A stretch of DNA of 64,000 bases from Phycisphaerae bacterium (GTDB lineage Bacteria; Planctomycetota; Phycisphaerae; UBA1845): contig JAJDDY010000087.1 of assembly GCA_029260075.1 (NCBI GenBank), positions 310,001 through 374,000 on the forward strand, written 5' to 3'. Below are positions 1-64,000 of this stretch, piece after piece (position 1 is the first letter of the stretch; each line of letters begins with the position of its first letter). The position numbers were made by a program, and so were the translations under genes. The notes under the pieces are model-generated. The model was not told where the DNA came from. It was given only the letters and a program-made list of their open reading frames with translations, and did not search any database.

Positions 1-327
1 CTCTATCCCCGACCACTCTTGGCCTACGACGCGAAGTGCGGAATTCTTGGACGGTTCGACGACATACCAGTCGTCACCCGGCAGTTCATGCGCCGATTCG
101 TCCTCATCGCACACGATGTGCAATCCGGCGTCAGCGCGAAGGCGTACCCTCGGCGCGTCCGAAACAATCAGCACGCGTACGTCGCGAAGGGGGTCGGGTT
201 TGTAGGCTACTACAGGATGTTGAGGTGCTGTCGTAGTACGGCGACAGGAAGGTTGGGCGATTAGTGTGATGGAGACGATCGCCGCCGCGTGCAACATCCG
301 GCCCGGTGTCTGGCCAAAACCAAACAT
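1..327 (-). CDS. N-terminal part of a lipoprotein, possibly SpoIID-like (cut by window start)
   Basis: The minus frame from the ATG at 327 is open for 109 codons to the window edge. Residues 1-28 look like a lipoprotein signal (hydrophobic stretch AAAIVSITLIAQ, then PSC). After a short Ala/Pro linker comes LRDVRVLIVSDAPRVRLRAD, which resembles the N-terminal strand region of SpoIID/LytB-type proteins that open with 'IRVLL...VRL'. That family guess is weak because the diagnostic part lies outside the window. The gene starts 55 nt downstream of the alphaCTD-TPR gene on the same strand and is probably co-transcribed with it. The plus-strand reading frame over the same bases shows no family motif and is taken as a shadow. 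Confidence 0.6.
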   Translation of the reverse strand, partial: MFGFGQTPGRMLHAAAIVSITLIAQPSCRRTTTAPQHPVVAYKPDPLRDVRVLIVSDAPRVRLRADAGLHIVCDEDESAHELPGDDWYVVEPSKNSALRVVGQEWSGIE

Positions 328-382
328 GCGGCTTCCACTCCCTGTTCCGCCTCCGCCGTTCCGTCACGGTTGCGACCGTCGA

Positions 383-1366
383 TCAGTCACCCGCTTGGCG
401 AAGCGACAGACCTTGCTTCGCCAACTCGCGTTTGATCTCTGTGAGTGAGGTCAGTCCGAAATTCTTGATGGTCATCAGCTCGGACTCTGACCGCTCGCAC
501 AACTCGCCAAGCGTCGCGGTACCGAGTCGCTGCAACGCCTTTCGCGAACGAACCGAGAGTTCCAGCTCACTCACCGAACGCGAGGAGTGCAACGAGTCCT
601 GCCCCATCGCGGGCGCGGTGCCACCGACCATGGAAACGCCAGCCGTTGGTAGAGACTGGCCAAGGTGCAGGTTTTTTTGCGCCAGCAGCGCCTTGATTTC
701 CGTAAGCGACGTATCGCCGAAGTTCTTGTAAGAAAGGAGCTCCGCTTCGGTAGTCTTGAGCAAGTCGCCGAGGGTGGCGATGTTCATCTGACGGAGGCAG
801 TTACGACTACGCACACTAAGCTCGAAGTCGCCCACGGGCATATCGAGCACCGCATAGTGGCGTTCCTGCTCTTGCTGTGAGTGCTCGTCGAACACCATCG
901 TATGGGAGCTCTTGACGGACTTGAGCAGGTGCCTCGCGCGAAAATGGTCCGGGTGTTCGTCGAGAACGGCACCCAAGCATCGCTCCGCCATGTCCAACCG
1001 GCCATGCTCTTCGTACAGCACGGACAGGTTGATCAGCGCGTTGACGTGTACCGGATCTTGCTCGGCGCACCGCTCGTACAATTCGATGGCTTTGTCGTCA
1101 TCTCCGTGTTGATCGCACAAGAACGCCGCGCGAAACGTGGCTTCGACGTGATCGGGGTGTGACTCCGTCATCGCCAAATAGGTGTCGAGAGCGGTCGCAC
1201 GATCGAACGACATTTCCGCCAGGTAGCCGCGCAGGAACGTAAGCTCTGCGCGATTGTCGTCTGTTTCCGTTGTCCCTTCCAAAGTCTTAGCCGCTCGATC
1301 AAGCTTGCCACTTTGGATCAACTTCGCAACACCGTTCAACGTCTCGGTGGCCGTGGTCATAGTCAA
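383..1366 (-). CDS. TPR protein with two RNA polymerase alpha-CTD domains
   Basis: A 327-aa protein. Residues about 1-165 form TPR-like helical repeats (for example the stretch containing DKAIELYERCAEQDPVHVNAL). Residues about 175-240 and 262-325 are two copies of the RNA polymerase alpha C-terminal domain, each with a VRSR motif and the KNFG..SLTEIK helix-hairpin-helix. E. coli alpha uses R265, N268 and K298 to bind UP elements: copy 1 keeps the R and N (VRSRNCL), copy 2 has K at the N position (VRSRKAL), and both keep KNFG. There is no alpha N-terminal domain, so this is not an RNAP subunit. A role as a DNA- or RNAP-binding adaptor is inferred. Such TPR-alphaCTD proteins are, to my knowledge, typical of planctomycetes. 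A possible promoter lies at 1556-1583. Confidence 0.85.
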   Translation of the reverse strand: MTMTTATETLNGVAKLIQSGKLDRAAKTLEGTTETDDNRAELTFLRGYLAEMSFDRATALDTYLAMTESHPDHVEATFRAAFLCDQHGDDDKAIELYERCAEQDPVHVNALINLSVLYEEHGRLDMAERCLGAVLDEHPDHFRARHLLKSVKSSHTMVFDEHSQQEQERHYAVLDMPVGDFELSVRSRNCLRQMNIATLGDLLKTTEAELLSYKNFGDTSLTEIKALLAQKNLHLGQSLPTAGVSMVGGTAPAMGQDSLHSSRSVSELELSVRSRKALQRLGTATLGELCERSESELMTIKNFGLTSLTEIKRELAKQGLSLRQAGD

Positions 1367-1778
1367 CGTGTCCCGTAGTTCCGCTCGGTCTCGACGGCAG
1401 CCCGCATCAAGCTGCTTTTCGGCTGTTCGTTGGCACGGCGGAAATCATGCCGACGACGAGATGCCCCGCCCAAGTGGGCGCGAACCCAGCCCACAACGCC
1501 CCTACCGCTTGTCGGCGGCGCCGAACAAGCAATCTCTGGGCGGATGAAGCCGCTCAGTATACCCACCGGCGGCGATAGAGCAATAACGCCCCATCAAGCT
1601 TCGGCAGGACGGTGCATCCCGAAGGAAAGGGGGGTTGATCCGTGGCCAAAAGAAGGTGCGTCCGGGACGCACCGTACGCTGGTGTTGCGGTGACCGGACG
1701 ATCTGCCGGGTCACTGGGCGGGCTGTGAACCGGGCGAGCTCTACGACTCGGCGCGCCGTCGACCGTGGACCAGCTTAG
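1367..1778. other. Intergenic region, no convincing gene
   Basis: No frame shows a family motif. It holds the candidate promoter at 1556-1583 and a perfect inverted repeat at 1655-1673 (GGTGCGTC, CGG, GACGCACC), a possible hairpin with the same GGTGCG/CGCACC stem ends as the AGGA hairpins described elsewhere in this window but a different loop. Confidence 0.5.
1556..1583 (-). promoter_or_regulatory. Possible sigma-70-type promoter for the alphaCTD-TPR gene
   Basis: On the minus strand, TTGCTC (1578-1583) and TATACT (1556-1561) are separated by 16 nt. The start would lie near 1549, leaving a leader of about 180 nt before the ATG at 1366. This is read by eye and the -35 is imperfect. Confidence 0.35.
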
Positions 1779-1916
1779 CAGTCTGTCGGACAAGGCTGGT
1801 ATTCAGTCACGTCGCCGCGAAGCCTCCCGTGACAACGAGACTTGTTCCCGTCGAGCGGCGGAAATCGTTAGTGGATCACCGGCTGGAAGCCGCTGCCACA
1901 CTTGTTCAACAGGCTG
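1779..1916 (+). repeat. 138-bp element with terminal inverted repeats, copy 1
   Basis: Starts near CAGTCTGTCGGAC and ends with GTTCAACAGGCTG, matching the terminal repeats of the cleaner copy at 62820-62957, with the same total length of 138 bp. The interior carries the conserved segments TCGCCGCGAA and GACAACG.GACTTGT, and the right half carries a diverged ACCGGCT hairpin at 1878-1894. No protein is encoded. Its right end covers the last codons and stop of the DUF971 gene. It behaves like a MITE, which is inference: no transposase is visible. Confidence 0.8.
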
Positions 1917-2277
1917 GCAGACCCCTGAGAAACCGGAAGTCGAAAATACCGGTATTGTGCCCGTCTGACCAGAAAAACTGGATCGCGTAGTTGCCCACGA
2001 GTTGGGCGTTCGTGACGCGGACGTCCGTCGGATCGACTTTGAGGATTTTCAACGGGTTGGGATCCTGCTCCTCACGCTCGGTGCGGCACGTCGCACAGGG
2101 GCAGCGCCGACGCAAATCACCGAACGCGAATTCGCTTCGACCACCGTCCTGCCATTCGACGATCAGCCGTTGTTCTTTGAGTTGCACTTTCAGATCGCGC
2201 GGCGTGGACGAAGCGTCGGGCGAATGAGGGGTGGTGTTAGGGGAAGAACCAACCCGAGATCGTTGCTCAGCGTGCAT
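1906..2277 (-). CDS. DUF971 (gamma-butyrobetaine hydroxylase N-terminal-like) protein
   Basis: A 123-aa protein. Residues about 30-115 match the DUF971 fold: LKVQLKEQRLIVEWQDG, then RRRCPCATCRTE (the cysteine patch of the family) and VTNAQLVGNYAIQFFWSDGH. The family is small; members are proposed to take part in Fe-S protein metabolism, but the role is not settled. I chose the ATG at 2277 because GGAGAGG sits about 9 nt upstream; the upstream ATG at 2295 would place that Shine-Dalgarno inside the gene. The start overlaps the end of the htrA gene by 11 nt, suggesting coupling. The C-terminus GLPAC and the stop codon lie in the terminal repeat of the 138-bp element, so the original end may have been replaced. 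Confidence 0.8.
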   Translation of the reverse strand: MHAEQRSRVGSSPNTTPHSPDASSTPRDLKVQLKEQRLIVEWQDGGRSEFAFGDLRRRCPCATCRTEREEQDPNPLKILKVDPTDVRVTNAQLVGNYAIQFFWSDGHNTGIFDFRFLRGLPAC

Positions 2278-3616
2278 AGATCCGAGCCTCTCCATCGTAC
2301 AGACGACCGCGTATCATGCGGCGGAAACCAACGTCGATCGGCTCGCCACGTCCCACTTGACCTAGAATCGTACCGACATGTTCCAAACCGTTCAACCAGT
2401 GCGGCCCCATCGAAACGAGCAGGTCGCCGGGGCGAAGGTCGGCCCGGTCCGCCGGACCGTCCAGTTCGATAGTGACGATCAAGACGCCGGGACGTGCGGA
2501 ACGACTTCGCCATCGCAGGTGATCGGCCGCCCGCTGCGACGTGTCCGCCACGACAAGCCCCATGCGTTCACGGGCCAGCTTGCGGCCGTCGGGTTTGGGT
2601 ATCTCGGTCAGACGCAGGTGTGCAGTGGTGTTGCGATTGCGACGCAAAAGCGAAAGGTCGACGACATCACCGGGACCGCGACCGAGCATAGCCACACAGA
2701 AGTCAACGGAACGAGCGATCGGATGACCATCGATGGCCACAACCACATCACCCTCTTGGACACCGGCCTTGGCGGCGGGACCACCTTGACGAACCGAAGT
2801 AACCCGCGTCGGTGCCATCCCGCTGACACGCATGCCAACCTGAACCCGGTTGAGTTTCTCGGCGTCCAATAGTTCCGGAAGCACGTCCAGCAGTTGGTCC
2901 ACCGGGATCGCAAAGCCGATGTTCTGCGCGTCCGTACGCACGGCGGTGTTGATGCCGATCAACTCGCCGTAAATGTTCAACAGAGGCCCGCCGGAATTAC
3001 CCGGATTGATGCTGGCATCGGTTTGAATGACGTCCCGAAACAGCACACGCCCATCGATGTTCAGTTCGCGATGCAACGCGCTGACCACGCCGGTAGTGAG
3101 CGTGTTCTGTAAGCCGACGGGATTGCCGATGGCCATCGTCTGTTCGCCGATGAGCAAGTCGTCGGTCGTTCCGAAGGCAATCGGTTTGAGCACTTCCCCC
3201 GATTCGATACGAATGACCGCAAGGTCGCTGCGCGTGTCGCGACCGATAACGCGGGCGTCGTATTGCTGCCCGTTGGCGAAGGTCACCACAAGCCGAGCCC
3301 CGGCAGAAACCACATGCGCATTCGTGGCGATGTACCCGTCCCGGTGAATGACGAAACCACTGCCGACGCTGTGCGCGTCACGCTCCACGGGAAATGAAAA
3401 CACATCACCGAACAGGTCGAGGCCCTTCCGCTGTACGACGACATGCTCGGTCGAAGAAATATTCACGACGGAGTTACGCACACGTTGGAACGCCCGGACC
3501 ACCGGCGTATGACGCAAGTCGACGCCGTCATCGCGCTGCCCACACACCACCGACGGTACGCCGCCTATCAGCACCGCGACGTACACCCAGCCGAATATGC
3601 ATACGTGTCGTATCAT
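2267..3616 (-). CDS. HtrA/Deg-family periplasmic serine protease with two PDZ domains
   Basis: A 449-aa protein with an N-terminal signal (FGWVYVAVLIGGVPSVVCG). The trypsin-like domain has the triad H101 (TNAHVV), D131 (SDLAVI) and S208 (NPGNSGGPL), numbered from the ATG at 3616. PDZ1 covers about 255-340 and PDZ2 about 365-445. HtrA proteases degrade or refold damaged envelope proteins. The ATG at 3616 is preferred because GGAGG lies 5 nt upstream; a GTG at 3628 overlaps that ribosome site. The gene overlaps the DUF971 gene downstream. The second PDZ is divergent. Confidence 0.93.
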   Translation of the reverse strand: MIRHVCIFGWVYVAVLIGGVPSVVCGQRDDGVDLRHTPVVRAFQRVRNSVVNISSTEHVVVQRKGLDLFGDVFSFPVERDAHSVGSGFVIHRDGYIATNAHVVSAGARLVVTFANGQQYDARVIGRDTRSDLAVIRIESGEVLKPIAFGTTDDLLIGEQTMAIGNPVGLQNTLTTGVVSALHRELNIDGRVLFRDVIQTDASINPGNSGGPLLNIYGELIGINTAVRTDAQNIGFAIPVDQLLDVLPELLDAEKLNRVQVGMRVSGMAPTRVTSVRQGGPAAKAGVQEGDVVVAIDGHPIARSVDFCVAMLGRGPGDVVDLSLLRRNRNTTAHLRLTEIPKPDGRKLARERMGLVVADTSQRAADHLRWRSRSARPGVLIVTIELDGPADRADLRPGDLLVSMGPHWLNGLEHVGTILGQVGRGEPIDVGFRRMIRGRLYDGEARIYAR

Positions 3617-3933
3617 GTCGTCCTCCACAAAATCGAACGTCGAGTGCGAAACAAGCCCATCACAAAAGACGATCGTGAGGCCATGTACCTGTCATTGGCA
3701 CATCGATCATCGAGCCGCGACGTGAGGCGTATTGGCCTAAGTGGGCACAAACGGGGCATCTTGATTTCTCGATCGTTCGATACGCCATCGCGCTCAAACG
3801 CTGGCGTGCAACAATGTGTAAATATGTACGCAGGAAGTGAAGTTTGGTTATGTGACGTCCGCCGCTTTCAAATTAAGAAACGGAGGGCAGAAGGTCTTGG
3901 GCAAAACGAGTACCGGACGCTGACGGCGACGTG
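3617..3933. other. Intergenic region upstream of htrA, no gene seen
   Basis: Lies between the 3' end of the hydrolase gene and the start of the HtrA gene, both on the minus strand. It contains a relatively AT-rich part near 3790-3900, as expected for the htrA control region. I could not pick a convincing promoter. Confidence 0.4.
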
Positions 3934-5088
3934 TTATCCGTTGCTGGAATCGACTGGCACGCTGGCGTAGGCTGGGGCGAAGGCGTGCGCCGGGGTCGCT
4001 GCCGGTTGTTCTGATTCGAACGTCAGTTGAGGCGACCGCGATGGCTGCACGACCGCCAGATGCTCATCCAGAAAGCCCACAACACGACGACCGTACTCCT
4101 GCGGACTGAGCGTGATCCCCTGATTGTGTTTGGCGCCGGGGACGATCCATAGGTACTTCGGGCCGCGGGCGAGATCGTACAGTAACTGGGATTGTACGAT
4201 CGGGATGTAGCTGTCCTTTTCACCGTGGATCAGCAGAACTGGTCGTCGCCCGAGCTTGCCGATGGCCTTGCGTACCGAGGGAAACCGACAGCCGAACTTG
4301 CGCGCACACTCTCGAAACAGCAACCAACAGAGAAACCGCCAGACCATTGGCGGGTGGTTTTGAGCGACAATGCGGATGCGCGCGAAGATCGTAGCCCAAC
4401 GCCGCATCAAATACTCAAGAATCGTGTCGCTGCTGTAGGCGCTATCGACAGTGATCGCTTTGACCTGTGGGACGTTGACGGCTGCGAGAATCGCCGACCC
4501 CGCACCGCGAGAAACGCCGTGCAGCGCCACGTCGGTCGGTCGACCGCGCTCTTTGAGGTATGTACCGATGTACGCAATCGCACCGAGCATATCCGCCTTT
4601 TCGCGATCGCTTGGCCATTGTCTCGGGCGATAGCCTGGCTCGCCGGGCGAGGCGCCGTGGCCTCGAAAGTCGAAGGCGAACACGTCGTAACCCGCATCCA
4701 GCACCGGCTTGCAATACCGGAGACAACTCGACCGATCGCTACCCACTTCGTGGGCGAACACGACCATGCCGCGCGCCGGCCCGCCGCTTCGTCCTTCATG
4801 AACGACGCCCGCCAGCTGGTGGCCGTCGGCGGCTCGAAAGGCAACTTCCTCAGCGACCGCGTTGGCGGGTTCGTGCCCGCCGTTCTCCGCCACCGGGGCG
4901 TACTCGTCCATCAGGCCGATGGAAATGCGGACGTACTTGCGAAGAATGATCGCGGGGTAGATCAGGAGGAGTCCGACGACGCCGCAAGCGATCAGCACGG
5001 CGATCGCGATGCTTAGCCACGGCGTGCCCGACCTGGAACCCCCAGCCATGATCGCCAAGTATGAAGAAATCATGCCCGAATGTAACAC
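3934..5088 (-). CDS. Membrane-anchored alpha/beta hydrolase
   Basis: A 384-aa protein with one N-terminal membrane segment (residues about 24-48, SIAIAVLIACGVVGLLLIYP) followed by an alpha/beta hydrolase domain. Catalytic features are visible: nucleophile elbow GVSRGAG (about residue 197), acid in HGEKDSYIP (about 313) and histidine in GAKHNQG (about 345). FDFRGHG near 145 is the usual oxyanion-side strand. The nearest groups are the serine aminopeptidase/acyl-transferase S33-like or DUF1100-like hydrolases; the substrate cannot be told. The listed start is GTG with AGGA about 8 nt upstream; ATG at 5073 or 5049 are alternatives. The C-terminal about 30 residues are low-complexity. Confidence 0.82.
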   Translation of the reverse strand: MLHSGMISSYLAIMAGGSRSGTPWLSIAIAVLIACGVVGLLLIYPAIILRKYVRISIGLMDEYAPVAENGGHEPANAVAEEVAFRAADGHQLAGVVHEGRSGGPARGMVVFAHEVGSDRSSCLRYCKPVLDAGYDVFAFDFRGHGASPGEPGYRPRQWPSDREKADMLGAIAYIGTYLKERGRPTDVALHGVSRGAGSAILAAVNVPQVKAITVDSAYSSDTILEYLMRRWATIFARIRIVAQNHPPMVWRFLCWLLFRECARKFGCRFPSVRKAIGKLGRRPVLLIHGEKDSYIPIVQSQLLYDLARGPKYLWIVPGAKHNQGITLSPQEYGRRVVGFLDEHLAVVQPSRSPQLTFESEQPAATPAHAFAPAYASVPVDSSNG

Positions 5089-5643
5089 CGATCGGTCCTG
5101 AGGGGCGAAATTCTAGTGCACTACGAAGAACGTCAACGTGCTTCGATCATCCATCCCACCACCGCGCCAGCCGGTAGGATACCCCGATTGTTTACCCCCC
5201 AATCGCGTCTGACGCAACCCCATGACGAGAATCCGTGCGCATTCGGGGCGTGACACAATCGGCGGGCAGCGTTCGGAGCCCGAAGCGCCGGGTCTTTGAC
5301 GATCAATCAAGCGTGTTGGGACCCGCTCGCTTGCGCTCGGGGCTCCGACAAGAGCTGCGGCGCAGACGGAACGCGCACAGATTCGATGATTCGCAAGCCG
5401 CCAAGAGTCTCATGCACCATGCGCAATCCGACAGTTACCCGTAGCGCCCATTCATCCCGGACTGCCGTCGAACTACCATCCCGCTCATCTCGATGAGGCG
5501 GCGTCCGCAGGCGCGCGAGGGAGCTGGCTCGCAGTGCCCTCGCAACGCCCTCGGCGGAATACTCGACAAGACGCTTCAGCATGACTCTGGGCAATACCTG
5601 GAGAGCACGACACACTCGGCGGGTACCCCAACACTTGCGCCGA
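5089..5643. other. Gene-poor intergenic region with a dispersed repeat
   Basis: No coding frame with family similarity. It carries one copy of the 170-bp repeat (5250-5418). The rest (5419-5640) is GC-rich with no clear structure. Confidence 0.5.
5250..5418 (+). repeat. Dispersed repeat of about 170 bp, copy 1
   Basis: Runs from GTGACACAATCGGCGGG to CATGCACC. The reverse complement of 13164-13339 matches along its whole length with scattered substitutions and a small insertion; shared blocks include CAATCAAGCGTG, GGGACCCGCTCGCTTGCGCT and TTCGATGATTCGCAAG. No open frame is conserved between the copies, so it is treated as non-coding. Confidence 0.8.
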
Positions 5644-6576
5644 TCACCGATCCGCCTGTAGCACGTTGATCACGACGTCCACGACGTCGTTCATCCGCGC
5701 CAGACTTTCGACGGTTCGACTGCCGATATGTGGGGTAAGAATGGTGTTTGGGACGTTCAGAAGAGGGTCATCCGGGTCGGGGGGTTCGACATCCAGCACG
5801 TCCAACGCGGCACCGGCCAGGTGACTCGACGTCAACGCCTCTGCCAACGCAACGGAATTGACCACGCCCGCGCGCGACGTGTTGACCAGAAACGTACCCT
5901 CGCGAAGCGCCGACAAGGCGTCACGATCGATCATGCCTCGCGTGTCTTCGGTCAGCGGCACATGCAGCGTGAGGACGTCGGCTTGACGGTAGACATCCGC
6001 TTTTGACACCCGCCTTGCAGGAAACGACAAGTGGCCGGAATCGCGAATGTCGTTGAACACGATCCGCGATGCGAATCCGAAATGAAACCGGCGGGCAACC
6101 GCCTGCCCGATACGCCCGAGCCCGATGATGCCCAACGTGAGATCGCCGACCTCGCGACCGACGCATTCGCGGCGCCCTTCCGCGAACCGACCCGCGCGGA
6201 TCATCCGGTCGCCGTGGGTGACGCCACGCAAAAGTGATATGACCAATCCGACCGTCAAATCCGCCACAGCCTCCGTCGAGGCGTCCGGCGTGCTCACGAC
6301 CTTGACGTTGCGCGACCGAGCGGCTTCGAGATCGATGTGGTCGAGTCCCGAGCCCCCACGCCCGATGACCCGCAGGCGCGGCGCCGCGTCAATAACTGAC
6401 TTCGTCACGCGCGCCGCTGTGCGCACCAACAGCGCGTCGCAGTCACCGACGCTTTCGATCAACGAAGCTTCGTCGCTGCACTCAAGGAGGGTAACCCGTC
6501 CGACCCGTTCCGCGCGGGCTATGGCGGACGGATGGAACCGATCGGCGAAGACGAAATGGTAAGGGCCGGTGCTCAC
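5644..6576 (-). CDS. D-2-hydroxyacid dehydrogenase (3-phosphoglycerate dehydrogenase-like)
   Basis: A 310-aa NAD-dependent D-isomer dehydrogenase. The Rossmann motif is GIIGLGRIGQAVA (about residues 149-161). The catalytic Arg is in VNTSRAGVV (about 234), the Glu in DVEPPDPDDPL (about 263) and the His in TPHIGS (about 282). The length equals the catalytic and NAD domains only, without the C-terminal ACT or ASB regulatory domains of many SerA proteins, so it may be the first enzyme of serine synthesis or another 2-hydroxyacid dehydrogenase. It stands alone between repeat-rich spacers. Confidence 0.88.
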   Translation of the reverse strand: MSTGPYHFVFADRFHPSAIARAERVGRVTLLECSDEASLIESVGDCDALLVRTAARVTKSVIDAAPRLRVIGRGGSGLDHIDLEAARSRNVKVVSTPDASTEAVADLTVGLVISLLRGVTHGDRMIRAGRFAEGRRECVGREVGDLTLGIIGLGRIGQAVARRFHFGFASRIVFNDIRDSGHLSFPARRVSKADVYRQADVLTLHVPLTEDTRGMIDRDALSALREGTFLVNTSRAGVVNSVALAEALTSSHLAGAALDVLDVEPPDPDDPLLNVPNTILTPHIGSRTVESLARMNDVVDVVINVLQADR

Positions 6577-6635
6577 GCTGAGCGATGATCCGCCGACAGG
6601 CGGACGACGTCAACGGCGGCGCGAACCTGCGCGGC

Positions 6636-6764
6636 TCAGCTCAGCAGACCGCCGACGGGTTGAGCCCACAGCACCGTGAACAAGAACGCAGCAGCGGCGG
6701 CCAGGAAAAGCCAAAAACGCCGGTTCGTACTCAGCCGGGGATGTCGCTGAAATGCAAAGGCCAT
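6636..6764 (-). CDS. Predicted 42-aa single-pass membrane peptide
   Basis: The frame encodes a basic N-terminus (FQRHPRLSTNRRF), a hydrophobic helix (WLFLAAAAAFLFTVLWA) and a short tail ending GGLLS. This order fits a small inner-membrane protein with its N-terminus inside. A G-rich stretch (GGGGGCG) lies about 8 nt before the ATG. I do not recognise a family. It sits on the minus strand just upstream of the dehydrogenase gene, with 59 nt between its stop and that gene's start, so co-transcription is possible. Coding status is inferred from hydrophobic pattern and position only. Confidence 0.5.
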   Translation of the reverse strand: MAFAFQRHPRLSTNRRFWLFLAAAAAFLFTVLWAQPVGGLLS

Positions 6765-7028
6765 GATTGATACGCCCCCATCAGCATGTCGAGAATGTGT
6801 GCCACCGGCTTCTGGCCAGTGATCCGTTTGGCAATGGCACCGCGTGTACCAACATCAATCATACAACATGACTGCACCGGCGGCGAGAGAAATCGGCGAA
6901 ACCGGTCGGTCCGAAAGGAAGTGGCTTGCCGCTCATGTCTTACCCGTATCGGCCGAAATCGCCAACCCGAATCGACGAATCAACGTCGCCACGCTTCGCC
7001 GCCGATGGTCAGACGCTCCGGTTTCCCT
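6765..7028. other. Intergenic region with a decayed ACCGGCT hairpin repeat
   Basis: The bases near 6802-6829, read on the minus strand, resemble the dispersed GGATCACCGGCTGGAAGCCGGTG repeat segment in diverged form. The frame continuous with the downstream phosphatase gene crosses this repeat, so I do not treat it as coding. Confidence 0.45.
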
Positions 7029-7862
7029 ATGATCGGCAGAATCGTGGTATCCCAATTTGAGGAAATGCTTGCCCTAGCGACGCGCCTTGCTGAAGAGGCG
7101 GGCGAGATGGCCATGCGTGAAGTCGGCGCGGCGCCGGTTCGCATCAAAGCCGACAACAGCATCGTTACGCACGCCGACCTGCTCATCGAAGAGCTTATTC
7201 TGGACACGATCGCGAGCGACTACCCGGACCACAGCCTGTGCGCCGAAGAAGCGACGACGCGCACGTCGTCTCCGGCCGACCGCGTCTCTGCTCGATATTG
7301 CTGGGTTGTGGACCCGATCGACGGAACCCGAAACTTCGCACTCGGATTCCCTTGCTTCTGCACCGCAATCGCCGTGCTGGACCACGGTCGCCCGGTGGTT
7401 GGTGTCGTGCGTGAGCACAACTCCGGGGTCACGCTGTCCGCTGTCGATGGGGGCGGCGTGATGCGCAACGCGGTTGTGGTGCAACGGCGCGAGGCGCCGA
7501 CCGAACGCGATGTGCTGATCGGCGTCCCTTCAAGCAAGGACACCCTAACCCTGAACGTGGTGCGCCGGTTCAGCGAGACGCGCGGACTGGTTTTGCGCAA
7601 TCTTGGGTCGACGGCGTGGCAGACGGCCATGGTCGGGTCGGGCAGCGTTGCGGGGGCCTTCGCGCGTCGTTGCAAGATCTGGGACGTGGCGGCCGCTGCG
7701 CTGATCGTGACGGAAGGTGGAGGTGTAATCACCGGACCACATGGCGAATCGCGTGAGCGTTTCGACCTTTCCGCAGACACCAACGACAACGTGTCCGTTC
7801 TGGCCGCCGACCCGCACCTTCACGAACAACTACTCGCCCTGATCACACAATCGACGCATTGA
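7029..7862 (+). CDS. Inositol monophosphatase-family phosphatase (possibly histidinol-phosphatase HisN-like)
   Basis: A 277-aa enzyme of the Mg-dependent, Li-sensitive phosphatase family. Metal-binding motifs are visible: EEATT (about residue 75), DPIDGTRNF (about 97-105) and WDVAAAALIVTEGGG (about 219-233). Length is normal for the family. Substrate could be inositol-1-phosphate, histidinol phosphate or a nucleotide such as PAP; the sequence does not decide. The frame extends upstream to 6786, but those codons cross a repeat remnant. ATG at 7029 gives the usual N-terminus; ATG at 7065 is an alternative with GAGGAA immediately before it. Confidence 0.85.
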   Translation: MIGRIVVSQFEEMLALATRLAEEAGEMAMREVGAAPVRIKADNSIVTHADLLIEELILDTIASDYPDHSLCAEEATTRTSSPADRVSARYCWVVDPIDGTRNFALGFPCFCTAIAVLDHGRPVVGVVREHNSGVTLSAVDGGGVMRNAVVVQRREAPTERDVLIGVPSSKDTLTLNVVRRFSETRGLVLRNLGSTAWQTAMVGSGSVAGAFARRCKIWDVAAAALIVTEGGGVITGPHGESRERFDLSADTNDNVSVLAADPHLHEQLLALITQSTH

Positions 7863-8063
7863 GTTTAGGAGGGGTGGCAGGCAGGACGGGAATACTGTAT
7901 TAGCAAAGGGACGAGATAGGAATCACGTCCCAGCGTCGTGAAAGGGACGAGATAGGAATCACGTCCCAGCACAAGTCTCGGCCCGGCATAATTCCACACG
8001 AGTAGAGCGACGGCTAGACATCCCGCCCGACGTGACTTTCGGCGTATCGATCGGCCCTTGGGT
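7863..8063. repeat. Spacer with two tandem AGGA-loop hairpins
   Basis: Two copies of the same 24-nt hairpin lie at 7908-7931 and 7944-7967. Each has outer stem GGGACG/CGTCCC, an A.A mismatch, inner stem GAT/ATC and loop AGGA, and each is followed by CAGC. They lie between the convergent ends of the phosphatase and yajC genes, where a transcription or RNA-stability role would fit. Confidence 0.8.
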
Positions 8064-8423
8064 TTACGACTTGGCTGTTTCGGTGGTCTGGTCGTCGGTG
8101 ATGATCTTAATCACGGACGATTTCAGGAAGGTCATTTTTGTATTCGTGGTTTCGTCGACTTTGAGGACGACTTCGTTGGCCTTGACGGCATGAACGATGC
8201 CGATAACGCCTCCGGCGGTTTGCACGCGATCGTTCTTCGACATGCGCGCATACATCTCGTCGCGCTCGCGCTTCTCGCGTTTCTTTTGGCTTCGGCTGGA
8301 CAGAAGCATGAAGGCGATCATGGCGAACATGAGCGCGGGAAGCATGGCCCCACCAAATCCAGGGCCCGCGGGCTTGGAGCCGGTTTGGGCCAGCAGTAAC
8401 ATCACCGAGAATCCGTTCATCAT
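8064..8423 (-). CDS. yajC: Preprotein translocase subunit YajC
   Basis: A 119-aa protein with one membrane helix (about residues 24-42, GGAMLPALMFAMIAFMLLSS) followed by a basic cytoplasmic segment (RSQKKREKRERDEMYARM) and the YajC core VQTAGGVIGIVHAVKANEVVLKVDE. YajC associates with SecDF in the inner membrane and assists Sec export. It lies 15 nt downstream of tgt, the classic bacterial tgt-yajC arrangement. secD/secF do not follow here. Confidence 0.93.
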   Translation of the reverse strand: MMNGFSVMLLLAQTGSKPAGPGFGGAMLPALMFAMIAFMLLSSRSQKKREKRERDEMYARMSKNDRVQTAGGVIGIVHAVKANEVVLKVDETTNTKMTFLKSSVIKIITDDQTTETAKS

Positions 8424-8438
8424 TCGTCTTCCTCTAAA

Positions 8439-9542
8439 TCAGCCACCGTTGGTGGCAATTGGGTATTCGTCCGCAATTGTCGCCAATTTCCCGCTAGGAA
8501 TCAATTCGCGAATTCGCGACATAAATCGCTGGTAGAACCGGAGGTTGTGAATTGATGTGAGCGTCGGCCCCAGCATCTCCCCCGCTTTGAACAGGTGGCG
8601 GATGTATCCGCGACTGAATCCGACGCAAGCCTCGCAATCGCAGCCGGGTTCGATCGGCTGGTCATCAATCCGGTGACATTCATTTCGCATCCGCACGATT
8701 CCGCACGCCGTAAACGCATGGCTGTTGCGGCCATTCCGGGTCGGTAGCACGCAATCGAACATATCCACCCCGGCCTGCACGGCCGCGAGGATGTCCCTGG
8801 GCATGCCCACGCCCATCAGATATCGCGGTCGATCGACGGGCAGGTGTTCTGCTACCGGACCCAACACAGCCACCATTTCCTCGTGCGACTCGCCGACGGA
8901 CAGGCCGCCGATGGCGTACCCGTCGAAACCGATCGCCACCAGAGATTCGGCGCATCGCTGACGCTCGTTCAGGTCCAAACCGCCCTGGACAATTCCGAAT
9001 AGCGCCTGATCGTCACGGGCGTGCGCCTCCTTGCACTGCTCCGCCCACGAAATCGTCCGGTCCACAGCCGTCCGCATCGACTCGGCATCACACGGAAGCG
9101 CCGGGCATTGGTCGAGCACCATGATCACGTCCGCACCGAGCAAGTTCTGAACGTTTGTGGCTGTCTTCGGGTCGAACCAAAGCACCGATCCATCCAAGTG
9201 CGAACGAAACTCGACGCCCTTGTCGGTGATGCGATTGATCTCCGCAAGCGAGAACACCTGATAGCCGCCGCTGTCCGTGAGAATCGGTCCATCCCACGCC
9301 ATGAAACGATGAAGCCCGCCCAACGAAGCAACGACCTCGGCGGTGGGGCGAAGCTGGAGGTGGTAGGTGTTGGCGAGAATCATGCGGGAACCGGTGGCAA
9401 CGAGCTGCGCCGGCGTGATCCCTTTCACGGACCCCGCAGTTCCCACGGGCATGAACGAGGGCGTCTCAACGCATCCGCTGCGCGTGGCCAACGTGCCGCG
9501 CCGCGCACGCCCGTCAGTATCCGTTACCGCGAAGGAGAGCAT
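8439..9542 (-). CDS. tgt: tRNA-guanine(34) transglycosylase
   Basis: A 367-aa enzyme that exchanges guanine for preQ1 at position 34 of GUN-anticodon tRNAs (queuosine pathway). Motifs: LTDSGGYQVFSL near residue 89 (active-site Asp), FGIVQGG, GVGMPRDIL, then MFDCVLPTRNGRNSHAF with the nucleophilic Asp near 263. The zinc site is CDCEAC plus a His about 25 residues on (IHN). The ATG at 9542 begins MLSFAVTDTDG as in the family; an upstream ATG at 9605 would add 21 residues and overlap the preceding gene by 11 nt. Confidence 0.95.
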   Translation of the reverse strand: MLSFAVTDTDGRARRGTLATRSGCVETPSFMPVGTAGSVKGITPAQLVATGSRMILANTYHLQLRPTAEVVASLGGLHRFMAWDGPILTDSGGYQVFSLAEINRITDKGVEFRSHLDGSVLWFDPKTATNVQNLLGADVIMVLDQCPALPCDAESMRTAVDRTISWAEQCKEAHARDDQALFGIVQGGLDLNERQRCAESLVAIGFDGYAIGGLSVGESHEEMVAVLGPVAEHLPVDRPRYLMGVGMPRDILAAVQAGVDMFDCVLPTRNGRNSHAFTACGIVRMRNECHRIDDQPIEPGCDCEACVGFSRGYIRHLFKAGEMLGPTLTSIHNLRFYQRFMSRIRELIPSGKLATIADEYPIATNGG

Positions 9543-9594
9543 GTTCCCGCGATTCGAAAGAGGCGTGACGTGGACCGAGCGCGGGAGTGAACCA

Positions 9595-10164
9595 TTACGC
9601 CGCACCGGCGAAGAGCTTGGCTAATTCGGGTTGAACAGTTTGGAGCACCTGGCAGTCACAGTAGACGCCGTGGCGAATGAAGAGCAGCTTCGCATCGCGA
9701 GCGTGCGACGGGCCGGCTGCGGAGAGAATCTTGTCGGTATCCGAAAAGTCACCTTGGCAGCGAACCGTCGGCGCTTTGCCCAGCGATGCGGCGAGCTGGT
9801 CGAAAAACTTGGCGCCGGCCAGGCGACCGAAGATGGACGCCTCCTGATCGGAGATGTCCTCGCATCGCGGCAGTTTCAAGAACGCATCGACAGTTTCGTC
9901 AGGCGTGAGCTCCAGCCAAATGAACCCCGCAAGTCGCGACTCGCGGAATTCCGCAGGGATGGCTTGAACCAAGCGGTGATATCGTTCCTCGGGAAGCAAG
10001 ACCGCGAAACCGGACCATTGAAACACGACGCAAGGACGATCCCACCGGTCGCTCATGCCGGCGGACACGGTGATGTCGACGAATCTCGGAGCGAGCATCG
10101 TCGTCAATTCTTTGGCCAATGAATGATCATGTTGACGCAGTTCCATCGCGCGGCCACTGTCCAT
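9595..10164 (-). CDS. Unrecognised 189-aa protein upstream of tgt
   Basis: A soluble acidic protein with no signal or membrane segment. I do not recognise a family. It contains DRWDRPCVVFQWSGFAVLLPEERYHRLV and a C-terminal half with RHGVYCDCQVLQ. Position directly upstream of tgt on the same strand suggests one transcript (tgt starts 53 nt past its end with the start chosen here). Alternative starts are ATG at 10146 and ATG at 10098. The balanced composition and long frame support coding. Confidence 0.7.
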   Translation of the reverse strand: MDSGRAMELRQHDHSLAKELTTMLAPRFVDITVSAGMSDRWDRPCVVFQWSGFAVLLPEERYHRLVQAIPAEFRESRLAGFIWLELTPDETVDAFLKLPRCEDISDQEASIFGRLAGAKFFDQLAASLGKAPTVRCQGDFSDTDKILSAAGPSHARDAKLLFIRHGVYCDCQVLQTVQPELAKLFAGAA

Positions 10165-10463
10165 TTTCGAGCGGATATGTCAAGTTTCGTACCGGGTGGA
10201 TTCGGCCAGAATTTTCGGGAACGCCGGTCGAACAGCGGGAAAGCGCGGCCAATTTGTTGTGCAGTGTGGTATATTGGTCTCGGAAGTAGGTGCGAGAAAG
10301 GATTCACGCACCAGCGATTTACCCACCAGCAGTATTACGCACCGGTAGTATTACGCACCGGAAGCGAGAGGATTCACGTACCAGCCGCATGACGCTGCCG
10401 TGGATCACGGGCTGGTCGCCGGCGCCACATTTGTCCAACAGACTGGTACGGGAGCCGACACCG
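10165..10463 (+). repeat. Repeat-filled spacer before the glycosyltransferase gene
   Basis: Contains an intact AGGA-loop hairpin at 10289-10312 (stem GGTGCG/CGCACC), a short tandem of TTACGCACCGG units near 10336-10360, a degenerate hairpin at 10359-10382, and a diverged GGATCACGGGCTGG hairpin near 10401. The downstream reading frame stays open through this region, but the encoded residues are those of the repeats. Confidence 0.75.
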
Positions 10464-12110
10464 TTGAGCGATTACGAACCGGCACAAACACGTCAAACCA
10501 CGCCCATCGGCGACCGACTCGAGGGCGAGCCTGATTCGCGCAGCGTGTCACAAGATTTATCGGTCCTACCCCATCCGGTCGGCCGACGCTCGTCGGGGCG
10601 GGGCGTAGTCTATCTTGCCGTTGCTTGCGCGCTCGGCATGCTCGTCTTGGGTTGCTGGAGCAGCTATCACGCCGAACAACGCGGCGATCAATACCAACTC
10701 ATCAATCTCGGGCAAACCGTGTGGAACGGCGGGCGGATGTACGTGGATTGTTGGGAGAACAAACCGCCGGGTATCGCTTGGCTTAGCGCACTTGGAATTG
10801 CGGTCGGTGGCGGCCACACCGTGGGGGCGTGGGTGATGCCCGGGCTGGTGTTGGCGATGAGCCTCGTCGTGACGGGTTGGGCGGTGGGCAAGTCGCTCGG
10901 TCGCACAGCCGCGTGTGTCACCGTAGTCATCGCGTCGACGGTGTTGACGTTGCGCCACTATGACGGCGTATCCGTCAACCCGGACAGCTACTCGGCGGCG
11001 TTCGAACTGGCGGGGCTTTCGCTTTGGATTGTCGCGATCGGGGCGGGTCGCGCACGCCGCGTCTTCGGCTTGGGTGTGGCTGCCGGGCTGTGTTGGGCGA
11101 TGGCTGCATGCGTGAAGCAAACCGGGGTGTTCGCTCCGTTTTCGGTTGGATTGGTATCGGTAGTCGTTATTGCGGTGTGGCGGGAGCGGCGTATTCGTTG
11201 GGCGGGCGTGCTCGCTTCGAGCACGTTCGGGTTCGCGCTGGGCGTTGGTTTGGTCGCGTGGGTTTTGCAGATGCGCGGCACGCTCGAGCCGGCGTGGATG
11301 GCCATCGTGACGTTTAACTTCAATCAGATGAGCAGCGACTCGTTGGCTTCGCTTGTTCGATGTCTTCCGCGCGTTCAGTCGAAACTCGAAGCCGTGCAAC
11401 TCCCGATCGTTTTGGGGTTAATCGGACTGATCGCTACGCTCGCTGACCGCAACGCCCGACGTGTGTCGCGACCGGTTGTCTGGGGACTCGCTCTTCTGCT
11501 GGTCTTGCAAATCGGCGGGGCGGTGCTCGGTCCGAGTCGGTCGATGCGGTATTGGCAGGGAACGTTTCCGAGCATCTTGTGGTTAGCGGCGCTCGGTACG
11601 TATCGGATCGAGATGGCGTTTGGGCAACTGCAGCGCGAATCGCGGGTGACGCTGTCCGTGCTGTGCGTGACGCTACTCGTGTTGCTGGGCGGTCCGCTTG
11701 CTGAGCAACAACTGCACGGCCTCGCTCGTTCATTCGGTAATTATGACAAGCAGGTGACACAGGCCGATCGCCTTGCGGCCATGGGAACACAGTTGCAAGA
11801 CGTCGTTCCTGAGGGTGAGGCCATCTATGTCTGGGCGTACGACACAGGCGTCTACCTGTTCGCCGAGCGAAGCAGTGCGTGCCGATTCACCTATCCCCGG
11901 TCGGACGAACAAATGAGCGAAATCCTTACCACACTTGAGGCCGGTACCCCCTTCGCCATCCTAATTCCCAAACGAGGCCCGACCGAGTTCGACGCATGGT
12001 GCGACGAAACGTGTATCGCGCGACGTGCCACGTCCATGGCACAGTACAAAGAGTCCGAACCTATCGACCGATACCGGGTTTGGGTACGCAATACGAAACT
12101 ACTGCCTTGA
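10464..12110 (+). CDS. Polytopic membrane glycosyltransferase, GT39/ArnT-like
   Basis: About 548 aa with roughly ten hydrophobic helices. After the first helix comes GDQYQLINLGQTVWNGGRMYVDCWENKPPGIAW, which matches the periplasmic-loop signature of the dolichyl-phosphate mannosyltransferase/ArnT (GT-C) class, where an acidic pair near the start of loop 1 is catalytic and 'NKPP' is common. These enzymes move a sugar from a lipid-phosphate carrier to a membrane or envelope acceptor. The C-terminal about 110 residues form a soluble domain (FAERSSACRFTYPRSDEQ). The start is uncertain: the frame is open from 10290, but the first about 55 codons are repeats. TTG at 10464 has GGGAG about 9 nt upstream. 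Confidence 0.75.
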   Translation: MSDYEPAQTRQTTPIGDRLEGEPDSRSVSQDLSVLPHPVGRRSSGRGVVYLAVACALGMLVLGCWSSYHAEQRGDQYQLINLGQTVWNGGRMYVDCWENKPPGIAWLSALGIAVGGGHTVGAWVMPGLVLAMSLVVTGWAVGKSLGRTAACVTVVIASTVLTLRHYDGVSVNPDSYSAAFELAGLSLWIVAIGAGRARRVFGLGVAAGLCWAMAACVKQTGVFAPFSVGLVSVVVIAVWRERRIRWAGVLASSTFGFALGVGLVAWVLQMRGTLEPAWMAIVTFNFNQMSSDSLASLVRCLPRVQSKLEAVQLPIVLGLIGLIATLADRNARRVSRPVVWGLALLLVLQIGGAVLGPSRSMRYWQGTFPSILWLAALGTYRIEMAFGQLQRESRVTLSVLCVTLLVLLGGPLAEQQLHGLARSFGNYDKQVTQADRLAAMGTQLQDVVPEGEAIYVWAYDTGVYLFAERSSACRFTYPRSDEQMSEILTTLEAGTPFAILIPKRGPTEFDAWCDETCIARRATSMAQYKESEPIDRYRVWVRNTKLLP

Positions 12111-12292
12111 GGCGTGAAGAATCAAGACGGCGAAGCCATCACGGTGCGATGACATCACCGCTGGTGCGTGAATCCTTTCTCGCACCCCCCACCGTCGGAG
12201 ATTCCTTCTTGACGGAGGGACGAGATAGGAATCACGTCCCGGCAGTGATAGGCATCAACCCCCAGCAGAGACGATGTCGCAATTGGCCTCGC
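12111..12292. repeat. Convergent spacer with two AGGA-loop hairpins of different stem sequence
   Basis: One hairpin on the minus strand at 12163-12186 has stem GGTGCG/CGCACC with inner pair GAA/TTC. The other at 12217-12240 has stem GGGACG/CGTCCC with inner pair GAT/ATC. Both keep the AGGA loop. They lie between the ends of the glycosyltransferase and truA genes. Confidence 0.8.
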
Positions 12293-13099
12293 CTACGCAT
12301 CCACCGGCGCGTTCTCACCGGTCGATTCACCGCGTGGTCGGCGAAGCAAATGCTGCGGGTAGCGGACCCATTGCATCGTCAGGCCTCTCGCGGGGAGGGC
12401 GGGGCCTGCTTGTGTGCGGTCGCATGATCGCAACACTTCGGCAACGTGGTCGGGTTTCCATCGGCCGACGCCGACGTCCACGAGCGTGCCGGTCATGTTG
12501 CGAACCTGGCGGTACATGAACCCCGTACCTTCCACGTCGATGCGCACTTCGTCGAGGTGTTGCTCCACTTCACAGCGGATCACCCGGCGCACGGTCGACA
12601 CGCGACCGTGTCCTGCCGACGCCATGGATGCGAAATCCATCTCGCCCACGAAGTGACGGGCGCCGGCCTGCATCGCGGCCACGTCGAGCGGGCGCCAGAT
12701 GTGGTGCGTGTATCGGTCGGTCATATTTTCAACCGGGCGGTTGGTGCTGGCGTGAATGCGGTATCGATAGAGCTTGCTCGACGCGCTGCGTCGGGCGTGG
12801 AACTCGGGCTGAACTTCGCGAAGCGTGACGATGGAAAGGTCGCGGTCGAGGCGAGAACCGATCGCATGCCGCATCCGATACGGCTCCATGGTGCAGGTGG
12901 TGATGAAGTGACTAACGTGACCTGCGGCGTGAACCCCGGCGTCGGTGCGTCCGCACCCCTCAAGCACAACGGGATGGCGAACGACGCGCTGGACCGCAGC
13001 CTGCAACACAAGCTGGACGGTGCGGAACGTCCCCTGCCGCTGCCAGCCGTGAAAGTCCGTGCCGTCGAAGGCCAACTTCATGTAGATCGTCCGCGCCAT
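12293..13099 (-). CDS. truA: tRNA pseudouridine(38-40) synthase TruA
   Basis: A 268-aa enzyme that isomerises uridine to pseudouridine at positions 38-40 of the tRNA anticodon arm. It opens with KLAFDGTDFHGWQRQ, the family's N-terminal motif. The catalytic Asp is in GCGRTDAGVHA (about residues 47-57). Later motifs include KLYRYRIH and GTGFMYRQVRNMTGTLVDVG. Length is normal. It appears monocistronic. Confidence 0.95.
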   Translation of the reverse strand: MARTIYMKLAFDGTDFHGWQRQGTFRTVQLVLQAAVQRVVRHPVVLEGCGRTDAGVHAAGHVSHFITTCTMEPYRMRHAIGSRLDRDLSIVTLREVQPEFHARRSASSKLYRYRIHASTNRPVENMTDRYTHHIWRPLDVAAMQAGARHFVGEMDFASMASAGHGRVSTVRRVIRCEVEQHLDEVRIDVEGTGFMYRQVRNMTGTLVDVGVGRWKPDHVAEVLRSCDRTQAGPALPARGLTMQWVRYPQHLLRRPRGESTGENAPVDA

Positions 13100-13424
13100 G
13101 CGGGCGATCGTATTCGCTGACCGGTCGGGTGAATAGGGGCGCGCACTCGGCGCGGCGCAAGCGGGTGCATGACACTTTTGGCGTCTTGCGAATCATCGAA
13201 CCTGTGCGCAATTCAGTCTGCGCCGTAGCTCTTGTCAGAGCCCCGAGCGCAAGCGAGCGGGTCCCAGCACGCTTGATTGACCGCCCAAGACCCGGCGCTG
13301 GCGCTTAGGGCTCTGAAAGCTACCCGCCGATTGTGTCACGCACCCGGTGCAAGCGGCAATGGATCACCGGCTGGAAGCCGGTGCCACACCCGAATGTCAG
13401 CCGCATCAAATGCGCGACGCCTTG
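13100..13424. repeat. Spacer with the second 170-bp repeat and an ACCGGCT hairpin
   Basis: Holds copy 2 of the 170-bp repeat (13164-13339, minus orientation) and an intact ACCGGCT-GGA-AGCCGGT hairpin at 13366-13382 within the usual TGGATC...TGCCACAC context. No gene is seen. Confidence 0.75.
13164..13339 (-). repeat. Dispersed repeat of about 170 bp, copy 2
   Basis: Inverted relative to the copy at 5250-5418. Differences are scattered substitutions plus an extra GCGCCA-type insertion in the middle. It begins (minus strand) GTGACACAATCGGCGGG and ends CATGCACC, the same ends as copy 1, so the boundaries are defined. Confidence 0.8.
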
Positions 13425-14210
13425 TCAGGCGACGAGTTCTTCCGAGAGCGATCCGGCGAAGCGCTGGCGCAGTCGTTGGAGGATTTCCTTGTGGATTTGG
13501 CTGACGCGCGATTCCGAAAGATCGAGCACGGTGCCGATCTCGGCCATGGTCATGCCTTCGTAGTAGTAGAGCATGAGGACGAGGCGTTCTTCGCGCGCCA
13601 AGCCGGTGGCGAGGTGGTCGGCCAAGAGGGTTCGCGATACCTTCAATGCTGGGTCTTCAGAGCGCGGGTCGCGGATGTCCCACGTGTGCGACGAACCGTC
13701 AGCCTGTCGCTGACCACCCGGTTCCATTGCGCTGAAGTGTACTTCCTTACCCAGTTGCGAAAGTCGGGAAAGGTAGTCGAAGCGGTCCATGGACATATCG
13801 AGTCGCTTGGCCAGTTCCGGGTGGGACGGTAGGAGTTCGTTGTTGGCGCCGAGCGCTTCGCGGGCCAGCATGCGTTTCTTTTCGAACGTTCGAACCGTTC
13901 GGCTTTGCGGATCGAGACTTCGAAGCCAGTCCATCACGGCGCCGGCGATGCGCTGCTGGCAAAATGTTTCGAACTTGGCCAAGCGTTCCGGGTCGTACGC
14001 CTCAACGGCTTCGATCAATCCGTCGAACGCGGCGCTGCAAATCTCATCGTACGAAATCTGGGCGGGGAGCTTGCGCGACAGACGGGCGGCGTGGGCATGG
14101 ACGAGTTGGCTGTAATGTACGACAAGCTCGTTGCGCAACTCGACGGCTCGCGTTCGAAGGTACTTGGTCCACATCGCGTCGATCGGCTGGGGTTTCTTCG
14201 TTCGTGCCAT
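13425..14210 (-). CDS. RNA polymerase sigma factor, FliA/WhiG (sigma-28) type
   Basis: A 261-aa group 3 sigma factor. Region 2 spans about 28-100 (ISYDEICSAAFDGLIEAVEAYDP, then AGAVMDWLRSLD). Region 3 covers about 105-180 (HPELAKRLDMSMDRF). Region 4 is about 200-255 with the helix-turn-helix MTMAEIGTVLDLSESRVSQIHKEI. In other bacteria this class drives flagellar or sporulation genes. No flagellar gene is present in the window, so the regulon is unknown. Upstream (14290-14510) is a strikingly AT-rich control region shared with divergent pdxJ. Confidence 0.92.
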   Translation of the reverse strand: MARTKKPQPIDAMWTKYLRTRAVELRNELVVHYSQLVHAHAARLSRKLPAQISYDEICSAAFDGLIEAVEAYDPERLAKFETFCQQRIAGAVMDWLRSLDPQSRTVRTFEKKRMLAREALGANNELLPSHPELAKRLDMSMDRFDYLSRLSQLGKEVHFSAMEPGGQRQADGSSHTWDIRDPRSEDPALKVSRTLLADHLATGLAREERLVLMLYYYEGMTMAEIGTVLDLSESRVSQIHKEILQRLRQRFAGSLSEELVA

Positions 14211-14565
14211 TCAAGTAGCTCCCAAGCTGCGGGCTCATTTGCCCTTCGGGTTTCATCGTCACCGGAAGGCCGACCGAAGACTCGGTAAGCCGCCCTGACT
14301 TCTCACGCCCCCGCTATAGTAATATAGCTAGTTTAGGGTATTTAGGAAGTATCGGAATGGGCCATAATTTACAACCAGTAAAAATTGGCGATTTATTCAT
14401 CGCGAACAGTCCGGGAATAGATTTTTTATAGGACGTCGAATTGGTTATTATAGAATCGACGACCCAGACGAGCATGTTCCGGTTGAATCGACCTGTCGTT
14501 GAGATACGATGGCGACCTCGTGTCAGCCAATCGTGGGACACGCCAATAGCATAGGATTTCAAGCC
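14211..14565. promoter_or_regulatory. AT-rich divergent control region between the sigma factor gene and pdxJ
   Basis: From about 14315 to 14460 the base composition is far more AT-rich than the surrounding GC-rich DNA. It contains TATA-like words on both strands, including TATAAT on the minus strand at 14447-14452 and TATATT near 14330. The divergent genes make it a shared promoter region. The 82-codon minus frame over it has no recognisable features and is not called. Confidence 0.55.
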
Positions 14566-15306
14566 ATGGCCTTACTCGGCGTTAACGTTGATCATGTGGC
14601 TACGGTTCGTCAGGCTCGGCGGACGGATGAGCCCGATCCGGTTTGGGGGGCGGTTGAGGCCCAACTCGGGGGGGCTGACTGCATCACATTTCACCTCCGC
14701 GAGGACCGGCGACACGTGAACGATCGCGACGCCCGGGCTCTTCGCGAGACGGTCAACGTCAAGCTGAACATGGAGATGGCTGCCACTGACGAAATTGTGG
14801 CCATCGCCTGCGATCTGCACCCGGAACAATGCACGCTGGTACCCGAACGCCGCGAGGAGTTGACGACCGAGGGCGGGCTGGACGTGGTTCGCCATAGGGA
14901 TCGCATCGCGAGCGCTGTCGGCCGGTTGAAGGAAGCGGGCATCTCCGTCAGCGCGTTCATCGAACCGCTGAGCGATCAGCTCGAAGCTTCGGCGGCGGTT
15001 GGGTTTGAAGGCGTGGAGTTGTGGACGGGGGCTTATGCCCATGCGAGGACGGACGCTGCGCGTGCCGAGTCGCTATCCTCGCTTGCGGAAGCCATCGAAA
15101 CCGGATCTGGGTTGGGTCTGACGGTGCTAGGCGGGCACGGACTAACCTATCGCAACATCGCACCCATCGCGGCGCTGGGCGGTTTCAGTGAATTCAACAT
15201 CGGACACTCCATTGTGGCGCGATCGATTTTCGTGGGCATGCGTGAGGCTGTCCGCGAGATGAAACGGTTGCTGGACCAACATGCCCCTAAGCTCGACCGA
15301 GCTTGA
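14566..15306 (+). CDS. pdxJ: Pyridoxine 5'-phosphate synthase
   Basis: A 246-aa TIM-barrel enzyme that joins 1-deoxyxylulose 5-phosphate and 3-amino-2-oxopropyl phosphate in vitamin B6 synthesis. It starts with the invariant LGVNVDHVATVRQARR. GGADCITFHLREDRRHVND and the C-terminal phosphate-binding region GGHGLTYRN..NIGHSIVARS are also diagnostic. The ATG at 14566 matches the family start; the frame upstream to 14509 adds unrelated residues. No pdxA neighbour is seen. Confidence 0.96.
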   Translation: MALLGVNVDHVATVRQARRTDEPDPVWGAVEAQLGGADCITFHLREDRRHVNDRDARALRETVNVKLNMEMAATDEIVAIACDLHPEQCTLVPERREELTTEGGLDVVRHRDRIASAVGRLKEAGISVSAFIEPLSDQLEASAAVGFEGVELWTGAYAHARTDAARAESLSSLAEAIETGSGLGLTVLGGHGLTYRNIAPIAALGGFSEFNIGHSIVARSIFVGMREAVREMKRLLDQHAPKLDRA

Positions 15307-15399
15307 CGGCGCGTCATGTCGCGAAGGTGGCTGGTCCACCCAGGTGCCGACGGGGTGCGCCCCGTTACTGGAAGCGTGTTTAAGAAGGGGTGCTTCGAA

Positions 15400-15468
15400 C
15401 CGATCCGCGACTGTCAGGGAGCGGTTGTCGCACTTGAAACCGGACCGCTTCCTCACGGTCGCGGCTCT
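15400..15468. repeat. Nested palindromic element after pdxJ
   Basis: Left arm CCGATCCGCGACTGTCAGG and right arm CCTCACGGTCGCGGCTCT are near reverse complements separated by about 25 nt. It is the same family as elements at 19881, 43136, 58495 and 61858, each downstream of a stop codon. It could act as a terminator or mRNA-stabilising structure, by inference. Confidence 0.75.
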
Positions 15469-15657
15469 GAAAGAGACTTCCTAGACGCATTCTTAAAGGT
15501 CAATCGCTCATGGATCACCGGCTGGAAGCCGGTGCCACACATGCTGTGTCATGAATCTACGCCTTGTCCCAAAACTCCCGGCATGCTGTGTCGTGAATCC
15601 TTTCTCGACACTTTCGACCGCGGCCACACGTGCTTGACAAAATGCTCGCGGCGCCCC

Positions 15658-15738
15658 GGGTGGCCCATCTCTTCAGAGGTGGGGGAGTCGAATCCGGCGG
15701 CGATTCGACTCCCCCACGGCTAAAGCCATGGGCCACCC
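15658..15738. repeat. Perfect two-level inverted repeat
   Basis: Outer arms GGGTGGCCCAT (15658-15668) and ATGGGCCACCC (15728-15738) are exact reverse complements. Inner arms GGGGGAGTCGAATC (15681-15694) and GATTCGACTCCCCC (15702-15715) are also exact, around CGGCGGC. A right half of the same unit occurs at 26930-26966 and smaller pieces at about 21609 and 35780. Confidence 0.85.
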
Positions 15739-15897
15739 AAGAATGGAAAAACTCTCTTGGGAACGGCGCAAGTTTGATACTCCGGTATGTCGACCGCGAG
15801 CGTTGGTGGTATGATGCGCACGGTGGCGGCGACGCTTATCGCGTTGCCGATTTCACTTGACCGAAACTATCGCACCGATGACATGGAGGTTTGACGG

Positions 15898-16812
15898 GTG
15901 ACAACGACCGAGCCGGGCGAGGTGACAGTTCGCGGGTTGATGACCGCGCTGGTCACGCCTTTTCGTAACGGCGAAATAGACTGGCCAAGCCTGCGCATGT
16001 TGGTTCAGCGACAGATCGAAGGCGGCGCGGATTGGCTTGTGCCGCTGGGGACTACGGGCGAGTCGCCTACGCTGTCGAACGCGGAGCGCGAGAAGGTGCT
16101 CGACGCTGTGCTTGAAGCAGCCGGTGATCGACGACCGGTTATGGCTGGTACCGGGTCGAACAATACGGCTGAGACGGTCGAGCGAACCAAGCACGCGGCG
16201 AAGGCTGGTGCGCAGGCGGCGCTCGTGGTGATGCCGTGTTACAACCGACCCACACCGGAAGGGCTGTACCGTCACTTCGCGAAGGTGGCGGAATCGGTCG
16301 AGCTACCAATCGTTCTCTACAATGTCCCGGTTCGAACCGGGGTCGACATTGACAACGAGACGGTGGCCCGCTTGCGCCGGTCGTGCCCGAACATCGTGGC
16401 CATCAAAGACGCCACGGGCGGGGTCGATCGCATTACTGATCTGCAACATCGATGTGACATGGCCGTATTGAGCGGCGACGATGTGTTGACGTGGCCGATG
16501 ATGGCGATGGGCGCGGTCGGGGTGATCAGCGTTTTGGCTAACCTCTGCCCATCGCGCATGAAGATGCTTGTCAGTGCTGCGGCTCGGGGCGACATGGAGC
16601 AAGCGCTGGGCTTCCATCGCAGGCTCGACGATCTCGCATCGGGCATCGCCGAGTTCGGCCCCAATCCGCTGCCGGTCAAGACGGCGATGGCGATTGCCGG
16701 GCTGATCAAAGAGGAGTTCCGTCTACCGCTATGTCCGCTCGATCAGCAGGCTCGCGACGGCATCAGCGCCGTCCTGCGCCGACACGAGATCATGGAAACG
16801 ACGCCGGCATGA
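15898..16812 (+). CDS. dapA: 4-hydroxy-tetrahydrodipicolinate synthase
   Basis: A 304-aa class I aldolase of the NAL/DHDPS family. It condenses pyruvate with aspartate semialdehyde in lysine and diaminopimelate synthesis. Motifs: GTTGESPTLS (about 50-59), catalytic Tyr in VLYNVPVRTG (about 140) and Schiff-base Lys in NIVAIKDATGG (about 168). The start is GTG with TGGAGGT about 8 nt upstream. The gene overlaps the following membrane-protein gene by 4 nt (ATGA). Related sugar-acid aldolases share the fold, but the GTTGE and YNVP motifs fit DapA. Confidence 0.93.
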   Translation: MTTTEPGEVTVRGLMTALVTPFRNGEIDWPSLRMLVQRQIEGGADWLVPLGTTGESPTLSNAEREKVLDAVLEAAGDRRPVMAGTGSNNTAETVERTKHAAKAGAQAALVVMPCYNRPTPEGLYRHFAKVAESVELPIVLYNVPVRTGVDIDNETVARLRRSCPNIVAIKDATGGVDRITDLQHRCDMAVLSGDDVLTWPMMAMGAVGVISVLANLCPSRMKMLVSAAARGDMEQALGFHRRLDDLASGIAEFGPNPLPVKTAMAIAGLIKEEFRLPLCPLDQQARDGISAVLRRHEIMETTPA

Positions 16813-17849
16813 ATCCGCCCTCACCGTCCCTACCGATTCAGCACGTGCAAGCATCGTTTGTCGACCAAGTCGCGGTCGGTCTCGCCATCGGTTTGGCGGT
16901 CGCGCTCTTCCTGACCGTCGGGCGTGTGGTGCTTGGTCCTTCCGACCCGCTGGCGCCCGTAAGCGTTTTCTCCACCGGCGCGGGAGCCTTAATGCTTATT
17001 GAGTCGGCGGCGCTAGCCGGTGTCGCCACTTGTCTTGCGACGCTGCTCGCCGGTCGTCGTGCAATGGATGTCGGCATCTTGGCCGCAGTCGTAGGCTTGG
17101 CTGTCTACACACTGTTCGGCGGAACGACGGAGCAGTTCCTGCTCGACGGTGCCGACGCTGCGCGGCGGGAATCGCTTGCAGGCACCGGTTCTACTAGCGG
17201 AGTCGAGCACGCCTTGGCGCTGCGTTTCTTGGTTGAGGCTTTGGGTTGGTGGTTGGTTGTGGCTGTCTCTCTGGCGGTCTCGGCTTTGGTCTATCGGTGG
17301 TGTTGCTCTTCACCCACAAGCGACGGCGCTGAACCGAGTCAGGCGATGCTGCCCGCAGGGTTTGACATTCCTCGCGTACCGCAGGGTCTGACGGGCATCG
17401 CATCGACCCAGCGAACGCCGGTGGCCATGGGTTTGCGCCATGCGTTGATCGTGGGCGGCGTGGGCCTCGCGGCGATGATGATCTTCTCGGCCGGTCTGGG
17501 CGCCAGTTCCATTAAACATGGACAGGTGTTCTTCGTTGTAGGCATGTCCGCCTTTGTCGGCGAGTATTTTGCCTTCCGCACTGTTCCGGTTCGCTCGGCG
17601 CTCTGGTCAATCCTGGGCGTTGTGTTGATTGTGTTCGGCGGTTACCTTTGGTCGGCGGTTCGTCCAGACGTCGGGGGTACCGCCAACATTCCGTCGAGCC
17701 ATTTCATGCGGGTCTTGCCGACACAATTCGTTTCGGTCGGCGTGGCCGGTGCGATTCTGGGCTTCTGGTATAGCTTCTGGCCTGACTCGCTTTCGGAACC
17801 GGAACCACCCACCCCCAAGCCGTCGCGCTCGCGAACCAAACGTCGTTAA
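16809..17849 (+). CDS. Polytopic membrane protein coupled to dapA, function unknown
   Basis: A 346-aa protein with about eight predicted membrane helices (for example VAVGLAIGLAVALFLTVGRVV near residue 22 and IVGGVGLAAMMIFSAGLG near 217), a proline-rich loop near 185-205, and a basic tail PKPSRSRTKRR. I do not recognise a family. Its ATG overlaps the dapA stop, so translation is probably coupled; no link to lysine synthesis can be read from the sequence. Confidence 0.75.
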   Translation: MNPPSPSLPIQHVQASFVDQVAVGLAIGLAVALFLTVGRVVLGPSDPLAPVSVFSTGAGALMLIESAALAGVATCLATLLAGRRAMDVGILAAVVGLAVYTLFGGTTEQFLLDGADAARRESLAGTGSTSGVEHALALRFLVEALGWWLVVAVSLAVSALVYRWCCSSPTSDGAEPSQAMLPAGFDIPRVPQGLTGIASTQRTPVAMGLRHALIVGGVGLAAMMIFSAGLGASSIKHGQVFFVVGMSAFVGEYFAFRTVPVRSALWSILGVVLIVFGGYLWSAVRPDVGGTANIPSSHFMRVLPTQFVSVGVAGAILGFWYSFWPDSLSEPEPPTPKPSRSRTKRR

Positions 17850-18174
17850 CGTGTGCCCACGACAACGCGCTGCATCGGACCGAGCACTATTGCGGGTCGC
17901 TGGTTTTTGACCGGTGACCCTGTTGACACCGTTTCCCTCAGCCTGCTGTAGATGCTTGCGTTCTTTCCGGCGCACAGGATCGGAATACTAGAGGGGTGGA
18001 GGTACGAGAAAGGATTCACGTACCAGCAAGAACACCCGTGTTCGCTTGCAAACCGGTCCGAATCAGGTATGCTGAACGGAGGAAGGATGTGCTGTCGGCG
18101 ATGTGCATGAACACGCCCCATCATGACTCCGGCGGCCCGAGTCCTGCAAGCCTTATTCGCAAGGAGGCGACACC
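17850..18174. other. Intergenic region with an AGGA-loop hairpin and a promoter candidate
   Basis: The hairpin at 18001-18024 has stem GGTACG/CGTACC, inner pair GAA/TTC and loop AGGA, a third stem sequence around the conserved loop. A promoter-like pair follows at 18046-18073. No gene is seen. Confidence 0.7.
18046..18073 (+). promoter_or_regulatory. Possible promoter of the L,D-transpeptidase/selenoprotein pair
   Basis: TTGCAA (18046-18051) and TATGCT (18068-18073) with a 16-nt spacer, about 100 nt before the GTG start at 18175. Read by eye. Confidence 0.35.
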
Positions 18175-19191
18175 GTGGCGCGATATCGACCCCACCGCAG
18201 ACGTAAGAAACTCGGTCCCCAATTGGTACTGCTCTTGGCCGGGGGCGTGGTTGCGGCCACATGGTGGTTCTTCCTCCGCAACGGGCTGACCGCCATAACG
18301 GAACAGCCTGTTGCACTCGCCGTGCAACCCCGACTGACCACGGATCGACCTGAGCACGCTTCCACCACCGGGCAGCAGCAAGACGTGCCCGAAAAAGGGA
18401 CCACCACAACCCCGACAACGCCCGCAGAAGCTACCAACCAGCGGCGGCAGGCGGCGGCGTTGGTCACGGCTGGCAAGCAAGCACTGACGCGCGGCGAACT
18501 GATCCCCGCTCGAACGTATTTTAGCGAAGCGCTGGCGCTGGGCGTGGCTGAGGCGGATCGTTCGCTGGTGCGTGCTGAGCTGACACGCCTCGGCAATGAG
18601 ACCATTTTTTCGTCGCGCGTGATCACGGGCGATCCGATGGTGGAACGACACATCATCAAACCGGGCGAGACGCTGGGCAAGATCGCCCGCGCCCACCACA
18701 TTTCAGACGATCTGCTCGCGTCGATTAACAACATCACCAACAAGAACATGATCCGTGCGGGGCAGGCTATCAAAGTGATCAAAGGTCCATTTCGCGCCGA
18801 GGTCGACAAGTCCGATTTCATCTTGGACGTGTACCTTGCTGAGACCTTGGTGACACATTTTCGCGTAGCCCTCGGCGCCGACGGCAGCACGCCGACGGGT
18901 ACGTGGCGCGTGGGCACAAAGCTTGAGAACCCGACATACTATCCGCCGCGCACCGGACGCATCATCGCATCGGACGATCCGACCAACCCGCTGGGCGAAC
19001 GGTGGATCGGATTGCAGGGTATCGACGGCGAGGCGATCGGTCAGTTGCGCTATGGTATCCACGGCACGGTCGAACCGGACAGCATCGGACAGAACGTTTC
19101 CATGGGGTGCATCCGACTCTACAACGAAGACGTTGAAACGCTCTACACCTATCTTGTCGAAAAGCATTCCACGGTGAAGGTTCACGACTGA
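18175..19191 (+). CDS. LysM and L,D-transpeptidase (YkuD) cell-wall enzyme
   Basis: A 338-aa protein: basic N-terminus, one membrane anchor (about 15-35), a Thr/Pro-rich linker, a short TPR-like segment (about 85-140), a LysM peptidoglycan-binding domain (about 155-200, HIIKPGETLGKIARAHHISDD) and a C-terminal YkuD domain. The active site HGT...SMGCIRLYN is intact (catalytic Cys near residue 310). Such enzymes make 3-3 cross-links in peptidoglycan or attach lipoproteins to it. The GTG start has AAGGAGG about 6 nt upstream. Its stop codon shares one base with the ATG of the next gene (TGATG), suggesting translational coupling. Confidence 0.92.
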   Translation: MARYRPHRRRKKLGPQLVLLLAGGVVAATWWFFLRNGLTAITEQPVALAVQPRLTTDRPEHASTTGQQQDVPEKGTTTTPTTPAEATNQRRQAAALVTAGKQALTRGELIPARTYFSEALALGVAEADRSLVRAELTRLGNETIFSSRVITGDPMVERHIIKPGETLGKIARAHHISDDLLASINNITNKNMIRAGQAIKVIKGPFRAEVDKSDFILDVYLAETLVTHFRVALGADGSTPTGTWRVGTKLENPTYYPPRTGRIIASDDPTNPLGERWIGLQGIDGEAIGQLRYGIHGTVEPDSIGQNVSMGCIRLYNEDVETLYTYLVEKHSTVKVHD

Positions 19192-19742
19192 TGGCGTGGA
19201 TCAAGACGGTTGACGAATCGGATGCTGACGGGTTGCTCGCGCGCATCTACGAGGGGGCGCGGAAGCGGGCCGGTCAGGTCTATCAAATCATCAAGGTGCA
19301 AAGCAACCACCCGCCGGCGCTCAAGGGGATGATCGATCTGTATGGCTCAGTGATGCGGCTCGACTCGCCGCTGTCGCGGGCGCAGCGAGAGATGATGGCC
19401 GTGGTCGTTTCGCGTGCCAACGGCTGTCACTACTGAACGTGTGCCCACGCCTACGACCTCCGGGCTGAGGTCGACGACGCCGAATGGGTGGAACAGATCG
19501 CCAAAGACTACACGAAGGCGAAGCTTACCGAGATTGACCGAGCGCTGTGCGACCATGCGCTTAAGCTGACGCTCACGCCGTCGGCGGTCAATCAAGGCGA
19601 CGTCGAACGCCTGCGCCAGGTCGGGCTCGACGACCGAGCCATCAACGACGCCACGCAAGTCATCGCGTTCTTCAACTACATCAATCGCATCGCCGACGGG
19701 CTGGGTGTCGACCTGGAACCGGGGATGCCGCCGGCCGAGTAG
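19191..19742 (+). CDS. AhpD-like peroxidase-related protein, predicted selenoprotein (in-frame TGA = Sec82)
   Basis: Read through the TGA at 19434-19436, the frame gives 183 aa, the normal length of the carboxymuconolactone decarboxylase/AhpD 'peroxidase-related enzyme' family. The start WIKTVDESDADGLL, the middle RAQREMMAVVVSRANG and the end AFFNYINRIADGLGV all fit that family across both sides of the TGA. The active site in Cys homologues is CxxC...H. Here it reads C79-H-Y-TGA82-T-C-A-H86, so TGA replaces exactly the second, redox-active Cys. A hairpin at 19454-19473 fits the bacterial SECIS rules. An alternative is a true stop or sequencing error, but the frame, length and hairpin argue against that. 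Sel genes are not in the window. Confidence 0.85.
19437..19491 (+). promoter_or_regulatory. Putative bacterial SECIS element
   Basis: Downstream of the in-frame TGA, CGACCTC (19454-19460) and GAGGTCG (19467-19473) form a perfect 7-bp stem with the 6-nt apical loop CGGGCT. The loop starts 25 nt after the TGA and has G at its second position. Bacterial SECIS elements are known to need a short upper stem, a G among the first two loop bases and a loop about 16-37 nt past the UGA; all three are met. A weaker lower stem may form between 19445-19448 and 19488-19491. Confidence 0.75.
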
Positions 19743-19784
19743 TTCTTTGTCTTTGCTACACTATGACTCGTCAGGTCCGACATT

Positions 19785-19949
19785 GGTGCGAGAAAGGATT
19801 CACGCACCAGCAGCTGGAAGCCGGTGCCACACTTGTTCAACAGCCTGCTGTGAGGGTGTTCAAGAAGGGTTGCTTCAAACGGAGCCGCGCCCGTAAGGAA
19901 GCGGTCTTTCTTCGAGGCCAAGAAGACACTCCCTTACGGTCGCGGCTCT
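19785..19949 (+). repeat. AGGA hairpin, half ACCGGCT hairpin and nested palindrome after the selenoprotein gene
   Basis: AGGA-loop hairpin at 19785-19808 (stem GGTGCG/CGCACC) runs directly into AGCTGGAAGCCGGTGCCACAC-type repeat sequence, then TTGTTCAACAG. The nested palindrome follows at 19881-19949, with arms GGAGCCGCGCCCGTAAGG and CCTTACGGTCGCGGCTCT. T-rich bases after it (TTTTTT near 19965) make it look terminator-like. Confidence 0.75.
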
Positions 19950-19991
19950 GTTCGCAGTGGGCTTTTTTGTGCATCCTTCTTGATTGGGCGG

Positions 19992-21437
19992 TTACTGCGA
20001 AGAGGCGTTGGCCAAGTCTTGTGCCGCTTGTCGTAAGGCACGTAGTGGGTCGGCGAACAGGTCTTCGTGTGGGTCGTCGGGGGCGTCGATGCTGTCCAAG
20101 TGCGAGAAGAATCGGTAGCGGATTTCTATGGCGCGATCGTCGTCGGATGCGTTGTTGTCGATGCCTGTTGTTGAGGCTACCTCGCGCCAGAGCTCTATGA
20201 TTCGGCCTTGCTGGGGCGCGTCGATTATGGAGCCGGTGACCACTTCCACATAACCCCCGCGATCGAACACGGCGTGTTGGTGTAAGTGACCGGCGAGGTG
20301 GAGTTTGACGCAGGGGTAGGCGTTTAACATCTCACGAAATGACATGGTGGTAAGGGCTGTACCGTAGGCGGTGACGAGTGACTCGCTGGGGTGGTGTGTG
20401 GCGATGACGACGTACTCATTGTTCGCTTGCGCCTTCTGCAACTCGGCTTCTAGAAATCGGCGCTGGTCGATGGAGATAGCCCCTTCGGAAAACGGCAGCG
20501 TAGCTTGTTCGTTTGCGGCGCTTGACGTGTTCAGGGCAATCAAACGCAACCCGGCGGTGGGTGATGTGCTGTACCACGTGCGCGTGGGGGCGGCGGCGTC
20601 GAAACCGTGACCTCGCGGTTCGCCCGGGCTTGCGAGGTGGGCCGCTATGAATTCCGTTTCGGTAATGAAGCGGCGATCGGCGTTTTGTGGAACGATCGTG
20701 ACGAAGCTGGTTGCGGGCGGAGGTCCCGGGTTGTTGGGCGTGATCGGCGCGATGGCAAGTGAACCGGTCGGATTGAGCAGGGATGGCAGGTGAATTCCTG
20801 GTCGCTGCGGTAACGGTAGTGGGCTGACGCGTCGACCTTGCCCGTCCGTGACGATCGGGAAGACGCCGACGGCTAAACGGTCATGGTTGCCCATCACGCT
20901 GTACCAGGAAATCGTGGGGGCGGAACCGTGGACACCGTTGCGGTATAGTCCTTGGGCTTCGAACGGCGCGTGCGGATCGAGTGAGAGCTCGGGGCGCTGG
21001 GCGCGATCGTCGGTGCGACTCGTCGGGTCGATGGTGCCGCCGTCCATCGCGGTAACGAACCATCGCAGTTCGTTAAGCTGACTGTTGTCGACGGCATCGC
21101 CGGTGTGGATGACGAAGTCAATCGGCGATTGGGCGATGTGTATTTTGTTGATTGTGCGAACGAACCCGTCCAAGAGTTGGGTCGAGTAGGCTTCTTGTGG
21201 TCGCCAGGCGCTGTTGGACAGCGCGGCGAACGCAGTGAGGCGTGCGGGTGATTCCTCATCCACGATATGGGAATCGCTGATGTGTGCCCATCGCGCGAGT
21301 AGGGTGAAACGGTCGCGATCGATTGGGGCGACCGATTCGGCCGGAAGCAAGGGTTCCGGTTGGGCACCGCACGCGGCGAGCATCGCGAGTGATGCGCACG
21401 CCGCGAACAAACTGTTCCTATTGCGGCCTATCCACAT
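19992..21437 (-). CDS. Metallophosphoesterase lipoprotein
   Basis: A 481-aa protein with a lipobox (SLAMLAACG) ending near residue 24. The calcineurin-like phosphoesterase metal motifs are all present: ISDSH (D-x-H), HTGDAVDN, MGNHD, ATHHPSE and LAGHLHQHA. It is secreted and lipid-anchored; the substrate is unknown. The family includes phosphodiesterases and sugar-phosphate or nucleotide phosphatases. ATG at 21437 begins right at the signal peptide; a frame extension to 21473 is less likely. A convergent spacer separates it from the selenoprotein gene. Confidence 0.88.
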   Translation of the reverse strand: MWIGRNRNSLFAACASLAMLAACGAQPEPLLPAESVAPIDRDRFTLLARWAHISDSHIVDEESPARLTAFAALSNSAWRPQEAYSTQLLDGFVRTINKIHIAQSPIDFVIHTGDAVDNSQLNELRWFVTAMDGGTIDPTSRTDDRAQRPELSLDPHAPFEAQGLYRNGVHGSAPTISWYSVMGNHDRLAVGVFPIVTDGQGRRVSPLPLPQRPGIHLPSLLNPTGSLAIAPITPNNPGPPPATSFVTIVPQNADRRFITETEFIAAHLASPGEPRGHGFDAAAPTRTWYSTSPTAGLRLIALNTSSAANEQATLPFSEGAISIDQRRFLEAELQKAQANNEYVVIATHHPSESLVTAYGTALTTMSFREMLNAYPCVKLHLAGHLHQHAVFDRGGYVEVVTGSIIDAPQQGRIIELWREVASTTGIDNNASDDDRAIEIRYRFFSHLDSIDAPDDPHEDLFADPLRALRQAAQDLANASSQ

Positions 21438-21724
21438 GAGTTTACGTAGCTCATTGTCTGGCGCGTGAGACATCGCGCGACTTCGGTCGGTGCGTCAGTC
21501 AATTGCAGGATGGGAATCCTGCTTGCGCGGAGGGACGAGATAGGAATCTCGTCCCAGCGTACCCAGCGTACCCAGCGTACCCAGCGTGTCCCAGCGTGTC
21601 CCAGCGTAAGCCATGGGCCACCCAACCCGTCTGTAAAGAGGCGGCAATCGCTAATGGATCACCGGCTGGAAGCCGGTGCCACACATGTGCGTCTTGCTTG
21701 TTGTCCAAGGCGCCCGTCGAGCCG
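21438..21724 (+). repeat. Repeat cluster between hflC and the phosphoesterase gene
   Basis: AGGA hairpin at 21532-21555, here fully complementary (GGGACGAGAT, AGGA, ATCTCGTCCC). It runs into a short tandem array at 21553-21608 (four CCCAGCGTA units, then two CCCAGCGTGT units). Then come a piece of the GCCATGGGCCACCC palindrome and an ACCGGCT hairpin at 21661-21677. Confidence 0.85.
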
Positions 21725-22675
21725 CTAATCCTTCTTCGATTTCTTGGGTCCGTGAAGCTGCTTGAAAAACTCGTTCTCGGTCGAGATGATCAATCGCGTA
21801 TTTGCGTCCATCGTCTTCTTGTAGGCTTCGATTTGGCGTAGGAACTGGTAGAATTCCGGGGACTTACCGAACGCCTTGGCGGTGATTTCGATGACCGCCG
21901 CGTCGCCCTCGCCACGGATGATCGCCGATCGTTCTTCCATGTCGCCTTCGATTTCGTCAAGCTCTTTGCGCGTCTGACCGAGGATGCGGTTCTTCTGCTC
22001 CTGTGCCTCCGATTCATACAAGCTGGCGATTCGCATGCGCTCCGATCGCATGCGCTCGTATACTTTTTCGCGAACGGATTCGATGTAGTTGATGCGCTTG
22101 ATGTGGATGGCGACCAGGCCCATACCGTACGTGTCTTCTAGGCCTTCACTGGCGAGCTCCATGATCTCCTTCTCGATTTTCTTCCGCCCGGTGACGACGC
22201 GTTCGCGGCGCTCTGACCAATCCTTTTCGAGCTCTTTGCTTTCGTAGATGAGCGCATCGTCGGTCGTGCGCACGGCGTCGATCAGGTTGTTCTTCGCGAT
22301 CACGCCACGAACGGCAGAGTCGACCAACTCGTCCAGTCGTCGTTGGCCATTCGCCTGTGAACCTACGGCTTTGATGAACTTGAGCGGATCCACAATTTTC
22401 CAGCGCGCCCACACGTCGATGTAGATACGCCGCTTGTCCTTCGTGGGCATGTTCTGCGGGTCACCGTCCCAGGGGAGCAGTCGTTTCTCCATCCGGTTGA
22501 CGTCTTGGACGAACGGTGTCTTCCAATGCGGTCCGGCTTCGGTCACCGCGCGAACCGGCTTGCCGAATTCGGTGATGATCGCCTGCTGTCCTTCCGGAAT
22601 AACATAGAGTCCGCCTTTGAGCACAGTGAGCGCTGCAATGACGAGCACGATGATGACTACTGTGGATTTCTTCAT
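21725..22675 (-). CDS. hflC: HflC-type SPFH membrane protein
   Basis: A 316-aa protein with one N-terminal helix (STVVIIVLVIAALTVLKGGLYV) and an SPFH/band 7 domain (about 25-190: VIPEGQQAIITEFGKPVRAVTEAGPHWKTPF). A charged coiled coil follows (about 190-260), then FGKSPEFYQFLRQIEAYKKTM and a basic tail. HflC forms with HflK a large cage around FtsH in the inner membrane that controls proteolysis. Its ATG overlaps the hflK stop by 4 nt. Confidence 0.94.
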   Translation of the reverse strand: MKKSTVVIIVLVIAALTVLKGGLYVIPEGQQAIITEFGKPVRAVTEAGPHWKTPFVQDVNRMEKRLLPWDGDPQNMPTKDKRRIYIDVWARWKIVDPLKFIKAVGSQANGQRRLDELVDSAVRGVIAKNNLIDAVRTTDDALIYESKELEKDWSERRERVVTGRKKIEKEIMELASEGLEDTYGMGLVAIHIKRINYIESVREKVYERMRSERMRIASLYESEAQEQKNRILGQTRKELDEIEGDMEERSAIIRGEGDAAVIEITAKAFGKSPEFYQFLRQIEAYKKTMDANTRLIISTENEFFKQLHGPKKSKKD

Positions 22676-23736
22676 TGTCCACCTCCCAAGCGACCGCGCT
22701 GGCGAGAACCACCGGTCGACAGGCTCGCGTCTGAAGGGTTGAGGTGCAGCAGTGGGAGCGTTCCGGTTATCGATTCGTCAATGACGGTCTTGTCGACCAC
22801 CTTCATCAGAATGTCCTCCATCCCCTCCAAGTACAGTCTCATCCTCGTGATCTCGGGGGCTTTCTCGTATTCCGCCAATTGGGCGAGAAACGCCGTGCCT
22901 TGTCCGGTGGCTTCTTTTTGCACACGCAGGGCGTAGCCCTCTGCTTCGGCGATGGTCCGATCGCGTCGACCGCGCGCCGCGGGGATCAACCGGTTTCGCT
23001 CACCCTTGGATTCGTTGACCACGCGTTCCTTGCTCTGCTTGGCCCGGTTCACCGCGTCGAAGGCGTCCTTAACCTTGTCGGGCGGTGTGGCCGACTGCAA
23101 CCTGACATTGACCACCCTGACGCCCGATTCAAAACCGTCGAGCATTTGCTGCATTTCTATTTTGGCGTCCTGGGCGATTTGTTCGCGACCGATGGTGATC
23201 ACCGAGTCGACGCTCACATCGCCGATGATGCGCCGCATCGCTGCTTCCGACACGTCGGCGATCAGATCGCGGGCGTTGGTGTTCGGATCACTTCTTCGAT
23301 CTCCGCCGACGCGGAACAGGAATAACTCTGGATCAATGATTTGGTATTGAACGACCCACTCCACGTGCGCCAGGTTCAAGTCCGCAGTCAACATGCGCGC
23401 GATCATTTTGTCCTGCGCGCCGGGGCGTGCGTATTCCGTCCTCCGACCGGCGACGAGCGTTCGGTATCCGAACTCGATGGACTGCACTCTCTCGACCGGA
23501 ACGGAGTAGGCGGTGTCGATCGGCCAGGGCAGTTTCAAATGCAAGCCCGGCGGCGCGATCTTCAACTTCTTGCCAAGGCGTAAGACTACCGCCCGGCTGT
23601 CGGCTTCGACTTTGTACAACGTCGAGCCGGAAGCCCACAGCAGCACAAGCAGCACGGCACCGGCCACGATGCGCCCGCTGTACAGCTTCCAGTAGTGTTG
23701 CAGCATGACCTGTAGGTCGTCGAGTTCCTGAGTCAT
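22672..23736 (-). CDS. hflK: HflK-type SPFH membrane protein
   Basis: A 354-aa partner of HflC. One helix lies near residues 20-40 (GRIVAGAVLLVLLWASGSTLY). The SPFH domain follows (SRAVVLRLGKKLKIAPPGLHLKLPWPID), with a coiled coil (about 225-290) and the conserved C-terminal GMEDILMKVVDKTVIDESITGTLPLLHLNP. The frame extends upstream to 23844, but ATG at 23736 gives a normal N-terminus (MTQELDDLQ). The order hflK-hflC with overlap is standard. FtsH is not encoded here. Confidence 0.93.
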   Translation of the reverse strand: MTQELDDLQVMLQHYWKLYSGRIVAGAVLLVLLWASGSTLYKVEADSRAVVLRLGKKLKIAPPGLHLKLPWPIDTAYSVPVERVQSIEFGYRTLVAGRRTEYARPGAQDKMIARMLTADLNLAHVEWVVQYQIIDPELFLFRVGGDRRSDPNTNARDLIADVSEAAMRRIIGDVSVDSVITIGREQIAQDAKIEMQQMLDGFESGVRVVNVRLQSATPPDKVKDAFDAVNRAKQSKERVVNESKGERNRLIPAARGRRDRTIAEAEGYALRVQKEATGQGTAFLAQLAEYEKAPEITRMRLYLEGMEDILMKVVDKTVIDESITGTLPLLHLNPSDASLSTGGSRQRGRLGGGQ

Positions 23737-24117
23737 AGCGTACCTTCTCGTTCTAATGCTTCCGACCGGGGAGGCGATCGTCACACGATCGCGCCCGGGC
23801 GAAGTTTTCCGCAGTAGCCGGCGCCGCAGACGACGCTGTCGCAAGACGTACGCCAGCCGGGAACTGCCTCACGCGGAGTTCTAATTGGTTTGGGTCATAG
23901 GGACAAGGGGCACGATACGCTCGTTGTTGCGACACGTCGCCGTTCTCCTATCCCAACCAACTGTTGAACAAGGCAGGTATTCAAGCGCGTTACCGCAAAC
24001 CCGCCCGTGGTAACGAGCTGCGTCCGCATCAAGAGGGAGAAATCGCCAATGGATCACCGGCTGGAAGCCGATGCCACACTTCTTCGACAGGCTGTTCGGC
24101 GTCAGCGGTCGTCTGGG
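23737..24117. repeat. Spacer upstream of hflK containing a full 138-bp element
   Basis: The stretch 23737-23956 has no convincing gene and should hold the hflK promoter. 23957-24094 is copy 2 of the 138-bp element. Confidence 0.6.
23957..24094 (+). repeat. 138-bp element with terminal inverted repeats, copy 2
   Basis: Ends are CCAACTGTTGAAC and CTTCGACAGGCTG. Length is exactly 138 bp as in copies 1 and 3. The interior AAACCCGCCCGTGGTAACGAG and the right-half GGATCACCGGCTGG hairpin are collinear with them. Confidence 0.85.
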
Positions 24118-24918
24118 CTACCGAACGTCAGCAGGATCGCAGAGCTCGCTGTCGCGGAGGTCTGATACGAACATGTGGCCTGGGTCATGGGTTATGGCGA
24201 AGTTGAGCTTGGCGCGGATGAGGGCCTCCATGGGGGTTACGCCGCAGGCCCAGAAGACGGGGATTTCATCGGCGTGAATCGCCACCGGGTCACCGTAATC
24301 GGGTCGATCCAGATCGTTGATACCGATACTGAGCGGATCACCCATGTGGACGGGCTCGCCGTGGACGCGGGGGTAGGCCCGGGTAATGCGGACGGCCTCC
24401 TCGGCTTGGCTATGCGTCATGGGTCGCATAGAGACGATCATCGGACCGGTAAACGGCCGAGCCGGGTGGCAGTCGATGGTGGTGCGGTACATGGGCACGT
24501 TGCACGATTGCTCAATGTGGCGGACCGGCAGAGCAGCCCGGCGAAGGGCGGCGTCGAAGGTAAACGAACAACCAATCAGAAACGCCACGCAATCGCCAGA
24601 CCAGACTGACTCGACGGACGTGGGGTTGTCAAGGCATTGCCCGTCGCGAAAAATTCGATAGCGCGGCAGGTCGGTTCGAAGGTCGGCGCCGGGCGCCAAC
24701 AACGTCGGCTCGAAGGAACCCGGCGACAGCTCTTCCAGAAGCGGGCAGGGTTTGGGATTCAACCGGCAAAACGTCGCGAACGCTTTCGCATCGTTCTGCG
24801 ACAGCACGACGAGGTTGGCTTGCGTAAACCCGGCGGCCATTCCCGCCGTGGGCTCCGTCCACTGGCCACTACGACACATCGTTCGAACTTGTAGACCGGT
24901 CAATGTTTCAAGATTCAT
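24118..24918 (-). CDS. DUF1445 putative hydro-lyase (D-glutamate cyclase N-terminal family)
   Basis: A 266-aa soluble protein of the YcsI/DUF1445 family. Diagnostic segments are TAGMAAGFTQANLVVL, NPKPCPLLEE, GADLRTDLPRYR, FLIGCSFTFD, NVPMYRTTIDC, FTGPMIVSMRPM and VFWACGVTPMEA. In human DGLUCY a domain of this family is fused in front of the D-glutamate cyclase domain. Here that second domain is in the upstream neighbour, whose stop overlaps this ATG by one base (TAATG), which suggests coupled translation and joint action. Family members are annotated as hydro-lyases, without a firm reaction. Confidence 0.92.
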   Translation of the reverse strand: MNLETLTGLQVRTMCRSGQWTEPTAGMAAGFTQANLVVLSQNDAKAFATFCRLNPKPCPLLEELSPGSFEPTLLAPGADLRTDLPRYRIFRDGQCLDNPTSVESVWSGDCVAFLIGCSFTFDAALRRAALPVRHIEQSCNVPMYRTTIDCHPARPFTGPMIVSMRPMTHSQAEEAVRITRAYPRVHGEPVHMGDPLSIGINDLDRPDYGDPVAIHADEIPVFWACGVTPMEALIRAKLNFAITHDPGHMFVSDLRDSELCDPADVR

Positions 24919-26783
24919 TACGATCGAAGCCCGGCGCCTGACAGATCGTGAAGAGAACGGCCGAGCCCGTCCGCATCCAAACCGGAGAGTCGCCCGATGA
25001 GTACGGCGCTAAGCAGGTTCATCGGAAACTCGGCTACGCCGCCCGGCGACCCTGCCGACACAGACCGGATGCGCTCCACTTGGCCGTTGATGTTGACGCA
25101 TATCGCGCCGTCAACCAACCACGCACCCCGGTCGACCGGTTGCGACGGGGAGACCCAAAGCGTGCGACCTTGGTGTCTCCGCGCCAGCGCGCGCAGGCGT
25201 GGATCATCGAACGGCAGGATAAGCACATCGTCGGGTCGCTGGTTCATAAAGACTCGACTCTTGATGCGCACGTATTCCGAGATGGACTGGTGTCGGTCGA
25301 GGTGTTCTTCCGCAATGTTGAGCAGCACGGCGATGTGCGGTCGGAAGTGAACAACCGACTCGAGCTGGAAACTCGAGACCGCGAGGGCTATGTCGTCCGG
25401 TGGTCCCGCGGTGGCGACGCTGCCCTGCGGTGGTGACATGATGCTGTCATCGGTCGAGTCGTGCCCGGTGAGCAAGTCCGACAGGGGTCGCCCGCGATTG
25501 CCGCCGATCGCCAGGGGTTGAACTGACGACTCGAAAATCCGTTGCAGCAATTCGACGGTCGAGCGTTTGCCGATCGTTCCGGTCACCGCGATCAGAGACG
25601 GCGCTGGCGATCCCACACTTGCCGGCGTGGTTTGGGTCTCGGTCGCGATTTGATAGGCCAATTCCAATTCGCTGATCACATGAATACCATGGCGATGAAT
25701 CGCGTCGAGGATAGGCGTATTCACCGCCACGCCGGGGCTGGCTACGACGAGATCGCACGATTCCAGGAACCGGATGGTGTGGCCGCCCGTTTCGACGCCG
25801 GCCATTTCCATTCCCGGATCAACGGTCACCGAGCCCTTGTCGGAGATCAACACGCGATGTCCGTGGTTGATCAAGAGCTTGGCGGCTGCCCGCCCGGTCA
25901 GACCATAGCCAAGGATGCCGACGGTAAGGCAACCACTTCGCTCGAGCGGCGACGGTGCGATGTGCCGGCGAATCTGTTCGAGCATGCGCAGCGTTGAGGA
26001 AAGCGGCTGCCCGTCCACGGTCGGCTCGCGTCGATGGGTGATACCGTCGACCGCCCCGCCAACAGTTACGATTTGCTCCAAATCCCTGGCGACGTCGTCC
26101 GCCGACGGCAGCAAGTCGCGACCGGCGAGAACAGAAAGCGCACCGGCGAGCCCCATCGCCCCCCAGTTGGATACGCCGGCGACGATGCAAAAATCGGTGG
26201 CGACGGTCGTGGCGATTTCTGCGCCGTTGTTCACGGTCGCGAGGGCGTCTGTGAACACTTTGCCCATGCCGATTTCGTTACCGCCGTCGCCGATGCCGAT
26301 GGTGGTCAAGCCGCGGTGCGTGCCTTCGAGAAACAGGTCATCGAGCGCGGCGGTCGTGTGCGTTATGTCAACGCCACGCAGGTTTCGGTACTTGCCGTCC
26401 TGCCCGCGTCCGGCGCGCTCGACGGCCACAAGGTGCGTCGGCCCGGCGTGACCAAGATAATCCGCGACGTCACAGATCGGACTCAGCCCGAGCGCACTCA
26501 GCAGCGGTTTGTTGGACTCATCGGTGATGTAGTCGACCTCGATCCCCATTCGACGAAGGGCTTCGCCGAGAATTTTGGAACCGGGTGGGCCGTCCGTCTC
26601 ACCGGACGATGCTTCGACGATGTGGAATCCGGTCACAATGCCGACCCGACGAGCCAAGCGGAGCGATTGAGCAGCCAGGCGAAGTTGATCGGGCAGCGCC
26701 AGCGCAAAGATGTTTCGCCCACCGGGGTCGGTGGCGATGAGGTTTTCGATGGAGGTGATCTGTGCGTTCATTGTCTTGGCCAT
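24918..26783 (-). CDS. D-glutamate cyclase (DUF4392) fused to a truncated MurD-like ligase
   Basis: A 621-aa fusion. Residues about 1-270 match the D-glutamate cyclase domain of human DGLUCY: THLVAVERAGRGQDGKYRN, LDDLFLEGTHRG, IGIGDGGNEIGMGKV and ATDFCIVAGVSNWGAMGLA. This domain interconverts D-glutamate and 5-oxo-D-proline. Residues about 285-621 are MurD-like: Rossmann motif VGILGYGLTGRAAAKLL, VASPGVAVNTPIL, SELELAY, VTGTIGKRST, SSFQLE and NIAEEHLDRH. It stops just after the segment equal to NALAAL...L in MurD, so the third domain is missing. The nucleotide loop has Arg after GK where Ser/Thr is expected. ATG at 26783 is preferred over the upstream TTG. Confidence 0.9.
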   Translation of the reverse strand: MAKTMNAQITSIENLIATDPGGRNIFALALPDQLRLAAQSLRLARRVGIVTGFHIVEASSGETDGPPGSKILGEALRRMGIEVDYITDESNKPLLSALGLSPICDVADYLGHAGPTHLVAVERAGRGQDGKYRNLRGVDITHTTAALDDLFLEGTHRGLTTIGIGDGGNEIGMGKVFTDALATVNNGAEIATTVATDFCIVAGVSNWGAMGLAGALSVLAGRDLLPSADDVARDLEQIVTVGGAVDGITHRREPTVDGQPLSSTLRMLEQIRRHIAPSPLERSGCLTVGILGYGLTGRAAAKLLINHGHRVLISDKGSVTVDPGMEMAGVETGGHTIRFLESCDLVVASPGVAVNTPILDAIHRHGIHVISELELAYQIATETQTTPASVGSPAPSLIAVTGTIGKRSTVELLQRIFESSVQPLAIGGNRGRPLSDLLTGHDSTDDSIMSPPQGSVATAGPPDDIALAVSSFQLESVVHFRPHIAVLLNIAEEHLDRHQSISEYVRIKSRVFMNQRPDDVLILPFDDPRLRALARRHQGRTLWVSPSQPVDRGAWLVDGAICVNINGQVERIRSVSAGSPGGVAEFPMNLLSAVLIGRLSGLDADGLGRSLHDLSGAGLRS

Positions 26784-27010
26784 CGTCCGCAATAAGCGGA
26801 TTCGGCGGTCCGTTCGACTTCGCCCTCAACTATCGTATGTCGTACAGTGCACGGACCATCTTCTGTCGAGTGGCTCATCGCTTCGGGATGGGCTACCCGG
26901 TCAGATGCGTGGGCATCACGAAAGCATAACGATTCGACTCCCCCACTGCCAAAGCCATGGGCCACCAGGCTCCCGTACTCCGCCGACGACACGACGGATT
27001 CGCATGGCGA
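26784..27010. repeat. Spacer with half of the GGGGGAGTCGAATC palindrome
   Basis: 26930-26966 matches the right half of the inverted repeat at 15658-15738 (GATTCGACTCCCCC followed by GCCATGGGCCACC). It separates the oxoprolinase gene from the cyclase fusion on the same strand. Confidence 0.6.
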
Positions 27011-30000
27011 TCACTCTTCGCAAGTTGGCGCTTGGCCCCATCCACCGCCGCCGGGTGTTTCGATGATCAAGTGATCACCGGGCATGGCTGAGATGAGGGT
27101 AATGGGCGGAAGTTCTTTGAACTTCTCGGCGTCGGCACGGCGCAGCGTGTTCTTACCGGTCGCGCCGGGGGCGCCACCGCACAGACCGTACGGTCTTGTC
27201 GTCCGCCGTTGCGAGATGATCGACACCGCAAGCGGCTTTAAGAATAAGAACTCGCGCCGAACACCACAACCGCCCTGATGACGACCCCTACCCCCAGACC
27301 CGCGACGGATTTCGAAGCGAATCAAACGAACCGGAACGCGCGACTCGAGCACTTCGGGATCGGTCATTCGCGTGTTGGTCATGTGTGTATGCACGGCATC
27401 GGCGCCGTCGAAACCGGGACCAGCGCCCGCGCCGCCACAGATTGTTTCGTAGTAACCAAAGTGCTCATCGCCCATCAGTAGATTGTTCATCGTGCCCTGA
27501 CTGGCGGCTACGAGTTGCAAAGCGCCGAACACGGTATCGACAACGCGCTGCGACGTCTCGACGTTGCCACCGACGACGGCGGGACAATGGGAAGGATCGG
27601 CGCCGCGCGGCGGATTGAGAAGACATTCCGGGATCACAATCTCAATCGGAGCCAACACGCCGCTGTTCAGTGGGATATTCTCGCCGATCAAGCAGCGGAA
27701 GCAATACAAGACGGCACTGGTCACGATGGCTCGGTTGGCGTTCAGGTTGCCCGAAAGCACATCGCCGGTTCCGGAGAAATCGAGCCGGGCGCAGCCATCC
27801 TTCACATCGACGGACAGTTTGATCGGTGACCCGTCGTCCAGACGATCCTCGAAGCTGTACACGCCGTCGCCGAGACGGCGCAATGCGTCGCGCATCTTGC
27901 GCTCGGCTGCCTGTTGAATGTGCATCATGTAGGCGTGGACCACATCAACGCCGTATCGCTCGATCATGGCGTCGAGTTCGCGCACTCCGGTTTGATTGGC
28001 AGCCACCTGCGCTGCGACGTCGGCCAGGTTTTCTTCCGGCGATCGTGAGGGATGGTCGCCACCGGTCAGTAGGTCGCGCAGCGCCGCGTGCCGGGTCTGT
28101 CCATTTTCCATCCACCGGAAAGCGTGAATGACCACACCCTCTTCCGCGAGGGATTGGGAATCGGGGGGCATCGAGCCTGGTGTCTTGCCGCCGATCTCGG
28201 CGTGGTGGGCCCTACTGGCTACGAAAAAACGAAGGTGTTTGCCCGTCTCGTCGAACACGGGTGTCACGACCGTGACATCGTTGAGGTGCGATCCGCCTCG
28301 GTAGGGGTCGTTCGTGATCAGCACATCCCCCGCGTTCATCGCGCCAACGTCGTCGATGAGCGTCTTGACACATTCGCTCATGGCTCCGAGATGAACGGGA
28401 ATGTGGGGGGCGTTGACCACGAGGTCGCCGCTTGGTGTGAAAATAGCGCAGGAAAAATCGAGTCGGTCTTTGACGTTGACCGAGAGCGCCGTTCGCCGCA
28501 ACGTCACGCCCATCTGCTCTGCGGCTGCGGAAAACTGATGGTTGAACAACTCGAGTTGGATCGGGTCAACCGCTGTGGATACGCGCTCTGAGTCCGTTTC
28601 GACGGTGCGATCTTCGAGAATAACAGCCCCGCCCGGCGTCGCCACCGCAGTCCACCCGGGTTCGACGATAATGGTGCTTGTCGGTTCAATCACCACGGCC
28701 GGGCCGGAAAGGGTGCGGCCAGCCGTAAATTCGTCGCGCATCACAAGGGGCACGCTGTGTCGCCGGCCGTCGATCACGAGCTCGGTGGTTCGGTTAGGCG
28801 CCGTAACTTTCGAGCGATAAAATTCAACCTGTTCTATGTCACGCCCACCGCCGGAGTCGGACAGTTGAACGCGGGCCGCACGCACTTCGATCGCCCGACC
28901 GTCGTGTCGATACCCGTACAAACGCTCGTGTTGTTGTTCGAACCGCGCGGGCGCATCGGCGAGCGGATCGGCGGACACGCTGATCGGCGTCGATTGGCCG
29001 ACGTAACACAAGTCCACGGTTCGAACCGGCACCTTCATCACAGCCTCATCCACACCGTCGCCGCGCAAGGCCGAGAGAACTTCTTTTTCAAGCGACGCCC
29101 ATACGGACGCGAGGTTCGTTTCGATATGGCCATCGAAAATGATGGAGACGCTGCATTGCGCAATGCGTTGGACGTTGGCTACGGCGATGCCGACGGCGCT
29201 GAGCACGCCGGCCATGGGATCGCAGACGACGTTATTGATGCCCAGTAGGCGCGCGACGGCGCACGCGTGTTGCGCTCCGGCGCCGCCGAATGTGGTGAGC
29301 ACGTAATCGCGAACGTCCACACCTTTCGCGAGAGATATCCGCCGGATGGCAGCCGCCATCTTGGCGTTGGCGATGCGGATGAACCCGTCTGCGACTTCGA
29401 GCGCAGGCGTTGTCGTCGTTGAAGACTCATTGATGCGCTCGGTCAGCGCGTCCAGCAGTCGGTGTACCACGTCGCGATCGAGCGGGAACGGAAATTGGTC
29501 GGGCACTATACGTCCTAAGACTAGATTCATGTCGGTGACGGTCAGCGGTCCACCGCGACCGTAACACGCCGGTCCCGGATCGGCGCCCGCGCTGTGCGGT
29601 CCGACGGTGAGCATTTGACCGTCGAAGGCGCAGATGCTGCCACCGCCGGCGGCCACGGTTTCGACCGCCAACATGGGTGTCATCACCCTGACACCCGCCT
29701 GAACCGTCTCGTACAGGTACTCGAACGAATCGGGTGGGGCGTCGACGCGACACACGTCTGTGCTCGTACCGCCCATATCGAACCCGATCGTCCGATCGAA
29801 ACCCGCGCGACGCGCTACGTGAGCGCAACCGATCACGCCGCCGGCCGGACCACTGAGAATCGTATCCTTCCCCCGAACGTGCCGGGCTGATACCAGACCG
29901 CCGTTGCTGGTCATCATCATCAGCCGCGGCGTCACGGCGCTCGGCGACCGCGAGGCGCCGGTTTTCTGTTCTTCTCTGGCACCGGCTTCCAGCCGGTGTG

Positions 30001-30907
30001 TCAGAACATCGCGCAACGAAGATACGTAGTCGAGAATGACGGGTGCGAGGTAGGCGTCGACAACGGTGGTATCGCCGCGCGGTACGATTTTTTGCATACG
30101 CGCGACGTCGGACGATACGGACACATGTGCGAAACCGACGGAACGCGCGACACGCGACACGACCTGTTCGTGGTCGGCGTTGACGGGGGCGTGCAGTAGA
30201 CAAATGGCTAACGATTCGATGCCGTCGTGGCGAATGGCCAGCAGTTGACGACGGACTGCGGATTCGTCCGGACGGCGCAGAACTTCGCCGGTGGCGGTGA
30301 GGCGCTCATCGATTTCGACGACGCGTTCGGCAAGCTCGTCGCGCGTCTTGATAGCCAGGCCGAACAGGTCGGGGCGATCCTGATAGCCGATACGCAGAAT
30401 GTCGGCGAAGCCCGTCGTCGTCACCAGCGCGACACGCGCGCCCTTGCGTTCCAAGAGGGCGTTGGTGGCGCGAGTAGTGCCCAAGCGCACTTCGACCGGA
30501 CCGATGGGTTGATCGAGCCCGATGCCCATTAGGTTTCGGATGGCCAGGATGGGTGCATCTTCGCCGGACGACAACTCGTACGCTGTGTCTCCGGGGACGA
30601 AGTCGTTGATGGGTTCGGTTAACATGAGGCGACCGCGCGGGCCGCCGGAACTTCGGACGAGGGATGAGCCGATCGATTGTCCGTCGCGCCCGAGTGCGGT
30701 CAGGCGATAGCCGGTCCACAATCCATCGGGTTCGTTGAGGCGGCGGGTGTCGCGGATTTCGTTCGTCGTCGATTCGGCTTCGATCAGACCGCGAACGACA
30801 CCGCTGCTTAAGACCTTGCGCGTATGCCAGATTCCCTGCGGCGACTGGGCGACTACGTCGGTAAAGGTGCCGCCGACGTCGATATAAAAATGCCAGATCG
30901 GTGTCAT
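27011..30907 (-). CDS. Hydantoinase/5-oxoprolinase, fused A and B subunits
   Basis: A 1298-aa ATP-dependent amidohydrolase of the OPLAH size class. The A half (about 1-720) has the actin-like nucleotide motif [59 protein letters not shown] and [10 protein letters not shown]. The B half (about 765-1290) has [41 protein letters not shown] and a C-terminal GGGGWG. 5-oxoprolinase opens 5-oxoproline to glutamate; hydantoinases open related rings. Downstream D-glutamate cyclase genes favour 5-oxoproline. Residues about 302-309 (HRLEAGA) are encoded by an ACCGGCT hairpin repeat sitting in frame before TSNGGL. Confidence 0.9.
29981..29997 (-). repeat. ACCGGCT hairpin inside the oxoprolinase coding sequence
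   Basis: A perfect ACCGGCT-GGA-AGCCGGT copy on the minus strand, translated as part of THRLEAGA. The following about 20 codons ([13 protein letters not shown]) look like unconstrained linker, so the repeat seems to have landed in a tolerant loop. Confidence 0.75.
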
Positions 30908-31009
30908 TGCATATTCGACGCTCCCTTATCGCGAAACGATACACGGAGTCGCTAATGGATCACCGGCTGGAAGCCGGTGCCACACCTTTTCAACATGAGA
31001 CTAGCCGAG
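30908..31009. repeat. Spacer with an ACCGGCT hairpin
   Basis: Intact hairpin at 30962-30978 in the TAATGGATC...TGCCACACC context, followed by TTTTCAACATGAG, a remnant of the 138-bp element end. It lies between the secA stop and the oxoprolinase start. Confidence 0.7.
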
Positions 31010-34000
31010 TCAACCGGTGCGACCGTGACATTGTTTGTATTTCTTGCCGCTACCGCAGGGACACGGATCGTTTCTCTTGACCCTGGGTTGTTCGCGCCGA
31101 ATCGTCTCGACCTTGGCTTCGGAGCCTTGGGCGCGCATGGCTGACTGTTGATCAGCCGCTGCAGAAGAGAATCCACCACCTGTTGAATCCGCGTGGCTTA
31201 ACGACATGGGCGCGCCGCCGGCCGGCGCCGGTCCGGATTCACCCGCATCACCGCCTTGGACCTTGAAGATGATGTCGGTCACGCGGGCTGCGATTCGGGC
31301 CCACATCTGCGCGAACAGGTCGCGACCCTCGATCGCGAACTGACTTTGCGGGTGGGATTGATCGCCACCGAGCGGGCGTTGCTGAACGGCCGTTTTGAGG
31401 TGGTCCATCTCCAGCAGATGGTCTTTCCACGCTTGGTCATAGAGTCTGAGCAGGATGTATTGTTCGAGTCGCGTGAGTTCCCACCGCAGCATTTCGCGTC
31501 CCTGGTCCATCAGCGCATGGCCGATTGGTCCGTCGTGCTCGTCGAATCGCTGCTGATTCCACGCGAACCCAAAGCGCGACTTGGCCCATTCGACCGCAGC
31601 TTCTTCGTCCTTGCCGGAAATGTTGTCGTCGATGGTTTTCTGAAGTCCACCGTCGAACGCCTTCTCGCTGAGCGAAAGCAGTTCGCTCTTCACGTCCGCT
31701 ACGGCTTTGCCCTGCACATCTTCCAACGTCCAGCCTGCGTCGTACTTGTGGTTGGCCCACTCGGCGACGCTCTGGGCTGCGGCGGCTTGATCCGTGGTCT
31801 CAGAACCCAGGGCACGTTGAACGCACCATTCAACGGGGAACGTAACCTCGCGTAGACCGTAAGCGTCTCGGACGCGCTGATCGAGCAGCTTGCTGATGTC
31901 GCTTTGCGGTGTCTCGATGACTTCCTCATCTTCGAGGGCGATGCTGAACTTGGTTCGAGCCCACTCCGCCAGAGCGCGGTAGCGATAATGAGCATCGAGG
32001 TACATCGAGATGCCGTCCAAATCCAAAGCAGCGTAGTGCGATTGCGCCGCGGCGACGAGGGTTTCCTCGATCTCGTCGGGTTCCATCTTGCGCATTTGGT
32101 TTTGCGTGATGGACACCTTGTAGAGTCGGGTCACCCATCGAAGCAGACCGCCCACGTCCCACTTGTTGGGCGGTTCTTCCGGGTCGATGTACTCACCTAT
32201 GGACGTACGAACCTGGTCGAGGGCTTCGTCGATCGCTTTGCCTCGGATGCTCGTCGTAGCTGATTCCAAGTCGTCGCAGTTGATGCCTTCTTCTTCGATG
32301 GGCAAGTCCAGATTGGCGAGACACCATCGGGCGATGCAGCCGCGGACGTAGTTACCGCCGAGGAATTGATCCAGCGTGGTTTCGATGACGTTTTGCATCG
32401 CATCGAAGATCAATCCGGGGAGGTCGCGCTCCTCCAAAATTCGTTGCCGAGCGGCGTAGAATTCCTTGCGTTGAAAGTCCATCGGCTCGTCCCATTCGAG
32501 CAGATGTTTACGCATGGAGAAGTTTCGTTCCTCGACCTTTCGTTGGGCGCGTTCGATTCCTTTCGTCAGCCGCTTGTCTTCCAGGCTGGTTCCCTCAGAG
32601 AATCCGAGCTTGTCCATCATCTTCAGCATCCAATCCGGCATGAAGAGTTTGAGCAGGTCGTCCTCAAGGGAAAGCGAAAACCGCGACGAGCCCGGATCGC
32701 CTTGACGACCCGATCGACCGCGCAACTGATTGTCGATACGTCTCGATTCGTGTCGCTCGGTGCCGATGATGTGCAACCCACATGGCACGTTGAGCGGACA
32801 CACCGTGCGCCCCATCGCCGGAAAACGCGGATCGAGCTTGGGTTTGAAACAGTGGGCGCAGTTGGTGGCTGGGTCGTACTCGTCGCAGCGTATACAACAC
32901 TTCGTGATTCCAGCCGGATAGAGTTTGTTCGATTCGACCCCATCGGGGAGGGTCTCCGGCGTCTTGCAGATTGGGAAGACGACTTCGGGTCCGAGTTTGA
33001 TGTCCGTCCCGCGACCGGCCATGTTCGTGGCGATGGTGACGTGACCGCGCGGCGTCTTGTCGCCGCCGGACGAGGGGAAGGATGTGAACCCCGCCTTGGC
33101 GACGATGTCGGCTTCGCGCGAGTGGTTCTTGGCGTTGAGCACTTCGTGATCGATACCGTAACGCTTGGTGAGCAGGGCGGAGAGCTTCTCGGAGTTCTCG
33201 ACACTGGTCGTACCGACGAGGACGGGTCGACCCCTAGCCAGATCGCCCATGGATTCGTCGAACACTTCCAGCATGAATTGGATGACCTTGGTGTCGCCGA
33301 CATTGGCTGAGTTGAATTGGCGAAGGGCTTCGTCGATACGGCTGGTATCTTGACCCTGTTTGGCGCAGATGGGTTTCAACGCTTTGAAAATGTCGGCAAG
33401 CAGAAACGGGTCCGCCATGCGCCCGCGGCGATGAATCCCATGGACTTCCTCGACGATGGCTTCGTATTTCTGGTCCGTGTCGCGATACATCGTATCGTTG
33501 TGGTCGACGCGGTTGATCGGCCGGTTGGTGGGGATTTCGACAACGTCCAGCTTGTAGATTTTGTCGAACTCATTCGCCTCGGTCATAGCCGTACCGGTCA
33601 TGCCCGCCTTGAGCGAATAGAGCTTGATGAAGTTTTGGATGGTGATCGTCGCCAGCGTTTGCGTTTCTTCCTTGACCCTGACGTGCTCTTTGGCTTCGAT
33701 GGCCTGGTGGAGACCGTCCGACCATTGGCGGCCGTGCATTAGACGGCCGGTGAAGGGATCGACGATAATAATCTGCCCGTCTTGGACGACATAATCCTTG
33801 TCGCGACTGTAGACCTTGTGTGCTCGGATGGCGTTTTCGATTAGATGAGGCCATTCCATGTTGGCGCCGGCGTAGAGGCTTCCCATATCGAGAAGATCCT
33901 GGGCGATTGACACACCCTCGTGCGTCAATCCAACCTGCCGGCGTTCGGTCTGCACGATGTAGAAGCGACGGTATTGCTCGGACGATGGCATCTTGAGGAT

Positions 34001-35245
34001 GTCGTTCTCGAAGATTTGTACGGCTTCCACCTGATCGTCGGTGAGAAAGTCAGCCCCGAGCGTTGCGGCTGTCTCGTCGTCGCCGTCGTGCTCATCGTCA
34101 CCCGTCGACGGGTCGTTTGTGGCGGGTTGCGCTGACGCGGACTCGCGGTAGCCAAGAATTTTCATGGCGTCGTCGAGCTTGGGAATATTCTTGGCGTCGC
34201 CGTCGTATCGGGCCACGGTGGGTTTCACCTTGCGATCCCAGACGGCTTGTTTCCGCGCCAGTTCCTCCGCCACTTTGTTCGCGCGCGGGTACCGGGTCAC
34301 ATCATCACGCGCCGGACCGGATATGATCAACGGCGTACGGGCTTCGTCGATCAAGATCGAATCAACCTCGTCGACGATGACGTAGTTCAACGGGCCTTGA
34401 ACCTGCTCTTCGAGCTGGGTCTTCATATTGTCGCGCAAGTAGTCGAACCCGAATTCGGCATTGGTGCCAAACGTAATATCGCAGCCGTACGCGGCGTGGC
34501 GGATGCCCTCGCGCCCGCCCGGGTCGACCTGAGACTGAATATAGCCCACGCTGATTCCGACCAAAGCAAAGATCGGCACGGCGAACTCCGCGTCGCGGCG
34601 CACGAGGTAGTCATTGACCGTGATGACGTGAATTTTCCGACCGCAGAGGTAGTTCACAAACGCCGCGAGGTGACAGACGATAGTCTTGCCCTCGCCGGTC
34701 TTCATCTCGGCGATCGTGCCCTCGAACAACACGCGTCCGCCGATGAGTTGGCAATCGAAGTGGCGGTGATTCTGCGCGCGACGGGACGCTTCTCGCAGGA
34801 CGGCAAACGCTTCGCCGAACAGACCTTCCTTGTCGAGCGTGTCGATTACGGCGCGGTTGCGCTTTCGGTAGTCGATTCGATAGTACTCGTCGACGCGAAG
34901 AGCTGGGGTGAGTGAATCCCACCATTCGTTGAGCGGCGCCATCGCTTCGTGCGCCTGCTCTCGCAGTCGGGCGCTATGCTCCAAGAGGTCCTGCGACAAT
35001 TCCAAGCCGATCGCTTGCCGGCGCGCGTCTTGCTCTTCGGGCGGAAGATCGCCGACTTTGTCTTCCGACAGGCGGCGTTCGAAACGTTCGTCGTAGTCCC
35101 CGCGCAGTCGATCCTCGTGCTCGCCGATGGCGCCGATCTGTCGACGGTATACCTTCAGCAGTCGATCGTTCCGCGAACCGAACAGCTTCCTTGGGAGGCG
35201 CTTGGCCCTTCCGTACATGGATGAAACGGTGTCAACAATGGACAT
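31010..35245 (-). CDS. secA: Protein translocase ATPase SecA, oversized
   Basis: A 1411-aa motor ATPase that drives export through SecYEG (E. coli SecA is 901 aa). The core is intact: Walker A MKTGEGKT (about 180), [13 protein letters not shown] (about 295), [13 protein letters not shown] (about 745) and [30 protein letters not shown] (about 815-845). The C-terminal metal motif is [14 protein letters not shown]. Three expansions are seen: an acidic loop near 365-395, a Cys-rich insert near 760-815 (CCIRC, CAHC, then C...C) inside nucleotide domain 2, and an extended helical region of about 300 residues before the C-terminus. Confidence 0.95.
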
Positions 35246-35333
35246 GGTGTAACCTCAGTGTTTTCGATCAGTTGCTTGGTATTGTAAATGCAGTATCGTA
35301 GTCGTCCGGACCGGTGCGAATCGATCGGCGAAT

Positions 35334-35654
35334 CTACGGACCGTACAACCCACCGAGACGTGCGGCGACGAGCTGGTTCAGTCGGACGAAGGCAGCCAGG
35401 TCGGCGACGAACGGAAAGGGCCGTACCGGCGAAGCGTCGCCATCGCCAGACACCTGACGGCGCGTCCGTGCACTGCCGGCACTGCTGGACGTGGATACCG
35501 ACAACATGGGCGTGGTGTATCGACGGATCGGCCATCCGGTGCGCGAGTGCGTACTGCGCGCACGCACGGACACAAAGGGCATAGCCGCCACCGCCGCCAG
35601 ACAGGCCAGCAGCGGGCACACGTCGTTTCGTAGGATGTGCGGGGAACCGGGCAT
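35334..35654 (-). CDS. Possible small secreted protein (106 aa)
   Basis: From ATG 35654 the frame gives a short basic start, a hydrophobic segment CPLLACLAAVAAMPFVSV that resembles a signal peptide, a Ser/Thr/Arg-rich middle and FPFVADLAAFVRLNQLVAARLGG at the C-terminus. No family is recognised. A consensus TATAAT lies 7 nt before the ATG, which would give a leaderless transcript. Competing frames overlap, so coding status is moderate at best. Confidence 0.4.
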   Translation of the reverse strand: MPGSPHILRNDVCPLLACLAAVAAMPFVSVRARSTHSRTGWPIRRYTTPMLSVSTSSSAGSARTRRQVSGDGDASPVRPFPFVADLAAFVRLNQLVAARLGGLYGP

Positions 35655-35661
35655 TGCGCGG

Positions 35662-35667
35662 ATTATA
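35662..35667 (-). promoter_or_regulatory. TATAAT box directly upstream of the small gene
   Basis: TATAAT on the minus strand, 7 nt before the ATG at 35654. No good -35 hexamer is visible (CTTTTC at 17 nt). If used, transcription would start at or within a base or two of the start codon. Confidence 0.4.
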
Positions 35668-35833
35668 CAGGGATTGGGCTGCGCGAAAAGAAACCCCAGC
35701 CGATTCCCCAAGGAAACGACCGGGGCTGTTATTTCGCTGCGTATAGCGGAACCGCATTGCGGACCGCTACGAAACACCTGGGCCACCCAACCCAGCGTCT
35801 CAGCCAGGTCACGTATTCGTCACACGGCCGGAA

Positions 35834-38800
35834 TTAGACCCGTCGTCGGCGACGGGAAATCATCATCGAAACCAATCCCATGAGCGATGCGAACACGGTC
35901 ATGGACATTCCGAGACCGCAAAGGCTCGAGGGACGCTGGTCGGCGCTGTCCCGGATATCGCCCAAGCTGTTGTCGGGCACGTCCTGACCAGCGCCGGGAT
36001 CGACGAGGACGGGACCACGGGCTGTGACCACAATGGTCACCGGCCCGGCGTGGCCTTCGCCACCTTGTCCGTCGCTCACCCAAACTTCGACCTGGTAGGT
36101 ACCCGGCAGATCGAACGTCGGCGCAATGGTCTCGCCGAAGACTTCGTCGAACGGCTGACCGTCACGTGTGATCGCCCATCGATACGCCAGCTCATCACCG
36201 TCCAGATCGAACGAGTTGGTGGCGTTGAGGGATGGACTGAACGGCGCGGTCCCCGCGCGGGGACCGCTGCCAATGAACGCGTTAGGCGCGCGATTGCCCG
36301 CACTGTCCAGGACGATGACCGTCCGCGTCGTGCTGCGTGACGCATTAGCTTCGTCGCGAACCGTGAGGCGAACCACATAACCGTCCGACTTGGCGGTCGC
36401 ATAGCGATGGCTAACTTCCGGTCCGGCGTTGATGGCCGTAGCGCCGTCGCCGAACATCCAATCGAATCGCAGTGCAGCTTCATCGCCGTCCGGGTCGACC
36501 GACGCACGGGCGTTGAATGCAAACAGGGTACTCGTGCTTCCGGCAAAACCCGAAGACGGGTCTACGACGAAAACGGGCACCGGCGGAAGATTGTCTGGAT
36601 TATCTCCGGGGTCGTTGCCGCCGGTATCAGCCACAATCACCGTGGCCTGTCGACTGCCGGAGTTGCGCGGCGTTTCGTTGTCGAAGACGGTCAACCGAAT
36701 GGTGAACGTTCCGGCCGTGGGGTATGTATGCGAAGCGGTCTTACCCGAATCGTTGGCCGATCCGTCGCCCCACTCCCAGGTGTAGGCGCTGATGGTGCCG
36801 CTCGGTGGCTGGTCGCGCGAGTCGGTGGCGTCGACGAAGAACAGCTCGCCGAGAATTGGTACGTCGCGGTCGTTGGTCAGGCAGGGCAACGCCGTGCATC
36901 GATTGAACCGCGCTCGCGGATCTGAAGAGCCGGCGGCCGCTTCGCTAACCGTAACAGTCACCGGACCGAAGACAGCCTCACCATTGAACGTATCACGCAC
37001 CGTGGCGGTCACGGAGTAGACGTTGGCGGCATTGTACGTGTGGCGAACGGACCCGTCCGTCGCACCGGCCTCGCCGGTAAGCGGTAGACCGAGCGACGTC
37101 TGGCCATCACCCCAATTCCAATCGACAGTAAGCGTGTCGCCGTCCGGATCGAACGAATTGATCGCGTTGAACACGACCTCAAACGGTATGCTGCCTTGCA
37201 GTCGCGTACTGGACACGACAGCCACCGGGTCGGAGTTGCCGACGCGAATGCTTCTGGTGGCCGTATCCTTGGCGCCGCCCGTGTCTTCCACGGTCAACGT
37301 GGCCAGGAATTCGCACGGATTCGTCCGGGTACACGGCGTGCCGCTGGCGTCGGCCGTATAGGTATGTGTTGTTGTTTGGAATGCGATCCCGGGCGCCAAG
37401 GCGTCGTTGGCGGTGCGACCGTCTCCGAAATCCCAACGGTAGATCAAGTCCGACGCCGGCGTTTCGCCGTCGGTCGACTGTCCGGCGTCGAAGGAAATCT
37501 CCAGCGGTGCGAGGCCACTTCCGCGGGATACGGTAAAGGCGGCGCGCGGCGAATTATTCGTCACCGACACATTGCGTGAGAACTCGCCGAAACGCCCGTT
37601 GCTCGGATTGGTCGCCCGGAGCACGATCGTGAACAAGCCGGGCTGTTCGAAGCGGTGCGCGACAACGGGACCAGCCGCGCCAGGCGTGCCGTCGCCAAAG
37701 TCCCATGTGAAGTCCAACGGAGCGCCGTTGGGGTCGAAAGAACTCCGTGCGTCGAAGCTCACGTCCAAGGGCGGATCGCCGCTGGACGGCGTGAGCGTGA
37801 AGTCGGCCACCGGGTTTAACGTAACCTCGCCGTTTTCGATGGTCACCGCTTGGCTTGCTGCGGTGACGCCGGTGGTCACGAATGAGAAGCTATCGCCCAC
37901 GATGAAGGGCGTGGTGCCTTGGGTGATGGTAAACTGAACTTCTTCGTTGATGGACTTGTGCAGCGTGCCCGTCGTCGCTTGCGGGTAGAGACTGGGATTG
38001 GGGTTGTTTACGTCGAGCACCGGTTGGGTCAGCGTGCTGTTGACGCGCCATAGTTGGTTGGTGGCGTCGACAAGTTCGACGATCCACGCTTCGGACCGAG
38101 CCACGTTGGCCACGTTCACCGAAATTACTGCGAGTGATCCGTTGCCGACGTTGTTTCGCCCGCCGCGCGGTGTGGTAAAGCTTCGCTCGAAGCCGTCGGC
38201 GCCTGCACCGGGTGTGAGCGCGGCGAAGAGTACGTAGCGACCGTCAGCCACAGAGGACACATCCCACGACATGCTCAACTCGCCGGTTCCCGGCGTAGTT
38301 TTTTGCGTGGTACCGATCAGGTTATTGAACGAGGGTACAGGGTCGCAATGCGTATCGGCTGGGCAGTCGTCTGCCTTGGAGCAGAGCGCACCCGCTCCCG
38401 ATACGCCGATGCAACGTTTTTCGTCCTTGGCGTAATACAAGCCAATCGTCGTACCACCGAACACGTCCGTCGCTCGGAAGTTCACCTGGAAGTTGCTGTT
38501 TACCGATTCGCTGTTGGGCGGGTTGAGAAACTGCAAGCTAGGAATGTTGGTCGGAACCCAACTGATTCTTAAGGCGATAGACCCGAAACCATCCGGCGTG
38601 ATATCGGTAATGTCGATGCCCGTCCAACGGTTTTGTGTGTCCCACCGTGCGGCGGGGAGGGTATCGAAGCTGAACCTGAAAGCGCCTGAACTTCCAGGCC
38701 ACACATCGCCGGTGTCGCCGCGATCGTCCACGCTGTTGTCCGTGGATTCTCGACAACTGAACAGCTCGTCCAAACCATCGGCTTCGATGATTTCGTATTG

Positions 38801-41800
38801 GAACGGTGCGGAAGTCTGCTGGGTCGGCAGGGCTTCTGGGTTCGCGTCGTCCAGATTGGTGTGCATGATCAACATGCCGGCGCCGGGCATACGCAAATCA
38901 AATCCACTTCCGGCGGACCAGAAATAGTATCGCTCGCCTGGGCGCTCCTCGTTTTCGAGAAAGAAATAGCTGTCGTCGCGCACGAACTCAGCCGGCGGAA
39001 GCGTCAAAGTCTTGGGGACGCCTGGCGTCAGAACGGTTGTCAGATCAACAGGCTTAATCCATTCCGTGCAAGATTCTTCCTTGAGAATCGGCACGGGGTG
39101 AACGAGCCCACCATTGGCCATGATTCCCCACGCACCGATCGGGCAGTTCTCTTGGGGTTTCGGAACGGGAGCATACACATCGTAGTCGTACAGATCGGGA
39201 AACCCTTCCCATGTATGGAGGTATTCATGGGCCGCGAATGCCGTTTGAAACCCGCCAGTCGGTATCGAACGACCTTCCGCCGGCGCCCCGAGGCTGATCA
39301 ACAGATTCTGAAAGAACAAATTCCAGCTAGTTCGGCCCGCCGAATTCGGTAACACCTTATCTGGGTTGTCGTTATCCTCATTGTGAATGGGAATATAGCC
39401 CGGCGCGCGATTGAAATCACCCGGCGCGTGCCCCCCTGCGGGTAGCAAGACGATACCGGAGAGGACGCCATCCGCGAAGATTATGTTGTCTTCAATAGGA
39501 CTGTCGGGGTCAAGGAACTGAGGAGGGACGAAACTACCCAACGCTCCGCCTCGGCTCCCGCACGTCAGTCGCGCCATCGTGACGGGATCAACGAAATCAT
39601 CGAAGTCGATCTTACGGTCAATGACCTCAATGCAATCCTCTATTAACCGATCCCGATTGAAGGGGTAGAACGAATCCACACCATTGTTCGGCGAGCCGAC
39701 AACCGAGTCAGCCTGGTAATTCTCCGACCCCGGGTGACGACACTCACCCTGATCGACGAGCCCATCCAAGTTGTAGTCGCGGAAGCCCATGTTGGCGCCG
39801 GGAAACATTCCGGCGTAAGGGTGCGATCGGGAAATGCCGTATTCTTCAAGGTCCGTTTCCCACGCAAACCCGTTATTGAATGGCGGCTCGGTTCGCCAGG
39901 TCAACAGTTCCATAGTAAGAAGGTTGCCGGCGTCGCGTCCGTTGTTGCCGTGAATGTCCGTGGCGTAGGGTCCGGCGGCTCGAAGGATGAAATCCGGTCC
40001 GGAGCCGGACGGTACACCGATACCGCGATCCTGCCCCCAGATGTCTTGCGTGCTTGGTGACGTCACTTCGCCGAGACGCTGATCGCCCGCACGATGGTAT
40101 TTCGACGAAGGCAAGTCATCGTGTTCGACCCAGCCATCGTAGAAGATGCCCGCGCTGCTGGCGCCGTTGACTTCTTCGGGAAGAATCCGTGCGTCGCAGA
40201 GTTGTTCAAACCCGTTGTTCAGTTGGCCGAGCTCGAAGGCAATCCCGGCGTCGAGGCCGGTATCGCAGCCAATCCATCCGGTCCCGTCGCCGTTACGTCC
40301 GCCGGCGTTGGCCTGGAAGAAGCGCCGGTTGACCAATGGATCGTAGGTGCCGGTGTCTACGTCGGGAAAGGGTTCATACGGTTCGATCCGATCATCGGCT
40401 GGCCAAGGCGGCGCCTCACACGCTATTGTTCTGGGGTTGTTCTCGTCCGCTGTCAGGGAGGGATCGAAGTTTTCGTTTTCGCATTTGCACGGGATGAACA
40501 ACGGTGTTGTCGGGTCGGAATCTACTGAGAAAAATTCAGGATTGAAACACGCGAGGGCGTTGTATCGATCGCGCCATGCATCTTCGTACCAATCATCATC
40601 GCCAGCTTGGATGGAGCTTCCGGGCAACGGTGTACGAGTATCCAGCCGGCCGCTGCTACCACCAAGAGAGGGCCGGGAGCGCATTTTCGTAGTGAACAAC
40701 GTCGTACCGCCGGGAGCGTTCGGGGCGGTAGCATTCGTCCAGGAGTCCGGCGGGTTGAACTCAACATGGAACCCGGCGACGCATGCGTTTTCGAGCATGG
40801 ATCCGTCGGGTAGTCGCACCGAAGAACATGGGCATGCTCCCGCGACCAGGTCCGTCGGGCAGGGGCATGTTCCATCGGCGAGCAACCCGGTCGGGCAATT
40901 GGTGGAATCCCAACAGATGCATTCCGTCAGCAGTTCACGCGGGTCGTGCTGACCATAGACGGCTCGCGTGCCGGCCTCTTTGACCAACTCCTCGACGCCA
41001 TCGATGCAGGTACTTCCCGGCGGACAATCGGCATCGACCTTGCACGACGCCCTGCCCTTGTCGCAGAATCGTCCTCGTCCCGGGTAGTTGTTGCGGATAT
41101 ACGCATCGTCGCCATAGGAGAACGACCGCCCATCGGGGTTGAGCTGTACGAGATCTGCCACAGGGCTAGCGGGGTCATAGACCTTGATCCAATGCGCACG
41201 TACATCCTCGCGGTTGGGCGACGCGGCTTCGATATCGAACACGTCCGGATTCCAGCGGCGGAGGAAGTTCTCGAACGGTTCGACCATATCGAGCGACGAG
41301 CTGTTGTTGGAATCGTCGTACTCGCATCGGTCGACAAGTTGCGCGTCTGCGAGCGGGAACAAGAAGGCCCGACAAACTGTCTTGCCGTTGCAGGGATCGT
41401 CGGGATCAGTTACCTCAGATTCGATGCACGTCGTTCCGTCGGCTTCATCAAATTGACATTCATCGGGAATACCGTCGGGCGTTACGCCGTCGCAAAATCC
41501 CCCCGCGCCTTCCACGATCGGCAGGCGATCTTCACTATCGCCGCACAGCGAAGCGTTACCCGGAATCTCACGCCACCCCGTCGCGCGGCACTCAGCCGAG
41601 AAGCAGTTGACGTCGCACGAATCGGGAATCAGGTTGCCGTTGCAGTCGTTGATGTCCCCGCTAGGCCCGGTCCATTTACCCGGAGGGCAGGAACCGGGGT
41701 CCGGAAAGGCCTCGCAGCCCTGCGTGCCAGGTCCATCGGGACAGCAGTCTGGGTTGCCGTCGTTGTCCGAATCCGGATACACAACACAGTTGGCCGGGTT

Positions 41801-42577
41801 GTCGGGCGCTCCGTTGTTGTTCAGGTCGATCCAGGGCATGCGGTTGTCGGGACGTCCGTCACCATTCCAATCCATCGTGTTGTTCGTTTCGTCGAGTCCA
41901 TCCCAGCGACCGTCGCCGTCCATGTCCACGAATCGCTCGCCCGGCTTCCAGACGGGTAGCCCCGTGCTGGTAAGGTGGCTGCTACCCGACCCGGGAACAA
42001 AGGGACCGTTATCGTTGGTTCCGGGGTTACCGTCCTTGTCGATAATGGATTGAGCGAGGCTTCCTAGAAACCGTTCGCCCTCGCCATATTCATAGAGACC
42101 CGTCTGATTGAGATCGAAGAAATTGGACGGTGAGTTCCGAAGCGTCGGGTCGGCCAGGTTGTCGCCTACCGGCGGTCCGGTTCCGGCGCCGTCGCGTGCT
42201 GCATCGATGAGCGGAGGTTGAATGGCCCAGGGAAGTTCGATCCATCCGACGGCGTCACCCGAAATCTTGACGTCGCCATAGCTGACCTCGTCCCAATATT
42301 CGGCGAACGAATTGATGGCCGGGTTTGTGGTGTCGAAGTATTGGTTGAAGATGGCCTGTGGATTGATCAAGCCGCCGTTCGGCTGCCCCAACGGGTTCGC
42401 ATCGCTACCGCGATCGGGACCCGGGTATTGCTTGGGTGAAGTAGCCAAGATCACCAGAAACTGTCGTTCGCCCGCCATGAGCTGTGGCGCCATGATCAGT
42501 AGGCCACCGACCACGGCGGCAAGCCAAGCGTTGGCGACGGAGCGAAGCTGTTGATTGTGTTCTTGACGGCGTCTCAT
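35834..42577 (-). CDS. Giant secreted M6-like metalloprotease with PKD repeats and C-terminal sorting signal
   Basis: A 2247-aa protein. Residues 1-36 are a signal peptide (WLAAVVGGLLIMAPQLMAG). The start QFLVILATSPKQYPG and SFAEYWDEVSYGDVKISGDAVGW resemble immune-inhibitor-A/M6 peptidases. Zinc motif HEYLH lies near residue 1117 (AAHEYLHTWEGFPDLYDYD), followed by GAWGIMANGG. Near 190-400 are calcium-loop-like and Cys-rich texts (DMDGDGRWDGLDETNN, DSDNDGNPDCCPDG). At least five PKD domains fill about 1640-2170 (WDFGDGT, WNWGDGQT, WEWGDGS). The C-terminus has LCGLGM, a hydrophobic helix and RRRRR, a membrane or sorting tail. Likely a surface-attached or exported protease. Confidence 0.85.
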   Translation of the reverse strand: MRRRQEHNQQLRSVANAWLAAVVGGLLIMAPQLMAGERQFLVILATSPKQYPGPDRGSDANPLGQPNGGLINPQAIFNQYFDTTNPAINSFAEYWDEVSYGDVKISGDAVGWIELPWAIQPPLIDAARDGAGTGPPVGDNLADPTLRNSPSNFFDLNQTGLYEYGEGERFLGSLAQSIIDKDGNPGTNDNGPFVPGSGSSHLTSTGLPVWKPGERFVDMDGDGRWDGLDETNNTMDWNGDGRPDNRMPWIDLNNNGAPDNPANCVVYPDSDNDGNPDCCPDGPGTQGCEAFPDPGSCPPGKWTGPSGDINDCNGNLIPDSCDVNCFSAECRATGWREIPGNASLCGDSEDRLPIVEGAGGFCDGVTPDGIPDECQFDEADGTTCIESEVTDPDDPCNGKTVCRAFLFPLADAQLVDRCEYDDSNNSSSLDMVEPFENFLRRWNPDVFDIEAASPNREDVRAHWIKVYDPASPVADLVQLNPDGRSFSYGDDAYIRNNYPGRGRFCDKGRASCKVDADCPPGSTCIDGVEELVKEAGTRAVYGQHDPRELLTECICWDSTNCPTGLLADGTCPCPTDLVAGACPCSSVRLPDGSMLENACVAGFHVEFNPPDSWTNATAPNAPGGTTLFTTKMRSRPSLGGSSGRLDTRTPLPGSSIQAGDDDWYEDAWRDRYNALACFNPEFFSVDSDPTTPLFIPCKCENENFDPSLTADENNPRTIACEAPPWPADDRIEPYEPFPDVDTGTYDPLVNRRFFQANAGGRNGDGTGWIGCDTGLDAGIAFELGQLNNGFEQLCDARILPEEVNGASSAGIFYDGWVEHDDLPSSKYHRAGDQRLGEVTSPSTQDIWGQDRGIGVPSGSGPDFILRAAGPYATDIHGNNGRDAGNLLTMELLTWRTEPPFNNGFAWETDLEEYGISRSHPYAGMFPGANMGFRDYNLDGLVDQGECRHPGSENYQADSVVGSPNNGVDSFYPFNRDRLIEDCIEVIDRKIDFDDFVDPVTMARLTCGSRGGALGSFVPPQFLDPDSPIEDNIIFADGVLSGIVLLPAGGHAPGDFNRAPGYIPIHNEDNDNPDKVLPNSAGRTSWNLFFQNLLISLGAPAEGRSIPTGGFQTAFAAHEYLHTWEGFPDLYDYDVYAPVPKPQENCPIGAWGIMANGGLVHPVPILKEESCTEWIKPVDLTTVLTPGVPKTLTLPPAEFVRDDSYFFLENEERPGERYYFWSAGSGFDLRMPGAGMLIMHTNLDDANPEALPTQQTSAPFQYEIIEADGLDELFSCRESTDNSVDDRGDTGDVWPGSSGAFRFSFDTLPAARWDTQNRWTGIDITDITPDGFGSIALRISWVPTNIPSLQFLNPPNSESVNSNFQVNFRATDVFGGTTIGLYYAKDEKRCIGVSGAGALCSKADDCPADTHCDPVPSFNNLIGTTQKTTPGTGELSMSWDVSSVADGRYVLFAALTPGAGADGFERSFTTPRGGRNNVGNGSLAVISVNVANVARSEAWIVELVDATNQLWRVNSTLTQPVLDVNNPNPSLYPQATTGTLHKSINEEVQFTITQGTTPFIVGDSFSFVTTGVTAASQAVTIENGEVTLNPVADFTLTPSSGDPPLDVSFDARSSFDPNGAPLDFTWDFGDGTPGAAGPVVAHRFEQPGLFTIVLRATNPSNGRFGEFSRNVSVTNNSPRAAFTVSRGSGLAPLEISFDAGQSTDGETPASDLIYRWDFGDGRTANDALAPGIAFQTTTHTYTADASGTPCTRTNPCEFLATLTVEDTGGAKDTATRSIRVGNSDPVAVVSSTRLQGSIPFEVVFNAINSFDPDGDTLTVDWNWGDGQTSLGLPLTGEAGATDGSVRHTYNAANVYSVTATVRDTFNGEAVFGPVTVTVSEAAAGSSDPRARFNRCTALPCLTNDRDVPILGELFFVDATDSRDQPPSGTISAYTWEWGDGSANDSGKTASHTYPTAGTFTIRLTVFDNETPRNSGSRQATVIVADTGGNDPGDNPDNLPPVPVFVVDPSSGFAGSTSTLFAFNARASVDPDGDEAALRFDWMFGDGATAINAGPEVSHRYATAKSDGYVVRLTVRDEANASRSTTRTVIVLDSAGNRAPNAFIGSGPRAGTAPFSPSLNATNSFDLDGDELAYRWAITRDGQPFDEVFGETIAPTFDLPGTYQVEVWVSDGQGGEGHAGPVTIVVTARGPVLVDPGAGQDVPDNSLGDIRDSADQRPSSLCGLGMSMTVFASLMGLVSMMISRRRRRV

Positions 42578-43296
42578 AGGTTGGCCACTCCCGTTGAACC
42601 TTGCTGGTGATTACGGCACCCGGCGCCGCAACAACCGCGTTTTCGATCTTATGAAGTCTTGAGGGTTCCCCAAGTACATAGCGCAGGTCATCTGTTTGCG
42701 CCAAGGCGGGCTTAATTCTTCACGTCGCTCGCGGCTTGGACGCCGTAGCACCCGGTCGCGAACCGCAGCGCACGACGACCGTTCGACGTGGCTGCGCCGC
42801 GCAAGACGACAAGGCCCGTGGCCCGCCGTACGCCCGGCCCGGCCGGTCTCAGCGCAGCCATACGGCCGCTCGTCGGCAAGGCCGCCTTGCGGATTCGTTC
42901 CTATCCCACCAGCAATCGTATCGCCGTTTGCAAGTGTCTGTCAACCGATCGAACGCCTTTGCGGGTCCGCAGCCCGACGTGTGAATGATTATCGGCGAAG
43001 CTGTGACTTGCGAAGCTCATACGGACGAATGACGGTGGATTCGGCGTGGTTTTCGGATCGAAACAAGGTGCGTGACCGTGGCTCCTCGACGCAATGAGCG
43101 TCAGTAAGAAGACGCTCGAGAAGGTTCACGACGAACCGAGCCGCGACCGTAAGGAAGCGTTTCTTGAGCTGTCATAAGCGGATTTCAAACGTCCGCTCCG
43201 TTACGGGCGCGGCTCGGTAAGAAGCTTCTCGCAAAGGTTCTAATGGATCACCGGCTGGAAGCCGGTGCCACACTTTTTCCATAGGCTCACTGGATG
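42578..43296. repeat. Non-coding 720-bp spacer with nested palindrome and ACCGGCT hairpin
   Basis: 42580-43100 has several overlapping Arg-rich frames with no motif and is read as non-coding, GC-rich DNA that probably includes the promoter of the 2247-aa protein. The nested palindrome lies at 43136-43217, and an ACCGGCT hairpin at 43250-43266, both just after the FG-GAP gene's 3' end. Confidence 0.6.
43136..43217. repeat. Nested palindromic element after the FG-GAP gene
   Basis: Left arm CCGAGCCGCGACCGTAAGG and right arm GTTACGGGCGCGGCTCGG are near reverse complements. Outer flanks GCTCGAGAAGG and AGCTTCTCGC add a weaker outer stem. Confidence 0.8.
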
Positions 43297-46200
43297 CTAG
43301 GGCACGACGGATCCGTAAATCAGATAGGCTTCGCCGCCGTTTTGGACTCCGACGCCGGTGTTCGAATCGCGCCTTGGATCAGCCAAGACCGATCCGAGGA
43401 GTATGTCCGCGCGGCCGTCGCCGTCAACGTCTCCGGCGGTAGCGAGCCCGTTGGAGCGCCCGCGCCCGGCTTTGGTGGAAATCCCGCCTTCGGTGGTGCT
43501 GCCTGCGTCGCCGCCACCGAGCCGATCACCCGCGCACTTGCCGACCACCATCATGCCTCGAAGCTGGTTGCTTCCGAGCTGGTCGATACTGATTGTGCTG
43601 TCCGCACCTGAGCATGTTTCGGTCGTAGTGCAATCGTCATCGATCGAACACGTCTTGCCCGAGGTGCTGCACACGCGAATTTGATCGAGGCGGTTCTTGC
43701 CGAAAATCACATAGACCAAACCGGCGTTTTCGAGTTGACCGTTAAGGCCGACACAGGCTGTGGGCAGACTGGAAATGAGTGAGGGCTCGTCTTGGATACC
43801 GTCGAAGTCGAGGTCCAGTCCGGGCTCGGTCAGTTCGTCGTTGATATCAAGTGGGTCGGGATCGAAACGCGGTGAGGCGTTCGGTGCGGCCACCAGGAGA
43901 TCGTTCGTTCCGTCACCGTCGATATCGCCCGCGTTGGTGATGTTGAACCCGAACCGCCCGGTCGGATCCAGGGCGTTTCCGGTGATTCTCGCGGCCACCG
44001 GGCGGCCGTCCGCGGTGCGCCGACTGCTGAGCAAGTCCTGGACCGACGTACCACCCTTGGGCGTGACCAAGCCGGAGTTGCCGAACACAACAATAATTTC
44101 GCCGACACCACCGGATGCGTTGGGACTACCGATGACCAAGTCGTTAATGCCGTCGCCGTTGAAATCCACCCCGGTCACCAAGCTTGAACCTAAGGCGTCG
44201 AATCCGCCGCTACTGGTCAACAACATGCCGTCCAGCCGGCTGGAATCGTCGGGCGCTAGTTCGAGTTTTCCAAGAACGAAACTTCCCTCAAGCGCGACGC
44301 CGCGACGGTAGGCGATGTATACGCGTCCGCGACTGCTGGCTGCACTGGGCGCTCCGACGGCGAAGTCGTTGAGCCCATCACCGTTGAAGTCATCGAGCCC
44401 CAGCACATGCTCGATGTTGTCCTGACTGGAGCCGGTGATCCGTAGCGCACCGAGTGGGGTGTCGCGATCGGCGCTGCAGTGGCTGACAAATCCCATCATG
44501 TACTGGTGGGGCGTTGGTGGCGGCGAGCCGTTACCGGAGAAGAAATCCGGCTCCCAGAGGTTGCGGTTGTTCGCCAAGTACGCCACGCCGGCGCTGTCGA
44601 TGTCGGTGTCCACACCGGGAACCAGAAACGCGAAGGCGCGACGTTTTGGGGCACTAATCAGAAGTTCGCCGGGACCGTCGTCGCCGCGAGAGTTACTGGT
44701 ACTTATGGAGCTACCGAATCGGTCGCCCACGTTGATTCCCAGGATGCGAGCGCCGAAGGGTTCCAGCGGAAATGCGGCGATGGGATAGAACCCCGAACCA
44801 CCCTCAAGGCCGAATTCCAATGTGTTGCCGCTTAGTAAGGGGCTGAATAGCGGTGAGTTGCGATCCGGACAGTTGGCTAGGTTAAACGTTGTGGCGCAGA
44901 CACCGTCGGCGGGCGTGCCGGTCTCGACGGTAAACCCAAGGTTGGACCAAAGCGGCGGCGCCAGGGGCGAGATGAAACCGAGCGATGGCCCGATGATCGT
45001 ATCGTTTACGCTGTCCGTACCGGCCGCACAGAGGGCGGGGGTCGGTGGGTCGGTGGTCGCATCCGGAGGTTGGACCGCGAACTGATCGGCCACGGCCTGG
45101 TTGATATCGTTCGGCTCCAAGGTGACATCGGAAAACTGCCGACCCACCACGTCGAGATTTATTACGGGGACGGAGAAGTCGGGAAACGCCAAAGCCGTGT
45201 TGAAACTGCTAAGCACAACGACGCCGCCAGCCAAGAACTGCCCCGCTTGCTCCAAGGGTCCAATGTCAGGCGTATTCACCGACGCGGAGAGCGCACTTGA
45301 GTCGGCGTGCGGAAACCCAAAAGCGAGTTCGTCGACACCATCGAAATCGACGTCGGGAATCTGTGCGATCGTTGCGAGACCATCCGTATTGTCCGAGTTG
45401 TTGACGGTCCTGATTCCGGTGAGCGTGACACCACGTAGTATGGTTGATCCGACCGAGTTCAGGTTGAATTCACCCGCTACCTTGGTCGCACCGGCCGCTC
45501 CGTAGATGACATACGCTTCGCCCGGACCGATGCCGGACGGATTGAGGAAGAATGGCTTGCCAAACCGCGAGCCAACGACGAAGTCGTCGAGTCCATCGCT
45601 GTTCAGGTCGCCTGCCGAGCTGAACGCTGTCCCCGCGTTGTCTTCAAAGTTTACGCCACCAAACACAGCACCTTCGAACGACGGGTTGGCGCCGGTGAGC
45701 GAGCCGAGCCAGACGATCGGCGGGAGCGACGACACGCGTACGAGTTGCGGGGCGGCGTCTTGAATCAATGTACCGTCGCGCAGGTTGACGCGAACGATGA
45801 TTTCAAACTGCCCCGACGCATCGGTCACGAACGACGCAAACTTCACCGTGACCGGCGCGCCCGAAAGAATCGACACGTCAGTCGTAGTGGTGCTGCCCTG
45901 GCGTCGTGCGAAGACATCGACGGTGACGGCGTCATCCGGCGGCACGTTGGTGGTCCAATCGATGGCCACAGTTGATCCCGGAGCGACGGGAAGCGAACTG
46001 TTGGGCGACGTGACCGTAACCGTTGCGGTGCGCACGATTTCTACCGTCCCTGAGGCGTACACGGTCACCGGGATGCTGCTGCCGCCGATGGTTCGAACCG
46101 TTGCCCCGATGAACCACACGCCCTCGGGAAGATCGGTGGGTAGGGGGAACGTGGTGGTAGTACCCGGGAGATTCTCCACGATTATATCTCGAAAGCCGTT

Positions 46201-47217
46201 CGCGATGAGGGCGTCGTCATCGTAGAACAATTCTATGGTCGCGGTAGCACCGGGTTCCGAGACTTGAACCGCGAACGCCAGGGCGAACGCCTCGCTGCCG
46301 AACAGCTGGACCCCGGTCGACGACGGCGCGCTAAATGTCATGGTCGGCGGGACAACAAGCGTTTCATCGGGAACCCGGATGATCGGGCCGAAGATGGTCA
46401 CGATACGATCGGACCGACCGCTGATCACGGTCGAGGCGATGGACGAGCCCACGTCGGTGGCGGACAGGCACAACGTATAGTCGCCCGGGTCCAACCCCTC
46501 CGTGGTGAGCGTCGCCGACCCGATACTGCCCGAACCGGCAAGAATAACAGTGCCAAGCTGATCGGGCGCCGCATCGCGCGGCTCGGTGGCGTTCAAGTAA
46601 CACAGACGCCACTGAATGTCGGAAGATGAGCTGTCCGGATCACCGACGTCGAATGAGATGAACACCGACTCGCTCGGCGTGATCTGCAACACGTCGATTG
46701 TTGGCTGAATAAAGAACGGCTCGGGCGGACCCTGAACCTGAATCACACCCGTACCTACCACCTCTAGCGGCGTGCCGTCGGCCAGCATCGTGATCCCAAC
46801 CCGAAAGAAACCCACTCCGGAGATGGTCGGGTCGAAGCTGAAGCGGGTGTTGGGGCCGGTGGGTGGCAGATTGACGGCAACGATGGTTCGATCGCCGATA
46901 ACGCCGGCTCCTGGGCTGGCGTCGGCCACTGGGACCAAGAAACCCGTAATCGACGTGGGCGAGCCCGTGGTTTCGTAGGTGATTGAAATCGCAGGATCCA
47001 ACGCGGACAGGCCGATGGTGCTTGAGACGTTGGTAATGCGACCGGTGATGACCGTGGTTCCACCGCCACCATCCGGAGGCGTGTCCACTGGATCGCCACC
47101 GCCGGTAACGGGCATTGACGGGCAGCCGACGACGAGGCTCAGCGACAGCGAGGCCAAGAGGGCCGCAAAACGGCGACTTCCCCCGAATACGAATCGAACG
47201 CACACATTTGCTGTCAT
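43297..47217 (-). CDS. Large lipoprotein with FG-GAP (integrin-alpha-like) repeats
   Basis: A 1306-aa protein with a lipobox (SLSLSLVVGC) ending near residue 31 and a Gly/Pro/Asp linker. The first half (about 50-560) is beta-rich Ig-like sequence with several TVTV..P domains. The second half holds FG-GAP/VCBS repeats with calcium loops: DLNSDGLDDFVVGS, DVDFDGVDELAFG, DFNGDGLNDFAVGAP, DFNGDGINDLVIGSP, DIDGDGTNDLLVAAP and DVDGDGRADILLGS. This would fold as a seven-blade-type propeller for adhesion or ligand binding at the outer surface. A Cys motif near the end (CSIDDDC) recurs in the neighbouring giant protein. ATG at 47217 starts directly at the signal. Confidence 0.87.
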   Translation of the reverse strand: MTANVCVRFVFGGSRRFAALLASLSLSLVVGCPSMPVTGGGDPVDTPPDGGGGTTVITGRITNVSSTIGLSALDPAISITYETTGSPTSITGFLVPVADASPGAGVIGDRTIVAVNLPPTGPNTRFSFDPTISGVGFFRVGITMLADGTPLEVVGTGVIQVQGPPEPFFIQPTIDVLQITPSESVFISFDVGDPDSSSSDIQWRLCYLNATEPRDAAPDQLGTVILAGSGSIGSATLTTEGLDPGDYTLCLSATDVGSSIASTVISGRSDRIVTIFGPIIRVPDETLVVPPTMTFSAPSSTGVQLFGSEAFALAFAVQVSEPGATATIELFYDDDALIANGFRDIIVENLPGTTTTFPLPTDLPEGVWFIGATVRTIGGSSIPVTVYASGTVEIVRTATVTVTSPNSSLPVAPGSTVAIDWTTNVPPDDAVTVDVFARRQGSTTTTDVSILSGAPVTVKFASFVTDASGQFEIIVRVNLRDGTLIQDAAPQLVRVSSLPPIVWLGSLTGANPSFEGAVFGGVNFEDNAGTAFSSAGDLNSDGLDDFVVGSRFGKPFFLNPSGIGPGEAYVIYGAAGATKVAGEFNLNSVGSTILRGVTLTGIRTVNNSDNTDGLATIAQIPDVDFDGVDELAFGFPHADSSALSASVNTPDIGPLEQAGQFLAGGVVVLSSFNTALAFPDFSVPVINLDVVGRQFSDVTLEPNDINQAVADQFAVQPPDATTDPPTPALCAAGTDSVNDTIIGPSLGFISPLAPPLWSNLGFTVETGTPADGVCATTFNLANCPDRNSPLFSPLLSGNTLEFGLEGGSGFYPIAAFPLEPFGARILGINVGDRFGSSISTSNSRGDDGPGELLISAPKRRAFAFLVPGVDTDIDSAGVAYLANNRNLWEPDFFSGNGSPPPTPHQYMMGFVSHCSADRDTPLGALRITGSSQDNIEHVLGLDDFNGDGLNDFAVGAPSAASSRGRVYIAYRRGVALEGSFVLGKLELAPDDSSRLDGMLLTSSGGFDALGSSLVTGVDFNGDGINDLVIGSPNASGGVGEIIVVFGNSGLVTPKGGTSVQDLLSSRRTADGRPVAARITGNALDPTGRFGFNITNAGDIDGDGTNDLLVAAPNASPRFDPDPLDINDELTEPGLDLDFDGIQDEPSLISSLPTACVGLNGQLENAGLVYVIFGKNRLDQIRVCSTSGKTCSIDDDCTTTETCSGADSTISIDQLGSNQLRGMMVVGKCAGDRLGGGDAGSTTEGGISTKAGRGRSNGLATAGDVDGDGRADILLGSVLADPRRDSNTGVGVQNGGEAYLIYGSVVP

Positions 47218-47695
47218 CGGTTGGTGACTCCGAGTTTTCTGGGCGTGTTTACACAGCGGCCGCACAGAACGGACGTACGGGGTGCTGCCTGGGTCGTGAA
47301 GCCAGTCTTCGAGTACGCGTGTGCGGACGCAATGCGCCGTCCGTGATACGCGGCACGGTCGGAGAGTTATACGCGCGCGCCAAGAGGCCTGTCAACATCT
47401 AACAGGCTGTCCGACATGGCTGGTCTTCTAGTAAGAGGCGGCGCCGACGTGGTCTGACCCGGCACAACAAGGCGAGAGCGTCAATGGATCACCGGCTGGA
47501 AGCTTGTGCGACACATGTTCAACTAGGCTGCTGATATACTGTGTTCGACCAGTCTTCAGAGGCGAGACCGGCACGGCGCGTCCCGGTGGCCGGTCGGGTT
47601 GTACTGCTGTTCTTGGCATTTACAATTTGCAGTTGAGCGGCGACTTACGTTGCCGGTTTGGCGACGCATTGGCCTCTCACGCACCGGCAGGGTGG
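47218..47695. other. Divergent spacer with a degenerate 138-bp element
   Basis: 47403-47530 is a shortened (128 bp) copy of the terminal-inverted-repeat element: CAGGCTGTCCGAC at the left, GTTCAACTAGGCTG at the right, and a diverged ACCGGCT hairpin at 47491-47507. The frame that continues into murD crosses this copy, so those codons are not called. Confidence 0.65.
47403..47530 (+). repeat. Degenerate 138-bp element, copy 4
   Basis: Same ends as the full copies with about 10 bp lost internally and several substitutions. The hairpin right arm is mutated (AGCTTGT). Confidence 0.7.
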
Positions 47696-49144
47696 ATGGG
47701 CCACGATAGTCGCGCTGGCGGGGCGAGCAAACTGCGGCGAACTACTTTGTCTGATTTCACACCACAGCCAATCGATCTCGGAGACGTTTCCTCGGGTGCG
47801 CTCGCCGGCCGGCGCGTGCTCGTCATCGGGCTGGGCCGGTTCGGCGGTGGGCTTGGTGTCACCAAATGGTTGGTCGACGAGGGTGCCCGGGTCACGATCA
47901 CAGATCAGGCGGACGAGGCGTCGCTTGCGGAATCCATCGCGGCGCTGAACGACCCATCGGTGACGCTCCGTCTGGGCGGACATGATCCTGCCGATCTGGA
48001 CGGTATCGAGCTGGCTGTAGTGAACCCGGCTGTCAACAAAGACCGGTCGGAGTTTTTTGGGGAACTCTGCCAAAGGGACATTCCCTGGACCACCGAAATG
48101 AACCTGCTGCTGGGGCGATGTCGCGGCGGGGTCGTTGCGGTTACGGGGACGTATGGCAAGAGCACGACGTGTGCGATGCTCGCCCATGTGCTCGAAACCT
48201 ATCGCAACGATCCGTGTGTGGAGGACGCTGGCTATCGCGACGTTCACCTCGGCGGCAACATCGGTCGATCCCTTCTGCCCGATCTTAGCCACATCGGCCC
48301 CGACGACGTGGTTGTTCTTGAGATATCCAACGCGCAGCTTGAAGACCTGCCGCGCATTGACTGGCGACCGCGCATCGCGATGATCACCAACCTGTCCCCG
48401 CACCATCTTGATCGCTACAACAGCTACGCCGAATACGTCCAAACCAAGATCAACATACTCGGTCAGCCAGCCACGACGGAACGGTTGATCGCCGGTCCGC
48501 TTGACGAGGAGGCTGAGCGCCTTGTCACTCAACGTCTCGTGGAAACGACGGTGAAGCGCATCGCGGTCGCGTCGGTCGACGAACCGATCGAGTTATGTAT
48601 TCCCGGTGTTCACCATCAGCAGAACGCGGCGTGTGTCCTGACGGTGTGCGCACAACTCGGCCTGCGGCTGGACGCAGTCCGCCGGGCGCTGTCGACGTTT
48701 CGCGGGTTACCCCATCGCCTCGAACTTGTCCGCATGCTGGACGGCGTATCGTATTACGATGACGCCAAGTCCACGTCTCCCTCGGCCGTGCTCACCTCCT
48801 TGTCCTCGCTCGATCGACCGATTGTGGCCATTGTGGGCGGCCAGCGAAAGAATGTACCGCTCGATGCCCTGGGTGCATCATTATTGAAATCTTGTCGAGA
48901 GGTGATCTGTATTGGTGAATCCGGTCCGGACGTTGCGCGGGCTATGTCGGGAGCGTTGGTATACGATACCGCGTGCGTGGTGACAGAGGCGGAGGGGCTT
49001 GAAGAGGCTGTGGTTCTTGCGCGCGAACGTGCGCGGCCGGGTGATGTGGTGTTGTTTTCCTCGGGCGCGCCGAGCTTCGATCGGTATGCCAATTTCGTGG
49101 AACGCGGCAAACACTTCGTGCGGCTGGTTCATGGTTTGGAGTAG
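47696..49144 (+). CDS. murD: UDP-N-acetylmuramoylalanine--D-glutamate ligase
   Basis: A 482-aa Mur ligase that adds D-glutamate to UDP-MurNAc-L-Ala in the cytoplasm. All three domains are present: Rossmann-like VLVIGLGRFGGGLGV (about 37-51), ATP loop VTGTYGKSTTCAML, NLSPHHLDRYNSYAEYVQTK, STFRGLPHRLELV and DDAKSTSPSAVL. The C-terminal FSSGAPSFDRYANFVERGKHF is the MurD signature. It lies outside a dcw cluster. ATG at 47696 is chosen because upstream codons lie in a repeat; a TTG at 47747 (LSDFTPQ) is also possible. It contrasts with the truncated MurD-like module at 24918-26783. Confidence 0.92.
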   Translation: MGHDSRAGGASKLRRTTLSDFTPQPIDLGDVSSGALAGRRVLVIGLGRFGGGLGVTKWLVDEGARVTITDQADEASLAESIAALNDPSVTLRLGGHDPADLDGIELAVVNPAVNKDRSEFFGELCQRDIPWTTEMNLLLGRCRGGVVAVTGTYGKSTTCAMLAHVLETYRNDPCVEDAGYRDVHLGGNIGRSLLPDLSHIGPDDVVVLEISNAQLEDLPRIDWRPRIAMITNLSPHHLDRYNSYAEYVQTKINILGQPATTERLIAGPLDEEAERLVTQRLVETTVKRIAVASVDEPIELCIPGVHHQQNAACVLTVCAQLGLRLDAVRRALSTFRGLPHRLELVRMLDGVSYYDDAKSTSPSAVLTSLSSLDRPIVAIVGGQRKNVPLDALGASLLKSCREVICIGESGPDVARAMSGALVYDTACVVTEAEGLEEAVVLARERARPGDVVLFSSGAPSFDRYANFVERGKHFVRLVHGLE

Positions 49145-49412
49145 GCTTTCGTCGGTAGTCGATTGAGGGAGTTGGTGACTGTGGGTGAGCGCGTAATGAA
49201 AACATGCCGGACGAACTGTCCGTGATTGTGGGCGCGAGCAAGGATGCACGCGGCGGCAGATTTGCGCACCGGTCGGTGCGGCGAAGAGTTAATGGATCAC
49301 CGGCTGGAAGCTGGTGCCACACAAGAAGGTCGATGAGTGCAAGACCACGCACGAACGCCAGACTCTACCGCCCTAGGTCCCTTCATCCCTTTCACAAACG
49401 GAGCTTCTTGAG
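49145..49412. repeat. Spacer with an ACCGGCT hairpin variant
   Basis: Hairpin at 49299-49315 has right arm AGCTGGT (one wobble pair). No gene is visible. Confidence 0.6.
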
Positions 49413-49967
49413 ATGCCAACGTACATATCTTTGCTTCGTGGGATCAACGTCGGCGGTCATCGAAAGATCCGCATGGCTGATCTCCGAACCGCGTATGAGT
49501 CGCTCGACATGGCCAACGTTGCTTCCTACGTGCAAAGCGGAAATGTTGTATTCGACTGCAAGATACGCAGCGCATCCAAGGTTGCGGAGTCGATCGAACG
49601 ACTGATTGAAGATCAGTTCGGTCACGATGTAGCCGTACTGGTTCGGACACCCAACGACTTCGGGCGCCTCATCGAGGGCAATCCCTTTTCGGTACAGGCA
49701 AAGAAGGACCCGACGAAGGTCAGCCTGATGTTTCTGGCGGCGCGTCCGTCGGCATCGTTGCTGTCCGGGCTTGATGACGTCGAGACGCGCGACGATGAAT
49801 TCATCGTCGGCACCACGCATATCTATTTGCACTACCCTAACGGGTGCGCAAGAACGAAGCTCAATAACACCTTCTTCGAGCGCCGACTCAAGATGCCCAC
49901 GACGACGCGAAACTGGAAGACGGTCGAAGCCCTTTACGAGATTGGCATGGGCTCTACGCGGTCGTAG
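49413..49967 (+). CDS. DUF1697 family protein
   Basis: A 184-aa soluble protein. MPTYISLLRGINVGGHRKIRMADLR, then NVASYVQSGNVVFD and VLVRTPNDFGRLIEGNPF, are the conserved DUF1697 blocks. ARTKLNNTFFERRLKMPTTTRNWKTVEALYEI ends it as usual. The function of the family is unknown. GGAG lies about 8 nt before the ATG. It appears monocistronic. Confidence 0.93.
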   Translation: MPTYISLLRGINVGGHRKIRMADLRTAYESLDMANVASYVQSGNVVFDCKIRSASKVAESIERLIEDQFGHDVAVLVRTPNDFGRLIEGNPFSVQAKKDPTKVSLMFLAARPSASLLSGLDDVETRDDEFIVGTTHIYLHYPNGCARTKLNNTFFERRLKMPTTTRNWKTVEALYEIGMGSTRS

Positions 49968-50424
49968 CGGGGTGCTGAACTGAGGGCTGTGTGGCGCGAC
50001 GGCGGGAAGTGATTTGCTCAAGCGGGGTGCGCGAAAAGATTCACGCACGGTCGGATTCGCGGGGGCGGGGATAGGGATGAAGAATTGATGGATCACCGGC
50101 TGGAAGCCGGTGCCACACAAGAATCGCAACTGGAAGCCGGTGCCACACAGGAATCGCAACTGGAAGCCGGTGCTTCACGAACATCGCAACTGGAAGCGGG
50201 TGCCGCACCGACATCGTGGCGGGAATGCTACAGCCCCGCAAACTTCGCGGCTGGGGTCGGGTGCCACACAAGAATCGCGGTTGTCGCAGGCGGAGTCTCC
50301 GCTTTGTACGATGTTGTCGCGTGGGCGCGAAACGTTGGGTTGCGCCTTGTCTTTCTCCGACAAATGTAGTAGACTTTCTACGACGGTCGTAGTAGATTGC
50401 GGACCGATCGGTTGGGAATAATCC
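49968..50424 (+). repeat. Repeat-rich spacer before blaI, including a 30-bp tandem array
   Basis: A weak AGGA-type hairpin (50026-50049, loop AAGA), an ACCGGCT hairpin (50095-50111), then about four 30-bp units at 50097-50216, each starting CAACTGGAAGC.GGTGC. The units are diverging copies of the right part of the ACCGGCT repeat. The 94-codon frame across it only translates the repeat. The BlaI operator lies at 50366-50392. Confidence 0.8.
50347..50392 (+). promoter_or_regulatory. Promoter and likely operator of blaI
   Basis: TTGTCT (50347-50352) and TAGACT (50370-50375) with a 17-nt spacer are promoter-like. Over the start site lies a perfect 15-bp palindrome CTACGAC-G-GTCGTAG (50378-50392), and GTAGTAGA occurs as a direct repeat at 50366 and 50389. 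BlaI/MecI repressors bind TACA/TGTA-type dyads over their own promoters, so autorepression is likely. Confidence 0.6.
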
Positions 50425-50835
50425 ATGGCAGACAAACAATACGAACTTGGCGACGCCGAACTTGAGGTGCTCAAGGTGCTTTGGGAGCGGGGTGCGTCAA
50501 CGGTTCGCGATGTGTTGCAGGCGCTTCACGATCAGGGGCGTAATCAGGCCTACACGACGGTGCAGACGTTGCTAACGCGTCTGGAGGCCAAGAGCTTCGT
50601 ACGCAGCGACAAGTCTGAATTTGCATTCGTCTATCGCGCCCGTCTCACACGAGACCGGGTCACGCGGTCGCGATTGAAGACGCTTGTGGCGCAGTTGTAC
50701 GACGGAGCCGCCGGTCCGCTGGTGCTGCAGTTGGTGCGCATGGAGCAGTTTACGACGGACGAAATCGACGAACTGCATCAGCTTATCGACCGGCTAGATA
50801 GCGAAGCGGATACGAAGAATCAAGAGCCTCGCTGA
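50425..50835 (+). CDS. BlaI/MecI/CopY-family transcriptional repressor
   Basis: A 136-aa winged-helix repressor. LGDAELEVLKVLWERGASTVRDVLQAL, AYTTVQTLLTRLEAKSFVRSDKSEFAFVYRARL and the C-terminal dimerisation helices are typical. In BlaI systems a membrane M56 protease senses a ligand and triggers repressor cleavage. The M56 gene follows 137 nt downstream. What the pair controls here is unknown; no beta-lactamase gene is in the window. Confidence 0.93.
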   Translation: MADKQYELGDAELEVLKVLWERGASTVRDVLQALHDQGRNQAYTTVQTLLTRLEAKSFVRSDKSEFAFVYRARLTRDRVTRSRLKTLVAQLYDGAAGPLVLQLVRMEQFTTDEIDELHQLIDRLDSEADTKNQEPR

Positions 50836-50972
50836 GGGCGAGTAATGTAACACCAATGTCATCGGGCGTTTGACCGGTGCATTACCTTTGTTGTTGGCGT
50901 GTACAACACTCGGCGTGTCGTTACGCCCATCGACTTCGAAGGGAACGCACAACCATTGTGGAGTGGGTTTGG
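50836..50972. other. Short spacer between blaI and the M56 gene
   Basis: No clear promoter. The M56 reading frame is open from 50877, but the residues before ATG 50973 do not look like a membrane-protein N-terminus. Confidence 0.4.
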
Positions 50973-53900
50973 ATGGGGACTTGGGTGAACATTCCAATGA
51001 CGCTGCTTTGGCAGCACGCCCTGGCGGCCATCCCCCTTGTCTTGATTGTATGGGCGGCGACGAAGTGGCTTCCCTGTAGACCGGCTACCCGTCACACGCT
51101 TTGGCTCATGGCGCTTCTTTGGTTAATCGCTGCGCCCTTCCTGCCTCAATCTCCAGGCCTATTCATAACGGCCACGACGCCTGCGGTTACTGAAGACGCC
51201 GGGGCCGTGTTTGAACCAAAGCAAGCGGCTACGCCGATCAACGCATCGAGAACTGATGCGATCAAGCCTGATCCCTACATGGCTGCCAGCGCCCGCCCAA
51301 CGTCAACTGACATAGCGCTCCCGGAACCGTTCCTTGGTCGGCGCTCAAATTCTTCGCGGAGGTCAGCGGCTCGGACCCTAGACGACTTGGTTCTGGGCGC
51401 GGGATCGGGGACGTCCAATGAGCTCGCCCGGACGACTCGGTCCTACGGGCCGCTGACCACTTTACGGCGCTCAAATCCTGACGCTAGTGAAGGTTGCACG
51501 GTACATGTCGGACCGTGTCCGTTGCTGTGCCCGGACAACAACGTGACGGAGGCGAAGGCCGAAAACCGAGAGTCCACGGTCGAGACTCGCAACAACCCTG
51601 CGGACGGTTGGCGTCGCGGGGCAGCGCGTGACGTAAGAGAAGCCGAGTGGGGCACGCCCAGTCGTCTGTTGAACAAGTCTGATACTTTGGTGCGTCGCAG
51701 GTCGCCTGTCCGTGACAATTGGCTACCCCGCGTCAGAAGAAAGAAGACGCCGATGGATCACGGGCGGGAAGCCCGTACCACACTTCTTCAGCGCGCAGAT
51801 AAGGGAACGCTTCCGCACGGGCAAGCCGAACCGACCGCGATTCCGGAGCACGTTGATCTCGTCGCAACCGACGCCAAGTCGAAACCATCGCCGGCTGTGA
51901 TGTTTGGCGATGAGTTAGCCATGCCCTTTGGCGTGGGCTCGACGGCCGTCACAAGCGACGGGGCCGCGGCGCCCTCCGCCGTCTCCTCGCCGGGCGTTGT
52001 ACAAAAGTGGACGATGGGTCTGTTTGCCATTCGGGACGCCATTGCTCAACTGCCTACGATTCCGCCGTCGGTTTGGTTTGGCGGAGCTGTCCTCTTGCTC
52101 CTTGTGGCTTTGATCCGCCTAGTGCATTCACGAGCAATTCTACGAGGTGCTGTTCCCGCGCCGAAGTCGGTGGCGCGAAGTGTTGAACGAGCGGCCCGGA
52201 AGATCGGTCTTCGTCGCGTGCCTGTGACACTAATGATCGATCGTCGCATTTCACCGATGGTGTGGTGCGGTCGCCGGGTTCATTTGGTTCTTCCGATGCG
52301 TCTGTGGGCGCAACTGGACGACGTAGGTCGTCGTGCGGTGATCTATCACGAGTTGGCGCACATTCGCCGGCGCGACCATTGGGTGTCGTGGTTGGAGATG
52401 TCGGTGGGTGTTCTTTATTGGTGGTATCCATTGGTCTGGTGGATTCGCAGTCGGATCGACGCTGAGGCGGAAGACTGTTGTGACGCCTGGGTGACTTCGA
52501 TTGATCCGGGCAATCGGCGGGCGTATGCGAAGGCGCTGCTGCAGACCAAACAGTACGTTTCGAGCACGCTGAGCGTGCAAGGTGAACATCGTATGCCCAT
52601 TGGGGGCATTGGCGCAACGACCGGGCGAGCGGATCGATTTGCAAGGAGAATTTCGATGGTGATGACGAAGAGTGTGCAGCCGAGTCTTTCGGCCCCCGGT
52701 GTGGCGCTGGCGGTGTTGGTGGCGTGCGCTGGATGGTTGGCTACGCCGGGCGATGCCCGGGCGCTGGGTGGTTCGTGCCCACCGGATGTTGCGGATGCGA
52801 AAGTGGTTGTGGCGACGGCGGACGGATCGTCCGCGGTCCAGGTATCGGCGCCATGCAAATCTTGCCGATCCGACAAACCCTGCGCGGACTGTTCGAAGAG
52901 CGTGAAAGCATCCACCGTGAGGACCGTAGGATGTGGTAAGTGTTCGGACTGCAAGAAGGGTACGAGCACCGTATCACGCAGATTCCCTGTCTATGACAAC
53001 GTCGTGCTCGCTGGATGTGGAGACTGTTCTGACTGTGGCCAGGGGAAGTGCGGCAAATGCCCGAAGTGCGCTGCGCATCGCCAGGTCAAGTCCGGCGGAT
53101 GCGCCAAGTGTGCAGAGGGTCGTGTACGTGGGTTTCTTGGCCAGTACAGGACGAAGTGCGAGAAGTGTTCCGGGGCCGAACCCTGCGAGAAGTGCCTACT
53201 CACGATGGGTGCGCCGCGTGTGGGGCCACTCTACACCGTACAACCCAGAGGCTTCCTCGGTCGCGAGCCGTTCGCCCTTGCCACCGAGCCGTCCATGCTT
53301 TGGGCGCTTGCGCGTGGGGACGACGATGGCGACGATGATGTGGAGGATCGGCTGGCCGATCTTGAAAAGAAACTCGATCGCCTGGGTCGGCAGCTTGATC
53401 ACCTTGGCCGCGCGCTTGATCGCGGTCCGGGTCGAGACAGGGGGCACGTAGCGAGGGCGCCACGCGCCCCACGCGCCCCACGCGCACCAAGAGCGCCGCG
53501 CGCACCGAGGGCTCCGGAAGCCCATGGATCGCACAGAAGTCATGAGCACGGCGAGCTTCATGGACACGCCGAGCGTCATGCTCCCGATGCCGAGCGCGAA
53601 CGTGGTGAGCGGCGTGAGCGAAGCCACGCCCGTCGAAGTCGCCCCCCCGTCGACGACGGTGAGGTCATCGTGCGTTCGTATGAGCTTCCCAACGGCCAGC
53701 GAAAGATGCTGACCGAGTTGATGGTTCGCCCTGACGTGCCGATTTTGGTGAGTCCGACGTCTGATGGCATCGATGTGCATGCTACGCCGGCGAACCAGAA
53801 AATCTTCCGAGCGTTCGTTCGAATGATCCAACCCGACGCCGACGGCCGGTCGGACGCCGCGCCCAAGCAAGGCAAGCATAAGAAGAAGAAAAAGCGGCGT

Positions 53901-54503
53901 AAAACCAGCACGCAGGCGAAGGCGAATTATGAGCAGGCCCTCGTTCACGTCGAGCGAGCCACAGCCGCCGAGGCTGAGGCTGCTCGAAACCGTATGATTA
54001 AGAGCAAACATCTCTATGCGGCTGCCAACGCAGCAGCCAAGCAACACTACGCTGCTCAGGCGCAGAACGCTGAGTCCGCCGTCACGGAGATGGTTCAGTC
54101 CGGTCAAGAGAATCAGCGCCGCGCGGAGCGATACCTCGCTGAGCTTTCAGCGAAGCGCGACGTGCTCGAAGCGCAGGCCAAGTCCATCGTCTCTCGGTCG
54201 GATGCCGTGCGTGAAATCGCGGAGGCTCGTCGCGCGGCGTCGGAGGATCTTCGTGCTGACGCCGAAGTGCTCGCATCCAAGCTCGAGACCATGCGCCGTG
54301 ATCGTGCGATCCAAGGCGCCGAAAAAATCGCGAAGGAAGCGAAGCGACTCGAAGCCAAGCAGAGGGAAATGGAAAAACGCGCCGAGAAACTGGAGCGCGA
54401 AGCTGAGACTTTGATTCGGAAATCGGAAGCGATTCAGGATAAAGCCGAAGTGCTCGAGGATCGCGCCGACGAGCTCGACGACGACATCGACGAATTGGAA
54501 TAG
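50973..54503 (+). CDS. M56 (BlaR1-like) membrane metalloprotease with Cys-rich, RAP-repeat and coiled-coil regions
   Basis: A 1176-aa protein, about twice the usual BlaR1 size. N-terminal helices (about 10-30 and 35-55) are followed by a long low-complexity stretch (60-350), a helix (about 365-385) and the zinc protease segment YHELAHIRRRDHW near residue 459 with EAEDCCDAWV after it. Residues about 626-747 contain some 25 Cys, mostly as CxxC (CKSCRSDKPCADC, CGKCPKC). Then follow seven RAP units (826-849), a His/Arg-rich segment, and a long charged coiled coil (about 983-1176). The low-complexity stretch includes a degenerate 138-bp element. No penicillin-binding sensor domain is present. Confidence 0.85.
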   Translation: MGTWVNIPMTLLWQHALAAIPLVLIVWAATKWLPCRPATRHTLWLMALLWLIAAPFLPQSPGLFITATTPAVTEDAGAVFEPKQAATPINASRTDAIKPDPYMAASARPTSTDIALPEPFLGRRSNSSRRSAARTLDDLVLGAGSGTSNELARTTRSYGPLTTLRRSNPDASEGCTVHVGPCPLLCPDNNVTEAKAENRESTVETRNNPADGWRRGAARDVREAEWGTPSRLLNKSDTLVRRRSPVRDNWLPRVRRKKTPMDHGREARTTLLQRADKGTLPHGQAEPTAIPEHVDLVATDAKSKPSPAVMFGDELAMPFGVGSTAVTSDGAAAPSAVSSPGVVQKWTMGLFAIRDAIAQLPTIPPSVWFGGAVLLLLVALIRLVHSRAILRGAVPAPKSVARSVERAARKIGLRRVPVTLMIDRRISPMVWCGRRVHLVLPMRLWAQLDDVGRRAVIYHELAHIRRRDHWVSWLEMSVGVLYWWYPLVWWIRSRIDAEAEDCCDAWVTSIDPGNRRAYAKALLQTKQYVSSTLSVQGEHRMPIGGIGATTGRADRFARRISMVMTKSVQPSLSAPGVALAVLVACAGWLATPGDARALGGSCPPDVADAKVVVATADGSSAVQVSAPCKSCRSDKPCADCSKSVKASTVRTVGCGKCSDCKKGTSTVSRRFPVYDNVVLAGCGDCSDCGQGKCGKCPKCAAHRQVKSGGCAKCAEGRVRGFLGQYRTKCEKCSGAEPCEKCLLTMGAPRVGPLYTVQPRGFLGREPFALATEPSMLWALARGDDDGDDDVEDRLADLEKKLDRLGRQLDHLGRALDRGPGRDRGHVARAPRAPRAPRAPRAPRAPRAPEAHGSHRSHEHGELHGHAERHAPDAERERGERRERSHARRSRPPVDDGEVIVRSYELPNGQRKMLTELMVRPDVPILVSPTSDGIDVHATPANQKIFRAFVRMIQPDADGRSDAAPKQGKHKKKKKRRKTSTQAKANYEQALVHVERATAAEAEAARNRMIKSKHLYAAANAAAKQHYAAQAQNAESAVTEMVQSGQENQRRAERYLAELSAKRDVLEAQAKSIVSRSDAVREIAEARRAASEDLRADAEVLASKLETMRRDRAIQGAEKIAKEAKRLEAKQREMEKRAEKLEREAETLIRKSEAIQDKAEVLEDRADELDDDIDELE
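51339..51476 (+). repeat. Direct-repeat-flanked inverted-repeat segment within the M56 gene
   Basis: CGGCGCTCAAAT occurs at 51339-51350 and again at 51465-51476. Between them, GGTCAGCGGC near 51362 and GCCGCTGACC near 51450 are inverted. This looks like a small inserted element with duplicated target, now read as protein. Confidence 0.5.
51662..51798 (+). repeat. Degenerate 138-bp element inside the M56 coding sequence, copy 5
   Basis: GTCTGTTGAAC at the left, CTTCTTCAGCGCGCAG at the right, with GCCTGTCCGTGACAA and a hairpin ACGGGCGGGAAGCCCGT (51760-51776) in the expected places. The hairpin has compensatory changes relative to ACCGGCT/AGCCGGT. It is read in frame as LLNKSDTLVRRRSPVRDNW and following residues. 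Confidence 0.7.
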
Positions 54504-54888
54504 TCGTCCGGGATTGGATGGGAAGAAGACCGCCCGCACCGCGCGGGTTGGTTTGACGGTTCGAGAGCAGGTGCGGCAGGTTTCGCCACACTGCTCCGGA
54601 ACGGATCGAAGAAAAGCGGTCGCAAGGCTGCTTTGAGGTGGGTTTCTCACGCTCAAATGGGTCGGCGAAGGCATGTCGCTTGCCGCCCCGGGGCTGACAG
54701 ATTCGGTGAGAACTTGTCGGTTTCGGGGCGGGGAGCGAACACTCCTTGCTCACGTCGTTGACAATAGGCTGGAACTCGGGACGCTAGATTTTCGAGCCGG
54801 ATGAACGGTTCCCGTGGGGACAGAGCGTCTCCAGTCTGCCATCGACAGAGCTGTCGAGGTTTTGGAAAATCCCGAAGGAGTTATGGGT
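54504..54888. other. Spacer between the M56 and tricorn genes
   Basis: CCCGCACCGCGCGGG at 54533-54547, followed by TTGGTTT, could be a weak terminator. TTGACA at 54758-54763 may be a -35 box, but no good -10 is found at the right distance. The tricorn frame is open from a GTG at 54814. No other gene is seen. Confidence 0.4.
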
Positions 54889-57800
54889 ATGATCCCGATT
54901 CGATTCGCCGCCGTGCTGGTTATCACATCTTCACTGTGCGCCTGTGCACAGACGCAGAGCGCGACGCACACCGCGTTCAGCGTCGCGAGTTCGTCAGCCA
55001 TTGGGCTGGACGCCGCCATCAATCCTGACGCGACCATGCTTCGTTTTCCCGACGTGGGACCAACTCACATTGTGTTCGTGTATGCCGACGATCTGTGGAT
55101 CGTGCCGAGGGCGGGGGGGCTTGCTTCGCCGTTGGCGAGCCCGAAGGGTCTGGAAACGTTTCCCAAGTTCAGTGACGATGGCGGAACGATCGCGTTTGTT
55201 GGTAACTACGACGGCAACACCGATCTTTATACGCTGGCGACGACCGGCGGGGTGCCGCGCCGCGTAACGTATCACCCTGCGGCTGAGACGCTTTGTGGAT
55301 GGACGCCCGATGGGGCGCTACTCTACTACAGCAACGCTTTCACTCCGCTTCGGCGTCAAACCCAGCTGCTCACAATCAATCCGACGGGTGGACTCCCCGA
55401 GAAGCTCCCTCCACCGTACGGCGCCAACGGCGCCATCAGTCCGAGCGGTGAATGGCTAGCGTTTACGCCGCACACGCGCGACGCGCGAACGTGGAAGCGT
55501 TACCGAGGCGGAATGGCCACCGACATATGGCTATTGAACCTTAACAACAATACGTCGAAGAAGATCACCGACTGGGAGGGCACGGACACCCTGCCCATGT
55601 GGCGCGGCGATACGGTGTACTACCTATCCGACGCGGGCGCCGCGCATCGTCTCAACATCTGGTCGTACGAACTGGGCAGCGGTCGACGTACGCAGATCAC
55701 GAAGTTTGCTGACTACGATGTCAAATGGCCTTCGATCGGTCCGGGTGATGCGGGGCAAGGTGAGATCGTGTTTCAAAATGGTTCCCATCTTTATCTTCTG
55801 AACTTGCAAACGGGTAAGCACCAAGCAGTTCATGTGAAGATTCCGGGCGATCGGCCTACGATTCGGGCGCACGCCGTGGACGCCGGCAAGTTCATCACGG
55901 CGTGGGACTTGTCGGCGACGGGCAAGCGGGCGTTGGTGGAGGCGCGGGGCGATCTTTGGACCATCCCAGCGAAGAACGGCGCACCGCGCAACCTCACGCG
56001 AACGAGCGGTTTGGCGGAGCGCGATCCATCATGGAGCCCGGATGGCCGATGGATCGCCTTCTTCTGCGATAAGACGGACGAATACGAACTGTACATCACG
56101 CAATCGGACGGTAAGGGCGAGACGAAGCAACTGACCAATGGAGGCGGTGTCTTCCGTTTCGGACCGACGTGGTCGCCGGACTCGAAGTTGATCGCCTTCA
56201 GCGATAAAGCTGGGGCCATGTTCCTGCACGACATCGAAGCTGGTGAAACCAAGCAGTTCGACACGGAACCGAAGGCCGGCCCGACGCGCTTTAGTTGGTC
56301 GAGTGATTCACAGTGGATCGCCTACGGCAAGTCCGCGCCGAATAATCTTTCGACCGTCGTTCTCTACAACGTCAAAGAGAAAAAAACGCACAGGGTTACC
56401 GCGGGGATGTTCAACGACACGTCGCCGACGTTCGACCGCAAGGGCGATTACCTGCTCTTCGCCAGCAATCGCGATTTTTCGGCGCCGGTGTACGAGGACC
56501 TCGGAACGACGTTTGTCTACTCGGATACGGACATGCTCGTTCTTGTACCGCTTCGCGACGAGGTCGGTTCGCCTTGGGCGCCGAAGAGCGACGAGGAGAA
56601 GTGGAAAGACGACGGCGATGATAGCGATGACGACAGCGGCGGCGATGCCAGCGAAGAAGATGCCGATGGGGATGACAAAGATGCGGATTCCAAAGACGGC
56701 GTCGACAGCGACGACGATAAGGATGGCAATTCCAAAAACGGTGATGACACGGACGACGGCGGCGACAAGAGCGAGAAGGGGAAAGACAAGAAGAAGATCG
56801 ACCCGGTCGAAATCGAACTGGACGGATTCGAGCGACGGGCGTTGAAGGTTCCTGTCAAGCGCGGCAGCTTCAGTAACCTTGCGTTCTCCGACGATGGCAA
56901 GTTGCTTTACATACGGGGACCGCGTCGCGGGTCGGAGGGTAAGGCGGCCATCCACATCTTCGATCTAGAAGACGAGAAAAAAGAAGAAAAGACCGTCGTG
57001 AAGGATGCGCGTGCGTTCGTGGTATCAGCCGACGGGAAGAAGATGCTTGTGTTGCAGGGCGAGAAGCAGGCGATCGTGGAGCCCAAGCCCGATCAGAAGA
57101 TGGACAAGCCCCTGTCACTGACGGGCATGACCGTTCGTGTCAACCCCCGCGCGCAGTGGCAACAGATATTCAGTGACGCATGGCGCATCGAGCGCGACTA
57201 CTTCTACGATCCCAACATGCACGGCGTAGATTGGAAGGGGCTTCGTCGCCGGTATGAAGCCATGCTCGTGGATTGCGTGTCGCGGCGCGATGTGGCGTAT
57301 GTGATCGGCGAGTTGATTTCGGAGATCAACGTCGGACACACCTATGTGCGCGGATTCGGTGACGTGGAACGCGCGCCACGCGTTTCGGTGGGTATGTTGG
57401 GCTGCGATTATGAGCTGGTTGGCGGCGCCTACCGGATCACGAAAATCTATGAGGGCGCCCCCTGGGATATCGACGCCCGCGGTCCACTCAGCGAACCCGG
57501 CGTGGACGTGAAGGAAGGTGACTATCTGCTTGCCGTAAATGGTGTAGCGCTCGACGTGACCAAGGATCCATGGTCGGCGTTTCAAGGTCTGGCTGGCCAA
57601 GTCGTGACGATTACAGTTAGCGAAAAACCAATCTCGGACGACGACGTCCGTGAGGTGGTGGTCAAACCGCTCGGCGGTGAGGGCACCCTGCGCTATCGAG
57701 CGTGGATCGAACGAAATCGGGCATACGTTGCGGAGCAAACCAACGGACAAGTCGGTTACATCTATGTCCCCGATACCGGCGTCAACGGGCAGAACAATCT

Positions 57801-58374
57801 GGTCCGACAGTTCAGCGGTCAGATCGACAGGGCCGCCCTCGTTATCGACGAGCGTTGGAACGGCGGCGGGCAGATTCCCAGCCGGTTCATCGAACTCTTG
57901 AATCGACCGGCGTTGAACTATTGGGCGGTGCGCGAGGGTCGCGACTGGACCTGGCCGCCGGATAGTCATCAGGGTCCAAAATGCATGCTCATCAACGGTC
58001 TGGCTGGTTCCGGTGGCGATTGCTTCCCCTACTACTTCCGCGAGACGGGACTTGGCAAGTTGATCGGGATGCGAACCTGGGGCGGGTTGGTCGGTTACTC
58101 AGGCAATCCACGGCTCATTGACGGAGGCACGATTACCTCGCCGTCGTTCGCTTTTTACGAGCGGGACGGAACGTGGGGCATCGAGGGCCACGGCGTGGAT
58201 CCGGACATTGAAGTGATTGACGACCCGGCGCTCATGTTGGACGGCGGCGATCCGCAGCTTGACGCGGCCATTAAGCAAATGCTCCGTGAGATCAAACGCA
58301 ACGGGTACCACAAACCCGATCGACCGCAGTACCCCGACCGAAGCGGGATGGGGGTTGTCGAAACGGATAAATAG
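54889..58374 (+). CDS. Tricorn protease homologue (S41), exported
   Basis: A 1161-aa protein with a lipoprotein-like signal (FAAVLVITSSLCAC). Two beta-propeller regions follow (about 35-540 and 640-740) with PD40 signatures such as FSDDGGTIAFVGNYDGN and WSPDGRWIAFFCDKTDE. Between them is an extremely Asp/Ser/Lys-rich insert (about 565-650). A PDZ domain lies near 845-930 (VKEGDYLLAVNGV), and the S41 catalytic domain has VIDERWNGGG and the Ser in GLAGSGGD (near residue 1042). Tricorn enzymes degrade peptides in a large ring. The ATG at 54889 has AAGGAG 8 nt upstream; 54883 and a GTG at 54814 are alternatives. Confidence 0.93.
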   Translation: MIPIRFAAVLVITSSLCACAQTQSATHTAFSVASSSAIGLDAAINPDATMLRFPDVGPTHIVFVYADDLWIVPRAGGLASPLASPKGLETFPKFSDDGGTIAFVGNYDGNTDLYTLATTGGVPRRVTYHPAAETLCGWTPDGALLYYSNAFTPLRRQTQLLTINPTGGLPEKLPPPYGANGAISPSGEWLAFTPHTRDARTWKRYRGGMATDIWLLNLNNNTSKKITDWEGTDTLPMWRGDTVYYLSDAGAAHRLNIWSYELGSGRRTQITKFADYDVKWPSIGPGDAGQGEIVFQNGSHLYLLNLQTGKHQAVHVKIPGDRPTIRAHAVDAGKFITAWDLSATGKRALVEARGDLWTIPAKNGAPRNLTRTSGLAERDPSWSPDGRWIAFFCDKTDEYELYITQSDGKGETKQLTNGGGVFRFGPTWSPDSKLIAFSDKAGAMFLHDIEAGETKQFDTEPKAGPTRFSWSSDSQWIAYGKSAPNNLSTVVLYNVKEKKTHRVTAGMFNDTSPTFDRKGDYLLFASNRDFSAPVYEDLGTTFVYSDTDMLVLVPLRDEVGSPWAPKSDEEKWKDDGDDSDDDSGGDASEEDADGDDKDADSKDGVDSDDDKDGNSKNGDDTDDGGDKSEKGKDKKKIDPVEIELDGFERRALKVPVKRGSFSNLAFSDDGKLLYIRGPRRGSEGKAAIHIFDLEDEKKEEKTVVKDARAFVVSADGKKMLVLQGEKQAIVEPKPDQKMDKPLSLTGMTVRVNPRAQWQQIFSDAWRIERDYFYDPNMHGVDWKGLRRRYEAMLVDCVSRRDVAYVIGELISEINVGHTYVRGFGDVERAPRVSVGMLGCDYELVGGAYRITKIYEGAPWDIDARGPLSEPGVDVKEGDYLLAVNGVALDVTKDPWSAFQGLAGQVVTITVSEKPISDDDVREVVVKPLGGEGTLRYRAWIERNRAYVAEQTNGQVGYIYVPDTGVNGQNNLVRQFSGQIDRAALVIDERWNGGGQIPSRFIELLNRPALNYWAVREGRDWTWPPDSHQGPKCMLINGLAGSGGDCFPYYFRETGLGKLIGMRTWGGLVGYSGNPRLIDGGTITSPSFAFYERDGTWGIEGHGVDPDIEVIDDPALMLDGGDPQLDAAIKQMLREIKRNGYHKPDRPQYPDRSGMGVVETDK

Positions 58375-58633
58375 TCGACGCGCCCGCTACTTGTTCACCC
58401 GATCCGCTTGGGTGACGCGTTGACTGAAGTCTCGCTCGCCGCACGATCATGTGGCGGGCGCTGGTGCTCTGTCGCACGTCGAATGACGGGTTTACCGAGC
58501 CGCGACCGTAAGGAAGCGGACGTTTCAACGTCGATTGTGACGGCTCGAGGGCGCTCCCTCACGGTCGCGGCTCGGATCGGACGAACCCGTCAATCGGCCG
58601 CTGTCAGAGTGGTAGATTCTTGGAGGTCAGCCA
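58375..58633. repeat. Spacer with the best nested palindrome
   Basis: 58495-58518 reads CCGAGCCGCGACCGTAAGG plus AAGCG, and 58552-58575 is its reverse complement with two mismatches out of 24. The middle carries a second small inverted repeat (GGACGTTTCAACGTC). The TPR gene starts 58 nt later with GGAGG upstream. Confidence 0.8.
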
Positions 58634-61600
58634 ATGCGCGTACGGATAATCTTGGCGGCGGTCTTGGTGATGCATGTCGCGACGGCGACGCGGCTTGGCG
58701 GCGCGCGCGCCGCGGGCAACGATCCGGCGGAGCAAGCGTACCTCAGCGCCAATGGTATGCTCAACCGCGGTCTGTACGAATTGGCTGCGGCGGAATATCG
58801 CGCGTTCATCGAGAACAACCCCGACCACGCCAAGGTGCGTGTGGCGCGCTATGGTTTGGGCGTAAGCCTGTTTCGGATGAAGCAGTTCGGTCCGGCTGTT
58901 AAGAGCCTGTCGCCTCTATACAAGGACGCGGGTTTTGCCTTTGCGGCTGAGGTCGGAACGATTCTTGGGCAGGCGTATCTTGCTGACAAACTCTACGACG
59001 AAGCGGCCGCCGCGTTTACATGGGTGGTACGCAATAGGCCGGATCACGATTTGGCTGACGAGGCCGGTGCGGGGCTGGCCGAGGCGTTGTATCTCGGCGG
59101 GCACCATACCGACGCCGTCGACGCATGCAAGGAATTTGTCAGTCGACATTCCGACAGTCCGCTGCGTGCCCGAGTCACATTCTTTTGGGGTTTGTCCGCG
59201 ATGGGCGGGCGAGCATTTGGCGATGCGGCTGAGCAGTTCGCCGTTTTGCTCGAGCGATACCCCAAGAGTCCGTTCGTCGAACAGTCATCGCTGCTTCTGG
59301 CGCAGTGTCGCCAGCAGGATGGTTCGATGGCTCAAGCCATTCGTCAATATGGACGGATCGTCGAGCGGGCCAAGTCGAAATACCTCCCCGACGCATTGCT
59401 TGGTCTCGCGACGCTCCTTCAGCAAGCCGGACAACCGGAGCAAGCCGGGCGTCACCTCGACCGATTGCTTCAGCGCTATCCGAAGAGTCCTTTGCTGGGT
59501 TCTGCACGGTTCCAACGTGCGCGTGCTTGGTTCGATCTGAACAAGTACGGCAAGGCGCAGACGATGTTCAAGCAAGTCGTTGACCGCGACGACGCGCTGG
59601 CTGATGAGGCGACATATTGGATGGCTAAGTGCGCGCTGCGCATGGGCAAGTTCGAGGAGGCGGCCGGTCGCCTCGATGGCGCGATCGATCGGTATGCGGA
59701 CAGTCCGCTGATTGCAGAGATGTATTACGATCGAGCCATCGCCCATGTCCGGTCGGGCAATCTCGAAGCGGCGCGCCCTGCGCTCGAGTCGTTCCTTGGC
59801 AGATTTCCGGAGCATCGCCTGGCGCCGGACGCGATGCACTTGTTGGCGGTCAACGAGCATCAACAGCAACAATTCGATGAGTCCCGAAGGAATTGCCGGA
59901 TTTTTCTTGATCGATACGCCTCGCACGACCTCGCACCAAGCATCGCTTTTCTGGCTGCGGAAAATGACTTCCTCTCGAAGCGTTACGAGGAAGCCGAGAA
60001 GGGTTTCCGCGCGTTTCTCAAGCAATATGGTAACGACCCGCAGGTGGCCAAGGCCGCGTTCCGACTTGGCACGACGCTCTATCGTCTTGACCGCTTCGAT
60101 GACGCAGTGACGCAATTGCGGCTCGTCGTTTCAGGCAACGATGCGGACGACATGTTTCGCCCGGCGCTGATGATGATGGGGGATATACTGTTTCAACGCG
60201 GCGCGTGGGACAAGGCGGAGGGGTTCTTGACGGGTTATCTCGCTAAGGGTTTCGATGTGGCTGGGGCTGATGACGCCTTGTTGAAACTCGGATTGTCTCA
60301 GCAGCGGCAGGAGAAACACGCCGCCGCAATCAAGACGTTCGAGCGTTTGATCAACCGGTTTTCGGACAGCCCGTTTCGACTTCAGGCCATGTTCGAGCGT
60401 GGGCAGGTGCTTGTCGCGATGGACCGGACGGACGACGCGGTTACCGCGTTCGAAGCCGTACTCAAAGAGCAGCGCGACTCACGTTTTGCGCCGCACGCCC
60501 TTAATCACCTGGCTGCGATCGCGACGAAGCGCGGTGCGTTCGACGAGGCGGCTGCTTTGTTCGCAAGGGTTAATGACTCAGCGGGCGAGAGCGGGCTGGG
60601 CGCTGACGCGATGCTGCAAAATGCGCTGGCGCTGATGTCGGCCAAGCGATTCGCGGAGGCTGAGGGGGCGTTCGACAAGTTTCTCAGTCAATACGGATCC
60701 CATTCGCGCGTGGGCGAAGCGCGGGCGCAGCGTGCCATCGCGTTGTCACGCCAGGACCGCCACGAAGACGCGATCGCCGCCATTAAATCGGTCGAGCAGC
60801 AGCACAGCCGCGGCGTCGACGGTGCGTTGCTTACGGCACTACAATATGAAAAGGCGTGGTGCCTTCGCGAACTTGGTCGATCGGAGCAGGCGGCTGCGGT
60901 GTATGACGCACTGGCGAAGTCCGGTTCCGCCGGCGATTTGAGCGTACACGCCAGCTTGGAATTGGCGGGTATTTATTTCGCCGCGAGCGATTACGAAGCC
61001 GCCACCCCGACACTTCGCCAACTTCACAAACGAATACTCGACGATCCGACGGATGTTCCTGATCGAGTTCGGGAGCAGGCCATGTATCGCCTGACGGTGT
61101 GTGAGTTCAAGCTGCAACGATTTGGCGAAGCCGCGGCGCTTTGTGACATGTTCGTCGACGCATTTCCTGATAGCTCGCTTCTGGCCTCCGTCAGTTTCTA
61201 TGGTGGCGAGGCACTGTTCCGGATTGGGAAGGTCGAGCGGGCTGTCAAGCATCTGTCGCGCGTGGTCGAGCAATTCCCCAAAGACCCGGTCTACGCCTCG
61301 AGTCTGTTGCGATTGGGTGAGTCGTTTGCGGTGCTACATCGTTGGGGGCGTAGCGAGCGCGTCTTCGTTGACTACCTCGAACGATTCAGTGACTCGGACA
61401 ACTGGTTTCAAGCGCAGTTCGGCATTGGCTGGGCGCGCGAGAACCAGAAGCGTCACGATGAGGCTGTGTCTGCGTACAAGAAAGTCGTCGCCCGTCACCA
61501 AGGACCGACGGCCGCGCGAGCGCAGTTTCAGATCGGAGAATGTTTGTTCGCCAAGAAGCGGTACGAAGAAGCCGTTCGCGAACTGTTGAAGGTCGACATT

Positions 61601-61792
61601 CTATACGCCTATCCGGAATGGAGCGCAGCCGCCCTGTATGAAGCGGCGCGTTGTTTCGAGAAACTCGGCAAACAAGTTGAAGCGCGCCACCACTTCAAGA
61701 AGGTGGCTGAGGGTTATGCAGATACGCGGTGGGCGGCGCTGGCGAGCCAGCGGCTGTCGGAACTCACCAGCGCGATGATACCGGGAAAGTAA
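58634..61792 (+). CDS. Long TPR protein, exported
   Basis: A 1052-aa protein with a signal peptide (RIILAAVLVMHVATATRLGGARA). The rest is nearly all tetratricopeptide repeats with the A..F..LL.RYP.SP pattern (for example FAVLLERYPKSPFVEQSSLLLAQC and AVKHLSRVVEQFPKDPVYASSLLRLGESF). It would form a long periplasmic superhelix for protein-protein contact. It precedes ExbB/ExbD and a TolB-like propeller gene, and E. coli's Tol system includes the periplasmic TPR protein CpoB, so a link to the envelope energy-transducing complex is plausible. Rbs GGAGG lies 5 nt before the ATG. Confidence 0.88.
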   Translation: MRVRIILAAVLVMHVATATRLGGARAAGNDPAEQAYLSANGMLNRGLYELAAAEYRAFIENNPDHAKVRVARYGLGVSLFRMKQFGPAVKSLSPLYKDAGFAFAAEVGTILGQAYLADKLYDEAAAAFTWVVRNRPDHDLADEAGAGLAEALYLGGHHTDAVDACKEFVSRHSDSPLRARVTFFWGLSAMGGRAFGDAAEQFAVLLERYPKSPFVEQSSLLLAQCRQQDGSMAQAIRQYGRIVERAKSKYLPDALLGLATLLQQAGQPEQAGRHLDRLLQRYPKSPLLGSARFQRARAWFDLNKYGKAQTMFKQVVDRDDALADEATYWMAKCALRMGKFEEAAGRLDGAIDRYADSPLIAEMYYDRAIAHVRSGNLEAARPALESFLGRFPEHRLAPDAMHLLAVNEHQQQQFDESRRNCRIFLDRYASHDLAPSIAFLAAENDFLSKRYEEAEKGFRAFLKQYGNDPQVAKAAFRLGTTLYRLDRFDDAVTQLRLVVSGNDADDMFRPALMMMGDILFQRGAWDKAEGFLTGYLAKGFDVAGADDALLKLGLSQQRQEKHAAAIKTFERLINRFSDSPFRLQAMFERGQVLVAMDRTDDAVTAFEAVLKEQRDSRFAPHALNHLAAIATKRGAFDEAAALFARVNDSAGESGLGADAMLQNALALMSAKRFAEAEGAFDKFLSQYGSHSRVGEARAQRAIALSRQDRHEDAIAAIKSVEQQHSRGVDGALLTALQYEKAWCLRELGRSEQAAAVYDALAKSGSAGDLSVHASLELAGIYFAASDYEAATPTLRQLHKRILDDPTDVPDRVREQAMYRLTVCEFKLQRFGEAAALCDMFVDAFPDSSLLASVSFYGGEALFRIGKVERAVKHLSRVVEQFPKDPVYASSLLRLGESFAVLHRWGRSERVFVDYLERFSDSDNWFQAQFGIGWARENQKRHDEAVSAYKKVVARHQGPTAARAQFQIGECLFAKKRYEEAVRELLKVDILYAYPEWSAAALYEAARCFEKLGKQVEARHHFKKVAEGYADTRWAALASQRLSELTSAMIPGK

Positions 61793-62033
61793 TGCCGTTT
61801 CCGAAGAGCATTGAGGTTTTTCCCGCTTACAGGGTTTTTGAGAAGATGTGCTTCGAACCGAGCCGCGACTGTTAGGGAGCGGTTGTCGTACTCGAACCCG
61901 GACCGCTTCCTTACGGGCGCGGCTCGGTTCATCGAAAACCGTTTGATACATCTTCTCACACACGTTCTTAGGATAAGTTCGTGCGCTTTGATATTGACGC
62001 CACCATACTGATCACGACAGCGGAGGATATGTT
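61793..62033. repeat. Spacer with a nested palindrome before exbB
   Basis: Arms 61858-61883 (CCGAGCCGCGACTGTTAGGG and continuing) and 61902-61927 are near reverse complements. Outer arms GAGAAGATGT (61840-61849) and ACATCTTCTC (61948-61957) add a longer stem. Confidence 0.8.
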
Positions 62034-62819
62034 TTGAATACCATGGTAACAGTTTGGGACTTGCTGATCCTCGGTCAGGCGGGCGGCGGCGGCGAGGTGT
62101 CGGCGGCCAGCGTCAATTCTGTATGGGACTTCGTCATCAAAGGCGGACCGATGATGATCCCTATCGCGGTGTGTTCGCTCGTTGCACTGACGATAAGCAT
62201 TGAGCGACTGGTGAGTTTGAGTCGCCGCAACATCATACCGTCAGCGTTCCTACCGGGCCTGAAGAAGGCCATGGATGATGATGACGCCGATCGGTCCAGC
62301 GCGATCAAGTACTGTCAAACGCACGGAAGCCCGGTGGCCAACATTTTCCTGGCTGGTATCAAGAAGCTGAGCGAGCCGGTTGAGTTGATGGAGAAATACA
62401 TACAGGAGGCCGGGCAGCGCGAGGTGCTCAAACTTCGCAAGTATCTAAGATCGCTGAACGTCATTGCGTCCATTGCTCCGCTTATGGGTTTGCTGGGGAC
62501 CATCTTTGGCATGATTATGGCCTTTCAGACTGTGGCGACGTCGGGCGAAGCGTTGGGTAAGGCGGAACTGCTTGCCAAGGGTATCTATCAAGCCATGATC
62601 ACGACGGCTGCGGGGCTGCTGTTGGCGATCCCCGTTGTGGTCGTCTACCACTGGATCAGTGCGAAGATCGAATCATTGGTTGTGGAAGTTGATCAGATGA
62701 CCGTGGATTTCATTGAAGAATACGCAGACTCGGGGAGTGATGTTGAATCCGCATCGCCCAAGTTTCGACCGATCGAAGACGCTGATGACACAGAGCAAGT
62801 GGCCGCGGAGACGGCGTAG
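62034..62819 (+). CDS. MotA/TolQ/ExbB proton channel family protein
   Basis: A 261-aa inner-membrane protein. Helices lie near 38-58 (GPMMIPIAVCSLVALTISIERL), 140-165 (VIASIAPLMGLLGTIFGMIMAFQ) and 180-205 (GIYQAMITTAAGLLLAIPVVVVY). The motif APLMGLLGTIFGMI is the family's proton-path signature. With ExbD it converts proton motive force into work across the periplasm. TTG at 62034 is the likely start because GGAGG lies 7 nt before it; the ATG at 62043 is 16 nt from that site. The 138-bp element starts at the base after the stop codon. Confidence 0.9.
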   Translation: MNTMVTVWDLLILGQAGGGGEVSAASVNSVWDFVIKGGPMMIPIAVCSLVALTISIERLVSLSRRNIIPSAFLPGLKKAMDDDDADRSSAIKYCQTHGSPVANIFLAGIKKLSEPVELMEKYIQEAGQREVLKLRKYLRSLNVIASIAPLMGLLGTIFGMIMAFQTVATSGEALGKAELLAKGIYQAMITTAAGLLLAIPVVVVYHWISAKIESLVVEVDQMTVDFIEEYADSGSDVESASPKFRPIEDADDTEQVAAETA

Positions 62820-62957
62820 CAGCCTGTTGAACGAGGCTGGAATTCAATCGCGTCGCCGCGAACCCGCCCGTGACAACGGGACTTGTCCTTGTCAAGACGC
62901 GGAAATCGCTAATGGATCACCGGCTGGAAGCCGGTGCCACACTTTTTCAACAGGCTG
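62820..62957 (+). repeat. 138-bp element with terminal inverted repeats, copy 3 (cleanest)
   Basis: CAGCCTGTTGAA at the left and TTCAACAGGCTG at the right are exact 12-bp reverse complements. The interior has an ACCGGCT-GGA-AGCCGGT hairpin at 62919-62935. It starts immediately after the exbB stop and ends about 31 nt before the exbD ATG, so it is probably transcribed within the operon. Confidence 0.9.
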
Positions 62958-62988
62958 GTAGCACCGAAAGACCAGGAGTGGCGAGCGC

Positions 62989-63402
62989 ATGATTATCAAA
63001 TCCAGCGAAGTTTCGGACAGCATCTCCATCGAGATGACACCCATGATCGATATGGTGTTTCTCCTGCTGATCTTTTTCTTGGTGGCGACCACGTTTCACC
63101 AGACGGAGCGTGAGATGCAAATCGCGTTGCCGATGGCGTCTTCGGCTGAGCCCATCAGTTCGCTCTTGCAAGAGTTGGTCGTCAACATCAGCGAAGAAGG
63201 GCAGATCATCGTGGGCGGACGCACGCTCGAGCCGGAGGACTTGCAGTCGATGGTCGCGGAGTCGGTGAAGATCAATCCGGATCAAAAGGTAACCGTGCGC
63301 GGCGATCGACGAACACCCTACGCCAACGTGATTCGCGTCCTCGATATTTGTAAAGGTGCGGGAATCCAGGAACCGTATCTGGACACTGTACTCACGGATT
63401 AG
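62989..63402 (+). CDS. ExbD/TolR family protein
   Basis: A 137-aa protein with a single N-terminal helix (MIDMVFLLLIFFLVATTF, about 18-35) preceded by the acidic MTPMIDM motif. The membrane Asp of the family is in that motif. The periplasmic domain has VNISEEGQIIVGGR and VTVRGDRRTPYANVIRVLDICKGAG. It partners the ExbB gene upstream despite the repeat between them. Confidence 0.93.
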   Translation: MIIKSSEVSDSISIEMTPMIDMVFLLLIFFLVATTFHQTEREMQIALPMASSAEPISSLLQELVVNISEEGQIIVGGRTLEPEDLQSMVAESVKINPDQKVTVRGDRRTPYANVIRVLDICKGAGIQEPYLDTVLTD

Positions 63403-63408
63403 ACGATC

Positions 63409-64000
63409 GTGCCTGACCCAAACCACAAGAAAACGCCACGCGTGCCCGAAACCGCATCGTGGTTCAAGGTGATTACGACGACGGTCGTCGTGCTCTTGCT
63501 GGTCACGGGTGTCGTCGTGGTGGCCCGCCTGTTGCCGGTGACGCATCGATTCTACACTGATGCAGATCTGATTCGACGCCCGATCGAGCTGGCGAACACA
63601 CGCGACATTTTGTGGCAGCCGGCGCGATCGATGTCGGAACTCATCAACACGACGGCGGATGATTATGAGCCGCGGCTAAGTGCCGACGGTATGACACTAT
63701 ACTTCGTGCGTGGCAAGGCGGGGTACAACGCGCAAATCCACTACAGCATCAAATCGCCAACCGGTTGGAGCAAACCACAACCGCTTGATGCAGTCAACTC
63801 AGCGTATGACGAGCTTGGCCCCGAACCGTCGCGCGACGGTCAGTCGCTCTATTTCTACAGCGATCGACCGGGCGGGTCGGGCGGGTACGACCTGTGGGTC
63901 GCCCGCCGTTCGACGACGGGTTGGCACGAGCCGATCAACCTGGGACCGCTGGTCAACAGCGAGTTCAACGACTATGGACCGGCGCTGACGCCGGACAGCA
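63409..64000 (+). CDS. TolB-like PD40 beta-propeller protein (cut by window end)
   Basis: The frame from GTG 63409 stays open for 197 codons to the window end. Residues about 20-42 are a membrane anchor (VITTTVVVLLLVTGVVVVARLL). After it come PD40 blades: DYEPRLSADGMTLYFVRGK, ELGPEPSRDGQSLYFYSDRPGG and DYGPALTPDS. It begins 6 nt after the exbD stop, so it belongs to the same operon. In Tol systems TolB is the propeller protein next to TolQRA; this one is membrane-anchored rather than soluble. Confidence 0.88.
   Translation, partial: MPDPNHKKTPRVPETASWFKVITTTVVVLLLVTGVVVVARLLPVTHRFYTDADLIRRPIELANTRDILWQPARSMSELINTTADDYEPRLSADGMTLYFVRGKAGYNAQIHYSIKSPTGWSKPQPLDAVNSAYDELGPEPSRDGQSLYFYSDRPGGSGGYDLWVARRSTTGWHEPINLGPLVNSEFNDYGPALTPDS

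Follow-up and report, generated by a model that had tools for sequence, protein, structure and literature searches.

D-Glutamate is synthesized chiefly to supply the stem peptide of peptidoglycan, and, to our knowledge, its disposal by bacteria has been little studied. Mammalian DGLUCY (C14orf159/9030617O03Rik) combines DUF1445 and DUF4392 homologues in one protein (PMC5339696), and split homologues of the human protein have already been tabulated in gut bacteria, six being split in the accessible part of that study (PMC11580864). TON_0340 from Thermococcus onnurineus (PDB 4FC5, 5GL2-4), a crystallised single-domain DUF4392 homologue, is reported as a probable, weak Mn-dependent phosphatase, with no cyclase assay in the accessible portion of the paper (PMC5132392). 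In the block described here, the two DGLUCY domains are encoded by two genes, and a putative pseudo-MurD module and an oxoprolinase-type gene, both missing from DGLUCY, are present. As the original prediction had it, the fusion of a putative D-glutamate cyclase with an apparently dead MurD module appears to be undescribed, and our open literature search found no description either.

Layout and conservation of the locus

The block lies on the minus strand at 24118-30907 of the window, that is, the whole stretch of 64,000 nucleotides that we analyzed, and consists, as originally predicted, of three genes on one strand, the last two of which overlap by one base. HYD (27011..30907, 1298 aa) encodes a single-chain hydantoinase A/B of the 5-oxoprolinase type, a predicted ATP-dependent lactamase; Hydant_A_N, Hydantoinase_A and Hydantoinase_B (658 bits) are matched in one chain, in agreement with the fused hydantoinase/5-oxoprolinase proposed earlier. 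FUS (24918..26771) joins a DUF4392 D-glutamate cyclase domain to a MurD module devoid of the C domain. Its longest open reading frame (24918-26792, 624 aa) begins with TTG at 26792; ATG at 26771 (Met8) is the more likely start because the Met8 column is invariant in 14 aligned fusions. The third gene (24118..24918, 266 aa) encodes a DUF1445 protein (PF07286 "D-Glu_cyclase", 220 bits; "putative hydro-lyase" in NCBIfam), and it begins within the FUS stop codon (TAATG).

The cyclase domain of FUS (aa 15-275, 25968..26750) matches GLUCM-like_C (PF14336) with 244.3 bits against a cut-off of 27.9. PF14336 and PF07286 both being matched here and both being present in DGLUCY, the two proteins are indeed counterparts of the two DGLUCY halves. 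The fold model of aa 15-281 matches TON_0340 with Z 33.5, and alignment with TON_0340, using the metal ligands defined in the accessible part of PMC5132392, assigns all six acidic ligands in FUS (E65, D67, E125, D169, E173 and D260), which are unchanged across the 14 aligned fusions. FUS thus has the same fold and ligands as TON_0340 but contains two modules.

Among 51 genomes of the window's family, PF14336 occurs in 17 and PF07286 in 17, with both in 16 (Fisher p 4e-11). FUS is found in 14 of the 16 testable cyclase-bearing genomes (13 besides the window genome). It also occurs in a planctomycete from outside the family (G044) and in a Desulfarculaceae bin (L086). A chance fusion is excluded because full-length FUS is conserved across these genomes. 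HYD adjoins FUS in 14/16 testable genomes, and DUF1445 is adjacent or fused in 12/16, the remaining four carrying it elsewhere. Fusion and gene order in relatives, which had been put forward as a test, are therefore both conserved. All fusions fall within one starred (supported) clade of the cyclase tree, a quick tree without bootstrap that requires three label changes; L104 and L120, whose contigs are identical to those of G164 and G018, were omitted from it, as were L084, L085, L087, L088 and L089 (copies of included rows). Nested in the fusion clade are G465 and G466, which lack the Mur module and fuse the cyclase directly to DUF1445, in the reverse order to DGLUCY. An apparently dead copy of a D-glutamate-consuming enzyme, joined to the enzyme presumed to destroy D-glutamate, has been kept across the family.

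The MurD-like module of FUS

The C-terminal part of FUS (aa 289-624, 24921..25928, minus strand) was assigned to the N and central domains of MurD by fold match and residue audit. Pfam places MurD-like_N at aa 292-373 and Mur_ligase_M at aa 403-546. The fold model of aa 283-624 matches residues 4-309 of MurD (3lk7) with Z 32.5, and Z spans 26.0-32.5 across the MurD entries listed, among the chains ranked by Foldseek. The N domain also gives weak Pfam matches to NAD-type Rossmann domains and may be a domain of that type. On the MurD equivalog model TIGR01087, FUS scores 167.7 bits, below the cut-off of 211.95. A canonical full-length MurD with a GTYGKSTT P-loop and a Mur C domain is encoded in the same genome (47504..49144, plus strand), which rules out the FUS module as the sole MurD, and an identity of merely 26% between the two speaks against a recent copy. 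The predicted MurD-like fusion was confirmed and found to be conserved, with the refinement that it comprises the first two MurD domains only, a canonical MurD being present elsewhere in the window.

We audited 16 fusions against 17 canonical MurD rows, with MurD domain borders from the accessible part of PMC3527612. Four of 21 canonical rows (L019, L023, L029, L030) were dropped as longer than 560 aa or devoid of G[TS]xGK[ST]; owing to this filter, Ser/Thr necessarily follows the P-loop Lys in the 17 rows that remained. Over all 21 rows, Ser/Thr follows the P-loop Lys in 20, E157 is Glu in 18 and K115 is Lys in 18; in the exceptions L019, L029 and L030, the longest frame taken is probably not the MurD frame. 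Fifteen of the kept rows are putative planctomycete MurDs, and the window's own MurD is a sixteenth.

The Walker A motif of the FUS module reads GTIGKRST, with R410 where MurD has Ser116, which we take to be the Walker-A Ser, and A471 replaces Glu157, presumably the Mg-ligand Glu; S116 is Arg and E157 is Ala in 15/16 fusions each. I139 is replaced by Arg or Lys in 16/16 and N268 by Phe in 13/16. The UDP site is also partly lost, with R37 replaced by Gly or Ala in 14/16 and T36 variable. The C-domain positions D317, T321, K348, S415 and F422 are missing in 16/16 fusions. Compared with MurD (PDB 3LK7, 2JFG), the module shares the N and central domains, N138, H183, K198 and the P-loop Lys, whereas the C-terminal D-Glu domain, the Walker-A Ser and E157 are found in MurD only. 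An assembly or frameshift artefact is ruled out since the stop before the C domain recurs in 16/16 fusions, and the start of DUF1445 within the FUS stop codon is likewise contrary to an artefact.

Judged by its residues and fold model, the Mur part of FUS is a pseudoenzyme and not a ligase. The D-glutamate-binding domain is absent and the ATP/Mg site is altered, so the module is predicted to be unable to insert D-glutamate into the wall, which rules out both ligase activity and the channelling of substrate to wall synthesis. The earlier suggestion that the Mur part ties flux to wall synthesis therefore fails as far as ligation is concerned and survives as a regulatory or structural role. Our open literature search for a Mur ligase described as a pseudoenzyme returned no paper, and we know of no earlier pseudo-Mur ligase.

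A different catalytic role was also considered. The P-loop Lys and the carbamylated-Lys position are retained in 15/16 fusions and gamma-glutamyl phosphate cyclises readily; the module might thus be an active ATP-using enzyme that turns the gamma-carboxylate of D-glutamate into an acyl phosphate and makes cyclisation ATP-driven. The phosphatase activity reported for a DUF4392 protein in the accessible part of PMC5132392 would be in keeping with this. However, with the Walker-A and Mg-ligand residues changed in 15/16 and the C domain absent in 16/16, we regard such an activity as highly improbable.

The Mur module is dispensable, as it is absent from G465 and G466. These genomes, in the same clade, and the Clostridia locus L163 fuse cyclase to DUF1445 without it, and the G044 fusion has additionally lost the P-loop Lys, the His and the carbamyl-Lys. 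The module could accordingly be a scaffold only, which brings the cyclase beside DUF1445 and whose ligand binding is lost or irrelevant. Nevertheless, K115, H183 and K198 (15/16) and N138 and S159 (16/16), along with Q162 (16/16), are retained, and the first five would be unneeded by a mere scaffold; moreover, R555, W558, M516 and N517, conserved in the module only (16/16), suggest a selected surface or pocket. We therefore consider the scaffold a possible but somewhat unlikely explanation. In the eight closest fusion pairs, the Mur domains show dN of 0.19-0.32 and dS of at least 1.2, which is high or saturated and makes the selective constraint indicative only.

HYD and oxoprolinases beside the cyclase pair

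OPLAH-type 5-oxoprolinases, the caprolactamase CapAB and N-methylhydantoinase have ATP motifs and a metal site in common with HYD, and eukaryotic oxoprolinases have the same A-B fused order, according to the accessible part of PMC8453981, from which our motif and site definitions were taken. The ATP motifs of HYD are DVGGTFTD (aa 10-17), DMGGTSTD (377-384) and GADPGP (441-446), and alignment with caprolactamase chains places the Asp-His-Asp-His metal site at D817, H874, D877 and H901. By sequence, CapAB, N-methylhydantoinase and OPLAH are only distantly related to HYD: the best solved chain is an N-methylhydantoinase (E 5e-121), followed by CapA (1e-53) and CapB (3e-39), and neither a solved OPLAH chain nor an OPLAH-specific model was among the matches. 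In the plasmid search, the 25 matches listed align from aa 90 or 117 onward only and are mostly unannotated, with no experimentally typed 5-oxoprolinase among them. We infer that HYD is an ATP-dependent 5-oxoprolinase-type lactamase with 5-oxoproline as its predicted substrate. A literature search for D-5-oxoprolinase, 5-oxo-D-prolinase or D-pyroglutamate returned no paper.

HYD might instead act on an unrelated lactam or hydantoin, the genes being neighbours for other reasons and the cyclase pair alone handling D-glutamate. The naming of the best solved match as N-methylhydantoinase would agree with this, as would the presence of Hydantoinase_B in 11/34 family genomes that lack the cyclase and the location of FUS and HYD on separate contigs in G450 and G454. 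However, Hydantoinase_B, of which HYD is the sole match in the window genome, occurs in 17/17 cyclase genomes (p 1.9e-6), and the two genes are adjacent in 14/16, with 4-base overlaps in four genomes. PxpABC, a 5-oxoprolinase not homologous to HYD, likewise accompanies DUF4392. We therefore think it unlikely that HYD serves an unrelated ring substrate.

PxpABC, which we take to be non-homologous to HYD, lies beside DUF4392/DUF1445 at 5/80 DUF4392 loci (L117, L123, L127, L129, L156). As in the window block with its predicted oxoprolinase HYD, an ATP-dependent 5-oxoprolinase adjoins the cyclase pair at these loci, but the Mur module is absent from them. One DUF4392-PxpB fusion was found among the loci of other phyla, whereas 53/80 loci carry neither DUF1445 nor an oxoprolinase within the DNA examined; the direct cyclase-DUF1445 fusion of L163 resembles that of G465 and G466. 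In the accessible part of PMC8453981, PxpABC is described as having no similarity to the related carboxylases, and the main text of a 2026 PxpABC paper does not mention DUF1445 or D-glutamate. The recurrence of DUF1445/DUF4392 beside two oxoprolinases that are unrelated to each other provides a testable handle on the roles of the human DGLUCY halves.

A proposed D-glutamate/5-oxoproline unit and a possible supply of D-glutamate

The proposed link between D-glutamate and 5-oxoproline is supported by the co-occurrence of cyclase and DUF1445, the adjacency of HYD and the association with PxpABC. For the block as a whole, we put forward, at about even confidence, a D-glutamate/5-oxoproline unit whose pseudo-MurD module binds a MurD-type ligand and thereby modulates or places the cyclase. 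By homology to mammalian DGLUCY, the DUF4392 domain of FUS and DUF1445 would convert D-glutamate to 5-oxoproline, and HYD would reopen 5-oxoproline to glutamate with ATP. The pseudo-MurD module would most likely hold UDP-MurNAc-L-Ala, or some other anionic ligand, without turning it over, and would adjust or place the cyclase, such that D-glutamate would be drained when the wall pathway has no need of it. Against this reading, an oxoprolinase would be futile if it used the very enantiomer that the cyclase makes, as it would spend ATP only to regenerate D-glutamate; net salvage to L-glutamate therefore needs inversion or another fate.

Such a drain would suit cells that lack glutamate racemase, which cannot turn D-glutamate back to L-glutamate by that enzyme. 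We speculate further that the module is an allosteric sensor of UDP-MurNAc-L-Ala, a valve that halts D-glutamate breakdown in racemase-less bacteria while the wall pathway awaits D-glutamate. We hold this to be improbable, and binding of UDP-MurNAc-L-Ala by the module is a guess since the UDP-site residues are partly lost. If the module does sense a wall precursor, wall demand and D-amino-acid breakdown would be connected by direct feedback. FUS suggests an unstudied link between the use and the destruction of D-glutamate in a lineage of uncultured planctomycetes.

The racemase data also bear on a reading in the opposite direction, a racemase-free supply of D-glutamate, in which 5-oxo-L-proline formed from L-Glu or L-Gln would be inverted by DUF4392/DUF1445, HYD with ATP would open 5-oxo-D-proline and the module would report wall demand. 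In the window genome (G000, 97% complete), neither the glutamate racemase model nor the wider Asp/Glu racemase family gives a match, and a racemase above the TIGR00067 cut-off is found in 0/17 cyclase genomes versus 11/34 others, counts that ignore kinship. The canonical MurD in the genome presumably needs D-Glu, and an uphill route could be drawn forward by ring opening at the expense of ATP. However, 23/51 family genomes have neither racemase nor cyclase, and the cyclase genomes G438 and G450 carry an Asp/Glu-racemase-family protein of another kind. Other sources of D-Glu are possible: D-amino-acid-transaminase-like matches occur in 50/51 genomes (234 bits in G000), although this evidence is weak because none is above the cut-off and below-cut-off matches also occur in 11/14 control genomes. 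Furthermore, mouse DGLUCY consumes D-Glu and yielded no L-Glu (PMC5339696). We therefore find the supply route quite doubtful and favor the draining unit with its ligand-binding module. Racemase-free handling of D-Glu together with a divergent MurD is also known from the MurD2/MurL pathway of Xanthomonas, in which, according to the accessible part of PMC8788868, MurD2 is an active ligase, unlike the FUS module.

The gene block and its conservation in the family

Overall, the DNA observation behind the original prediction, a three-gene D-glutamate block, was correct. The fused hydantoinase A/B gene (HYD; 27011-30907, 1298 aa), the fusion gene FUS (24918-26792, 624 aa), in which a D-glutamate-cyclase-like PF14336 (DUF4392) domain is followed by MurD-like_N and Mur_ligase_M domains, and the DUF1445 gene (PF07286; 24118-24918) were all found on the minus strand with their Pfam domains, and the last two overlap by one base at TAATG. 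HYD lies 218 bases from the longest FUS frame. The same two genes share a four-base overlap in the relatives G438, G451, G455 and G470 and are spaced by 6 bases in G471 and 46 bases in G480. Met8 of FUS is the same residue in all 14 aligned fusions; therefore, the ATG at 26771 is the likely start. SecA (31010-35245, minus strand) lies upstream of the block and is also a HYD neighbor in three relatives. Downstream are two adjacent SPFH/Band 7 genes (21725-23844, minus strand), perhaps an HflK/HflC-like pair.

The block is conserved within f1, the family of the window's genome, whose named members are recorded as Planctomycetota, Phycisphaerae and Phycisphaerales bins. HYD adjoins FUS in 14 of the 16 contig-testable genomes (exceptions G450 and G454; G441 left out), and 12 of 16 have DUF1445 adjacent or fused (exceptions G438, G450, G480 and G481, all of which carry DUF1445 at another place; G452 left out). 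Of 51 f1 genomes, 17 have PF14336 and 17 have PF07286, with 16 carrying both (Fisher p 3.9e-11, relatedness ignored); the two unshared cases are G452, where the contig end truncates the locus, and G453, whose assembly is 63% complete. Hydantoinase_B was present in 17/17 cyclase genomes versus 11/34 other f1 genomes (p 1.9e-6, relatedness ignored). The D-glutamate biology proposed for the block was better supported than the sequence alone had allowed, except that the Mur part is no ligase. We rate the block, with its pseudo-MurD fusion, as a variation on the D-glutamate cyclase system. No description of a cyclase-Mur fusion was found in the titles and abstract openings of the open-access papers listed.

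The two halves of the fusion protein

The fold model of FUS (mean pLDDT 76.8, pTM 0.65) was built on a seven-sequence alignment. Residues 15-281 match TON_0340 (Z 33.5), and E65, D67, E125, D169, E173 and D260 align with the six acidic metal ligands named for that protein, a weak, Mn-dependent phosphatase in the assays described (PMC5132392). All six residues are unchanged across the 14 fusions. D-glutamate cyclase activity, with no L-glutamate produced, has been shown for a mouse protein with both the DUF4392 and DUF1445 domains (PMC5339696), whereas the window divides these domains between two genes.

Residues 283-624 match MurD residues 4-309, with a Z score of 32.5 to 3lk7 and 26.0-28.9 to the other MurD entries listed. 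The MurD C-terminal domain, described as residues 299-437 and as binding D-Glu (PMC3527612), is absent from all 16 fusions. Residues were compared with 17 canonical MurD rows: 15 from planctomycetes, plus E. coli MurD and the one encoded in the window. Four of 21 rows had been dropped beforehand. Substitutions comprise S116 to R and E157 to A (each in 15/16 fusions), I139 to R or K (16/16), N268 to F (13/16) and R37 to G or A (14/16). N138, S159 and Q162 are kept in every fusion, N271 in 13 of 16, and K115, H183 and K198 in 15, the single fusion lacking these three being that of G044. Residues conserved in the module but not in canonical MurD include R555, W558, M516 and N517. Mean identity over 91 f1 pairs was 0.62 and 0.60 for the Mur domains compared with 0.69 for the cyclase; therefore, the module is constrained, albeit less than the cyclase. 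The Mur half is a conserved pseudo-MurD and not a ligase, and it is unlikely to use ATP. The predicted tie of D-glutamate flux to wall synthesis consequently falls as far as a ligase is concerned; because the module is a dead MurD lacking the C-terminal domain, any such link must run via sensing or scaffolding. The genome encodes a separate canonical MurD above the cut-off (47504-49144, plus strand; 282 bits), and the remaining Mur-type matches sit on another contig (C38), so this gene is apparently separate from the main wall-gene cluster.

Distribution of the fusion

PF14336 was detected in 18 of the 114 genomes of the window's order. Seventeen belong to f1; the other, G430, has a distant cyclase in a 414-residue frame without a full-length match. 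Excluding the contig-cut G452, 14 of 16 testable f1 cyclase genomes carry the cyclase-Mur fusion, and the remaining two (G465 and G466) have the cyclase fused straight to DUF1445. Among the matches listed from a phylum sample of 392 genomes, G044 was the only further full-length fusion. The best 80 loci from 84,980 species genomes included six full-length fusions, five apparently from genomes already counted (L089 probably from that of G438) and one new, L086, from a Desulfarculaceae bin. DUF1445 is present elsewhere in G044 and in the genome of L086, and in seven of eight genomes tried overall; it was not found in the eighth, the Omnitrophota genome of L139.

A quick tree built from 99 cyclase domains groups every one of the 16 fusions in a single starred clade (SH-aLRT 98), together with both direct cyclase-DUF1445 proteins and L090, a Chloroflexi-bin cyclase that stands alone. 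Mapping the fusion label onto this tree takes three changes, only two of which are forced by starred branches. The pattern could be accounted for by a single gain plus two losses, and a second gain is also possible. The genomes are nearly all draft or metagenome-assembled, and the hosts assigned to contigs L086 and L090 call for caution. Direct DUF4392-DUF1445 fusions, in the order opposite to human DGLUCY, lie in two f1 members (L063:3518-5155 and L064:1525-3222) and in a Clostridia bin (L163:4262-5965) placed far away on the tree.

D-glutamate supply and 5-oxoproline

Of the 51 f1 genomes, 11 encode a glutamate racemase scoring above the curated cut-off, against 0/17 of those with the cyclase (p 0.009 when counted by genome and 0.0013 when counted by genus, both uncorrected for relatedness). 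The wider Asp/Glu racemase family reaches 14/51. Two of these 14, G438 and G450, carry the cyclase, and the equivalog model does not class their proteins as glutamate racemases. Even this wider family has no match in the window's genome, which is 4.9 Mb in size, 97% complete and has a canonical MurD. A transaminase is a possible D-Glu source: D-amino-acid-transaminase-like proteins occur in 50/51 f1 genomes (234 bits in the window's genome), none above the cut-off, and 11 of 14 control genomes likewise give matches to the model that fall below it. A cyclase acting as a D-Glu drain makes sense because racemase-free cells lack the direct return of D-Glu to L-Glu by racemase. We keep as a rival the opposite direction, in which the block would produce D-Glu; neither reading is forced, since 23 of 51 f1 genomes have neither racemase nor cyclase.

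HYD carries the ATP motifs and metal site of its superfamily and, among the matches listed, shares approximately 46% identity across 91% of its length with single-chain Sinorhizobium proteins, one of which is annotated as hydantoinase B/oxoprolinase family. The region around residues 40-115 has no alignment in the 25 plasmid-borne relatives listed (matches start at residue 90 or 117), unlike several f1 HYD proteins, which align from residue 5. The cyclase would yield 5-oxo-D-proline, and putative opening of the same enantiomer by HYD would merely return D-Glu with ATP spent. Net salvage would thus require inversion, for which DUF1445 is a candidate, or a different fate for 5-oxo-D-proline. Our search of the open literature found no paper on a D-specific 5-oxoprolinase.

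The pair is frequent beyond f1 as well: DUF1445 lies close to or is fused with DUF4392 in 25 of the best 80 loci, three of which are f1 fusions. Five of the 80 additionally have PxpA, PxpB and PxpC, the 5-oxoprolinase unrelated to HYD, and one further locus has PxpB and PxpC but no DUF1445. In L117, from a Spirochaetales bin, a PxpB-type domain (PF02682, 195 bits) is fused to DUF4392. HYD adjoins DUF4392 in only three of the best 80 loci, all f1 fusions. The best evidence that the DUF4392-DUF1445 pair may handle 5-oxoproline is this recurrence beside two non-homologous oxoprolinase types. On the other side, the sequence available for 53 of the 80 loci, some on short contigs, shows no DUF1445 and no oxoprolinase.

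Spirochaete loci share the gene group DUF1445-DUF4392-PxpB-PxpA-PxpC (L117:5795-9684, L127:8742-12811 and L129:7783-11822). Their PxpA starts NCDIGERG, where L123 and L156 show a D-GE[SG] form instead; the NCDIGERG proteins are a possible D-specific 5-oxoprolinase branch. In two bins, one Omnitrophota (L139:12279-13724, 481 aa) and one Rokubacteria (L131:12089-13525, 478 aa), a stand-alone DUF4392 gene is followed approximately 1.4 kb downstream by a MurD-like ligase gene, with the Mur C domain detected by Pfam in the former only.
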